NCBI GenBank assembly: GCA_028818695.1
Contig: JAPPNK010000003.1
Coordinates: 1 to 43,514 of the forward strand
Direction of reading: 5' to 3'
From: Candidatus Poribacteria bacterium
GTDB lineage: Bacteria; Poribacteria; WGA-4E; GCA-2687025
Length of the DNA: 43,514 nucleotides
Each line of letters begins with the position of its first letter. Position 1 is the stretch's first letter. The position numbers were made by a program, and so were the translations under genes. A model generated the notes under the pieces. It saw nothing but the letters and a program-made list of their open reading frames with translations. It ran no database searches and was not told the origin of the DNA. Below are positions 1 to 43,514 of this stretch, one piece after another.

Positions 1-134
1 GCGCCGAGAAGCATGACCGTTTTGCCGTTATACTGCCAGTAGCGCGGGTTTTCATTGGACGGACGGATGCGGTTCTCGTCCGTTTCAGCCGCCGCAGGAA
101 TGGCGAGCAACAGGGAGCAAAGCGCAGCTGTCAT
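1..134 (-). CDS. Secreted glycoside-hydrolase-like protein, N-terminal fragment (runs off the window)
   Basis: Only the first 44 codons lie in the window; the gene continues leftwards past base 1. The ATG at 134 is preceded by a GAGG at about 11 bases. The product starts with a short hydrophobic export signal (MTAALCSLLLAIPAAA), with likely cleavage after the Ala run. The mature part begins ETDENRIRPSNENPRYWQY and continues NGKTVMLLG. An opening of the form 'I-R-x-S-x-E-N-P-R-Y-W-x-Y-x-G-K-x-V-x-L-L-G' is typical of the TIM-barrel glycoside-hydrolase-like proteins of the DUF4038/cellulase-like group; that assignment rests on this motif alone. It would act outside the cytoplasm on polysaccharide, which fits the sulfatase and LamG proteins nearby. 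No catalytic residue is visible in the fragment. Confidence 0.6.
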   Translation of the reverse strand, partial: MTAALCSLLLAIPAAAETDENRIRPSNENPRYWQYNGKTVMLLG

Positions 135-281
135 GATGGTACCGACCTCATCTCTTAAATTTGAACGTCGTATCGAATAAGTCCTGATGGAAGGGCAAAC
201 CGCCGTTTCCACTCGAACGCCAAATGACCATAAACCCTTTCCGCTTCTGCGTCAAATTGTGGGACGGCGCTCTGCGCGGGA

Positions 282-1808
282 TCAGCCCGCTTTTTCCAAA
301 AACAGCTCCTGGTTTGTCTTTGCGGCGTAGATGCGCAGCTCCTTCGTCTCAGGATCGTACACATGACGCGCCTGACGGCTCAAATTTGGGAGCGCAAACT
401 CCGTCAGGAAGCTGCCGGGGAAGTCGGAGTCGCGGTTCACAGCGTCCGCAAAGGCGGGATCGTCCAGTATGCCTTCTACATAAAGGACGCCGTTTTCAAC
501 ATAGACGCGGAGCGAATAGTCGGGCAGATCGGCGGGCAGCCGCTCCTTGCGCGGGCGAAGGCTGACCGGAGTCTTGCGCGGGAGCTCCAGCGCGATCTCG
601 TAACCCTCTCTCGTCTCGGTCAAATGGTGCGCCATGCCGTATCGGCGGCGCCGTTCCAGTTCGTCTGAAAGACGCGGCTCGCCGCCCGGCAGCGGCTTGT
701 CAGGCGGCTGGATGTCTTCCATCGGCGGACGGGCGAGGGTGCGGGCGACGCCTTGAACCGCCGGCCAAACGAGCCATCCGAGCGCCCAGCCGTAGAGCGA
801 AGCCTTATACTGCCGATGAACGGGCGCGTCCGCGGCGATGACCGACCAGGTGCGCACCAGCGCCTCAACGAAGCCGAACGTCACGGCGAGCGTCAGGTAA
901 AGATTTGTCATCGGGCTGATGTTCCACCGCTCTGGTCCGACAACGGCTTGCGCCCATGCGAACGCGACGGCTGTATAGAGAACCGCGTTCAGCGCGACGT
1001 TCCACCAGGTTGAAGATGCCGCGTTGAACCGTTTCTCGCCCGCATACCCTTCCAGCATATATTTCGCGCGGGCTGGCAGGGCGCCGAGAATCGGCTGCGC
1101 CGCCCAGATCAGAAAGCCGGCGAAGCCGCTGATCGACATTTCGGGGCGGGGCGGGGGAGTTTCGACAACAGGCTCTTCTTCAAGCTCAAATTCGGGGTCT
1201 TCTTTGTAGCCTGTCGGGATGACGCGAATATGCTCGCGCACCTCTTCGGGCGTTTCAGGGTCGATCTTTTCGGCGCCAGGCGGAGGGGCGGTTTCGGCGG
1301 GGGAAGGCGCGGCGGGCGCGGCGGCGCTTGAAGCGGGAGCGGCCGGAGCGGCGGGGCGGACGCCTGTTAGCTGGATCAGGGCGACTTCGGCGTCCAGCGT
1401 CCCTTCTTCGACCGTCTCAAGGATGCGCCGCACTCGGTCGCGCGTCAGATTCAAATCGGCGGCAGAAATGGAAACGGACGCGGCGGGCTGCGCCTCTCCA
1501 GCTTCAGAAGACGCGGCGGCGGGCTGCTCTTCTCCAGCTCCAGGAGACACTGCGTCGTCAACCGAAAGCCGCTCAAACGCCTCGCGGTTGATGTCGATAT
1601 AGGACTGCCACTGGCTCGGAACGTCCGACTCCTCAAAGATGGCGTCCACGGGGCATTCAGGTCTGCAGGCGTCGCAATCGATGCACTCATCGGGATGAAT
1701 ATAAAGCTGATCTTCGCCGTCAAACTCATAGATGCAGTCGACGGGGCAGACGACGACGCATGCCGTGTCTTTAACGTCTACGCACGGTTCGCAGATGATA
1801 TATGCCAT
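282..1808 (-). CDS. 7Fe ferredoxin fused to SHOCT-like, membrane and Hsp20-like domains
   Basis: A 508-residue multidomain protein. Residues 1-80 are a complete FdxA-type 3Fe-4S/4Fe-4S ferredoxin: cysteine-rich [10 protein letters not shown], then [17 protein letters not shown], and the usual tail [10 protein letters not shown]. After an acidic Ala/Glu linker, [20 protein letters not shown] resembles a SHOCT-like oligomerisation segment. A Pro/Ala-rich stretch leads to about three hydrophobic segments (roughly residues 255-375, e.g. [19 protein letters not shown]). The last 125 residues ([17 protein letters not shown] ... LRIYAAK) look like an alpha-crystallin/ArsA-HSP20 domain with a long internal loop. 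FdxA alone is normally about 80-110 residues. The ATG at 1808 has GGAG 8 bases upstream and lies inside the end of bioW, so the two are probably co-transcribed. The domains are clear at the N-terminus and tentative at the C-terminus; the function is unknown, possibly membrane-tethered electron transfer. Confidence 0.8.
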
Positions 1809-2570
1809 GTGTGTTTCTCCATATACGCCTCAGCGTCCAGACCGCCGATCAATACAGGCGCGGACTGCAGCTCCTTGACGCTCCGCTCCGCGTCAAAGAG
1901 CGCGGAATCGATCAGATAGACGCGGCCGCCGTTCGGGTCGCCGCGCCGTTTCATTTGTGTGAAGCGGACATATCCGCCCGCGCGGGAAGCCGCATAACCG
2001 GGCAGATAATTCGGATCGTCCGACAGACCGATCTCTGCCGTCACGAACGGCGCGGAAGCCGCCTTGGACGCCAGAGCGAGCGCGTCTATGAAACGAAAGC
2101 TCAATCCGCGCCGCTGCGCCCATTCCATGGCGCGTTCCCGCGCTCCAGGCTCCCAGTCAAATGCGGACACGCGAACCCCTTTCTCTCGGTTCGGATCCAG
2201 ACGCGCGCCTGTCTGGGCGTCCATCAACGCCGCGCCGCGCATGTTCCGCCCGCGCGTCAATGTTTCAACCGCCCGCCGCGCCGCCAACTCCGAAACGCTG
2301 CGCTCTCGCAGTTCCGCTTCCGCCAAAGAAAGCCCCTCGCATACGCTCCTTACATGTATCGTCGCCGCGTTCAACGCCGGCGCTTTGCGTATCGAATCAG
2401 CGCGGATCGGCTCCAGCGTCAGCGCAATGCGCGCGCCGTCCACTTGGCAGCGGCGCATCAGCTCGGCGACCGCCTCTTGGCGCTGCGGCGTCGGAACGAG
2501 CCGCTCCGCGCCAGAAACATGCCTGCCGCCGAAGCGGGCGCGCATTCTTGCCGATACCCAACTCTCCACA
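1778..2570 (-). CDS. bioW: 6-carboxyhexanoate-CoA ligase (pimeloyl-CoA synthetase)
   Basis: BioW activates pimelate with ATP and CoA to pimeloyl-CoA, the entry substrate for biotin synthesis in the cytoplasm. The family signatures are present: SARMRA near the N-terminus, then [10 protein letters not shown], a central [11 protein letters not shown] and a C-terminal GGRVYLID followed by PVLIGG. The length, about 264 residues, is that of the family. The start is uncertain. I chose GTG at 2570 because it places the RMRA motif about 8 residues in, as in known BioW proteins; TTG codons at 2590 and 2605 are in frame but have no convincing ribosome binding site. The 3' end overlaps the ferredoxin-fusion gene by 31 bases. 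No other biotin genes are in the window. A miniature repeat begins about 50 bases upstream. Confidence 0.85.
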
Positions 2571-2619
2571 GCCCCTATGTTGCCATGCAAGACGCCAAAG
2601 GGCAAGGCAGGCTCAATTT

Positions 2620-2772
2620 AGGCAGTCTCTATAGGCGATGATTTTGATTTTAAAGAGCCGCTTCAGAATGCGGAGGCTATCTGGAAGAACTCTGGATTCC
2701 CGCTTTCGCGGGAATGACGACCTGCCCGATTTGAACAGGATTTTTGTACATCACCGCCTGTAGAGGCTGCCT
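2620..2772. repeat. Miniature inverted-repeat element, family A, copy 1
   Basis: A 153-bp element bounded by imperfect terminal inverted repeats: AGGCAGTCTCTATAGGCG on the left and the complement of AGGCAGCCTCTACAGGCGG on the right. The centre is a perfect 20-bp palindrome at 2696-2715 (ATTCCCGCTTTCGCGGGAAT). A second copy lies at 21506-21655 and half a copy at 9049-9143. It has no coding capacity. No exact target duplication is obvious in the flanks. It occupies the gap between the LamG gene and bioW. Confidence 0.85.
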
Positions 2773-2808
2773 CAACCTGCCGTTCTGATCGTCAAAGAGG
2801 CGGCTTGT

Positions 2809-3591
2809 TCACTGCGTTTTGACGTCCGCCCAGGTCGCCGCCATTTTGCCGCGCGGGTCGACGGAGAGCAGCGTCGTCAGCCCTTCGTCCATGAGCGTCT
2901 GGATGTCTTCCTGCGTCAGCGCAACGCTAAACAGCGCCACTTCGGACAGCATGCCGTTCAGCGTCTCGGAGGTGTTGCCCGTCCATCCGCCGATGTTGGC
3001 GGGGGTGTCGTTGCGCGGGGCGGGAGGTCCGAGACCGCCTGTGAAGCCGATATCGGCGCCGTTTTCGTAGATGCGGATGGTTCCCTCGCCGTCGTATGTC
3101 GCGGTCATGTAGAGCCAGACGCCCTTCCTGACCGTTCCTCTGCCCCACGCGCCTTTCCAGCCGTTGTTCGCAAAATACGCTTCCCAGCCCGTTCCGTTTC
3201 CGCTTGTTCTGAAGGCGTAATTGGCGACCGTGACGCCAGGGGGCCGTTTCCCCAGAATATGCCCGAAGCCGTTCTCGGCGGCGTTGACATTCACCCATGC
3301 GGTGATTGTCCATGCGCCATCGATGTAGAGGCTTTCTGAGTCGGGAATGATGACGCGGTCGTCGTTGCCGTTGAGGCTCAAGGCGGGGCGGCCTTCGCGC
3401 CCGTCGACCCATTCGCCGCCCTGACGCTCGCCGTGGTTGTCGTTGCCGGAGTTGTCCAAAATCGAGTCGCCGCTGCCTTCATCCAGCAGCCAGATGCCGC
3501 GCGCGTCCTCAAGGTTCAGTTCTGCCTGCGCCGCTGACGCGAAGATCAAGCCGGCCGCCGCGGCCGAAACGCATATCGTTTTCCACTTCAT
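2809..3591 (-). CDS. Secreted LamG-domain protein with C-terminal LSVDP tag
   Basis: A 260-residue exported protein. Residues 1-23 are a Sec signal (MKWKTICVSAAAAGLIFASA, cleavage near AQA). The mature protein is almost wholly one LamG/concanavalin-A-like domain, with the typical opening GIWLLDEGSGDSILDNSGN, a middle WTITAWVNVN, and MLSEVALFSVALTQEDIQ near the end. Such domains bind carbohydrate or adhere to surfaces; no catalytic residues are expected or seen. The last 20 residues, LLSVDPRGKMAATWADVKTQ, match the C-terminal ends of the exported proteins at 29563-30282 and 24201-25319, although the domains before them differ. The ATG at 3591 has AAGG 6-7 bases upstream. It is a single gene between a repeat element and the divergent dsbD gene. 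Confidence 0.85.
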   Translation of the reverse strand: MKWKTICVSAAAAGLIFASAAQAELNLEDARGIWLLDEGSGDSILDNSGNDNHGERQGGEWVDGREGRPALSLNGNDDRVIIPDSESLYIDGAWTITAWVNVNAAENGFGHILGKRPPGVTVANYAFRTSGNGTGWEAYFANNGWKGAWGRGTVRKGVWLYMTATYDGEGTIRIYENGADIGFTGGLGPPAPRNDTPANIGGWTGNTSETLNGMLSEVALFSVALTQEDIQTLMDEGLTTLLSVDPRGKMAATWADVKTQ

Positions 3592-3811
3592 GTTTTCGCC
3601 TTCGGTTCAGTTGCCTATATTAAGGGCGTAGCGCCGCCAGTATAAACGGGGCGTTTGAAGCAGGCAAGCTTTTTCGACAGAGCTCTCGATCCGCGTCCTA
3701 AGCGTCTTCAGGACGGCTCTACCGCTGAGTTTAACCAACAAAATCAACCGTATTTTTGTAGTTAAAGGAGAGCTCCGATCAAAACGGCGTGCATGTCGGC
3801 TCAAAAGGCGC

Positions 3812-3817
3812 TATAAT
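3812..3817 (+). promoter_or_regulatory. Candidate -10 box for dsbD
   Basis: A perfect TATAAT sits 33 bases before the dsbD start codon in the 258-base gap between divergent genes. I see no good -35 hexamer at 16-18 bases upstream (GTGCAT at 17), so this is a partial match only. The ribosome binding site AGAAGGAT lies 6-7 bases before the ATG. Confidence 0.4.
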
Positions 3818-3849
3818 ATATTAAGGATGCAGTTGAGAAGGATAGAAGT

Positions 3850-6195
3850 ATGCGGCACATGAGGCTTGTCGGCGCGATCGCCGCGATAGCGGTCTGGTTT
3901 GTTTTGGATTCGTCGGCGCAGCTTCCGCTTATCGAGTTGGAAGGCGGCGAAGACGAAAACGTCCGATTCACCGCAGAGATAGAACCGTCCACCGCGCGGC
4001 CCGGCGAATTCGTCCAGCTGCGCGTCAAAGCCGAGATCGATGAGGGATGGTATATCTACTCGGAGGGGAAATTTTCACCCGACCCGACCAAAATAGAAAT
4101 TGATCCCGGGGCGTTTGAACTGGTTGACGAGGTCGTTCAGCCGATCCCGATCATCATCTACGACAAAGGGTTCGAAAAGCAGATTGGCGTCTACCGCAAC
4201 GAAGCGGTCTTCACGCAGACGCTGCGGATTCCTAAAAACATCCAGCCCGGCCAGCAGACCGTCTCAGCCGTCGCCAGCTTCACCAAATGTAACGACGTAC
4301 AATGCATCCCGCGCAACACCGCTCAAGCGCAAGCCAGCCTCAACATCGAAGCGGGGGCGGTTCGAAAAGCGTACGCCGAAAGCCCCATGCCGCCCAATGT
4401 GAAGATATCCGCCTCGTTTGATCCGTCCACCGCGCGCGCCGGCGAGTATGTCCAGCTGCGCATCGAAGCGGAGATCCGGGAGGGATGGTATATCTACGCG
4501 CTTAACGAAGGGCCGAAGCCGACCAATATCACGCTCAAGATGGACGCTCTGGAGCGCGCCGGGCCGCTCCAGCAGTCGGACCCGCTCATGATCACCAAAA
4601 AGGACGATCAGGAGAAGATCGGCATTTTCAAAGACCGCGCCATCTTCACGCTGCCGCTGTTCATCCCAAAAACGGTGGAGCCGGGCGTTCAAAAAGTAAC
4701 CGCGAGCGTTCTCTTCATGCCCTGCAACGAAACGCAGTGCTTCACGCCCAAAACGATCAATCAAGAGATTGAGCTGACCGTCAAGAAGGGAGACGTAAGA
4801 TCCGCCTACGCCCATGCGCCGGGTTCCGCGGTAGGCGGAACCATGGGCGGGCTTAGCAAAGCGCGTTCCGAAGGCCTCTTAGCCTACATCGGATTCGCCA
4901 TGTCGATGGGATTCCTATCTCTCTTGACGCCATGCGTCTTTCCAATGATACCGATTACGGTCTCCTTTTTCACTAAAAAAGAGGGATTGACGCGCGCGCA
5001 AGGCGTCGGACAGGCGTTCATCTACTGCCTCGGCATCATGGTCACCTTCACGGCGCTTGGCGTTATTCTGTCTGCCTTTTTCGGCGCCGCCTCGATTCAG
5101 AGCCTGGCGACGAACGTCTGGGTGAACCTGCTCATCGCGGGGATCTTCATTTTCTTTGCGTTCAACCTGTTCGGCGCGTTTGAAATCACGGTTCCGCACT
5201 GGCTGCTCAACGCTTTCGGCGGATCGCGCCAAGGGGTCGGACATGCGGCGACCGTCATGATGGGCCTCACCTTCTCGCTGACGACGTTCACATGCACCGT
5301 GCCGTTTGTGGGGACGGTTCTTGTCGCCGCCTCGAAAGGGGAGTACTTTTGGGCGATTATTGGGATGCTCGCCTTCTCGGCGGCGTTTTCCTCGCCGTTC
5401 TTCTTTTTGGCTCTGTTCCCGCAGATACTCTCCTCTCTGCCAAAATCAGGCGCATGGCTCAACTCGGTCAAGGTGACGATGGGGTTCCTGGAGCTGGCGG
5501 CGGCGCTCAAATTCATCAGCAATATCGATCTCGTGTTCGAATGGGGAGCGCTCCCCCGCGAGCTGTTTCTGGCGATCTGGATCGCCATTGCGCTGGTCGC
5601 CGCAATCTATCTTCTCGGCAAGGTACAGATGACGCATGACACCCCCCCTGAGCATGTCGGCTCCATACGGCTCATCTCCTCCATCAGCTTCTTTGCGGCG
5701 ACGCTCTATCTGTTTACAGGACTCATGGGGAATCCGCTTGGCGAACTGGACGCCTTCCTGCCGTACTACGCCATGAAAGAGGATCAGACATCAGATATCC
5801 ACGACAACTGGCATGAGTCGCTTGAAGACGCGCTCGCCGAGGCGAAGGAGATCGACCGTCCCATCTTTGTCGACTTCACAGGAGTCACATGCACCAACTG
5901 CAGGTGGATGGAAAAGAATATTTTTGTCAAAAAAGATGTGACCGCGCTCCTGGATAATTACGTCGGGGCGCAGATATGGACAGATAAACGCAACGAAGCG
6001 TCCAGAACCAACCGCAAAATGCAGGAGGAGCGGTTCCAAACGACCGCCCTGCCGTTCTATGTCCTGCTCTCGCCCGAAGACGAGGTGATCGATTCTTTCG
6101 ACGGCCTCACGCGCGATTCTGAACAGTTCAAAGCGTTCCTTCAAGGCGGACTGGACGCCTTCGCCTCCAACAGAACAGTGAGAGCCGCGCCGTAA
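3850..6195 (+). CDS. dsbD: DsbD-type thiol:disulfide interchange protein with two N-terminal alpha domains
   Basis: DsbD carries electrons from cytoplasmic thioredoxin across the inner membrane to periplasmic thiol proteins. In this 781-residue protein the order is: signal peptide (1-23); two tandem copies of the DsbD N-terminal (alpha) domain at about 37-175 and 185-320, each ending in a Cys pair (C147/C152 in KCNDVQC; C292/C297 in PCNETQC); an eight-helix membrane domain (about 345-620) with the two transport cysteines C362 (TPCVFPMIP) and C482 (FTCTVPFVG); and a C-terminal thioredoxin-like domain with C681-TN-C684. All key cysteines are present. The copies share PSTAR.GE.VQLR..AEI.EGWYIY. 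Classical DsbD is about 565 residues with one alpha domain, so the extra length is the duplication. It probably supplies reductant to exported thiol proteins such as the TlpA-like protein at 14569-15681. Confidence 0.9.
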   Translation: MRHMRLVGAIAAIAVWFVLDSSAQLPLIELEGGEDENVRFTAEIEPSTARPGEFVQLRVKAEIDEGWYIYSEGKFSPDPTKIEIDPGAFELVDEVVQPIPIIIYDKGFEKQIGVYRNEAVFTQTLRIPKNIQPGQQTVSAVASFTKCNDVQCIPRNTAQAQASLNIEAGAVRKAYAESPMPPNVKISASFDPSTARAGEYVQLRIEAEIREGWYIYALNEGPKPTNITLKMDALERAGPLQQSDPLMITKKDDQEKIGIFKDRAIFTLPLFIPKTVEPGVQKVTASVLFMPCNETQCFTPKTINQEIELTVKKGDVRSAYAHAPGSAVGGTMGGLSKARSEGLLAYIGFAMSMGFLSLLTPCVFPMIPITVSFFTKKEGLTRAQGVGQAFIYCLGIMVTFTALGVILSAFFGAASIQSLATNVWVNLLIAGIFIFFAFNLFGAFEITVPHWLLNAFGGSRQGVGHAATVMMGLTFSLTTFTCTVPFVGTVLVAASKGEYFWAIIGMLAFSAAFSSPFFFLALFPQILSSLPKSGAWLNSVKVTMGFLELAAALKFISNIDLVFEWGALPRELFLAIWIAIALVAAIYLLGKVQMTHDTPPEHVGSIRLISSISFFAATLYLFTGLMGNPLGELDAFLPYYAMKEDQTSDIHDNWHESLEDALAEAKEIDRPIFVDFTGVTCTNCRWMEKNIFVKKDVTALLDNYVGAQIWTDKRNEASRTNRKMQEERFQTTALPFYVLLSPEDEVIDSFDGLTRDSEQFKAFLQGGLDAFASNRTVRAAP

Positions 6196-6249
6196 TCTTA
6201 GGCGGTCCTGAAGACGACGATACTCCGCGGGAACGGCGGGTTGCGGACC

Positions 6250-6283
6250 GCGGCGCGTTCATGTGAAAAGTGAACGCCGCCGC
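6250..6283. terminator. Candidate bidirectional hairpin terminator
   Basis: Between the convergent dsbD and sulfatase genes, GGCGCGTTCA and TGAACGCCGCC form an inverted repeat around a 9-base loop (stem about 11 bp with one bulge). No long T tract follows on either strand, so a termination role is inferred from position. Confidence 0.4.
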
Positions 6284-6304
6284 TGACAGCAATCTTGTTT
6301 TAGC

Positions 6305-7699
6305 CTATTCAGGCGGCTCGTAATTCGGATTGGGAACGGGCAGCTGCGCCTTCACCTCCGCGCGCCAGTCTTGCAGCATGGAGAGCATATCGTTTGTCCG
6401 CCGCGCCTCTTTGGAGGACAGGTCTTCCGATTCGCCGATGTCGTTCCCAACTCGGTACAGCTCCGTGCGATCGTCCTCAAAGAACTCAACCAGCTTCCAA
6501 TCGCGCGCCCGCGCCGTTCCATAGGGCGACGCGCCGCCGGGGTGGTAGTGCGGATAGTGCCAGTAGATAGCGTCCCGATCCAGCTGCGCAGACGGATCGC
6601 CGAACAACGGCGCGAGACTCAGCCCGTCCACCGATTCAGGAGCGGCGCCGCACACCTCCAAGATGGTCGGGAAAAAATCGACCCCTGTCACCGGCTCGCT
6701 GGAGACCGTTCCCGACGAAACGCCGTTCGGCCATCGCGCAATGAGCGGAACCCGAACCCCGCCCTCGTAGGCGGAACCTTTGCCTGCGCGGAGCGGAGCG
6801 TTCGTCGTGATGCGCATCAAGCCGCCGTTGTCGCTCGTGAAGACGATGAGCGTGTTGTCGGAAATGTTGAGCCTGTCCAGCGTCTCAAGCAGGCGCCCGA
6901 CGCCCTCGTCCACGCTGTGAATCATCCCGGCGTAGGCGGGGTTCTGATGCCGCCCGTCCTCTTTGACCCGTTCCCGGTAATGTTTCGTCCACTCCTCTTT
7001 GGATTGAATCGGCGTATGGACAGCGTAATGCGACAGGTAAAGGCAAAACGGCCGATTCGCGTTCCGTTCAATGAACTGAATCGCCTCGTCGGTGAGGCGG
7101 TCGGTCAGATATTCGCCCTCTTCCCCGCCGCTGAGCGTCGGTATGCGCGGATTGTTCGATCCCGGCCGCGTGTAAGGGTAAAAGTAGGAGGGCGGCTGCC
7201 CCTTCTCATACCCGCCGATATTCAGATCGAAGCCATGCTCTAGCGGCCAATACTCTTCGCTTCCGAGATGCCACTTGCCGACATGCGCGGTCGCGTAGCC
7301 GTTTTCTCTCAAAACGCGGGCGAAGGTGCGCTCTTCGAGCGGCAAATGATGCGTCCATTCAGGCGGCAGCAGCTTCGCTTTAGGGCGCGAATGACCGTGA
7401 ATCCAGTCGGTGAGATGGATGCGGGCGGGATAATTGCCCGTCAACACAGCGGCGCGGGAAGGCGAGCAGACGGTGCAGGCGGCGTAAGCGTCGGTGAAGC
7501 GCATTCCCTCCTCGGCGAGGCGGTCGATGGCGGGCGTTTCGTACAGGTCGCTTCCGTAGCAGCCGAGGTCTGTCCAGCCCATGTCGTCCAGCAGAATAAA
7601 CAGAATGTTGGGCGGCGACGGGGTCTGCGCGGCGGCTTTCGCCATCGGGGCGGCGGCAGAAGCGGCTCCAAGCGTTTTGAAAAAAGACCGGCGGTCCAT
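6305..7699 (-). CDS. Tat-exported type I sulfatase
   Basis: Type I sulfatases hydrolyse sulfate esters, here probably of sulfated polysaccharides or glycosaminoglycans outside the cytoplasm. The 464-residue protein begins with a twin-arginine signal (DRRSFFKTLGAASAAAP). The sulfatase domain follows: metal ligands D38-D39 (LLDDMGWTDLG) and the C78-S-P-S-R82 signature, where C78 would be converted to formylglycine. Later conserved pieces are HVGKWHLG, FTSDNGG and the C-terminal KLVEFFEDDRTELYRVGND. The length is normal for arylsulfatase-A-like enzymes. A separate formylglycine-generating enzyme would be needed; none is in the window. The gene stands alone, convergent with dsbD. The substrate cannot be told from sequence. 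Confidence 0.9.
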   Translation of the reverse strand: MDRRSFFKTLGAASAAAPMAKAAAQTPSPPNILFILLDDMGWTDLGCYGSDLYETPAIDRLAEEGMRFTDAYAACTVCSPSRAAVLTGNYPARIHLTDWIHGHSRPKAKLLPPEWTHHLPLEERTFARVLRENGYATAHVGKWHLGSEEYWPLEHGFDLNIGGYEKGQPPSYFYPYTRPGSNNPRIPTLSGGEEGEYLTDRLTDEAIQFIERNANRPFCLYLSHYAVHTPIQSKEEWTKHYRERVKEDGRHQNPAYAGMIHSVDEGVGRLLETLDRLNISDNTLIVFTSDNGGLMRITTNAPLRAGKGSAYEGGVRVPLIARWPNGVSSGTVSSEPVTGVDFFPTILEVCGAAPESVDGLSLAPLFGDPSAQLDRDAIYWHYPHYHPGGASPYGTARARDWKLVEFFEDDRTELYRVGNDIGESEDLSSKEARRTNDMLSMLQDWRAEVKAQLPVPNPNYEPPE

Positions 7700-7782
7700 A
7701 TCGTCTCCTCAGCTGCTTCAGGTTTCAAAAGCGTTCTGCGCATCATGCCACACTTCGCGCTCGGCGCCAAGCGGTTCCGTCC

Positions 7783-7945
7783 GACCTTATGTCTTTAGTT
7801 GGGACATGTCGGCGGGCGGATGCGGACGGTTTCTGCGGCGCCTCTAGATTCCCGCTTGCGCGGGAATGACGGTCTGGTTGGCGACGCCTTTTCCCATAAA
7901 TAGAGAGATCCTTCGTTCAACTGTCCCAACTTTATGCATGAGGTC
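7783..7945. repeat. Miniature inverted-repeat element, family B, copy 1
   Basis: A 163-bp element with terminal inverted repeats of about 25 bp: GACCTTATGTCTTTAGTTGG at the left and the complement of GACCTCATGCATAAAGTTGG at the right. In the middle is the palindrome ATTCCCGCTTGCGCGGGAAT. Other copies are at 23398-23540 and 41394-41557, with half copies at 20194-20292 and 9004-9068. It lies in the gap before the GalU-like gene and encodes nothing. Confidence 0.85.
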
Positions 7946-7997
7946 AGGTTCCGTCCGCGCTCGGACGGCGCTATCCTAAGGGCGCGGGAGGAGAACG

Positions 7998-8999
7998 ATG
8001 ACTCGGTCTGGTTCCTACTTGCTCATCATCGCGGCGGGCGGATACGCGACCCGCGCGCTTCCCTTGACCGGCTACGGCGCCAAGATGAAAGCGCTTGTGA
8101 ACGCGGGCGTTGACGGGGCGACTGTGTTGGAAACGATTCTGCGCGAAGCCGAACGCAGCGGCATTGAGCATGTCGTCACGGTCGTTTCGTCTGAAGAGGC
8201 GGCGCAGGCGGTTGAGCGTTTTTTGGACCCACTCGGGCAGGATCCTGACTTTGCCGAGTTTCTTGTGAAACGGGGCAAGACGGCAGAGATGGAGCAGATA
8301 CGCGCCCTTCCCCGTTTCAAGTGTGCCGAATGCGTCGTTCAAACGGAGCCGCGCGGTTTCGGCGACGCGACCGCGCTTGCCGCGGATGTTTTTTTCGCTG
8401 AAGAGTTTGACGGGGCGTGCGTCGCCCTGGGGGACGATGTTGTACATGCGGCGTCGCCGGCGATGGCGCAGCTCATCTCGGGACGGAGAAGCCTCGGCGG
8501 AACCGTCGCCGCCGTTCAGAGAGTCTCAAAAGAAGAAGCGAGCCGCTTCGGGGTCGTTCTGGTTGAAGGCGAACCGATTGAGATGCCGAACGATTTCACC
8601 GGCAGAACGGCATACCGCGTATTGGACATGGAGGAGAAGCCTGCCGACCCGTCTCCGAACATGATAGACGGAGAGGAGACCTATCTGGCAGTGGCGGGGC
8701 GGTATGCGATTTCCGCGGACGATATGCGTTTTCTCGCCGGCGCGGAGGGCGCCATTCATCAGGAGCTGGACTTCACCGCCCTTCTCCGGCGCAACGCCGC
8801 AAACGGCTCCCTCTCCGCCGTTGAGCTGGACGGGCATTGGCACAGCGTCGGCTCGCCGTTAGACGCTCAAAAAGCGTTCCTGCGTTACGCGCTCATCCCA
8901 GAAAGCGGACAAGCCGGCGGCAGCCATGCGGAGCTGCGCCGATACGCCCAATCGCTTCTCAACGAGCTGGACTCCGATCAGCAGCGTCTATACGATTGA
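7998..8999 (+). CDS. GalU-like nucleotidyltransferase (UTP-glucose-1-phosphate uridylyltransferase family)
   Basis: A 333-residue sugar-nucleotide pyrophosphorylase of the GalU group, which makes an NDP-sugar from NTP and sugar-1-phosphate in the cytoplasm. It has the fold's opening AAGGYATRALPLT, which corresponds to the usual G-x-G-T-R nucleotide loop but is degenerate (GYATR, with no classic PK.M follow-up). It then has a uridine-binding-type TEPRGFGDATALAA, a metal-binding LGDDVVH, SRFGVV, MEEKPADP and a GRYAIS segment. The ending HSVGSPLDAQKAFLRYAL matches the family's substrate-loop end. The ATG follows GGAGGAG by a few bases, a strong ribosome binding site. The degenerate loop leaves the real substrate open; another hexose-1-phosphate is possible. 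The gene stands alone between two repeat elements. Confidence 0.75.
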   Translation: MTRSGSYLLIIAAGGYATRALPLTGYGAKMKALVNAGVDGATVLETILREAERSGIEHVVTVVSSEEAAQAVERFLDPLGQDPDFAEFLVKRGKTAEMEQIRALPRFKCAECVVQTEPRGFGDATALAADVFFAEEFDGACVALGDDVVHAASPAMAQLISGRRSLGGTVAAVQRVSKEEASRFGVVLVEGEPIEMPNDFTGRTAYRVLDMEEKPADPSPNMIDGEETYLAVAGRYAISADDMRFLAGAEGAIHQELDFTALLRRNAANGSLSAVELDGHWHSVGSPLDAQKAFLRYALIPESGQAGGSHAELRRYAQSLLNELDSDQQRLYD

Positions 9000-9003
9000 A
9001 CAA

Positions 9004-9143
9004 ACAAAGCCTTTATGTATGGAAAAAGGCTTCGCCAACCAAGCCGCCATTCCCGCGAAAGCGGGAATCCAGAGTTCTTCCAGACAGCCTCCGCATTCTA
9101 AAGCGGCTCTTTAAAATCAAAATCATCGCCTATAGAGACTGCC
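9004..9143. repeat. Chimeric repeat: half of family B joined to half of family A
   Basis: From 9004 the sequence matches the inner half of family B (AAAGCCTTTATGTATGG...) up to the palindrome at 9049-9068. From there to 9143 it matches family A almost base for base, ending in the A terminal repeat (CGCCTATAGAGACTGCC). The outer terminal repeat of the B half is missing. The junction is exactly the 20-bp palindromic core shared by both families. The element starts 5 bases after the stop codon of the GalU-like gene. Confidence 0.8.
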
Positions 9144-9240
9144 GGTCATACCCTCATACCCGCGTCCTTGAATGTAGCGGGCGGACAGCGTATGATAAAC
9201 TGCGCCCGCACAACTCATCAGGCGGAAAGGCCGTTCGGAT

Positions 9241-10194
9241 ATGAAACTGTTGAGCTACCATGAACCAGGGCTAGGTCCCCGCATCGGCGTCCTCACACGC
9301 GACAACGCCGTCATCGACATCACCACCGACGAAGCTCCCGGCCTTCTAGAGCTGCTGCAGATCTGCGCAGAGGAGCGCGTCAGCCTGAACGTTCTTGTCG
9401 CCGAGATGCAAGAACTCGCCGTGAACGCCAGAGCGCGCCCCGCGCCATGGGAATCGGAAGAGGCGACGCTTTACGACGCGCTCAACAACCCGCCGAATCC
9501 AGACAGCCGGCATCTGCTGCCGCCGATTGAAGCGCCCGAAGTGTGGGGCTGCGGAGTCACCTACAAGCGCAGCTCCGACATGCGCGACGACGACGCCGAA
9601 ACGGACATCTACTCGCGCGTGTACCATGCCGACCGTCCAGAAATTTTTTTCAAATCGACGGCGCGGAGCGTTGTGGGGCATCAGGGAAAGATCGGAATAC
9701 GGCGCGATTCCAAACTCACCGCCGCGGAGCCGGAACTGGCGTTTGTTCTCGCCGCCGACGGAAAAATCGCCGGATACACGCTCTGCAACGACGTCTCCGC
9801 GTGGGACATTGAGCGGGACAATCCGCTCTACCTGCCGCAGTCCAAGATGTATAACGGATGCTGCGCGCTCGGTCCTGTCTTCATCACGCCCGGCGAAATC
9901 GACGACCCTTACAGCCTAGAGATCGTCTGCTCGGCGCGGAGAGGGGAAGAGGAGCTGTGGAGCGGAAGCGTCAACACCAGCCAAATCAACTGGAAATTTG
10001 AACAGCTGATCGAATACCTGTTGAGAGACAACGACTGCCCCGTCGGAACGACGGTCGCCACTGGGACAGGCATCATCGCCCCGAACGACATACCGCTCCA
10101 GCATGGCGACATTGTCGACATCCATTGCGATCCGATCGGGACGCTCTCAAACCCCGCCGAGCAATTCAGCGATGAAACGGACTCGCATGCCTAA
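9241..10194 (+). CDS. Fumarylacetoacetase-fold enzyme, AraD1-like (2-keto-3-deoxy-sugar acid dehydratase)
   Basis: A 317-residue FAH-superfamily protein. Such enzymes use a divalent metal to cleave or dehydrate 2-keto acids in the cytoplasm. The catalytic half carries EVWGCGVTYKRS, DRPEIFFKS, AAEPELAFVL, LCNDVSAWDIERDNPLYLPQ, CALGPVF and VATGTGII, with a C-terminal GDIVDIHCDPIGTLSNP. The combination of the conserved Y-K/E-R-S opening, the NPLYLPQ.K block and the TGTGI segment is that of the 2-dehydro-3-deoxy-D-arabinonate dehydratase (AraD1) type rather than true fumarylacetoacetase. This family call is moderately sure; the exact substrate is inferred. The stop overlaps the start of the next gene, so the two form an operon, and a joint role in sugar-acid or aromatic catabolism is likely. 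Confidence 0.75.
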   Translation: MKLLSYHEPGLGPRIGVLTRDNAVIDITTDEAPGLLELLQICAEERVSLNVLVAEMQELAVNARARPAPWESEEATLYDALNNPPNPDSRHLLPPIEAPEVWGCGVTYKRSSDMRDDDAETDIYSRVYHADRPEIFFKSTARSVVGHQGKIGIRRDSKLTAAEPELAFVLAADGKIAGYTLCNDVSAWDIERDNPLYLPQSKMYNGCCALGPVFITPGEIDDPYSLEIVCSARRGEEELWSGSVNTSQINWKFEQLIEYLLRDNDCPVGTTVATGTGIIAPNDIPLQHGDIVDIHCDPIGTLSNPAEQFSDETDSHA

Positions 10195-11614
10195 ACGCTT
10201 TTTCACCTATAAAACGCTTGAAAGTCTGCAAGAAGAGATCGCGCGGCTCCATGCGCCTGTTCGACTTGAAACCGATCTGAAAGCCTGTTTTGAGCCGCTT
10301 CATATACGGCATCGGACCGCGGGGAACCGCCTCGCCGTTCACCCGATGGAGGGCTGCGACGGAACCGCGGACGGCAAGCCGGGCGAATTGACAATACGGC
10401 GCTGGGAGCGTTTCGGAGCGGGCGGCGCAAAACTGATCTGGGGAGAAGCGACCGCTGTCTCGGAGGAGTCTAGGGCGAACAAGCGGCAGCTGCTCATCAA
10501 CGACGCGAACCTGTCGGCGCTGGAAGCGACGCTCCTGAAAACGCGGAAGGCGCACCGAGACGTTTTTGGCGGGGACGGCGACCTGCTCGTCGGGCTTCAG
10601 CTGACTCACTCGGGGCGGTACTCCTTTAAAAAGCCGCTCATCGCGCAGCGGGACCCGGATGTGGACGCCGTGACAAAAGGCGTCGCCGGCGCTGAAACCT
10701 ATCCCATCTTAGCCGACTGGGAGCTCCAAAAGGCGGCGGATCAGATCGTCCATGCGGCGGCGATGGCGGCGAAGATCGGCTTCGATTTTGTGGACATCAA
10801 GCAGTGCCATCGGTATCTGTTGTCGGAGCTGCTGGCGGCGCGCCTGCGTCCAGGACCCTACGGCGGATCGTACGAAAACCGGACGCGCCTCGCCCGCGAG
10901 ATCATTCTGCGCGTCAAGGAGGAGATTGGTCAGGATACGCTCATTGGAACGCGCCTGAATGTGTACGACGGCATTCCTTACGGAGAAAATCTAGACACGA
11001 AAGAGGGGGAGCCGAAGCCCGTCGCCTCTCCGTATCTCGGCGGATGGGGCGTTGACGCGGAAAACCCGATTCAGCCCGACTATTCCGAGCCGACGCGCTA
11101 CGCTAAAGACCTTGCCGAATGGGGCGTCGACATCATCAACGCGACGATGGGAAGCCCTTACTACAATCCGCATGTCGGCCGTCCGTTTGAGCGTCCGCCC
11201 ATCGACGGCTATACGACGCCGGAGCATCCGCTGTTCGGCGTCGCGCGGCATTTTGAAGCGGCGGAAGCGATTCAGCGCGGCGCGCCGGATGTCCCTGTCA
11301 TTGGGACGGGTTACAGCTGGCTTCAGCGGTTTTTCATCTATGCGGCGGAGGCGAATATCCGAGACGGGCGCGTCTCTGCGGTCGGCGTCGGGCGGGGGGC
11401 GCTGGCGTATCCCGACTTCGCCTTAGACGCGCGGCGGGACGGCGAGTTGAGCCGGCAAAAATCATGCGTCGCCGTCAGCTACTGCACGGCGCTCATGAGA
11501 GGCAAGCACAACGAGCTGGGGCAATTTCCGGCGGGGTGCGTCCCGCGCGACAAGATCTACGCCGAAATCTACAAAACGATGCTGGCGACCGATCCGTCCA
11601 AGATGGAAAGCTAA
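10172..11614 (+). CDS. Old yellow enzyme family NADH:flavin oxidoreductase
   Basis: An FMN-dependent TIM-barrel oxidoreductase that reduces activated C=C bonds. Seen in the sequence: an N-terminal NRLAVHPMEGCDGT, the flavin-binding strand LIWGEATAVSEESR, VGLQLTHSGRYS, the family block DFVDIKQCHRYLLSELLAAR followed by YGGSYENRTRLAREI, and a late IGTGYSW plus VGVGRGALAYPDFA. No extra Fe-S or NADH domain follows, so it is closer to the short OYE type, though with about 480 residues it is longer than the usual 350-400. The start is ATG at 10172 or 10187, both overlapping the end of the FAH-family gene; longer in-frame starts lie inside that gene and are unlikely. The overlap indicates translational coupling. 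Substrate unknown. Confidence 0.8.
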   Translation: MKRTRMPKRFFTYKTLESLQEEIARLHAPVRLETDLKACFEPLHIRHRTAGNRLAVHPMEGCDGTADGKPGELTIRRWERFGAGGAKLIWGEATAVSEESRANKRQLLINDANLSALEATLLKTRKAHRDVFGGDGDLLVGLQLTHSGRYSFKKPLIAQRDPDVDAVTKGVAGAETYPILADWELQKAADQIVHAAAMAAKIGFDFVDIKQCHRYLLSELLAARLRPGPYGGSYENRTRLAREIILRVKEEIGQDTLIGTRLNVYDGIPYGENLDTKEGEPKPVASPYLGGWGVDAENPIQPDYSEPTRYAKDLAEWGVDIINATMGSPYYNPHVGRPFERPPIDGYTTPEHPLFGVARHFEAAEAIQRGAPDVPVIGTGYSWLQRFFIYAAEANIRDGRVSAVGVGRGALAYPDFALDARRDGELSRQKSCVAVSYCTALMRGKHNELGQFPAGCVPRDKIYAEIYKTMLATDPSKMES

Positions 11615-11796
11615 TCGCCTGAGCCGGAGACGACGCACGCATACGCCGCGGCGACCGTCGCGACGATCATGAGCGTGAACCATGCGACGAGCGGCATGCC
11701 CGGCCCCCAGACCGTCACATACGCCATCGCGGAAAAGATCAGCGCAAAGAAAAAGACGCCGTAGATGATCAGTATCGTTTTGACTTTACTTGTCAT
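11611..11796 (-). CDS. Small two-helix membrane protein
   Basis: A 61-residue protein starting at ATG 11796, which is preceded by an ideal AAAGGAG. That is why I prefer it to the longer reading that begins inside the neighbouring gene. After MTSKVKT there are two hydrophobic helices (ILIIYGVFFFALIFSAMAYV and MPLVAWFTLMIVATVAAAYA) and a short tail, CVVSGSGD. I recognise no family. Its start is 12 bases from the end of the upstream gene at 11808-12350, so the two are probably one transcript. Its 3' end overlaps the converging OYE gene by 4 bases. Confidence 0.6.
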   Translation of the reverse strand: MTSKVKTILIIYGVFFFALIFSAMAYVTVWGPGMPLVAWFTLMIVATVAAAYACVVSGSGD

Positions 11797-11807
11797 GCGG
11801 ACTCCTT

Positions 11808-12350
11808 TCAACTTGTCAAGGCGGTCGCAGCGCGCGGTTGAAACGCCGCTTCCAAATCTGCCCCGTCGCGGACCGCCAGCAGCGCTTTGTCTATACATCC
11901 GATCAACTGCGCCGCCGCCTTCTCCCAGGCGCTCGCCGCCGCCTCCTGCTCCAGAACGTTAGCCAGCGGACGCTCTGCGACAATTGGCACGGTGAAACAG
12001 CGCAACGGAAGCGTTTGGAAGTCATGGACCTCCAGATCTATCCTGACGGATCCGGTCCACTTTCCCAAAGTAAAAAACGCTCCCATTTCAACGATGCGCA
12101 GCTTCATCCCGACGCAGCCTTTAGGGACAGCGTCAAAGTAGGACGCCCACTCTAGATTGCGTCCATAAATGGCGTTCAATGCGTTTTTAAACGCATCCGC
12201 TTGATCATGTTCAGGAGCGGGAATTCTCCCGTCCAAGACAGCGGCAACGGCCGGACGCTCCAGATTAAAATCCGGCCGAGGGAGCGCGCGGATATCAACG
12301 CTCTCGAGGGCGCGTTCCGTATTCAAGAGTCGTTGGAAAAACTTCGCCAT
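11808..12350 (-). CDS. Hypothetical protein, 180 residues
   Basis: Start ATG at 12350 (MAKFFQRLLNTERALE) has AGAAGGAT 5-6 bases upstream; the longer open frame to 12461 has no such support and enters repeat-like sequence. There is no signal peptide and no membrane helix. The middle (EWASYFDAVPKGCVGMKLRI, then GSVRIDLEVHDF) looks like beta-strands and the region AAASAWEKAAAQLIGCIDKA is helical and alanine-rich, a pattern seen in periplasmic lipoprotein folds, but there is no lipobox. I recognise no family. It is followed after 11 bases by the small membrane protein, with which it probably forms an operon. Confidence 0.6.
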   Translation of the reverse strand: MAKFFQRLLNTERALESVDIRALPRPDFNLERPAVAAVLDGRIPAPEHDQADAFKNALNAIYGRNLEWASYFDAVPKGCVGMKLRIVEMGAFFTLGKWTGSVRIDLEVHDFQTLPLRCFTVPIVAERPLANVLEQEAAASAWEKAAAQLIGCIDKALLAVRDGADLEAAFQPRAATALTS

Positions 12351-12463
12351 GCCATCCTTCTTCCTTGCATGCATGATGCGCCTATTCCGCCGCTGTGTCA
12401 ACATGAACGCGCCCGCCGACCGGTAAAGGCGGCATTGCAGGGAACGGAATCTAGACTGCAAAC

Positions 12464-12514
12464 AAACGCTCTAAGATTCCCGCTTGCGCGGGATGACGGT
12501 GAGGTTGAGCGTTT
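12464..12514. repeat. Short palindromic repeat containing the shared core
   Basis: AAACGCTC at 12464-12471 and its complement GAGCGTTT at 12507-12514 flank a copy of the palindromic core missing one base (ATTCCCGCTTGCGCGGGAT at 12476-12494). The flanks do not match families A or B. It lies between the 180-residue hypothetical gene and the nuclease gene. Confidence 0.6.
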
Positions 12515-12572
12515 GAACAGACAGGGCATTTCTTTTAGAAAAAACCCGCCAACCGGGAGAAAGGGGAGAACC

Positions 12573-13268
12573 TTACGGCGCCGCGCCTTCTAAGCTAAGC
12601 CGCCTCCAGTCCACATCTTGTTTCGTTCCGCCGTCGTAGGGAACCGCCAACCGTTTCTGTATGAGATACTGCGCCGCGTCAATGCCGCCGATGAGCGCGT
12701 CCGCGACGATGCGTCCGCCGTATTTGTCAGGCTCAATGTTCTCCAGCGTCAGCTCGTAGTTGTGTTGGCGCAGCAGCTCCGCGAGGGCGTCCCGCGCGCG
12801 GACAGCCGCCGCTTTTTCAGCCTCCCGCTCCGCTTCTGAACGCGCCTCTCCCGCGCTGTTTGTGCGCGATGGGCGCATCTCCGCCGCGTCGATTCCGTCG
12901 ATCCGCACATTCGCCTGAATATACAGCCCGCTGTCGATTGCCAGCGCCGAGAGCCACAGCCGCTCCGCCTCGCCCGCCCCTGCCGGCGCGTCCCCGATGC
13001 GTATCAGCACATCGGTCAAGGTGTCGCCGTCGTACACCTGCGAATCGCCGCGCACCGCCGCATGGTACGCGCGCCGCAGCGGCTTCGAAGCAAGCGCGGC
13101 AGCCTTTTCCCTCGCCGCCGGCGAGACCGCCCTGTCCGCCGGCGCGCCGCCCCTGTCCAACCAGCCCTGCCGATTCGCAACATAAACGGCGCCCAGCGCG
13201 AGCGCCGCCCCTAAACAGATCAGAAACAGACGCCCTAAACAGGAGGGTCTGCGTTCCGCGCCGGCCAT
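12573..13268 (-). CDS. Membrane-anchored SNase-like (thermonuclease) protein
   Basis: A staphylococcal-nuclease-fold protein of 231 residues, expected to cleave nucleic acid with calcium. One N-terminal hydrophobic segment (LGRLFLICLGAALALGAVYV) would anchor it to the inner membrane with the enzyme outside. The fold's active-site residues can be recognised: the calcium-binding Asp in VYDGDTL, the Arg-Asp-Glu set in VRIDGIDAAEMRP, and the second Arg in KYGGRIVAD. A helix AVRARDALAELL and the ending YLIQKRLAVPYDGG match nuclease-family thermonucleases. An insertion between DGDTL and the Arg strand (about 45 residues) is longer than usual. ATG at 13268 is preceded by GGAG at 8 bases; a TTG 18 bases upstream is less likely. 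It sits 30 bases after the permease gene. Confidence 0.8.
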   Translation of the reverse strand: MAGAERRPSCLGRLFLICLGAALALGAVYVANRQGWLDRGGAPADRAVSPAAREKAAALASKPLRRAYHAAVRGDSQVYDGDTLTDVLIRIGDAPAGAGEAERLWLSALAIDSGLYIQANVRIDGIDAAEMRPSRTNSAGEARSEAEREAEKAAAVRARDALAELLRQHNYELTLENIEPDKYGGRIVADALIGGIDAAQYLIQKRLAVPYDGGTKQDVDWRRLSLEGAAP

Positions 13269-13298
13269 CGTCGGTCTCCATCTCAAAACGGGGGAAAA

Positions 13299-14576
13299 TT
13301 AGGATTCGTCCGCCTCAGTAGGCTCGTTGAACAGATTGGCAACCGCTTTCCAGATCAGCCCCGCGCCGATGACGCCCGACCCGATGAGCAGGTAGATCGG
13401 CTTCACCCAGAACGCCAAAAACGCGCAGCCCGCAAGCCCGGCGTAGGAAATGAAGCGCGGGTAGAGCCGCTTTTCAGGCGGAAGGCGCAGAGCCGACAGG
13501 CTTGTTACCGAGTAGTAACCAAGCACGGTGAACGCGCTGAACGACCACGCCGCCTCTACGCTGCCGATGAGCGTCAACGCCGCGATGAGCAGCCCGGACG
13601 CAACGACAGCAGGACCAGGGGTCGCTCCGCTTTTTTCAACGCGCGCGAAGACGGAGGGAATGTCGCCGCGCCTGCCCATTGCGAGCATGACGCGCGACAA
13701 GCCGAGGATGAGATTCAACAGGACGCCGAGCAGCGCGACCGCCGCCGCGCCCGTCAACGCGGTCGCAAGCGCAGGCGAGCCGAAACCGCGCGCGATCGTC
13801 GACAGCAGCCCGCCTTCCGCGCCGCGCGAGCCGCCGTATCCCGCCACGACGATCGTCACCAGCGCGTAGAGCGCCATTGTGATCGCCATGACAGCGATGA
13901 CCGCGCGCGGAATCGACCGGCGCGGGTCGCGTATCTCTTCGCCGAGCGTGGCGACGCGCCCGTAGCCGGTGTAGGCGACAAACATGAGCGCCGCCGCTTC
14001 CAGAAAGCCGGTCAGCGTCACGGCGCCGCCGTCGGGCGATTGAAAAAACGGCGTTAATGAAAACGCGCCGCCGCCCGATCTATATAGCCCGACAGCCGCA
14101 AATCCGATCAAGCCCGCCGCCACAATCGACACCAGAACGGCGTTCACGCGGTTGGACCTGCGCAAACCTGTCAATGTGACCGCCGTGAGAACGACAACGG
14201 TCGCCGCGGCGGGAAGCAGCGTTGGGGAGCCTGGGAAAGCGTATTGCGCAAATCCGATTGCCGCGGTCGCCGCGGAGGCACTTTTTGCGCATAAAAACAG
14301 CCAGCCCGCCGAAAAACCCCACCATGAGTTCAGCTGGCGGTACCCGTATTCGTAGGTTCCGCCGCTCACAGGGTGCGCCGCGGCGAGCTGCGCCGAGCTC
14401 AGTCCGTTGCATAACGCCAGCAGCGCCGCAAGCGCGACCGCTAGGCATGCCGACGGACCAGCGATGTCAATGGCGACGCCGACGCTCACAAAAACGCCGG
14501 CGCCGACCATCGAGCCAAGACCGAGAAGGACAGCGCCGCCGGCGCCGACCTCCCGCTTGAGCCGTTGGTTACTCAA
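13299..14576 (-). CDS. APC-superfamily amino acid permease
   Basis: A 425-residue inner-membrane transporter with about 12 predicted helices. The first helix holds the APC signature GLGSMVGAGVFVSVG, the unwound substrate-binding stretch. Further on are LSSAQLAAAHPVSGGTYEYG, a typical helix-2/3 turn, and FVAYTGYGRVATLGEEIRDP, the helix-6 region and conserved loop of amino acid/polyamine antiporters. It probably imports or exchanges an amino acid; the substrate is not predictable. The start appears to be TTG at 14576, overlapping the last codons of the TlpA-like gene, so translation may be coupled. There is no in-frame ATG before the first helix. Confidence 0.85.
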   Translation of the reverse strand: MSNQRLKREVGAGGAVLLGLGSMVGAGVFVSVGVAIDIAGPSACLAVALAALLALCNGLSSAQLAAAHPVSGGTYEYGYRQLNSWWGFSAGWLFLCAKSASAATAAIGFAQYAFPGSPTLLPAAATVVVLTAVTLTGLRRSNRVNAVLVSIVAAGLIGFAAVGLYRSGGGAFSLTPFFQSPDGGAVTLTGFLEAAALMFVAYTGYGRVATLGEEIRDPRRSIPRAVIAVMAITMALYALVTIVVAGYGGSRGAEGGLLSTIARGFGSPALATALTGAAAVALLGVLLNLILGLSRVMLAMGRRGDIPSVFARVEKSGATPGPAVVASGLLIAALTLIGSVEAAWSFSAFTVLGYYSVTSLSALRLPPEKRLYPRFISYAGLAGCAFLAFWVKPIYLLIGSGVIGAGLIWKAVANLFNEPTEADES

Positions 14577-15681
14577 GCTCGCCGTACGCCTCTTCGATGG
14601 CTGATTTGAACTGCCGGCGGTTCATCTTGCCAACATGCTTGCTGACGATGTTGCCGTTCGCGTCAACGATGAAGGTCGCCGGTATGCCGCGCACTCCGCC
14701 GAATTGCCCGGCGACCGCAGCGTTTCCAAGTACGACCGGGAAGGTGAGACCGTGGTTCGTCACAAAGTTTTGAACCTTCTTTTTCACCGCGTCGGTCTGG
14801 TACTGCTGCGCCGAGTCTCGGTCAAGCGAGATGGCGATCACCTCAAAGCCGCGCGGGTTCAGCTCGTCCCGCACCGCCTGCAGGTCGGGCATCTCAGCGA
14901 CGCACGGACCGCACCAGGTCGCCCAGAAGTTGACCAGGACGACGCGCCCTCTGTATTCGGACAGGGACAGGTTCGTTCCGTCCAGCTTCGGCAGGGTGAA
15001 GTTTAGCCCGGAGCCGGGCGCCGTTGTGGGCGGCTGAATGGGCTTCGGCTCGGCCGGAGTCATGTCCTCCATGCCCTCCAGCTTCAGCGCGACGTCGGCG
15101 TTCGCCGTTGCCTCGATGGCATCGTCGCCCGCCGAAGAGCCTGACGGCCCGTACAGCTCAATCTCATAAATTTTGGCAGGGGCGCGCGTCCGCCCCGACA
15201 TGTATCGTATGCCGCCTCGAGCTTCTGTGTTTTCGCGGTAGGCGCTCGCGTCGTTCGCGGTGCGCCGGATGCGCAACTTGACGCCGCTTGTGTACACGAT
15301 GCCTTTCAGCTTGAGATCGACAACCGGACCTTTCAGCCCGTCGTATCTGCCGTTCAGCTTCCATCCTTGCGTCGGGTCTTCCACATACAGATCGACTCCG
15401 AGCAGATCCTTCGAATAGATCTTGATGCGGTTGATGGTTTTGGCGACCGGGAGAGTGATATACGCCTCGCTGGCGGGCGACCTTAGGCTGCCCGAGCTGG
15501 GCGGGAAGACAGTGTCGGCGGCGGAGTTGTGGTCTCCGTCAATGAAGGCGGGTCGGTTCGACTCGACGCCCGCCATCAGCGCGTAGTTTTCGCTCAGCTC
15601 CTGCGGGCCGATCAATTGCGCGCATCCAACAGCCCCTATGAGCAGGGCGGCGGCTGCAATCCATGCGGTGGTGTGTTTCAT
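14569..15681 (-). CDS. TlpA-like thioredoxin lipoprotein with N-terminal discoidin-like domain
   Basis: A 370-residue lipoprotein. The signal ends in the lipobox IGAVG-C20. Residues about 30-180 form a beta-rich region (FIDGDHNSAADTVFP, SEAYITLPVAKTINRIKIYS, PAKIYEIELYG) that looks like an F5/8 type C (discoidin) module: an object-description strand, a 'hypothetical axis' strand and a closing IYEIELYG strand. A Pro-rich linker leads to a TlpA/ResA thioredoxin domain (about 225-370) with the redox pair in WATWC257-GP-C260 and the cis-Pro in GIPATF. TlpA-like proteins reduce or guard thiols outside the cytoplasm and are fed by DsbD/CcdA proteins, so the dsbD at 3850-6195 is a plausible partner. 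The fusion with a discoidin-like domain is unusual. It is 16 bases after the metalloprotease gene. Confidence 0.85.
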   Translation of the reverse strand: MKHTTAWIAAAALLIGAVGCAQLIGPQELSENYALMAGVESNRPAFIDGDHNSAADTVFPPSSGSLRSPASEAYITLPVAKTINRIKIYSKDLLGVDLYVEDPTQGWKLNGRYDGLKGPVVDLKLKGIVYTSGVKLRIRRTANDASAYRENTEARGGIRYMSGRTRAPAKIYEIELYGPSGSSAGDDAIEATANADVALKLEGMEDMTPAEPKPIQPPTTAPGSGLNFTLPKLDGTNLSLSEYRGRVVLVNFWATWCGPCVAEMPDLQAVRDELNPRGFEVIAISLDRDSAQQYQTDAVKKKVQNFVTNHGLTFPVVLGNAAVAGQFGGVRGIPATFIVDANGNIVSKHVGKMNRRQFKSAIEEAYGELE

Positions 15682-15697
15682 GGTTCCTCCTTTTTCT

Positions 15698-16582
15698 TTA
15701 CTCGATCCGGAACTTTAGTTCTTCAAAAAATGCCTGCGCGTCCTGTCGTCCGGTCGCGCGGTCAATGCGTTGTATGATCTCCCGCATCGTTAATTCGCGG
15801 CGCTCGCGCTTTTCCGCGTCCAGCTGTTGAAAGAACTTCAAAAAAATGTCGTTCCCAAAACGGCGCAGCGCATCCGTTACAACGCTATAAGAGGCGCGGT
15901 ACATTGCAATCTCCGAATACTCGCTCCCTTCCGCCTCGTGCGACCGCCATGTTTGGACGGCGTTATACCCGTTCTGGTCGAGTAGAAGCGGGGACGGCAG
16001 CTTCATATCGCCCCGTTTGCTTTTGGCGTGGTCGACTTCAACGAGCGTCGCGATCCCTTCGTTCAACCATGTTGGTATCTGAAAGCGGCTGATCAGCGCG
16101 TGCGCCATTTCATGCGCGAGAATGGAGTTGTCTTGGAAAGAGTCGACCCCGAAATACATGACGATGCCCTCGACGGAGCTCCATGAGACATACGCTGGGG
16201 TGGAGGGGCTTGGCCATTTTTCTTGAATGACGACGCGGATCGTTCTGGGGGCTTCGACGCCGAAGAGCTTGCGCACAAATTCGTAGCTGCTGTTCAACTC
16301 CTTGCTCGCCTTCAGCCCGCGGGCGCGCCGATCCTCTTCCGTGCGGTAGCCGTCCACCTCGGTGAGCTCTTTTTTAAACTCAAAGCGGAAGCGTTCGTTT
16401 TCAAAAATAAACCCTTCCCCAGAGACGCCCAAGTTTCCTTCCAGTATTTGGTAGGAGGGCATCTTTTCTTTCATCTTGGCGCGGTTCTCAAGCGTCGTCC
16501 GAGACAAACCCCTGTTTGGGTTAGAAACGCATCCCGTCAACGCCAATACCGCCGCGCAACACACCGCCAGTAACCGCCGCAT
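15698..16582 (-). CDS. Zinc metalloprotease lipoprotein (peptidase MA-like)
   Basis: A 294-residue protein with a lipoprotein signal (LLAVCCAAVLALTGC). The gluzincin active site is clear: H157-E-M-A-H161 followed by the third ligand E175 in PTWLNEGIATLVE, the spacing and 'WLNEG' being typical of the peptidase MA-like group. N-terminal to it is a small alpha/beta region (RFRFEFKKELTEVDGYRTEE) and a helix pair. It would act in the periplasm or at the outer membrane; substrate unknown. I chose ATG at 16582 because GGAG is 8 bases upstream; the TTG just before it is less likely. A good promoter lies upstream. With the TlpA-like, permease and nuclease genes it makes a closely spaced minus-strand run. 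Confidence 0.85.
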   Translation of the reverse strand: MRRLLAVCCAAVLALTGCVSNPNRGLSRTTLENRAKMKEKMPSYQILEGNLGVSGEGFIFENERFRFEFKKELTEVDGYRTEEDRRARGLKASKELNSSYEFVRKLFGVEAPRTIRVVIQEKWPSPSTPAYVSWSSVEGIVMYFGVDSFQDNSILAHEMAHALISRFQIPTWLNEGIATLVEVDHAKSKRGDMKLPSPLLLDQNGYNAVQTWRSHEAEGSEYSEIAMYRASYSVVTDALRRFGNDIFLKFFQQLDAEKRERRELTMREIIQRIDRATGRQDAQAFFEELKFRIE

Positions 16583-16609
16583 CAATCCATCTCCTGCTTC
16601 TATACGTAT

Positions 16610-16638
16610 ATCATACGCTATACAGATCGATAATGCAA
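16610..16638 (-). promoter_or_regulatory. Candidate sigma-70-type promoter for the metalloprotease gene run
   Basis: On the minus strand TTGCAT (16633-16638) is followed after 17 bases by TATGAT (16610-16615). The -10 box is 28 bases before the ATG. It lies just downstream of the ribonucleotide-reductase terminator, so it would start a new transcript. Confidence 0.5.
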
Positions 16639-16745
16639 CATGGCATGTTCGGCGCTAGCGCAAGTTGAATGGAGGCGCGGGCGGTTCTGTCAGGATTCTA
16701 GATTTTTCGTCTGCGCAGGAAGGCGAGACGCCGGGAGAGGAAGGC

Positions 16746-16777
16746 TGCGCGGGCTGAAGGGAAGCCTCCAGCCCGCG
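16746..16777 (-). terminator. Strong hairpin after the ribonucleotide reductase gene
   Basis: GCGCGGGCTG and CAGCCCGCGC form a perfect 10-bp GC-rich stem around a 12-base loop, starting 18 bases after the nrdJ stop codon. The following bases on the minus strand are pyrimidine-rich (AGCCTTCCTCTCCC) but not a pure T run. Confidence 0.6.
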
Positions 16778-16795
16778 CATCGGTCTGCGCTGCTT

Positions 16796-19700
16796 TTAGC
16801 CGCAGCCGGTGTTGGCGCCGCAGTTGGCGCACACATAGCAGGTGCCTGAACGCAGCATGATGGCGCCGCACACGTGGCACGCGACGCCGTCCGACTTTGT
16901 GAACGGCTCGCCTGTAAACAGCGTCTCCGCGCCGTCCGCCGCCGGCGGAATCGAAGGCAGCGGAACGCGCTCCAGGCTCGCATGGTAGGCGGCCGCCTCG
17001 CCGTTTTCGCGGTCGTCGTCCACAAACTTCAACGCGAGCCAGCGGAAGATGTAATCGATGAGCGACTTCGCCATCGGTATCTGCTTGTTGCTCGTGAAGC
17101 CCTGCGGCTCAAAACGCATATGCGAAAACTTGCGCACCAGCGCATCCAGCGGGACGCCGTATTGAAGCGCGAGCGAGGTCATCGTCGCAAAGGCGTCCAT
17201 CAGCCCAGAGATCGTCGATCCCTCTTTTGACATCGTCAAAAACACTTCGCCGGGCGATCCGTCCTCGTACAGCCCGACGGTGATGTACCCCTCATGCTCG
17301 CCGACGCTGAACTTGTGCGTGATCGATTGCCGTTCGTCCGGCAGGCGGCGGCGCACCGGTCCCTGCGCCTGCTCCTGCTCCGCTTCCTCCTCGCTTCCGC
17401 CGGCGCTGAGCGGCTGCGACGCCTTGGAGCCGTCTCGATACACCGCGATCGCTTTCACCCCAAGCCGCCACGACTCCACATACACATCGCGGACATCGTC
17501 CACGGTCGCCTCGTTGGGCAGGTTCACCGTCTTGGAGATGGCGCCGCTGATGAACGGCTGCGCCGCCGCCATCATCCGCACATGCCCCATCGGGGAAATG
17601 GAGCGCTCGCCGTATTTGCCGCACCGGTTCGCGCAGTCGAAGACAGCCGTATGCTCCTCTTTCAGGTCGGGCGCGCCCTCCACGGTTTGCGTTCCGCAGA
17701 CCGCCTTTGTAGCCTCTTCAACCTGATTCGGCGTGAAACCGAGCGCGTCCAGCAGGTTGAAACGCGGATCGTTATACTCTTCGGGCGTGTAGCCGAGCCG
17801 CTTGACCGTCTTTTCGCCGAGCGTCCATACGTTGACGGCTGAGTTCAGGTCCATCGCGCCGGGCAGCGCCTTTTCAATGCGGTCGATCTCTTCGGCGCGC
17901 AGCCCGCGCTCTTGAAGCGTCGAATGGTTGATATACGGCGCGCCCATGAGCGTCGGCGTCCCGACAGCGTAAGCGGCGATCGCGTCAATCTGATCTTTTG
18001 AGTAACCGAGAGTCTCCAGCGCTCTTGGAACCGACTGATTGATGATTTTGAAAAAGCCGCCCCCCGCTAGCTTTTTGAACTTCACCAGCGCAAAGTCCGG
18101 CTCAATGCCGGTCGTGTCGCAGTCCATCAGCAGCCCGATGGTTCCCGTCGGCGCCAGAACGGTCGCCTGCGCGTTGCGGTACCCATGCGCCTCGCCCAGC
18201 TGAACCGCCTCGTTCCAGTTCTTTTCGGCGGCTTTCAACAGATCGCTCGGGCAGCGCTCTGGGTTGATGCGGTACACGGCGGCGCGGTGCTTGTTCATGA
18301 CGCGCAGCATCGGATCGCGGTTGCGCTCAAACCCTTCAAACGGCCCCTTTGCCTGCGCGAGTTCAGCCGACGTCACATACGCCTTCCCGCACAGAACCCC
18401 CGTCAGCGCCGCGCACCACGCATAACCGTCCTCGCTTTCGTAAGGGATGCCCTTCACCATGAGCAACGCCCCCAGATTCGCGTATCCAAGACCGAGCGGG
18501 CGGTACACATGGCTGTTTTCGGCGATTCGCTTCGTCGGATAGGAGGAGAAACCGACGATGATCTCCATCGCAATCGTGAAGGTTCGGACGGCGGACTCGT
18601 AGTCGGCGACGTTGAAGGAGCCGTCCTCGTTCAGATATTTGAGAAGATTGAGCGACGCCAAGTTGCATGCCGAGTCGTTCAGGAACATATACTCGGAGCA
18701 TGGGTTGCTGGCGTAGATGCGGTCGGCGTTGGCGCATGTGTGCCAGTCGTTGATGGTGGAGTCGAACTGGACGCCGGGGTCAGCGCATGCCCACGCGGCT
18801 TCGGCGATCTGGTTGAGCAGGTCGCGGGCGTTGTAGGCGTTGTGCGGCTCTTTGGTGGTGCGCAGCGTCGTTGTCCAGGCTCCGTCTTTGAGCGCCGCCT
18901 CCATGAAAGCGTCCGTGATGCGGACGGAGTTGTTGGAGTTCTGCCCAGAGACGGTCTTATACGCCTCGCCGTTGAAGTCGCTCTCGTAGCCTGCGGCGAT
19001 GAGCGTTCTCACCTTCTCCTCTTCGCGCACCTTCCAGTTGATGAAGTCTTCGATTTCGGGATGGTCCATGTCAAGAATGACCATCTTGGCGGCTCTTCGG
19101 GTCGTTCCGCCCGATTTTGTCGCGCCGGCGCCTCTGTCTAGGACCTCCAGGAACGACATCAACCCGGAGCTGGTGCCGCCGCTGGTCAGCTTCTCCATGC
19201 TCCCGCGCAGCGTCGAAAAGTTGGTGCCTGTTCCAGAGCCGAACTTGAAGAGGCGCGCCTCGTTCTGCGCCAGCTCAAAGATCGCCATCAGGTCGTCTTC
19301 GACCGACTGAATGAAGCAGGCGGAGTTTTGCGGATGGAGATAGCTGTCCTCCAGCATGACCGCTTCGCCCTTGTTTTCGTCGTATCTCCAGTTGCCGGGC
19401 GAGCCTTGAATCCCGTATTCCTGCGAGAGTCCGCAGTTGAACCAGACAGGCGAATTGAAGGCGCCCATCTGGTTGATGAGAAGATGCGTCAGTTCCGCTT
19501 CGAAGTTGTCGGCGTCTTCGGTTGAGGCGAAATACCCGTCCTGTTCGCCGGCTTGGCGGAGCGTCCGCGCGACCCGCAGGATGACCTGATCGGCTCCGCG
19601 TTCGCTGCCGGTGTCCGGGACTCCCGCTTTTCGGAAGTATTTGGAGACGAGTATATCCGTTGAGAGCTGCGACCAGCTTTTCGGCACGCGGACATTGTCT

Positions 19701-19870
19701 GCCTCAAAGATGGTGTCGCCTTTTTCGGAATAGATCGCCGAGCGCCGCTCTACCCACTCGATGTCCTCAAAGGGGTGGATGTCGGGGCTTGTGAAATGCC
19801 GCTCGATCTTCAGGCTGTTTTGTATTGCCGCTTCGGTCTTTCCTGCAGTGTCTTGTCGGCCGTCTACCAT
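16796..19870 (-). CDS. nrdJ: Adenosylcobalamin-dependent (class II) ribonucleotide reductase
   Basis: This enzyme reduces ribonucleotides to deoxyribonucleotides, using coenzyme B12 to start the radical chain; it works in the cytoplasm with or without oxygen. The 1024-residue protein has the long class II architecture. Seen blocks: an N-terminal NPVWFNCGL-type segment (NSPVWFNCGLSQEYG), KFGSGTGTNFSTLRG, GGTTRRAAKMVILDMDHPEI, NPCSEYMFLNDSACNLASLN (active-site Asn/Cys/Glu region), APTGTIGLLMDCDTTGIEPD, the conserved AVYRDGSKASQPL, and a TSCPxC-like zinc tail with CHVCG, CYVCANCG and a final CG. The ATG at 19870 has AAGGA about 8 bases upstream. No class I or III reductase or NrdR gene is in the window. 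The organism therefore needs cobalamin or its uptake for DNA synthesis by this route. Confidence 0.95.
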   Translation of the reverse strand: MVDGRQDTAGKTEAAIQNSLKIERHFTSPDIHPFEDIEWVERRSAIYSEKGDTIFEADNVRVPKSWSQLSTDILVSKYFRKAGVPDTGSERGADQVILRVARTLRQAGEQDGYFASTEDADNFEAELTHLLINQMGAFNSPVWFNCGLSQEYGIQGSPGNWRYDENKGEAVMLEDSYLHPQNSACFIQSVEDDLMAIFELAQNEARLFKFGSGTGTNFSTLRGSMEKLTSGGTSSGLMSFLEVLDRGAGATKSGGTTRRAAKMVILDMDHPEIEDFINWKVREEEKVRTLIAAGYESDFNGEAYKTVSGQNSNNSVRITDAFMEAALKDGAWTTTLRTTKEPHNAYNARDLLNQIAEAAWACADPGVQFDSTINDWHTCANADRIYASNPCSEYMFLNDSACNLASLNLLKYLNEDGSFNVADYESAVRTFTIAMEIIVGFSSYPTKRIAENSHVYRPLGLGYANLGALLMVKGIPYESEDGYAWCAALTGVLCGKAYVTSAELAQAKGPFEGFERNRDPMLRVMNKHRAAVYRINPERCPSDLLKAAEKNWNEAVQLGEAHGYRNAQATVLAPTGTIGLLMDCDTTGIEPDFALVKFKKLAGGGFFKIINQSVPRALETLGYSKDQIDAIAAYAVGTPTLMGAPYINHSTLQERGLRAEEIDRIEKALPGAMDLNSAVNVWTLGEKTVKRLGYTPEEYNDPRFNLLDALGFTPNQVEEATKAVCGTQTVEGAPDLKEEHTAVFDCANRCGKYGERSISPMGHVRMMAAAQPFISGAISKTVNLPNEATVDDVRDVYVESWRLGVKAIAVYRDGSKASQPLSAGGSEEEAEQEQAQGPVRRRLPDERQSITHKFSVGEHEGYITVGLYEDGSPGEVFLTMSKEGSTISGLMDAFATMTSLALQYGVPLDALVRKFSHMRFEPQGFTSNKQIPMAKSLIDYIFRWLALKFVDDDRENGEAAAYHASLERVPLPSIPPAADGAETLFTGEPFTKSDGVACHVCGAIMLRSGTCYVCANCGANTGCG

Positions 19871-19927
19871 GTCCAGTCCTTAGCATTGCTGCCTATGAAA
19901 GTTGGCGTTGTTAATAACGGCCACACA

Positions 19928-19956
19928 CTAATGATTCCAGCGCGGCTGATTGTCAA
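19928..19956 (-). promoter_or_regulatory. Candidate promoter for nrdJ
   Basis: TTGACA at 19951-19956 (perfect) is followed after 17 bases by CATTAG (19928-19933), 57 bases before the nrdJ start. The -10 match is only moderate. A second perfect TTGACA at 20110-20115 lacks a good -10 at normal spacing, and a TATAAT at 20064-20069 lacks a good -35. If transcription starts from the upstream region, the hairpins at 20003-20054 fall within the leader. Confidence 0.4.
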
Positions 19957-20002
19957 GTTTGTTTTTAACAGCAACCGCTTTTAGTAAAACGAACCTTGCC
20001 AA

Positions 20003-20054
20003 GCACAATATCACACATTGTGCGTTGCGCCACTTAAGCGGTGGGCATACCACC
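20003..20054 (-). promoter_or_regulatory. Structured AT-rich leader upstream of nrdJ with alternative hairpins
   Basis: In the RNA sense, GGTGG (20054-20050) can pair with CCACC (20044-20040) around TATGC, and the same CCACC overlaps CCAC/GTGG that can pair with GTGG (20033-20030) further on. These two pairings exclude each other. Next comes GCACAAT-GTGTGAT-ATTGTGC, a perfect 7-bp stem with 7-base loop (20023-20003). This is markedly AT-rich compared with its surroundings. No canonical cobalamin riboswitch B12 box or NrdR box is visible. It could be an operator, an attenuator or a leader RNA switch; this is inference from pairing only. Confidence 0.4.
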
Positions 20055-20193
20055 ACATAGGGAATTATACAACATGTGATTGTTATAGGCTAATAGGAAA
20101 ATTTGTCAGTGTCAACATAAAAGGCGCGCGGACCGGCGTACCATGCCGTCATTTCCGCGCTTGACGCAGGGATATTAGATCGCGGATTTCTGG

Positions 20194-20292
20194 ATTCCCG
20201 CTTGCGCGGGAATGACGATCGGGTTGGCGACGCTTTTTCCCCATGAATAAAGGCTTTGTTCATCCAACTGTCCCAACTTTAGGCATGAGGTC
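20194..20292. repeat. Half copy of family B element (copy 2)
   Basis: The palindromic core (20194-20213) and everything to its right match family B, ending in the terminal repeat CCAACTTTAGGCATGAGGTC. The left half is replaced by unrelated sequence. Together with 19871-20193 (nrdJ leader) and the next repeat, this fills the 617-base gap between nrdJ and the BMC genes. Confidence 0.75.
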
Positions 20293-20310
20293 AGAAGTTT
20301 CCGCGGCGTT

Positions 20311-20415
20311 GTCTGAACTAGGATTTGCAGGATTAAAAGGATGGCAGAACGAGACGGCTTTATTCAAAGAACGATTCCTTTCATCTTTGAAATCCTTTCA
20401 TCCTAGTTCAAAAGA
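20311..20415. repeat. AT-rich inverted-repeat element, family C
   Basis: CTGAACTAGGATTTGCAGGA at the left and the complement of TGAACTAGGATGAAAGGATT at the right face each other over about 105 bases, with a further degenerate core (TTCCCGCGCG...CGGGAA) right after. Its AT content is above that of the neighbouring genes. The inner part repeats the unit AGGATT several times. No gene is seen in it. Confidence 0.6.
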
Positions 20416-20487
20416 TAAAATTCCCGCGCGTTTTACCGCAAGGACGGGAATGACGGCGGGGAAGGGGCGATGGCGGGCGAGGGAAAA

Positions 20488-20760
20488 TCAGCGCGAACGA
20501 GGCAGCGAGTCGACAATGCCCATGACCAGCTCGCGTATCGGCGCCCGTTCCAATCCAAACACCCCCTTAGCGACGCCGGGGCCGGCGCCCACAAGCGCGA
20601 TGTCGCCTTCGCCCGCGCCGACATAGTCCACCGCGAGCTTTGCCGCTCCGCGCGCCGTTCCGTCCGGCGCAATCGGCTGCACAATCAGCAGCGTCCGCCG
20701 TTCGTATGCGGGATGCTTTGACGTCGAGACCGCCTTCCCGATGACGCGCGCCAAGATCAT
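20488..20760 (-). CDS. Bacterial microcompartment vertex protein (EutN/CcmL family), 90 residues
   Basis: BMC-P proteins form pentamers that close the corners of protein-shelled microcompartments. Seen here: the opening MILARVIGKAVSTSKHPAYE, the strand LLIVQPI, the Asp-rich 'VDYVGAGEGDIALVGAG' loop, and the ending APIRELVMGIVDSL, all diagnostic of EutN/CcmL; the length (about 90) is exact. The ATG overlaps the stop codon of the previous vertex gene (ATGA), so they are coupled. No hexameric BMC-H shell protein or enzyme of a known microcompartment pathway is in the window, so cargo and pathway are unknown. Confidence 0.9.
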   Translation of the reverse strand: MILARVIGKAVSTSKHPAYERRTLLIVQPIAPDGTARGAAKLAVDYVGAGEGDIALVGAGPGVAKGVFGLERAPIRELVMGIVDSLPRSR

Positions 20761-21077
20761 TCGTCCGCGCCTTCCTCCATGTCAAGGCGGACGGGAGCCG
20801 AATCGCTGAGCGCCGTCGAGTCGATCACGCCGACGACTGCCGCGTCGATCGGCATGAACGGCTTCGGCGGACGGGGAACGGAGGCGGCGTCCGCGCCTGT
20901 GACAAAATAAACGCGGGAGCCGACGCCTGTAATGCCCTCCGTGTCGACGGCGACGAGCGGGCGTCCGAGCGGGCGTTCGCGCTCATCGGTCGGTTGAACG
21001 ACGACAAAGCGCGTCCCTTGAAGCGACGGGTCTTTGCGCGTCGCCGTTACGGAGCCGATGACAAAGCCGAAATCCAT
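20757..21077 (-). CDS. Bacterial microcompartment vertex protein (EutN/CcmL family), 106 residues
   Basis: A second BMC-P pentamer subunit. It opens MDFGFVIGSVTATRKDPSLQ and contains RFVVVQPTDE, a VDTEGITGVGSRVYFVTGAD core and PIDAAVVGVIDS, in the same order as its neighbour. About 15 extra acidic residues (DMEEGADE) at the C-terminus set it apart. It starts 6 bases after the stop of the 110-residue gene and overlaps the next vertex gene by 4 bases, giving a three-gene operon. Many BMC loci carry two or three different vertex proteins. Confidence 0.9.
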   Translation of the reverse strand: MDFGFVIGSVTATRKDPSLQGTRFVVVQPTDERERPLGRPLVAVDTEGITGVGSRVYFVTGADAASVPRPPKPFMPIDAAVVGVIDSTALSDSAPVRLDMEEGADE

Positions 21078-21083
21078 ACGGCT

Positions 21084-21416
21084 TCAGACCACCTTGATGG
21101 AGTTGTCGCCGTTGTTTTCCGGTTCGTCGTCCTCTTTTTCGTCGGGCGCGGGGGCGGACGGCAGGTCGCTTTCGATGGCTCGGGCGTCGTTGACGATGGA
21201 GACGCGCATGGCGTTCAGATGCACATCAATGCGGTTTTTGAGCGCCTGCAGGTGACTCAGCCACGATTCTCTGGACTGCTCGCCCTCGTCTTCAAACCCG
21301 TTCGAGATGGCGAGGCGCATGTATTTCGTCCGCTCCTCAATGAGCGTCTCTACGTAGCTGTCATGCGCTTCAATGCCGTGCTGTAGAAATTTGGCGAGCT
21401 GCCTGATTTTTTCCAT
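21084..21416 (-). CDS. Helical acidic-tailed protein of the BMC-vertex operon
   Basis: A 110-residue protein, first gene of the three-gene operon with the two BMC vertex genes. ATG 21416 follows GGAG by about 9 bases. Residues 1-75 are strongly helical (FLQHGIEAHDSYVETLIEER, LSHLQALKNRIDVHLNAMRV), then a Pro/Asp/Glu-rich disordered stretch (PAPDEKEDDEPENNGD) and a short hydrophobic end NSIKVV. I recognise no family. A helical body plus a flexible linker and a short terminal peptide is what one expects of a microcompartment cargo or scaffold, but that is inference from context. Confidence 0.65.
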   Translation of the reverse strand: MEKIRQLAKFLQHGIEAHDSYVETLIEERTKYMRLAISNGFEDEGEQSRESWLSHLQALKNRIDVHLNAMRVSIVNDARAIESDLPSAPAPDEKEDDEPENNGDNSIKVV

Positions 21417-21505
21417 GCGCGTTTCTCCGTCATGTTGCTGGGCGGCGTTCTGCCTGCATATATCGTAACGCGCTTTTGACCGCCGCGCAAGGGGGCGTCT
21501 TGGCC

Positions 21506-21655
21506 GGCAGTCTCTATAGGCGATGATTTTGATTTTTAAGAGCCGTTTTAGAATGCGGAAGCTGTCTGGGAGAACTCTGGATTCCCGCTTTCGCGGGAAT
21601 GACGATCTGCCCGATTTGAACCGGATTTTCGTATATCATCGCCTGTAGAGGCTAT
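21506..21655. repeat. Miniature inverted-repeat element, family A, copy 2
   Basis: About 150 bp matching copy 1 (2620-2772) nearly throughout: left end GGCAGTCTCTATAGGCGATG, palindromic core ATTCCCGCTTTCGCGGGAAT, and right end GCCTGTAGAGGCT followed by a decayed ATCT. It lies between the BMC-vertex operon and the gingipain-fold gene. Confidence 0.85.
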
Positions 21656-21703
21656 CTCTTAGCTGGCGCTCTTCGCAAACGACCCGAAACGCATGGGCGA
21701 ACG

Positions 21704-23191
21704 TTAATCCGAAGGCGGCTCAACGACCTCCCATTCCGGCCACAGCTCCACCGCCGACTCGGTTAATACGGCCGCCTCTCCCTCGGAGAAGGTCAGCTCC
21801 ACGCGCAGCTGCTGGCTTTCGGCTGCGCTTTCTAAAGGCAGAAGCCAGTAGGCGCGGTAGATTTCCCCGTCATCGTATCCGCCGACGCAGATGTCCTTCA
21901 GATGCTGATACACGATCTCTGTCCCGCCATGCAGCTCATGCAGAACCTTTCCGTTCTGGGATACGCGGACGACAAGCCCCGAGGACGCCTCCGCCGGCCA
22001 GTCCGCCCGCAAGAAGAGTATCGGCTGCTGAGTCGGCGATTCTTGCTGAAAAGCGGTCTCCACATGCCCGCCTGGCGCTTTGAGAACGCGCGCCTCCGTC
22101 ACAAGCGGCAGCTTTTTAAACGCGGGGCGCGCCTCCCCTTTGCCCAAACGCGCGAACGGCGCCCCGTACGACCCCCATCCTAAAAATGTCGCCAGATGAA
22201 TGTCCATCTCTCCGTCCGCGCTGACCCTGCCGACCTTCTCCAGCTCCGCCAGCGGCTTCTCGAGGCAGTTCACGCGCGCATATTGCGCCCTCGCCGCCAG
22301 CAGCAGCCGCGCAATATGCCAGTCGGGGTTCTCCTTGTAAGCGTCTAGAAAATGCATGACCAGCTGGTTCGTGTAGCGCGCCGGCGTCATGCCGTACACC
22401 GTCGCTCCGCTTCCGATATACGCGCGGCATCCATTGTTTAAAAACGCGCGCAGCAGCGGCGAGCCGGGAGGCGTCGTCGCGCATCCGTCCACAATCGCAA
22501 TCGGACGGCGGGGCAGCGCCGGCAGCCCCTTGGAGGACGCAAAATCCTCGCCCCAGCGGTTCGAAATGGAACGCGCCGACCCATGCCCAAAATGGATGAT
22601 CAGGTCGTACTGGTCTAAACGCTCCTGCCCGCCCGCCTCCTTCATCCGCCCGATTGCGTCGACGCGGTGTCCGTTCTGCGAAAGCTCTTCTAGAAACCGC
22701 TGCGTTTCAAGGTGAATGCGCGTGTCCTCCGAGCATAAGACTGCCGCCTCAAGCCCGCGCGCCTGCCCGCCGTTCAACTGCCGGACAACCGCGTCCGCGT
22801 TTCCCATGACGCGCGAAACGGGCGTGTCGGGCAGCGCGCCGCCGCTCAGTCCGCCGTAGAAAGCGTCCGTGTGGACGACCCTGCCTCTGCCTCTGCCGCC
22901 GACCGCCCACGCTTGAAGGATATTGACCGTCCACATCGGAAGAATGTTTTCGTCCCCAATCAGAACGAGCGCGTCCAGCGGCGCGTTCGTTTCCGCCTGC
23001 GCCGCCTTTTTGAGCGCCTTTGCGCATGCGTTGTCGGGGGCGTCCTGCAGTTCTCGGCAGATTGAGCCGACCTCCAGCGTTTTTGCGCCGCGGCGCCGCG
23101 CAAACGAGTCGATGGCTTCCAGCAGGCGCGCCGCGTCGTTTGGATAGGTTTTTTCAAGAGCGTCTTGTCGGTAGAGCGCCAGCGTTTTCAA
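21704..23191 (-). CDS. Cytoplasmic gingipain-fold (peptidase C25-like) cysteine protease
   Basis: A 495-residue protein with a caspase/gingipain-type catalytic region: YDLIIHFGH203-G, then PIAIVDGC237-ATTPPGSPLLRAFLNNGC and AYIGSGATVYG. The His-Gly and Cys motifs, their 34-residue spacing and the following 'slaeafl...gaiayiGs' pattern match the C25 clan CD fold. Upstream, LVLIGDENILPMW and an R-V-M-G-N segment match the Rossmann-like first half of gingipain domains. C25 proteins are usually secreted, but no signal peptide or sorting domain is present; the last 130 residues are beta-rich (ILFLRADWPAEASSGLVVRV), perhaps an Ig-like module. The start is TTG at 23191, with GGGAG 8 bases upstream. 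It lies between tRNA-Asn and a repeat. Target unknown. Confidence 0.7.
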   Translation of the reverse strand: MKTLALYRQDALEKTYPNDAARLLEAIDSFARRRGAKTLEVGSICRELQDAPDNACAKALKKAAQAETNAPLDALVLIGDENILPMWTVNILQAWAVGGRGRGRVVHTDAFYGGLSGGALPDTPVSRVMGNADAVVRQLNGGQARGLEAAVLCSEDTRIHLETQRFLEELSQNGHRVDAIGRMKEAGGQERLDQYDLIIHFGHGSARSISNRWGEDFASSKGLPALPRRPIAIVDGCATTPPGSPLLRAFLNNGCRAYIGSGATVYGMTPARYTNQLVMHFLDAYKENPDWHIARLLLAARAQYARVNCLEKPLAELEKVGRVSADGEMDIHLATFLGWGSYGAPFARLGKGEARPAFKKLPLVTEARVLKAPGGHVETAFQQESPTQQPILFLRADWPAEASSGLVVRVSQNGKVLHELHGGTEIVYQHLKDICVGGYDDGEIYRAYWLLPLESAAESQQLRVELTFSEGEAAVLTESAVELWPEWEVVEPPSD

Positions 23192-23267
23192 TGAAAGGCT
23201 CCCTGTTCTGAGGAGGACGCAGAGATGTAAGCGGGAAACTGCCTTGAAGGGCAGCGTAAAGAAAATG

Positions 23268-23343
23268 TGGTTCCGGCGGTAGGACTCGAACCTACGACCT
23301 AGTGGTTAACAGCCACCCGCTCTGCCAATTGAGCTACGCCGGA
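23268..23343 (-). tRNA. tRNA-Asn (anticodon GTT)
   Basis: A full cloverleaf on the minus strand: acceptor TCCGGCG pairs with CGCCGGA, discriminator A, and CCA is encoded (23268-23270). The anticodon arm GGTGG-CTGTTAA-CCACT carries GTT at 23308-23310, reading AAC/AAU. The T arm has the standard GGTTCGAGTCC. A consensus promoter lies just upstream. Confidence 0.97.
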
Positions 23344-23355
23344 TCGCCGCTAAAG

Positions 23356-23385
23356 AATATAACATGGGACGCGCAAGGATGTCAA
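23356..23385 (-). promoter_or_regulatory. Promoter of tRNA-Asn
   Basis: TTGACA (23380-23385) and TATATT (23356-23361) with an 18-base spacer; the -10 ends 12 bases before the tRNA 5' end. This is the best sigma-70-type promoter in the window. Confidence 0.75.
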
Positions 23386-23397
23386 CTAAAATGCCTA

Positions 23398-23540
23398 GCC
23401 TCATGCGTAAAATTGGGACATTTGAGCGACTGATCGCTCTATTTATGGGGAAAAGGCTCCGCCCTCGAAAGCGGGAATCTAGAGGCGCCGCAGACGCCGC
23501 CTGCGTTCGCATGTCGACATGTCCCAACTGACGTAAGGTC
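23398..23540. repeat. Miniature inverted-repeat element, family B, copy 3
   Basis: A 143-bp copy: left end GCCTCATGCGTAAAATTGGG, right end CCCAACTGACGTAAGGTC, central core reduced to TCGAAAGCGGGAAT, so one arm of the palindrome has decayed. It shares the segment TCTAGAGGCGCCGCAGA with the copies at 7783 and 41394. It fills most of the 337-base gap between tRNA-Asn and the next gene. Confidence 0.8.
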
Positions 23541-23680
23541 AGAAATGCGGCTTGATCGCGTTTTGCATCGTCCGCCGGCGATTTCGAAATGTTCAAGCTC
23601 CGTCTCCAATATCTGCAGGCGCTGTTGACACAGCCAAACAACATTGGCATAATAGCGGAAATGAATGGCGGAGGTTCCTT

Positions 23681-23971
23681 GTGAACGCGATACCGGAGCG
23701 CATTTCCGCGCAGCTCAAAGCGCTTGAAGAACGGGCGGACCGAATGCAGGCGGTCATTGCGTCGCTGCGCAAAACGGCGGCGAAAGCGCTGTCGGAACGC
23801 GCGGCGCTCGCCCAGCAGAACGAGGAGCTGCTCGCCCGCATCAAGCAGCTTGAAGCGGAGAACGAAAGCCTGCGCAGCGAGCTGAAAACCTCGCGGCAGC
23901 TCCCGCCCGACAAAAAAGCGGAGGTTCAACGGCTTCTCGCGGCGCTCGCCGCCGCTTTAAAGGACGCTTAA
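23681..23971 (+). CDS. Small coiled-coil protein (ZapB/YabA-like)
   Basis: A 96-residue protein that starts at GTG 23681, with GGAGG 8 bases upstream; the longer frame starting in repeat sequence is not credible. Almost the whole chain is a heptad coiled coil (ISAQLKALEERADRMQAVIA, LAQQNEELLARIKQLEAENE), followed by PPDKKAEVQRLLAALAAAL. It resembles short cell-division or replication-control coiled coils (ZapB, YabA), but coiled coils match many proteins, so no function is assigned. A tiny membrane protein gene follows 49 bases later. Confidence 0.7.
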   Translation: MNAIPERISAQLKALEERADRMQAVIASLRKTAAKALSERAALAQQNEELLARIKQLEAENESLRSELKTSRQLPPDKKAEVQRLLAALAAALKDA

Positions 23972-24020
23972 ACGGCGGCGCAGACAGGAGCTGTGTCCGA
24001 ACAACAAGCTCGCCATAGAA

Positions 24021-24194
24021 ATGCGTTGTTTCTGGGCGATAGTTGTCATGTTTCTGTCCAGCTTCCTGTTTTATTACGGCAGTCAGTTTTTTCAAGACCG
24101 CGCTTCGGAGCGCCTCGCGCGGGCGGAACTGCCCGATGGCGCCAAAATGCGCATCGGCGCTTTTCAGCAACTGCTGGAAGCGGACAGCGAATAA
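24021..24194 (+). CDS. Tiny single-helix membrane protein
   Basis: A 57-residue frame, too short for most gene finders: MRCFWAIVVMFLSSFLFYYG forms one membrane helix, followed by an amphipathic tail (FFQDRASERLARAELPDGAK ... FQQLLEADSE). Codon use looks like the neighbouring genes. The ribosome binding site before the ATG is weak, and AGGAG lies 30 bases upstream near a CTG in the same frame, so the start is uncertain. It is probably co-transcribed with the coiled-coil gene. An overlapping frame from GTG 23993 has less protein-like sequence. Confidence 0.45.
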   Translation: MRCFWAIVVMFLSSFLFYYGSQFFQDRASERLARAELPDGAKMRIGAFQQLLEADSE

Positions 24195-24200
24195 GCTTTG

Positions 24201-25319
24201 TCATTCTTCGTCAGAGGAGCTCTCCTGCGGCGCTGGGCTGTTTTCATTGCCGCCCGCCGCTTTTATCTTCCCCCATTGCGCTTTTTTTTTATCCGCAGGG
24301 TCGACGGAGAGGAAGCGGCTCTTGCCCGCCAAAACCCATGTCGGCGAGTCCACGTCGCGCTTGATAAGCTCCGCCTTTCTCGTAGCGACATGCATGCGGT
24401 AACTGCCTATTGGCTGCTGCTCATTCGGATCGGGAGATCCGCTATAGTAAACGATCCACTGCGAATCGGGAGACCATTGGGGGAAGCTTTCAAAATATGC
24501 GTCGGACGTGAGACGCTCCACATTTGAGCCGTCCGGATTCATCATGTAAAGATCCCATGCATTCGCAATAGCATAGTCGCGGGCGGATACAAATACGATC
24601 TTTCTTCCGTCCGGCGACCATGCAGGATCGACATCCCATATTGGATGGTTGGAGATGTTGACCATATTGGATCCGTCGGCGTTCATGACATAGATCTCTT
24701 GGTTGGTCTTTGCGTCGTTCACTAAATGAGGCTCTTCCAAGGCTCCGAACGCGATCTTCTTGCCGTCCGGCGACCATGACGGTTTTCCATATGAAGGATC
24801 TCGCCGGGGAAAATCGGTCAGCTGAACAGATGCGCCGCTGTGGATATTGACCTTGAAGATGTGCGCCGCAAGGATGAGATTGGTGATGCGCCATGTGTCG
24901 ACAATCGTCACCCAGTTTCCGTCCGGCGACCAAGTGGGGTAAATATAATCGCCTACCCCCTCCGGAAGCCATTCCAGCAGGTTTTGGACGCCGCCGGTTT
25001 CCAGATTCAACACATAAGGCGTGTAGCTTCTGTCGGCTCCATCGTACACGACAACTGCGGCGCGCTTCCCGTCCGGCGACCAAGACGCGTTGCCGGCGAA
25101 CCGCGCCTTTCCGTCGCCCATCCATACACGGTCGTTCTTGCCGTCCCAGTCGATGAGACCTATCTCATAGGAGTCTCTTGTAACATAGCAGACGGTCGGT
25201 TTGGTCAGCTTCGTCACATCCTCTCGAGGCTTTGGCAGCGGCAGGACAGCAACCGCCGGTTGAGAATTGATCAGCAGAGCGGCGAGAGCGAAACAGGCGA
25301 ACATTTGAATCTGCAGCAT
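24201..25319 (-). CDS. Exported TolB-like beta-propeller protein with C-terminal LSVDP tag
   Basis: A 372-residue protein with a Sec signal (MFACFALAALLINSQPAVA). It carries five PD40/WD40-like propeller repeats, each with the core W-S-P-D-G/S: NASWSPDGKRAAVVV, PTWSPDGNWVTIV, PSWSPDGKKIAFG, PAWSPDGRKIVFV and PQWSPDSQWIVYY. TolB-type propellers bind proteins or peptides in the periplasm. After the last blade comes RFLSVDPADKKKAQWGKIK and a polar tail (GGNENSPAPQESSSDEE). The LSVDP...W..IK part matches the ends of the LamG and GH51-like exported proteins. ATG 25319 has AGGAGG upstream; the longer frame to 25433 is unsupported. A second gene with nearly the same 3' end begins at the right edge of the window. 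Confidence 0.85.
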   Translation of the reverse strand: MLQIQMFACFALAALLINSQPAVAVLPLPKPREDVTKLTKPTVCYVTRDSYEIGLIDWDGKNDRVWMGDGKARFAGNASWSPDGKRAAVVVYDGADRSYTPYVLNLETGGVQNLLEWLPEGVGDYIYPTWSPDGNWVTIVDTWRITNLILAAHIFKVNIHSGASVQLTDFPRRDPSYGKPSWSPDGKKIAFGALEEPHLVNDAKTNQEIYVMNADGSNMVNISNHPIWDVDPAWSPDGRKIVFVSARDYAIANAWDLYMMNPDGSNVERLTSDAYFESFPQWSPDSQWIVYYSGSPDPNEQQPIGSYRMHVATRKAELIKRDVDSPTWVLAGKSRFLSVDPADKKKAQWGKIKAAGGNENSPAPQESSSDEE

Positions 25320-25429
25320 GGAAACGTGCCTCCTAAAGTGTAAACCGCTCAAAATTGAATCCGCAGTCAACGATAGAGGCGCAGGGGGCGGGTTTGAAAC
25401 TGCGCCGCGCCCCCTGTTCCTCAGCAGCG

Positions 25430-26966
25430 TCAATCTGCAAGCTTTATGCCTTCTTGAGTATGCCAGTTCCGGTTCGAGGACATGCCTGTCCGAGGCAAAT
25501 CGGATCCAGGTCCGAAATATCTTCCATCCGAGACCGTATTGAACTCAATCGCTCCATCATCACCCAATCCCGTGACCGCATGTCCGCCATGGTACTTGTC
25601 CTTTTTCATGACAAAATTGCTTGTCATGATGTCCCTGACAGTTTTGGTATACCCAAGCTCCGGGCGGACCCACCCGTCAATAGTGACTCCATTGAAAAGC
25701 GCCATATGGGCGTGGTCCGGTCTATCCCCTACCCACCAGCCATTTCTTCTGAAGAAACTTTCCAGACCTGGGCTCTCGTCGTCGTTGTAGTATGTAGCAG
25801 TGTGCGACGTTGTCTGTGAGTGATTGTCGCCGGCAAAATGGCGAAATTCATCAATGTAGACTTCGACCGTCTTCCAGACGAAGCCGTTGCCAGCATACAC
25901 GGTCACCGTCCCGGTGACAGGGTCGCTTTTGAACTCTTCGCCGTTGATCGTGGCGTATGCCGTCACAACGATGTCGAGCTCGTTACCCTCTAGAGGGTCA
26001 TTGTTGGGTCCGACGTTGTTGAATCTGAGAGGGATAATCCTTCCCGTGCTGTTCGCCAACGCGCTGTTGACTGTATGTGTGTCCCCAAACTCGATGCTGT
26101 ATTCGATGCGGCTGAAGGGAACGTTGGTGGAGGCGTACACGAAAAGCTCTTCGCCCTTCACGACTTTAAGCTTCGATGGTGAAACATCATTGACCGAGAT
26201 CATCTTCCAAGCGACGATCGCGATCGACGCGGCTTCGCCGGCAACCGCTTCGCCGTCTGCGTTGACGCCGTATGGAGTCGCCGTGAACGTGACGGTATTG
26301 CCGTGCGGGACGGTTGAAAAGTCGTATGCGATCTGACTTGTCAGCCCAGGTCCGTTGGTCGTGATCGCTGTCGCGCTGCCGCCAGACCCGTCATCAACCG
26401 ACCAATCGACGCGGTAGAAGCCCACATCCGTTTGGACAGAGACATTTTCCGTTGTGGCGCCAACGAGAGCCTGGTCGGAGGTTTTTGAAACGATATTGAC
26501 CGTTTCTGATTTCGTCCAGACGTTGATGGTTGCCCGGTCAGTGTAGGTGTTGCCGTCGGCGTCGGCAGCTACGGCTTTGACGACAACGGCTGCGCCGGTC
26601 GTTGAACCTAGATCGGCGTAGTCATGGCTGAAGACGCTTGTCGTGCTCGGACCATCGGATGTCCTGACAAAGCTGTCATTGACGTACCAATCGACGGTGT
26701 CGAAGTTCACGTTGGTTTTGACGTAACATGCCTTGGATGACGCCTTCAAAGGTGTCGTATCCGCTTAAGTAGGGGCCGATGGAGGTAATCCTAAATATCT
26801 GCGGCGGATCAATCAGCGGCCGCTGACCTGGCACAGCAGCGCCGGCTGGCGCGCAGACGAAGACAGCGGCCGTTGCCGCAGCAAGCAAGGTCAGCGCCGC
26901 TTTACGCAGCCGACTCTCGCGGGGGGGGATCATGAGAGATCGCACGATTTCATTCAAATGACGCAC
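25430..26966 (-). pseudogene. Frameshifted exported Ig-like surface protein
   Basis: Two frames make up one gene. The 5' part starts at GTG 26966 (AAAGGAGAG about 8 bases upstream), has a long signal (SRLRKAALTLLAAATAAVFV, cleavage near AGAAVPG) and runs to IGPYLSGYDT. At about 26743-26749 the reading must change by one base: in GACACCTTTGAAG the frame continues sensibly only if one T is removed, giving TLKASSKACYVKTNVNFDTVDW. The rest (to 25430) contains three Ig-like repeats (VDWYVNDSFVRTS, VDWSVDDGSGGS, IEYSIEFGD) and a C-terminal domain with NHSQTTSHTATYYNDDESPG and KYHGGHAVTGLGDDGAIEF that I do not recognise. A single extra T could be a real mutation, a sequencing or assembly error, or a regulated slip. 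Confidence 0.75.
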
Positions 26967-27255
26967 GTTTGCGCTCTCCTTTCGGGCGGTTTCCCGCCGT
27001 GTAACTGAACGATTCCTGACAACATTCGAAACTATAGCATCGGCTTTGCCGCGCTGCAACTTTTGAGCGCAAACGAACCTCTGCTGCATCATGACGATAA
27101 CCTATGCTGGCTTTTGAAACAACATCTTTTTCTAAGCGCGATTCTCGGATTGGGAATGTCGGCAGACGGGTCGGGTCAGACGCTGCGGTTGCCCATTCCT
27201 ACAGATTAATATAACGTGCGTTTGAGTATTGAGGCGCGGAAGGGAGAGCGGTTGT

Positions 27256-28299
27256 ATGTTGAGAGCATGTGTGATCGGATGCGGGCGAATGGGCGCCACC
27301 ATCGACGACGAAATACGCGGGCATCCCACTCGAACGCCGACGCTGCCTTGGGCGCACGCGGCGGGGTTCGCTGAATCGGACAGGGCGGAGCTGACCGCCG
27401 TCTCCGATGTCGACCCAGAAAAGGCGGAGAGAATCCGCGAGCGGTACGGAGCCAAGCGCTCCTATCTGGACTACCGCGAAATGATCTTAACCGAAAAACC
27501 GGACATCGTCTCCATTGCGACGCGCCCCGGACCGCATGCCGAGATGACCGTCTTTGCGGCGGAAAACGGCGTCAAGGGCATTTACTGCGAAAAACCGCTC
27601 TGCTGCTCAATGGAAGAAGCGGACGCCATGGTCGAAGCGGTGGAACGCAGCGGCGCCAAGTTCAACTACGGCGTCAATCGGCGGTACACCCCGCTTTTCC
27701 GAAAAATGCGCCGAATGATCGAGGAAGGCGCCGTCGGAAACGTTCAGGCATGCATCGCGTTCTGCGGCGTCGGCTCGGCGATGTGGTCGCACACGCACGC
27801 GGCAGACCTGCTGCTCAACATGGCGCAGGACTCGGAGGTTTCCTATGCGCAGGGCGCTCTGCGCTGGGCGGAATCGGACTGGGACGGCAACACGCTCCGA
27901 ACCGACCCCGGCGTTGAGATGGGGTATGCGCGGTTCAAAAACGGCGTTCACGGCTATTTCACCGCCGCCTCCGGCTACGAGTTTGAGGTGAGCGGAACGA
28001 AAGGCAAACTGCGCACGCACAACGACTACTCAACGCTGGAATGGCGCACATACGATCAGTGGAGCGTCCTTCAACGGCAGGAGTTGGAGCCGATACCTGC
28101 GCAAAGCCCGACGCTGAACTTGATTGCGGAGCTGGCGGACGCGGTCGAGAACGACGGCGAAACGACCGGCAATATACAGGTCGCGCGGCGCAGTCAGGAG
28201 ATCATGTTCGGGCTGGTGGAGTCGAGCCGTTTAGGCGGCGTCCCCGTTCCGTTTCCGCTTGAGAACCGCGGCTTGCGCGTCATGCGGGACGGCTGGTAG
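27256..28299 (+). CDS. Gfo/Idh/MocA-family oxidoreductase
   Basis: A 347-residue NAD(P)-dependent dehydrogenase of the glucose-fructose oxidoreductase/inositol dehydrogenase family, acting on sugars or sugar derivatives in the cytoplasm. The Rossmann motif is at the N-terminus (ACVIGCGRMGATID); the family's EKP is in GIYCEKPLCCSMEEAD, and GVNRRYTPLFRKMRRMIEEG opens the C-terminal beta-sheet domain with DLLLNM at the position of the usual His/Asp-containing helix. ATG 27256 follows AGGGAGA; a TTG 27 bases earlier is less likely. The 289 bases upstream hold no gene I can support. Substrate unknown. Its end overlaps the converging anmK gene by 20 bases. Confidence 0.85.
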   Translation: MLRACVIGCGRMGATIDDEIRGHPTRTPTLPWAHAAGFAESDRAELTAVSDVDPEKAERIRERYGAKRSYLDYREMILTEKPDIVSIATRPGPHAEMTVFAAENGVKGIYCEKPLCCSMEEADAMVEAVERSGAKFNYGVNRRYTPLFRKMRRMIEEGAVGNVQACIAFCGVGSAMWSHTHAADLLLNMAQDSEVSYAQGALRWAESDWDGNTLRTDPGVEMGYARFKNGVHGYFTAASGYEFEVSGTKGKLRTHNDYSTLEWRTYDQWSVLQRQELEPIPAQSPTLNLIAELADAVENDGETTGNIQVARRSQEIMFGLVESSRLGGVPVPFPLENRGLRVMRDGW

Positions 28300-29482
28300 G
28301 CGGGGGCGTCACGCTTCCAAGAACGGCGGGCTGCGCCGCGCCGGTGGCGCGCGGAGCGTTTGCGGTCAACCCGCGCAGCGTCTCCCTTGCGAGCAGGGCG
28401 AACAGCGCCGCCTCTTTCGACTCGGCTGAGACGCCCCATTCGTCGGGCTGTCGGAACCGCAGCGGGACGCCGCGTTTTTCTAGAGCCGTTTTCAGCATGC
28501 GCATGAGCGTTCTGTTGAGCGCGCCGCCCCCGCTCACGATCAGCTCGCGCAGATCAGGAGGGCCGTGGCGCTTTGCCGCGTCGGCGATCGTTTCGGCGGT
28601 GAACGCTGTCAGCGTCGCCATCAGGTCGTTGTCGGAGAGCTGGCGCCGACGCCCCTCTTCGATGAGCGTACGGGCGTACGGCGCGCCGAACATCTCGCGC
28701 CCTGAGCTTTTAGGCGGCTCGGCAGCGCAGTACGGGTGGCGCGTCCATTTTTGGAGAAGCTCCGAGTCGGGCTTGCCTTGCGCGGCTTGCTCTCCGTTGT
28801 TGTCGTAGGCGCGTTTTCCGTTTGTAAAAAAAGCCGCCGCGGCGTCCATGAGCGCGTTGCCGGGGCCGGTGTCGAAAGCGGTCGTTTGGCTGAACTCCCC
28901 GCCTGCCGGCAGGAAAGCGATGTTGGCGATGCCGCCGATGTTGAGCAGCGCGCGGCTAACGGAGCTTGAGCGAAAGACCGTCCAGTCGATATACGGAGCG
29001 AGGGGGGCGCCCTGTCCGCCGAGGGCGACGTCTGCCGCGCGGAAGTTGTCGACAACAGGCAGGCGCGACCGGACAGCGACGGCGGCGGGGCAGCCGATCT
29101 GCAGCGTCGCATGGGGCGGCTCATGCCAGAGGGTCTGCCCGTGCGATCCGACGGCGAGCATTTCGTCGGTCGAGAAGCCCGCGTCCTGGACGATTCGGCG
29201 CGCCGCATTTCCAAACGCATGCCCGATTTGAGCGTTCAGAAGGCAGATTTCGCGCGGGTCGGCATTGCCTTCAAAGGCGCGCATAAGCCGCCTGCGCAGC
29301 TTCGGACGATGGGGCGTTTCGGCGTAATGCAGGACGCGCAGGCGCGCCCGTCCATCGCCGCTGTCGTCGATTTGGACGAGCGCGGCGTCGATAGCGTCTG
29401 CGGAGGTGCCGGACATGAGACCGACAACCTTGACGCTTTTCTGCTGCGCGCGCTGCGCGAGTTGTTGAAGCCAGTTGACCAT
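28280..29482 (-). CDS. anmK: Anhydro-N-acetylmuramic acid kinase
   Basis: AnmK phosphorylates and opens 1,6-anhydro-MurNAc during recycling of cell-wall peptidoglycan in the cytoplasm. The ASKHA-fold signatures are present: VVGLMSGTSADAIDAALVQI at the N-terminus, LAVGSHGQTLWHEPP, LPVVDNFRAADVALGGQGAP, LLNIGGIANIAFLPAGG, FDTGPGNALMDA and, near the end, ELIVSGGGALNRTLM. The length (400 residues) is normal apart from a C-terminal tail of about 20 residues rich in Pro/Ala. The ATG at 29482 lacks a strong ribosome binding site. Having AnmK implies lytic-transglycosylase turnover of a peptidoglycan wall. It converges on the Gfo/Idh gene. Confidence 0.9.
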   Translation of the reverse strand: MVNWLQQLAQRAQQKSVKVVGLMSGTSADAIDAALVQIDDSGDGRARLRVLHYAETPHRPKLRRRLMRAFEGNADPREICLLNAQIGHAFGNAARRIVQDAGFSTDEMLAVGSHGQTLWHEPPHATLQIGCPAAVAVRSRLPVVDNFRAADVALGGQGAPLAPYIDWTVFRSSSVSRALLNIGGIANIAFLPAGGEFSQTTAFDTGPGNALMDAAAAFFTNGKRAYDNNGEQAAQGKPDSELLQKWTRHPYCAAEPPKSSGREMFGAPYARTLIEEGRRRQLSDNDLMATLTAFTAETIADAAKRHGPPDLRELIVSGGGALNRTLMRMLKTALEKRGVPLRFRQPDEWGVSAESKEAALFALLARETLRGLTANAPRATGAAQPAVLGSVTPPPTSRPA

Positions 29483-29562
29483 GACGCGGACATTGTAGCG
29501 CTATTGGGATCGATTCGCAGCCGATTTCTGTTCAGATCGACCGCCCATGCGCCGTTCAAAAT

Positions 29563-30282
29563 TCAACGCCGGTCCTCTTTAAGACTGCCCCACATCGCCG
29601 CTGATTTTCCAGATGGATCGACCGACAGCGCGCCCGCCGGCCCGTACACCATCACATCGTCGTAGGATGCCTGCGTTATCCATGTCGCCACGCCGATGCG
29701 TCCAACGCCTCCCCTCGTCGCGTCCGCCATTTCAGCGACCATCTCGTCGTTCAGGTAGAGCGTGTAGCCGTCCGCGCGGTTTTCGATGCGTATCTCGTAC
29801 CACTCGTTCGTTGCGATGGTATGGTTCGAGTGCGCGCCGGCCGTTCCGCCGCCCCACGCTTCGATCTGTGAGCGGGTGTTGCCCCATCCGCCGAGGTTCC
29901 ACCAGTATTCCAGTCTTTCCTGTTCCGTCATGCGCGGCGGATGGTCTCGGAGCGGTTTCCCGCGCGGCTCCATCATTCCCTGACACCGAAACATGATGAG
30001 AAACCCTTCGGCGCCGCCCGTCTTTTTGCCGCGCACTTCGTAGGTGTACTCCACCCAGCCCTCGTCCCAGTAGTCGTCCGCGACGACCGACATGGCGTTC
30101 GCTTCGCCGCTCGTTTGACGGTATTCGCCCCCGTTGAATTCCCAGGTTCCCCAAAGGTCGACCCATTTCTTTTCAGATTCGTTCACATTGGAGAAGTCGT
30201 CCTCAAAGTATATCTGCGCGTTCGCAGAGATTGCCCATGCCGCCGTCAACAGAACCATGATGATCAAGATCGTTTTTTTCAT
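29563..30282 (-). CDS. Secreted jelly-roll (GH51-associated CBM-like) protein with C-terminal LSVDP tag
   Basis: A 239-residue exported protein; signal peptide MKKTILIIMVLLTAAWAISA, cut after NA. The mature chain is one concanavalin-like domain: FEDDFSN, LWGTWEFNGGEYRQ, YTYEVRGKKTGGAEGFLIMF, YWWNLGGWGNTRSQIEAWGG, NEWYEIRIENRADGYTLYLN and GRIGVATWITQASYDDVMVY. The G-x-EGFLI-F and WWNLGGWGNT blocks resemble the carbohydrate-binding-type domain found in GH51 alpha-L-arabinofuranosidases; a DUF1080-like fold is another possibility. No catalytic domain follows. The end, GALSVDPSGKSAAMWGSLK, is the same tag as on the LamG and TolB-like proteins. ATG 30282 has AAAAGGAG 6-7 bases upstream. Confidence 0.8.
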   Translation of the reverse strand: MKKTILIIMVLLTAAWAISANAQIYFEDDFSNVNESEKKWVDLWGTWEFNGGEYRQTSGEANAMSVVADDYWDEGWVEYTYEVRGKKTGGAEGFLIMFRCQGMMEPRGKPLRDHPPRMTEQERLEYWWNLGGWGNTRSQIEAWGGGTAGAHSNHTIATNEWYEIRIENRADGYTLYLNDEMVAEMADATRGGVGRIGVATWITQASYDDVMVYGPAGALSVDPSGKSAAMWGSLKEDRR

Positions 30283-30388
30283 GTCGACTCCTTTTGTGCG
30301 GTTTCTACAATGCCCGCATGTTAATGGACAAACGCTCTGGGCGCAAGATCGAGGATGACCTGCTCAGCGGCCAAAGGACGAACGCCGC

Positions 30389-31447
30389 TTAAAAGCGCGT
30401 CTCGGCGCGTTTCTCGGCAGATTCATACAGCGCGCTGGTGATCTGGGCGACGATCATGCCGATCCGCCCCGTATCGATCGGCTCAATCCGCTCTAAGACG
30501 CTCCACACGAAATGGCGCTGCGAATCGTCATATCCCGCCGAGCTTTGCCCTTTCTGCCGCAGGCTCCGCTCGTAGCTGTCCAGATTGAAGGAGACGTTCG
30601 CGTCCATGCCGTAAAGGTCGGTGTAGAGGGTGAACGGATTCAGCCGCAGCCCGCCGAGCGATCCGAACAGCTTATCGCCGTCGAATTCGCCGAACGCCGC
30701 CCATGCCTCTTCAACGACCATCGTCACATCGTTTTTGAAGCGGACGACGCCGGCGGCAAACTCTTCCACATCGAAGCCGCTGTCGGCGCGCCGTTTTTCG
30801 TCCATCGGAATCTCGGTGAAGACGGAGCCGCTTGCCGTTTCCGGTTCCAGCATGCCGAGAAGATAGACCATGCGCGCCATGTTGTAGATGCCGGTGTCGG
30901 CGAGGGTTCCGCCGCCCGATTTTTCTTTCTGCACAAAATGCGTTGTGGCGTACCCGTCCACATAGACGCGCCCCTTGCGCCTGCCGTGGCTCGTTTTCAC
31001 ATAGTAGACGCGGCCGAGCGCGCCGTCCTCAATGAGCCGTTTTGCCGCTTTCGTCTCGCGCGTGAAGACGGTGCCCATCTGTACATGGAGCTGCTTGCCT
31101 GTTTTCTGGGCGGTTTCGTACATCGCCTGCGCTTCGGCGCCGGTACGCGCCATCGGCTTTTCGCAGTAAACATGCTTGCCAGCCTCTAGCGCGGCGATGG
31201 ACACGGGCGCATGCAAAAAATTTGGCAGGCACACATCGACCGTGTCGATCTCGTCAACGGCGAGCAGGTCGCGGTAATCGGAAAAAACGCGCCCGATGCC
31301 GTTCGCCTGGGCGACGCGCTGCGCCTCCGCTTCGTCAATGTCCGCCAGCGCGACCAGCTCCACATCGCCGCGCATCTCCATATACCGCCGAACATGCGAC
31401 TTGCCGATAATCCCCGCGCCGACGACGCCCGCTTTCAGTTTTGGCAT
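30389..31447 (-). CDS. Gfo/Idh/MocA-family oxidoreductase
   Basis: A 352-residue NAD(P)-dependent sugar dehydrogenase-type protein. Rossmann opening LKAGVVGAGIIGKSHVRRY, the adenine-binding ALADIDEAEA, DVCLPNFLHAPVSIAALEAG, and the family's Lys in CEKPMARTGAEAQAMYE. The C-terminal domain has GGGTLADTGIYNMARMVYLL, the usual catalytic helix region with Asp in place, as G-G-G-x-L-x-D-x-G. It differs clearly from the copy at 27256-28299, so the substrates probably differ. The gene lies 21 bases after the duplicated DUF gene in a minus-strand run, so it may share their transcript. Confidence 0.88.
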   Translation of the reverse strand: MPKLKAGVVGAGIIGKSHVRRYMEMRGDVELVALADIDEAEAQRVAQANGIGRVFSDYRDLLAVDEIDTVDVCLPNFLHAPVSIAALEAGKHVYCEKPMARTGAEAQAMYETAQKTGKQLHVQMGTVFTRETKAAKRLIEDGALGRVYYVKTSHGRRKGRVYVDGYATTHFVQKEKSGGGTLADTGIYNMARMVYLLGMLEPETASGSVFTEIPMDEKRRADSGFDVEEFAAGVVRFKNDVTMVVEEAWAAFGEFDGDKLFGSLGGLRLNPFTLYTDLYGMDANVSFNLDSYERSLRQKGQSSAGYDDSQRHFVWSVLERIEPIDTGRIGMIVAQITSALYESAEKRAETRF

Positions 31448-31468
31448 GCCGTTTTCCCCTGTCTTTGC

Positions 31469-32512
31469 TTAAAACTGCTCATACTCGTCCGGGCGGAGCC
31501 GCTCGGAGGTACCTGTCTGTTTCATCTGTACCGTCACCGTTTGGATGGAGCCGCACTGTTCGCCTGTCATGGATAAGACCCCGCTATTGACGATTTTGGT
31601 TTTGACAGGCCACAGATCTTCCTTGGAAACATGGACGGTTCCCTCCATGTCGAACGATTCCATGTTGACCGCGATATCCACGCCCTCGATCTGTAGCGAG
31701 GCGGTCCCGTCCGCCAGCTTGCCAGAGCCGGTGAATTCCAAAATGTGCGATGGGATTTGTTTGACGACCTTGTCCCCCTGACGAGACCAATCGAGCTTCA
31801 CATCGGTCGTCAAAGATTGGTCCTGCATCTTTTCAACGACCTTCATCTCCGACTTCCAAATATACTCCTCCAGCTTCGGAAACACGAGACCCGGGGCGAT
31901 GCGGTTTATCTTCAAGCTCTCTTCGGTAAACCAGTCCTTGATGTTGAAAGGCAGGCCTGCAGGGACTTCTATCGATTCTACCGCCGCTAAGAACTCTTTT
32001 GCGTCCACTTTTTTGATTTCGCCGCGCGGCGTCATCGTAACTTTGTACGGCTCGTTCAGGATCGGCTTTGAGAGTTCAGTCGCCAAGCGGGTCAATTCCT
32101 CCTGCGCTTGGTCAATCCGCTCCTGCGGAACGCCCGACAGAGCTGATCCGCCTAAGCCCACGGCAACATCAAACTCTTTATACTTCGTTTCAATGATCCC
32201 GTTCCCGTTTTCGGCAACTTCAACAACGCGCTGCTCAATCACCGAGTCGATCTCATATTTCTCTTTTATCGTTCCGATGGGAGTGTTGGCGGTTGTTTCG
32301 TATTTCAGCTTGCTGCGGTAGGCGAACAGGTCCCCCTCCTGCAGCCGAAAGCGGAGCGGCCCATCGACTTTCTCCGCCGGCGTCGTCAGCGGCTCGACCG
32401 CTTTCTCTGTCGGCGACAGCAGCCCGTCCGTCTGCCCCGCCGGCGGCAGCAGCCCCAACATCGCCAGCGCCAAACCTGTCAACACATACCGCGCCATCTG
32501 CCTAGACCGCAT
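31469..32512 (-). CDS. Exported protein of unknown function, tandem paralogue 1 (DUF6263-like)
   Basis: A 347-residue protein starting at ATG 32512 with GGAGAG 5-6 bases upstream; the longer frame to 32650 runs backwards into the neighbouring copy and is an artefact. Signal peptide: MARYVLTGLALAMLGLLPPA. The mature protein has RFRLQEGDLFAYRSKLKY, VEVAENGNGIIETKYKEFDV, YKVTMTPRGEIKKVDAKEF, LVFPKLEEYIWKSE, and near the end VKTKIVNSGVLSMTGEQCG. This alternation resembles secreted DUF6263-type proteins of unknown function; that label is tentative. It is followed by a Gfo/Idh gene and preceded, after 59 bases, by its own paralogue. Confidence 0.75.
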   Translation of the reverse strand: MRSRQMARYVLTGLALAMLGLLPPAGQTDGLLSPTEKAVEPLTTPAEKVDGPLRFRLQEGDLFAYRSKLKYETTANTPIGTIKEKYEIDSVIEQRVVEVAENGNGIIETKYKEFDVAVGLGGSALSGVPQERIDQAQEELTRLATELSKPILNEPYKVTMTPRGEIKKVDAKEFLAAVESIEVPAGLPFNIKDWFTEESLKINRIAPGLVFPKLEEYIWKSEMKVVEKMQDQSLTTDVKLDWSRQGDKVVKQIPSHILEFTGSGKLADGTASLQIEGVDIAVNMESFDMEGTVHVSKEDLWPVKTKIVNSGVLSMTGEQCGSIQTVTVQMKQTGTSERLRPDEYEQF

Positions 32513-32571
32513 CGCGCTCTCCTTTCCAACAACCTTCAACAGCGTTTCTATAGACGCATTCAAATGACCTG

Positions 32572-33612
32572 TCAATACTCGTCCGGGCGGAGCCGTTCGG
32601 AGGTACTTGTCTGTTTCATCTGTACCGTCACCGTTTGGATGGAGCCGCACTGTTCGCCTGTCATGGATAAGACCCCGCTATTGACGATTTTGGTTTTGAC
32701 AGGCCACAGATCTTCCTTGGAAACATGGACGGTTCCCTCCATGTCGAACGATTCCATGTTGAGCGCGACATCCACGCCCCCGATATGTAGCGAGGCGCTT
32801 CCCTCCGCCATTTTGCCGGAGCCGGTAAATTCCAAAATGTGCGATGGGATTTGTTTGACAACCTTGTCCCCCTGACGAGACCAATCGAGCTTCACATCGG
32901 TCGTCACAGAGCTGCCCTGCATCTTTTCAACGACCCTCATCTCCGACTTCCAGATATATTCCTCCAGCTTCGGAAACACGAGACCAGGGACGATGCGGTT
33001 TATCTTCAAGGTCTCTTCGGTAAACCAGTCCTTGATGTTGAAAGGCATGCCTGCGGGGACTTCTATGGACTTTATCACCGCTGAGAACTCTTTTGCGTCC
33101 ACTTTTTTGATTTCGCCGCGCGGCGTCATCGTAACTTTGTACGACTCGTTCAGGATCGGCTTTGAGGTTTCAGTCGCCATGCGGCTCGCTTCCTCCAGCG
33201 CCTGGTCAATCTGCTCCTGCGGAATGCCAGGCGGAATAATCCCGCCAATGTCCGTCAAGGCAACATCAAACTCCTTAAACTTCGTTTCGATGATCCCGTT
33301 CCCGTTTTCGGCAACCTCAACAACGCGCTGCTCAACCACCGAATCAACCTCATATTTCATTTTCATTGATCCGTCGGGAGTGTCGGCGTTAATTTCGAAT
33401 TTCTGCTTGCTGCGGTAGGCGAACAGATCGCCTTCTTGCAGCCGAAAGCGGAGCGGTCCATCGACTTTCTCCACCGGCGTCGTCAGCGGATCGACCGCTT
33501 CCTCCGTCGGCGGTATTAGTACGCTGTCCGTCTGCCCCGCCGGCGGCAGCAGCCCCAACATCGCCAGCGCCAAACCCGTCAACACATACCGCGCCATTCG
33601 CCGAGACCGCAT
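32572..33612 (-). CDS. Exported protein of unknown function, tandem paralogue 2 (DUF6263-like)
   Basis: A 346-residue paralogue of the next gene (31469-32512), colinear with it from signal peptide to the last residues (SERLRPDEY). The start ATG 33612 follows GAGGAGA. The two coding 3' ends, about 200 bases, differ at only a few positions, whereas the region for residues 40-160 has drifted, including a changed loop (LTDIGGIIPPGIPQEQ against VGLGGSALSGVPQER). This pattern points to a fairly recent duplication or to gene conversion of the 3' half. It lacks the extra EQF found at the end of copy 1. Confidence 0.75.
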   Translation of the reverse strand: MRSRRMARYVLTGLALAMLGLLPPAGQTDSVLIPPTEEAVDPLTTPVEKVDGPLRFRLQEGDLFAYRSKQKFEINADTPDGSMKMKYEVDSVVEQRVVEVAENGNGIIETKFKEFDVALTDIGGIIPPGIPQEQIDQALEEASRMATETSKPILNESYKVTMTPRGEIKKVDAKEFSAVIKSIEVPAGMPFNIKDWFTEETLKINRIVPGLVFPKLEEYIWKSEMRVVEKMQGSSVTTDVKLDWSRQGDKVVKQIPSHILEFTGSGKMAEGSASLHIGGVDVALNMESFDMEGTVHVSKEDLWPVKTKIVNSGVLSMTGEQCGSIQTVTVQMKQTSTSERLRPDEY

Positions 33613-33707
33613 CGCATTCTCCTCTTCAACAACGTTTCTACAGCTAAATATATATCAAATAGGCAGGATATGCAAACGAGCCGGCGGATTCGCGCTTCAA
33701 GGACGCT

Positions 33708-34535
33708 TCAACCCAGAACCGCATCCACCTCCGCATCCCAAGCGCCTTCCACCATGCGCCCGTATTCGTTCATGCCGCCGCTGGCTTGCGGTCCGCCGAC
33801 GATCGGGCGCATCGCCGCGTTCGTCTCCCAGGACGGATGCTGCGTGAAGTCGGTATGCAGAAAGTGAAGCGCAACGCCCGCCCTGTCATGGTCGGTTCGG
33901 TTCTCTTTTGTGCAGTGCGCCGTGCCGTAGCAGAAAAAGACGACTCCGCCCGCTTTCAGCTCAACCGCTTGCTCCCGCTCCTTTTCGTTCGGCGGATCGC
34001 ATCGGATATGGTGGTCGCTGAACGGGTCGCGGTAATGCTCGTACTGCTCCCGGTAGCTGCCGGGGATGACATGGATCGTTCCGTTTTCGATGGTCGCGTC
34101 ATGTATGGCGATCCACATGGCGGTTCCGCGCAGCGGGTCCGCTATTTTGAAGTAGGCGTTGTCCTGATGCCACTGGGTGCCGATGCCCTGCCTCGCCGGC
34201 TTCCAGAAGCTCTGGTCTAGATGCAGGCGAAAGCTGTCCCCGATGAGAGCGCCGACAACCGAGGACACCTTCGGATGAAACGGCAGCGCTCTGTAGAGGC
34301 GGCTCTTGTCGTTGAGCGGAATGAGTTGGAGATTTTGAAGTTCGCCGTCGTCCTTCCGCTTCGTTCCGTCCTTCTGAATGGCGACGTTGAGCGACGCCCC
34401 CGCCTGCCGCCTCGCTTCATACATGCGTTCCAGTTCCGCGCGCAGCGCTTCGGTTTCGCGCGGCGTGAAGAACGGGTCGATGGCGAGATACCCCTGCTCG
34501 GTCCATTGCTTCTGCTGCGCCTCAGTCAATTTCAT
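33708..34535 (-). CDS. Phytanoyl-CoA dioxygenase (PhyH) family protein
   Basis: A 275-residue Fe(II)/2-oxoglutarate-dependent oxygenase of the PhyH family; these hydroxylate small organic molecules in the cytoplasm. The jelly-roll metal site is complete: H123-Q-D125 in GTQWHQDNAYF and the distal H207 in CYGTAHCTKENRT, with R218 (DRAGVALHF) placed to bind 2-oxoglutarate. Before it are the family's FTPRETEALRAELERMYEAR helix and DQSFWKPA; IENGTIHVIPGSY lies between the two halves. The family is highly expanded in Poribacteria and sponge symbionts, but the substrate cannot be told. ATG 34535 has AAGGAGAG about 6 bases upstream. It begins the minus-strand run that continues with the tandem paralogues. 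Confidence 0.88.
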   Translation of the reverse strand: MKLTEAQQKQWTEQGYLAIDPFFTPRETEALRAELERMYEARRQAGASLNVAIQKDGTKRKDDGELQNLQLIPLNDKSRLYRALPFHPKVSSVVGALIGDSFRLHLDQSFWKPARQGIGTQWHQDNAYFKIADPLRGTAMWIAIHDATIENGTIHVIPGSYREQYEHYRDPFSDHHIRCDPPNEKEREQAVELKAGGVVFFCYGTAHCTKENRTDHDRAGVALHFLHTDFTQHPSWETNAAMRPIVGGPQASGGMNEYGRMVEGAWDAEVDAVLG

Positions 34536-34629
34536 CAGAGCGCTCTCCTTGTTGTTTGTGCAGGCGCATTGTAGCAGAAAGGCGGCGGCGTGTGAATTGA
34601 CAGCGCGGAATTCAGAAGCCGTCCGCCGT

Positions 34630-35862
34630 TCAAAAGAGCCAGCGTCCGCCCGCCAAGAAGCGATGCCCCGCCTGCGCTTCGTTCAGGTCGTCTCCGTTCC
34701 GCTCCCATACGTTGAACTCATACGCCAGATCCAAAAAGGCGGCGCGTCCCATCGGAAGGCCCGTCCCCAGCGACAGCGTAAGCGGCGCCCTGTCATACGA
34801 CTTCCAGTCGGACGACAGCCGCGGCGACCCGATGCGGACGCCGCCCCGCAGCGCAATGTCGTTTTCAAGCCAATGCTCCGCGCCCAACTTCAGCTCCGTT
34901 TCGTTCTGATACAGCGTCTCAAACTGATTCGCGTCCACACTATTAGCGGGGGACGAGGAGTAGCGCGCGTCTGTCCACCGCGCATGCCGTATCGCGCCCG
35001 ACACCCGCCATCGGTACAGTTTCAGCGCCGAACCGACCTCGATCTCAAGCGGAAAATGGAAGTCGTACTTGATCACCCCGCTGTCTCCGCTGCCGCTGCT
35101 CCGGTCTCTTGATCGGTCGATCTGCGACCATTCTTCGCGTATGTCAACATCCGCCGGCAAGTGCGCCGACGCTCCAAACAGGATCATCGGCGTCAAGCCC
35201 ACCTCGGCTCCCAGTTTGAGCCGCGTCGCCGAAATATCCCGGCGTATGTCGTCCAGATATGTGTCCCCCCTCTCATAGCGGATATGCCTGTCCCGTCCGC
35301 CGTCCCATTGGTTGAGCGCGATGCCGACCCGGACGCCTCTTGCGACCTCAAACCCTGCGCCGAGCGAGAGCGAATAGACGTCGCCGTCCGTCTCGATCGC
35401 CTCCCGTATAGCCGACCCGGCTGACGGCCCAAGCGTTTCCACGCCTTCAACAAGCGAGCGCGTCGAAAGACTGCGCAACTGATGGTAAGACGCCGCGACG
35501 CCGAGCCACGGGTACTCGTAGAACCGGTGCGCGATTCCGACATGCCCAAAACGAACTCCAGACCAGGACGCGGCCGCCGTCGGGCTGGTTCCGAGCTGCG
35601 TGTCCAGGCTGCCGCTGTTGTAAAGAAGGGAGCCTGAAAACTCCGAGTAAGCGAGCGCCGCCAGCCCCGCAGGGTTTGTTGTCAGCGCGTCCAGCCCTCT
35701 CGCCCGCGCGACGGTCGAGCCTGCGAGCGCCGCCGACCGCACATCGATGGTTCGCCCGCCCGCCGCTAGATTTTCCTCCACAGGGATCGATTCAGCCTGC
35801 GCCCCGACCGCCAAAGCCCACGCCGCCAGCGCCGCCGCGCACATCATTGCCGCTTTATGCAT
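34630..35862 (-). CDS. Outer-membrane beta-barrel protein (FadL/PorV-like)
   Basis: A 410-residue exported protein starting at ATG 35862 (GGGAGA at about 6 bases); a longer frame to 36162 runs over the divergent kinase gene and is not real. Signal peptide MHKAAMMCAAALAAWALAVG, cut after AQA. The mature N-terminus, VRSAALAGSTVARARGLDAL followed by TTNPAGLAAL, is the plug motif of FadL/PorV/UPF0164-type barrels ('A-x-x-x-A-x-x-N-P-A-G-L'). The rest alternates polar and hydrophobic residues in strands (FSGSLLYNSGSLD, LKLGAEVGLTPMILFGASAH, GGVRIGSP), ending ...FLAGGRWLF with a terminal Phe, the usual signal for barrel assembly. It probably passes hydrophobic compounds or helps display proteins. 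It diverges from the kinase-helicase gene over 145 bases. Confidence 0.8.
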   Translation of the reverse strand: MHKAAMMCAAALAAWALAVGAQAESIPVEENLAAGGRTIDVRSAALAGSTVARARGLDALTTNPAGLAALAYSEFSGSLLYNSGSLDTQLGTSPTAAASWSGVRFGHVGIAHRFYEYPWLGVAASYHQLRSLSTRSLVEGVETLGPSAGSAIREAIETDGDVYSLSLGAGFEVARGVRVGIALNQWDGGRDRHIRYERGDTYLDDIRRDISATRLKLGAEVGLTPMILFGASAHLPADVDIREEWSQIDRSRDRSSGSGDSGVIKYDFHFPLEIEVGSALKLYRWRVSGAIRHARWTDARYSSSPANSVDANQFETLYQNETELKLGAEHWLENDIALRGGVRIGSPRLSSDWKSYDRAPLTLSLGTGLPMGRAAFLDLAYEFNVWERNGDDLNEAQAGHRFLAGGRWLF

Positions 35863-35914
35863 ATGCCGTCTCCCGCCATGTTGATCGCTTCCATTCCGAT
35901 TGCCTTCGATTGCC

Positions 35915-35967
35915 ATTATAACGTTTTCCCGCCCGGAATTGTTTACGAACGCGCTTTCGGATACGAT
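35915..35967. promoter_or_regulatory. Divergent promoter region of the barrel and kinase-helicase genes
   Basis: Minus strand: a perfect TATAAT at 35915-35920, 53 bases before the barrel ATG, with a weak -35. Plus strand: TTGTTT (35939-35944), 17 bases, TACGAT (35962-35967), about 40 bases before the kinase-helicase ATG. Both are inferred from consensus only. Confidence 0.4.
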
Positions 35968-36007
35968 ACTCATGAACGGGCGGCGCGCGGAAACCCTTGG
36001 AGGCTCT

Positions 36008-39000
36008 ATGAAGCGAGCCAGAGACGAATGGCTCAAAAGCGGAAGACTGCAGCTGGAGACGCTGCTGGGCGAAGGCGCCTTCGGCGAGGTGTGGAAAGCG
36101 GTCGAGTATATCGGCTTCGGACAGCAGGGCGAACTGGTGCGCCTTCGGGACGCCGCCGTCAAGTGCCTTCCGCCGCTTCACGACGAGCGCGACGGCATGC
36201 GCGTCATACAGGAGGCGCAGGGGCTGGCGGAACTTCAACATGAATCGATCCTTCGGCTCTACGACGCTTTCTCCGACGCAGATGGTACCTATCTTGTTAC
36301 GGAGCTGGCGACCGAGGGGCATCTTTGGCAACACTTCGACGGCTCCGTTCCGACCGAGTCGGAGCTTCGGGAGCTGCTGTTCGCTGTCGGGCGCGGGCTG
36401 AATTATCTCCACGAGCAGGGGTATGTGCATGGCGATCTGAAGCCTGAAAACATCCTGGTTTCGGAGGGTCCAGACTACCAGCCGCGGTATCTGATTGCCG
36501 ATTTTGGGCTGCGCGCGCTGATCGGAAGCCGGCATTTTCAAGGCACGGCTCCGTATATCGCGCCGGAGGCGTACTCCGCCAACGCGGGAGCCTTCACCGA
36601 CCGCTCCGATGTGTACGCGCTTGGCGTCCTGCTGTATGAGGTTGCCAGCGGGTCGCGCCTCGCCGACGCGCTTTCAGACAACGAATTCGACGCCCTGCGC
36701 CAACGCAAACCGGACATGGACATCTTCAACGCGGCGATGGAACGCATCCGAGAGACGGTTCAAAATATGCGGTGGCGCTCGCTGCAGCTGCCCTCCTTTT
36801 TGGGAACGCTCCTGCAGTTCTGCCTAGACCCTGACCCGAGCCGGCGCCCTTCGGCATGGGGGCTGATGGAGCTGTGGGCGGCGTTCAGCAGGTCGCAAAG
36901 CGGGGTTCTGCAGATCGACCAACAAGGCTCCGTTCAAAAGCCGGCGACCTACAAGGCGCCGTTCGCGCGCGTCGTCGACATCGAAGAAGACCTGACAAAC
37001 CCGTATGGAACCGAAACCTGCGCCGCGCGGCTCGCCGCTGAAGGCGGGGAATTCATGACGGTCTCCATCGACCGCGGCGTCAATCTGCCGATGTTTCAGG
37101 CGGTCGAGAGGCTCAAAAACAGGCTGCCGGACCGCCCCGCTCTCGTTTCGTTTTACAACCTGGCTCCGCAGGACATCGACCGAATGCGTTTCGAGGCGAC
37201 GCGCAACAGTTACGCCGTTGTGGAGCCGTTCCGCCTGATCGACGTGACGGAGCTGAGCCAGAGCGCTTTCTGCCACCGCTCCTCGCTTCACCGCGTCGCG
37301 GGGACGGGCGTTCAGTTGAGCGAGCCGCTCATGCGCGGTCAGGTTGCGCATGCGCTTTTTGCGGATCTGCTGCTGAATGAACGGGTCGACTTTGACGAGG
37401 CGTGGGAGGCGCGCCGTCCCAGCTGGAGTCTCGACTTTGCCTATCTTTTTGAAGACGACGCGCAGCTGGAACGGTTTAAAAAAGAGGCGCGCCGCCATTT
37501 TGACAACATCAAGAAGGCGCTGCATGGGGAGCCTGCCTGGTACAGCCCGCGCCGTCATGTGGAGTCGATGCGCTGGTCGGCGGAGTTGGGTTTGCTGGGG
37601 CGCGTGGACGCTTTTTTCTTGGCAGAAGGCGGACGCGCGGCGGTGTATGAGCTGAAGGCGGGGCGCGTCGACAGCGGAGACGTTTTTCAGCTTCAAGCGT
37701 ACGCCGCTATGTTGAGCGAGGATATGCGCGCCGCCGGACGCCGTCCGGGAGAAACCGCTTCTCTTCGGGCGCGTCTTCTGTCGAGCGCGGACGGGCGCAT
37801 GCGCGGCGCCTCTCCCGCGCCCAGGGCGAAGCTCGCCGCCGTCCGAAATCAAGCGGCGCGGCTGCGGGAGCAACTGATGGATATGCGGCGCGCGGACGAA
37901 CCTCTTCCGTCCGACTACCCGTTCTTCGGATACCATCCGGCAAAATGCAGCCACTGCTCAAGCCATTACCGGTATCTTCACCAGGCATGCGAGCGTTCAA
38001 CGGCGCTGTTCGGCGAACGCAGCGACCTGGACGCGCCTGCTCTGACGCCGCTTGAACAGGACTATTTCTGGCATGGCATCCGCCTCTCGCTCATCGAAGA
38101 GGAGGCGGTTCGACAGCAGTATCTGCAGCCGCTTCTGAGCGCCATGCAGGCGCCCGGCAGCCTGCTGGACATTGAGATTCCGCGCGGAGAGCGGCGCATC
38201 GAAGGGGCGCGCCTGGCGAACCGCCAAGACTCGCGGCTTGAGTTTCAGTTTGAGCCATGCATGGCGGAATTCAAGGAGGGGGACGAGGCGATCGCGCACC
38301 GCGGCGACCTTCGTCGCTGGCACGAAACGATGCGCGGCACGGTCGCCGAAGCGTCCAGCGGCGCGCTGGTCGTTGAAACGCATGAAGCGCGCGCCTTTCA
38401 AGACGCCGCCGACCTGCCGAAAGACGGATGGGTTGTGGAGCGGTTTCCGCGTTTCTACCGCTCCGACCTGCTCCGCCGGGCGCTTTACATGTTCATCTCG
38501 TCGCGCAACGAGGCGATGAAAGCGCTTGCGCTGGAGGGGCGCATGCCGAAGCGGCAGGGGCTGCTCTTCTCGGCGGCAAAGCCGGACGCCCTGCGCCTTT
38601 CTATGAAGAACCGCCTGAACGCCCAGCAGAGCGCCGCCCTGTTGAGCGGACTGGATGAAAACGGCTTTTTGTCGATCACCGGACCGCCCGGCACCGGCAA
38701 GACGATGACGATACACGCCATCATCGAAACGCATGTGCGGCAGAACGCGCGCGTCCTCGCCGCCGCCGTGACGAACAACGCCATCGACAACATCGTTGAG
38801 CGGTGGATCGAAAGCGGGCGCGGCGCCGCCGGTTTTGAGCCGTTTTTCCGTTTTGGACTTCACTCCGCTATGGCAGAGCAGTTCAAAGAAAGTTTAAAAC
38901 GCCTCAACGTCGACGGACGGCGCATGTTTGCCAAGGAGGCGGGCGCCGCGTTTGGCAGCCTTGCGGAGCTGCGCGCTCATTTAGAGTCGACGCGGCTGTT

Positions 39001-39967
39001 TCTCGGCACGGCGCATTCGCTGCTTGAGTCGCCGTGGGTCGTTCAGGAAAACCCAGACGGCTCGCCCCCGTTCGACCTTGTCATCGTGGACGAGGCGACG
39101 CAGATGCCCGAACCGCTCGCAGCCGCTCTGTTGACGCTCGGCAAAAAGGCGATACTGGTCGGCGACGAGAAGCAGCTCGGTCCGGTCTGCCTCTCGTCGT
39201 TCGATGCGCGGCATTCGGAGATGCCCGATTCGCTTCGAGAAATCGGAATAGCGGGATTGGACAAATCGTTGTTTGAGCGGTTGAACGCGCTTTTGAAGAA
39301 GCGCGGCGGAGAAAAGGGACTGGTCTTTCTCTCTCGGCAGTATCGAATGCATCCCGCCATCAGCGAGTGGGCGTCGGAGCAGTTTTACGGCGGACGGCTG
39401 GAGACCGCGGACGAGGCGCAAGCCCGCCTCCCTGAGCTCGAACGGGCGTCGGAGCAGCCGGGGTGGGACCTCCTGGGGCGTATCTTGGACCCGTCCAGCC
39501 CGTTCGTGTTTTTGGACATACCGGGCGGAGGGGGGGAGATTCCCAACATGAACGTAAAAGAGGCGGAGACGGCCGCCCTGCTGACGCTCGCCATGTCGCG
39601 CCTCGGCTTGAGCGACGTTGGATGCATCACGCCGTACCGCAACCAGCAGGCGGAACTGCGCCGGCAACTGCGCCGTTTCAACCTGTCGGCGGAATGCGGC
39701 ACGGTGGACGCTTTTCAGGGGCGCGAAAAGACGGTTGTCATTCTTTCGACAGCGCGGCGCGACCGTCTCACCTCTTTTCTGGGAGAAAGGAGGCGGTTGA
39801 ATGTGAGCGTCACCCGCGCGCGCCGAAAATGCGTCATACTCGGAAGCCTCGCCGTTTTGAGAGATCATCCGCTGCTCTGGCGGCTCGCCGAAAGGGAGGA
39901 TTGCCGGCGCGAGCGGGCGGAGCCGTCCGACCTGCGCCGAGAACTTGGACTGGAGCCGAGCGCATGA
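36008..39967 (+). CDS. Ser/Thr protein kinase - Cas4/Dna2-like nuclease - SF1 helicase fusion
   Basis: A 1319-residue cytoplasmic protein of three enzymes. (1) Kinase, residues about 12-290: Gly loop G21-EGAFGEVW, K52 in AAVKC, catalytic H141-G-D143-LKPEN148 (HGD, not HRD), D165-FG, A185-PE; all key residues are present. (2) PD-(D/E)XK nuclease of Cas4/Dna2 type, about 410-665: C422, RGQVAHALF, D534 in GRVDAFF, E548-L-K550, Q561...Y565, then C647, C650 and C661, which with C422 could bind an Fe-S cluster. (3) Upf1/Dna2-like SF1 helicase, about 880-1300: G892PPGTGKT, D1028-EATQ, G1052-DEKQLGP, Q1111-YRMHP, DAFQ1237-GRE and NVSVTR1270-AR. I chose ATG 36008 because GGAGG precedes it; the longer frame starts inside the promoter. 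It overlaps the next gene by ATGA. The likely role is kinase-regulated DNA processing, repair or anti-phage defence (inference). Confidence 0.92.
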   Translation: MKRARDEWLKSGRLQLETLLGEGAFGEVWKAVEYIGFGQQGELVRLRDAAVKCLPPLHDERDGMRVIQEAQGLAELQHESILRLYDAFSDADGTYLVTELATEGHLWQHFDGSVPTESELRELLFAVGRGLNYLHEQGYVHGDLKPENILVSEGPDYQPRYLIADFGLRALIGSRHFQGTAPYIAPEAYSANAGAFTDRSDVYALGVLLYEVASGSRLADALSDNEFDALRQRKPDMDIFNAAMERIRETVQNMRWRSLQLPSFLGTLLQFCLDPDPSRRPSAWGLMELWAAFSRSQSGVLQIDQQGSVQKPATYKAPFARVVDIEEDLTNPYGTETCAARLAAEGGEFMTVSIDRGVNLPMFQAVERLKNRLPDRPALVSFYNLAPQDIDRMRFEATRNSYAVVEPFRLIDVTELSQSAFCHRSSLHRVAGTGVQLSEPLMRGQVAHALFADLLLNERVDFDEAWEARRPSWSLDFAYLFEDDAQLERFKKEARRHFDNIKKALHGEPAWYSPRRHVESMRWSAELGLLGRVDAFFLAEGGRAAVYELKAGRVDSGDVFQLQAYAAMLSEDMRAAGRRPGETASLRARLLSSADGRMRGASPAPRAKLAAVRNQAARLREQLMDMRRADEPLPSDYPFFGYHPAKCSHCSSHYRYLHQACERSTALFGERSDLDAPALTPLEQDYFWHGIRLSLIEEEAVRQQYLQPLLSAMQAPGSLLDIEIPRGERRIEGARLANRQDSRLEFQFEPCMAEFKEGDEAIAHRGDLRRWHETMRGTVAEASSGALVVETHEARAFQDAADLPKDGWVVERFPRFYRSDLLRRALYMFISSRNEAMKALALEGRMPKRQGLLFSAAKPDALRLSMKNRLNAQQSAALLSGLDENGFLSITGPPGTGKTMTIHAIIETHVRQNARVLAAAVTNNAIDNIVERWIESGRGAAGFEPFFRFGLHSAMAEQFKESLKRLNVDGRRMFAKEAGAAFGSLAELRAHLESTRLFLGTAHSLLESPWVVQENPDGSPPFDLVIVDEATQMPEPLAAALLTLGKKAILVGDEKQLGPVCLSSFDARHSEMPDSLREIGIAGLDKSLFERLNALLKKRGGEKGLVFLSRQYRMHPAISEWASEQFYGGRLETADEAQARLPELERASEQPGWDLLGRILDPSSPFVFLDIPGGGGEIPNMNVKEAETAALLTLAMSRLGLSDVGCITPYRNQQAELRRQLRRFNLSAECGTVDAFQGREKTVVILSTARRDRLTSFLGERRRLNVSVTRARRKCVILGSLAVLRDHPLLWRLAEREDCRRERAEPSDLRRELGLEPSA

Positions 39968-40476
39968 CGAAGTGGTGGATTCTGCTGGCGGCGGCGGCCG
40001 TCGCCGAGATCTCCTTCGGCGTCTATATCTGGTCGTACCGCCCCGTGTTGCCGTCCGAGGCGGTATATGCGTCCATGGAGGCGGCGCAGGAATCGGACCT
40101 TGACGCGCTAGACGCCGTTCTCCGCGCGAGAGGCGCCGCCTCAGACCCGCGCGCCGTCTGGACATCCTATGTCGGCGCGTTGTGTCTGGAAGAGTACGAG
40201 GCGGCGTACGGCATGTTGTCGCGGCGTTCGAGGGCGGCGTTTGAGGCGGCGGGCGGTCTTGTTTTGTTTAAAAAAGCGCACCGCAGCGCGCCGCCCCGCT
40301 TCGATCTCGGCAAAACGCTGACGCTGGCGCAGGAGGAGAAAACGGCGCTCATCGCCGCCCGGGAGTACGACGCCCCCAAATGGAGCATGGTACGCCTGCG
40401 GCAAGAAGGGGGGCGGTGGCGCATCGAAACGCGCCCCTCGCCCGACAACAAGCGCGCGGTTTATCCTTCCCGCTAA
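39964..40476 (+). CDS. Membrane-anchored protein coupled to the kinase-nuclease-helicase gene
   Basis: A 170-residue protein whose ATG overlaps the stop of the fusion gene (ATGA), so the two are translationally coupled. One N-terminal helix (WWILLAAAAVAEISFGVYIW) anchors it, with the rest outside. The soluble part has helices (ASMEAAQESDLDALDAVLRA), then WTSYVGALCLEEYEAAYGML and a beta-rich end (YDAPKWSMVRLRQEGGRWRI). Such a layout, a helix followed by 'm..g.y..ay..l' and a final 'W-R-I' strand, resembles NTF2-like/DUF4878 domains, but the match is weak. A longer open frame beginning inside the helicase gene is an artefact. Because it is coupled, it is likely to be part of the same system. 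Confidence 0.75.
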   Translation: MTKWWILLAAAAVAEISFGVYIWSYRPVLPSEAVYASMEAAQESDLDALDAVLRARGAASDPRAVWTSYVGALCLEEYEAAYGMLSRRSRAAFEAAGGLVLFKKAHRSAPPRFDLGKTLTLAQEEKTALIAAREYDAPKWSMVRLRQEGGRWRIETRPSPDNKRAVYPSR

Positions 40477-40488
40477 ACGTCCGCCGAC

Positions 40489-41325
40489 TCACAGACGCAG
40501 CTGCTCGCCGCATTCCAAGACGCGGTACGGCTGCCCGATTCGTTCGCATTCGTCCGCGAACCTGTCCGGCGGAATCGTATTGAACTCAAACATATCGTAA
40601 TGGCACGGGACGACGAGCGCCGCGCCCATCTCTTGACCGAGGCGCGCCGCTTCAGCGCCGGACAGGTTGCCGGCGACGCGCCGAGCAGGGTTCCTGCCGT
40701 TGATTGGCAACAGCGCCGCGTCGATCCGCCATGGGCTTAGCCAGTCGAGCATGCCATCGTACCGTACCGTGTCGCCGCTGTGGTAGACAACCTTGCCGCT
40801 TGCTTCAATTACATATCCCAAATGCGCGTATCTGCCATCCGCGTCCGTTTCGAGCGTCTCATGGGCGGCGGGAACGGCGTGTATTCGGAAGCCAGCCGCG
40901 TCCGCCGTTTCGCCGGCGTCCAGACCGGTCAACCTTTCGGGCAGACATTGGAGCCGTTCGGCGGCGAAGGCGCGGTTCGCTTCTGGGACGATGACGCGCA
41001 GCCCCGCGTTGACGCGCATGAGCGGCAGAAGCGTCTCCGCGTCCAGATGGTCGGTGTGGTTATGGCTGGAGGTGGCGGCGTCTATGAAGTTGAGCCGCGC
41101 GGGATCGACGGCTCGTTCGGTCATGCGGATATGCGGCTTGTCGGTCTGGGCGTATTTTTTGGTGAGCGAATCGGACAGGTACGGGTCGATGAGCAGTCGC
41201 GAGCCGCCGGTTTGGAGCAGATACCCGCTCTGTCCCAGCCACCACAGGTTGAGGCTGGCGCTGTCGCGGTTCGCTTCTCGTATGTCGTTTAAAAGGGCGT
41301 CGTCTTTCAGATGCGGCTTGATCAT
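40489..41325 (-). CDS. UlaG-like metallo-beta-lactamase-fold hydrolase
   Basis: A 278-residue zinc- or manganese-dependent hydrolase of the MBL fold. The metal motif is H88-N-H90-T-D92-H93 (SSHNHTDHLD); further ligands are in VPAAHET (after GFRIHAVPAAHETLETD), the Asp in VVYHSGDTVRY, and VVPCHYDMFEFN near the end. The N-terminal SLNLWWLGQSGYLLQTGG and LLIDPYLSDS are typical of the UlaG (L-ascorbate-6-phosphate lactonase) group. The true substrate is open; no ascorbate or sugar phosphotransferase genes are near. ATG 41325 follows AGGAGG. It converges on the small membrane gene of the kinase system. Confidence 0.85.
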   Translation of the reverse strand: MIKPHLKDDALLNDIREANRDSASLNLWWLGQSGYLLQTGGSRLLIDPYLSDSLTKKYAQTDKPHIRMTERAVDPARLNFIDAATSSHNHTDHLDAETLLPLMRVNAGLRVIVPEANRAFAAERLQCLPERLTGLDAGETADAAGFRIHAVPAAHETLETDADGRYAHLGYVIEASGKVVYHSGDTVRYDGMLDWLSPWRIDAALLPINGRNPARRVAGNLSGAEAARLGQEMGAALVVPCHYDMFEFNTIPPDRFADECERIGQPYRVLECGEQLRL

Positions 41326-41393
41326 ACAGCCTCCTGCCGCCGGGTATGTTACAGGACGCCGCTTTTGTCCGCAAGGCTCGCCGCTCCATATCT

Positions 41394-41557
41394 GACCTCA
41401 TGCGTAAAGTTGGGACAGTTGAACGACCAAAGCCTTTATTCATGGGAAAAAGGCGTCGCCAACCAGGCCGTCATTCCCGCGCAAGCGGGAATCTAGAGGC
41501 GCCGCAGAAGACATCCGCGTTCGCATGCCGGCATATCCCAACTTAAAACATAAGGTC
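41394..41557. repeat. Miniature inverted-repeat element, family B, copy 4
   Basis: A 164-bp copy with intact ends: left GACCTCATGCGTAAAGTTGG, right CCCAACTTAAAACATAAGGTC, and the palindromic core ATTCCCGCGCAAGCGGGAAT in the middle. Beside the core are the family's AAAGCCTTTATTCATGG and TCTAGAGGCGCCGCAGA segments. It occupies most of the gap between the UlaG-like and ABC transporter genes. Confidence 0.85.
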
Positions 41558-41669
41558 AGTTCCATATTTCTTGCGCCGAGCTTGAAACGGCGCTATGCTT
41601 CCCAGAACGTTCGACGGCGGCTAACGGATTAAGGAACGGAGCGGACATATCGGGAATCTTCGCGCGCTG

Positions 41670-43403
41670 TTGCCTTATCTGCGGCGGTACAAAAATGCGC
41701 TGATCGGAAGCGCCGCCTTTCTGATCTTCAGCGAACTCCTTGGATTCTTCGCCACCACTCTTGTGCGCGACGCCATCGACAGTCTCGACCCCGAAATTGA
41801 AACTCTTTTCAGCGTCAAAACATACGCCGCGCTCATTCTCGGCGCCGCCTGCCTCCAAGCGGGCGCGCGGTTCGTCTCCCGCTATATGATGGGATGGAGC
41901 TCAAGCCGCATCGAATACGCGATGCGCAATCGGTTTTTTGAGCATCTTTTAACCTTAGACCCCGCCTACTTCGCGCGTCAAAATGTGGGCGACCTGCTCG
42001 CCCGCGCGGTGAACGACCTGAACGCCGTGCGCCTCATGCTCGGACGGACGCTCATCTTCGCCGCCTCCGCCGCGCTGCGCATACCGATCGGGCTGGCGTT
42101 TCTGTTCTCCATCGACTGGCGGCTCGCTCTTGCGTCGCTCGCGCCGTTTCTCGCGCTTCCGCCTGTGATGGCGCGCATGTCGACGCGCATCCATACATAT
42201 TTTGAGCAGATACAGGAGCAGTTTGCGCAGATGAACTCCATGGCGCGGGAGAGCTTCACAGGCGTTCGGATTGTGAAGGCGTATCTGCGCGAGGAGAGCG
42301 AATCGCGCCGTTTTTCCGAGATGAACGACGTCTATGTGAAACGCAACCAGCGGCTTATCCAGTTTGAGTCGCTCATCTTTCCGATCATCCTGTTCATACC
42401 TGGGGTGAGCGCCGCGATTGCGCTCTGGCTGGGCGGATGGGGCGTCGCGTCGCGCGCCATCACCTTCGGGCAGTTCACACAGTTCAACTACATTCTGATC
42501 ATGCTCACCTTTCCGATGGCGATCTTCGGTTTCACATGGAGCAGCGCGCAGCGGGCGGCCGCCTCCATGGGGCGCCTCAGCGAGATCCTGTCCGCAAGCC
42601 CGACGGTGAGCGACGCCGAGCAGATACAGCTGCCGGAGCCGTCCATCCAGGGCGAGATCGCTTTCCGAAACCTCACCTTCCGATACGACGAAGAGGATGA
42701 ACGCCCGCCGGCGCTGCTAGATGTAAACCTGCGCATACCGGCGGGGACGACCGCGGCTGTCGTCGGACCGACCGGCAGCGGCAAAAGCTCGCTGGTGAGC
42801 CTGATTCCGCGCCTGCGACAGGCGGACGAAGGCTCCGTTCTCATCGATGGGCGCGATGTGCGCTCCTATTCGCTTGAGCATCTGCGCTCGCATATCGGTT
42901 TTGTTCAACAGGAGTCGTTTCTGTTTTCAGACAGCGTCGCCGACAACCTGCGCTTTGGCGACCCAGAGGCGGACGGCGAAGCGATGAAAAACGCCGCGGA
43001 GGCTGCGCATCTGCTTCAAGAGATCGAAGGCTTTTCGGACGGGTTCGACACGGAGCTGGGCGAGCGCGGCGCGACCGTCTCAGGCGGGCAGCGCCAGCGA
43101 ACCTCCATCGCCCGCGCGTTGCTGCGCAAGCCGCGCATACTCATTCTGGACGACGCCTTCGCCTCAGTCGACACGCACACAGAAGAGGCGATCCTGCATA
43201 ACCTGCGCGGCGGGCTTGTCGACACAACGGTGGTCATGATCTCGCACCGGGTCTCGACGGTCCAGGACGCCGGCAAGATCTTCGTCCTGGACGAAGGGCG
43301 TTTGGTGGAAGAAGGAACGCATGAGGAGCTGATTGCGCAGGGCGGTTTTTACGCAAACCTGCATGAAAAGCAACGGCTGCAGGATGAGCTGGCGGAGCTG
43401 TAA
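41670..43403 (+). CDS. ABC exporter half-transporter (permease fused to ATPase)
   Basis: An inner-membrane exporter of about 577 residues: six helices (residues about 1-300), then an ATP-binding domain with Walker A G366-PTGSGKS, Q-loop FVQQESFLFSD, signature VSGGQRQR and switch ISHRVSTV. The Walker B end is D494-D495 (ILILDDAFASVDTHTEEAIL) instead of Asp-Glu, as in the degenerate half of heterodimeric exporters such as YheI/BmrC and TM287; a partner half is therefore expected, but none is in the window. The start is unclear: TTG 41670 and CTG 41667 have no ribosome binding site, whereas AAGGAACGGAG lies 7 bases before an ATC at 41649 in the same frame (IGNLRALLPYLRRY). The drug, lipid or peptide carried is unknown. 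Confidence 0.85.
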   Translation: MPYLRRYKNALIGSAAFLIFSELLGFFATTLVRDAIDSLDPEIETLFSVKTYAALILGAACLQAGARFVSRYMMGWSSSRIEYAMRNRFFEHLLTLDPAYFARQNVGDLLARAVNDLNAVRLMLGRTLIFAASAALRIPIGLAFLFSIDWRLALASLAPFLALPPVMARMSTRIHTYFEQIQEQFAQMNSMARESFTGVRIVKAYLREESESRRFSEMNDVYVKRNQRLIQFESLIFPIILFIPGVSAAIALWLGGWGVASRAITFGQFTQFNYILIMLTFPMAIFGFTWSSAQRAAASMGRLSEILSASPTVSDAEQIQLPEPSIQGEIAFRNLTFRYDEEDERPPALLDVNLRIPAGTTAAVVGPTGSGKSSLVSLIPRLRQADEGSVLIDGRDVRSYSLEHLRSHIGFVQQESFLFSDSVADNLRFGDPEADGEAMKNAAEAAHLLQEIEGFSDGFDTELGERGATVSGGQRQRTSIARALLRKPRILILDDAFASVDTHTEEAILHNLRGGLVDTTVVMISHRVSTVQDAGKIFVLDEGRLVEEGTHEELIAQGGFYANLHEKQRLQDELAEL

Positions 43404-43442
43404 AGCCGGTAGCCTGCTGGCTTCAACGGCCGCCTGCGCCTG

Positions 43443-43514
43443 TCATTCCTCTGGGGAGTTCTCCTGCGGGGTTGGGCTGTTTTCATTGCCGCCCGCCGCT
43501 TTTATCTTCCCCCA
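43443..43514 (-). CDS. TolB-like protein, C-terminal fragment (paralogue of 24201-25319)
   Basis: Only the last 23 codons are in the window; the gene comes in from the right edge. They read WGKIKAAGGNENSPTPQE followed by NSPEE and a stop, nearly the same as the end of the TolB-like protein at 24201-25319. The matching DNA (43471-43514 against 24236-24279) differs at about one base. The start of the C-terminal LSVDP tag and the propeller would lie beyond the window. It converges on the ABC transporter gene. Confidence 0.7.
   Translation of the reverse strand, partial: WGKIKAAGGNENSPTPQENSPEE

Follow-up and report, generated by a model that had tools for sequence, protein, structure and literature searches.

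A predicted kinase-nuclease-helicase protein of the Dna2 kind in a family of Poribacteria

A 1319-residue protein of Candidatus Poribacteria combines a protein kinase, an iron-sulphur-type nuclease and an SF1B helicase in one chain, an anatomy that, read from profiles and conserved motifs, we regard as secure. Its gene was named KNH (kinase-nuclease-helicase gene). Beyond the anatomy, we give roughly even credence to the reading that KNH is a vertically inherited enzyme of the Dna2 kind that acts alone in processing DNA ends and carries a fused kinase, and that it serves in repair or replication upkeep and not in mobile phage defence. The gene lies in a stretch of 43,514 nucleotides (contig JAPPNK010000003.1), hereafter the window, and the genome of the window (G000) was examined together with five others of its family (G001 to G005; n = 6). 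Its ATG is preceded 5 nt upstream by GGAGG. The features of the locus are listed below, where A1 denotes an alignment of four full-length KNH sequences, namely the protein of the window and homologues from three other genera.

36008..39967, + strand: KNH gene, 1319 aa
36053..36862, + strand: protein kinase domain, residues 16-285 (Pfam Pkinase, E 3.6e-40), with K52, E69, the HGD triplet H141-G142-D143, N148 and DFG 165-167 invariant in A1
37202..38005, + strand: nuclease of the Dna2/Cas4-type PD-(D/E)XK class, residues ~399-666 (Pfam Dna2, residues 399-503, E 4.7e-7, over the gathering score; Cas4 profile match weak; first Cys and His aligned with DNA2)
within 37202..38005, + strand: nuclease residues C422, H448, D534, E548-L549-K550, Q561, Y565, C647, C650 and C661, all invariant in A1
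38273..38614, + strand: inter-domain region, residues ~756-869, aligned with the nuclease-helicase spacer of DNA2 (beta-barrel/stalk by position)
38615..39892, + strand: SF1B helicase of the UPF1/DNA2 type, residues 870-1295 (Pfam AAA_11, 870-961, E 2.3e-26; AAA_12, 1084-1280, E 4.2e-41)
39964..40476, + strand: 170-aa protein with one N-terminal membrane helix, not a conserved partner of KNH

The Pfam matches to the kinase, Dna2 and AAA_11/AAA_12 models are far beyond chance. In line with the original prediction, they place three modules in one chain, and all the catalytic residues named in that prediction were found in place. The four cysteines it had assigned to an Fe-S cluster were also present and invariant in A1, one ahead of the catalytic core (C422) and three behind it (C647, C650 and C661), the cluster itself being predicted. 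In the helicase, the Walker A (G897-K898-T899), DEAT (D1028-E1029), GDE, QYRMHP (1111-1116) and GREK motifs and R1270 were invariant in the same alignment, and the HGD triplet of the kinase showed no variation within the family. The nuclease profile had no match among solved structures by sequence alone. Further, the AlphaFold model of the nuclease-helicase part was unusable (mean pLDDT 37.5), which we attribute to a lack of sequence depth, the fold, including the barrel, being putative.

The assignment of the nuclease to the Dna2/Cas4 iron-sulphur type, also proposed from the sequence at the outset, was borne out by Pfam Dna2 scores over the cut-off in four KNH homologues. When the KNH family profile was compared with solved structures, DNA2 was the best match (179 bits), followed by SMUBP-2 (172 bits) and UPF1 (147 bits). 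The main stretch aligned KNH 756-1293 with DNA2 513-1035, and a second, weak segment placed C422 and H448 on the first cluster region and the GTxLHxxF motif of DNA2, so that the resemblance spans nuclease, middle region and helicase in order. The active site of mouse Dna2 is formed by His164, Asp278, Glu299-Leu300-Lys301 and Gln314; the ends of its nuclease are held together by an Fe-S cluster, and a stalk that carries a beta barrel separates nuclease from helicase (PMC4716839). These residues correspond to KNH H448, D534, E548-L549-K550 and Q561, and both proteins share the order of Fe-S nuclease, inter-domain region and SF1B helicase. They differ at the front, where DNA2 has an OB domain before the nuclease (PMC4716839) and lacks a kinase, whereas in KNH the kinase comes first. 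By every feasible sequence test, then, the nuclease-helicase part of KNH is Dna2-like.

The genome of the window also encodes an AddB-like nuclease that is unlinked to KNH. Its nuclease domain belongs to the same Fe-S-braced PD-(D/E)XK class and matched that of KNH locally, in a weak profile comparison (probability 18%) confined to the catalytic core; unlike KNH, AddB has neither a kinase nor a UPF1-type helicase. In another phylum, a 1549-residue protein (L036 6150-10799) was observed to contain a UvrD-type helicase, a PDDEXK_1 nuclease and a UPF1/DNA2-type helicase. Its gene directly follows one for a 1014-residue UvrD-nuclease protein, and the 1549-residue protein resembles an AddA that has gained a further helicase by fusion.

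KNH was present in five of the six family genomes, the exception being one that is 64% complete (G001). Full-length homologues, 47-53% identical, were found in G002, G003 and G005, and in G004 alone the gene was split into two pieces, which lie at contig ends. A chimeric assembly was considered as the source of the fusion and rejected, because the survey of homologues recovered the same domain order in separate, independent MAGs. In the G003 gene, the reading frame is shifted by one base within a G run at the kinase glycine loop (L014 3143-3260); the MAG is of low coverage, and a sequencing error is the probable cause. No homologue was detected at 1e-20 in the 78 genomes searched from the rest of the class and phylum. 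A pattern scan of the nuclease and linker over 84,980 species genomes, which reaches close relatives only, returned Poribacteria only, and nuclease-linker alignment searches, run without a positive control, were empty. There was no match to KNH in phage records or viral contigs, and the two matches on plasmids were haloarchaeal and limited to the helicase part. This distribution marks KNH as a core gene conserved within one small Poribacteria family.

The inheritance of KNH was compared with that of the AddB-like protein. Across five genomes, the pairwise identities of KNH tracked those of its unlinked counterpart (r = 0.956 with the congeneric pair left out), and both proteins gave the same grouping of G003 with G004 and G005. 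On the evidence of these identities and groupings, KNH is vertically inherited with its family. For the congeners G004 and G005, the pair on which all dN/dS values rest, the ratio was 0.053 for the whole KNH gene, compared to 0.22 for the AddB-like gene; the kinase had the lowest value of the three modules (0.026), followed by the nuclease (0.063) and the helicase (0.073). Such ratios indicate strong purifying selection on each of the three modules. The GC and GC3 contents of KNH resembled those of neighbouring genes. Inheritance with the family, constraint and matching composition together point to a core gene for which each of the three modules is important.

The original prediction had also coupled KNH to the 170-aa membrane protein encoded immediately downstream. 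The ATGA overlap, formed by the start of the 170-aa gene and the KNH stop codon, and the single N-terminal hydrophobic stretch were confirmed; the coupling, in contrast, was rejected. Only one of the five other family genomes (G003) held a homologue, approximately 2 kb from KNH, on the other strand and separated from it by a further gene, and the overlap was specific to the genome of the window. In the G003 homologue (L018 9046-9600, - strand), the reading frame appears to shift between the N-terminal hydrophobic segment and the conserved domain. An AlphaFold model of the 170-aa protein was unusable (mean pLDDT 39.3). A multi-pass membrane gene just upstream of KNH and a TPR(-matrixin) gene downstream were common to G002, G004 and G005, but in the genome of the window the homologue of the multi-pass gene is on another contig. 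Since the 170-aa gene is unconserved and the multi-pass gene is unlinked in the genome of the window, no membrane protein appears to be a constant partner of KNH.

The wider neighbourhood was metabolic, respiratory and transport-related. In the window, the genes around KNH include those for a PhyH dioxygenase, Gfo/Idh oxidoreductases, AnmK, a metallo-beta-lactamase-fold protein and an ABC transporter. In G005, its neighbours included heme-synthesis genes similar to CtaA and UbiA, genes for an ABC transporter and respiratory complex I, and one for a TPR protein that matched matrixin weakly. Along this locus (L013 2748-14215), KNH follows genes for heme-A/cytochrome oxidase assembly, the ABC transporter and the multi-pass membrane gene, whose product ends in a conserved CMSDLVMPVACTHC stretch. 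Elsewhere in the window, two adjoining genes (31469-32650 and 32572-33612, - strand) encode closely similar secreted proteins of approximately 346 residues without a Pfam match, apparently the result of a tandem duplication.

A role in phage defence had been raised in the original prediction, and we consider it rather unlikely, although several likenesses speak for it, that KNH is a one-protein anti-phage system that detects phage nucleic acid through its kinase-helicase and destroys it with the nuclease in cis, comparable to type I Mokosh. The PADLOC MkoA model matched both the kinase (KNH 27-283 on MkoA 22-267 of 1112) and the helicase (855-1286 on 592-1081), with 295 bits in all for a model without a curated cut-off here; as in KNH, an N-terminal kinase and a C-terminal UPF1-type helicase share one chain. 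To our knowledge, kinase-helicase fusion in cis is otherwise known mainly from defence, as in MkoA. The MkoA model, however, does not match the Dna2/Cas4 nuclease region of KNH. Mokosh also includes a PLD nuclease gene (MkoB), whereas the genes examined beside KNH gave no PLD match. The best PADLOC match of the KNH kinase was the MADS6 kinase, and the likeness to BREX PglW and MADS6 is confined to this domain. No BREX or MADS genes, nor any other defence genes, were detected beside KNH in the contexts examined, and PADLOC returned only generic ABC-ATPase similarity there. Finally, PLuB_AAA (NCBIfam NF040671, the helicase-like protein of the PLuB system), with DNA2 and MkoA one of the nearest named families, aligned collinearly with KNH over nuclease, linker and helicase (~342-1249 of 1256 positions); its N-terminal part did not align to the KNH kinase. 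The scores of three KNH homologues, 357 (the protein of the window), 374 and 336 bits, fell well below the curated cut-off of 999 bits, so a link to this named system extends to collinear alignment and not to membership. No PLuB member above the cut-off was present in the ~620 genomes searched, and the PLuB_AAA matches inspected outside the KNH family were ordinary or differently fused helicases. A literature search yielded no paper describing PLuB_AAA and nothing relevant on a kinase-Dna2 fusion, and, as in the original prediction, no described system with this domain order was found. Neither a defence-island context nor a patchy, non-vertical distribution was observed. Vertical inheritance, constraint stronger than that of the AddB-like gene, presence in nearly every genome of the family and absence from phages and viral contigs all argue against the anti-phage reading, and the context does not bear out the proposed defence role.

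A DNA-end-processing enzyme with a Ser/Thr kinase at its N-terminal front is the reading that we prefer, and the intact motifs of all three modules in every genus with KNH are consistent with it. By analogy with DNA2, the helicase would translocate 5'-3' on single-stranded DNA and feed it into a tunnel built from the linker region and the cluster-braced nuclease, and the nuclease would cut it. The kinase might phosphorylate its own chain, or a partner on the DNA, and thereby turn resection on or off. Several points count against this assignment. An AddB-like nuclease is also encoded, so a resection enzyme may already exist in the genome. KNH is absent from other Poribacteria families, and hence its function is not general to the phylum. 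The MkoA-like kinase-helicase fusion, the MADS match of the kinase, the small sample of six family genomes and the unusable model of the fold weigh on the same side.

Two further readings differ in what the enzyme would act on or report to. It is improbable, in our judgement, that KNH is a DNA-damage sensor whose helicase-nuclease detects abnormal DNA ends and whose kinase provides a checkpoint output on other proteins; the invariant catalytic residues of the kinase, and its standing as the most constrained module between the congeners, would fit such a role, but the surroundings of KNH in the genomes examined showed no substrate, phosphatase or phosphopeptide-binding partner, and the output is inference only. 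Very improbable is a UPF1-kind, RNA-directed enzyme of RNA turnover: UPF1, SMUBP-2 and SEN1 are all close to the helicase part, yet the full KNH profile prefers DNA2 and the nuclease belongs to the Dna2/Cas4/AddB class, the known members of which act on DNA.

In eukaryotes, resection by Dna2 is switched by kinases acting in trans. There, separate kinases act on Dna2 in DNA-end resection, whereas KNH seems to hold the kinase and the enzyme that it could control in one chain; a single purified protein, together with three point mutants, would thus suffice to test kinase control of resection. Tentatively, a bacterial lineage may have fused a Dna2-type resection machine to a kinase of its own, and phosphorylation inside a single molecule would then switch resection or report DNA damage. 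For this family of Poribacteria, KNH shows that a kinase-helicase arrangement of the Mokosh type also occurs as a vertically inherited core gene.
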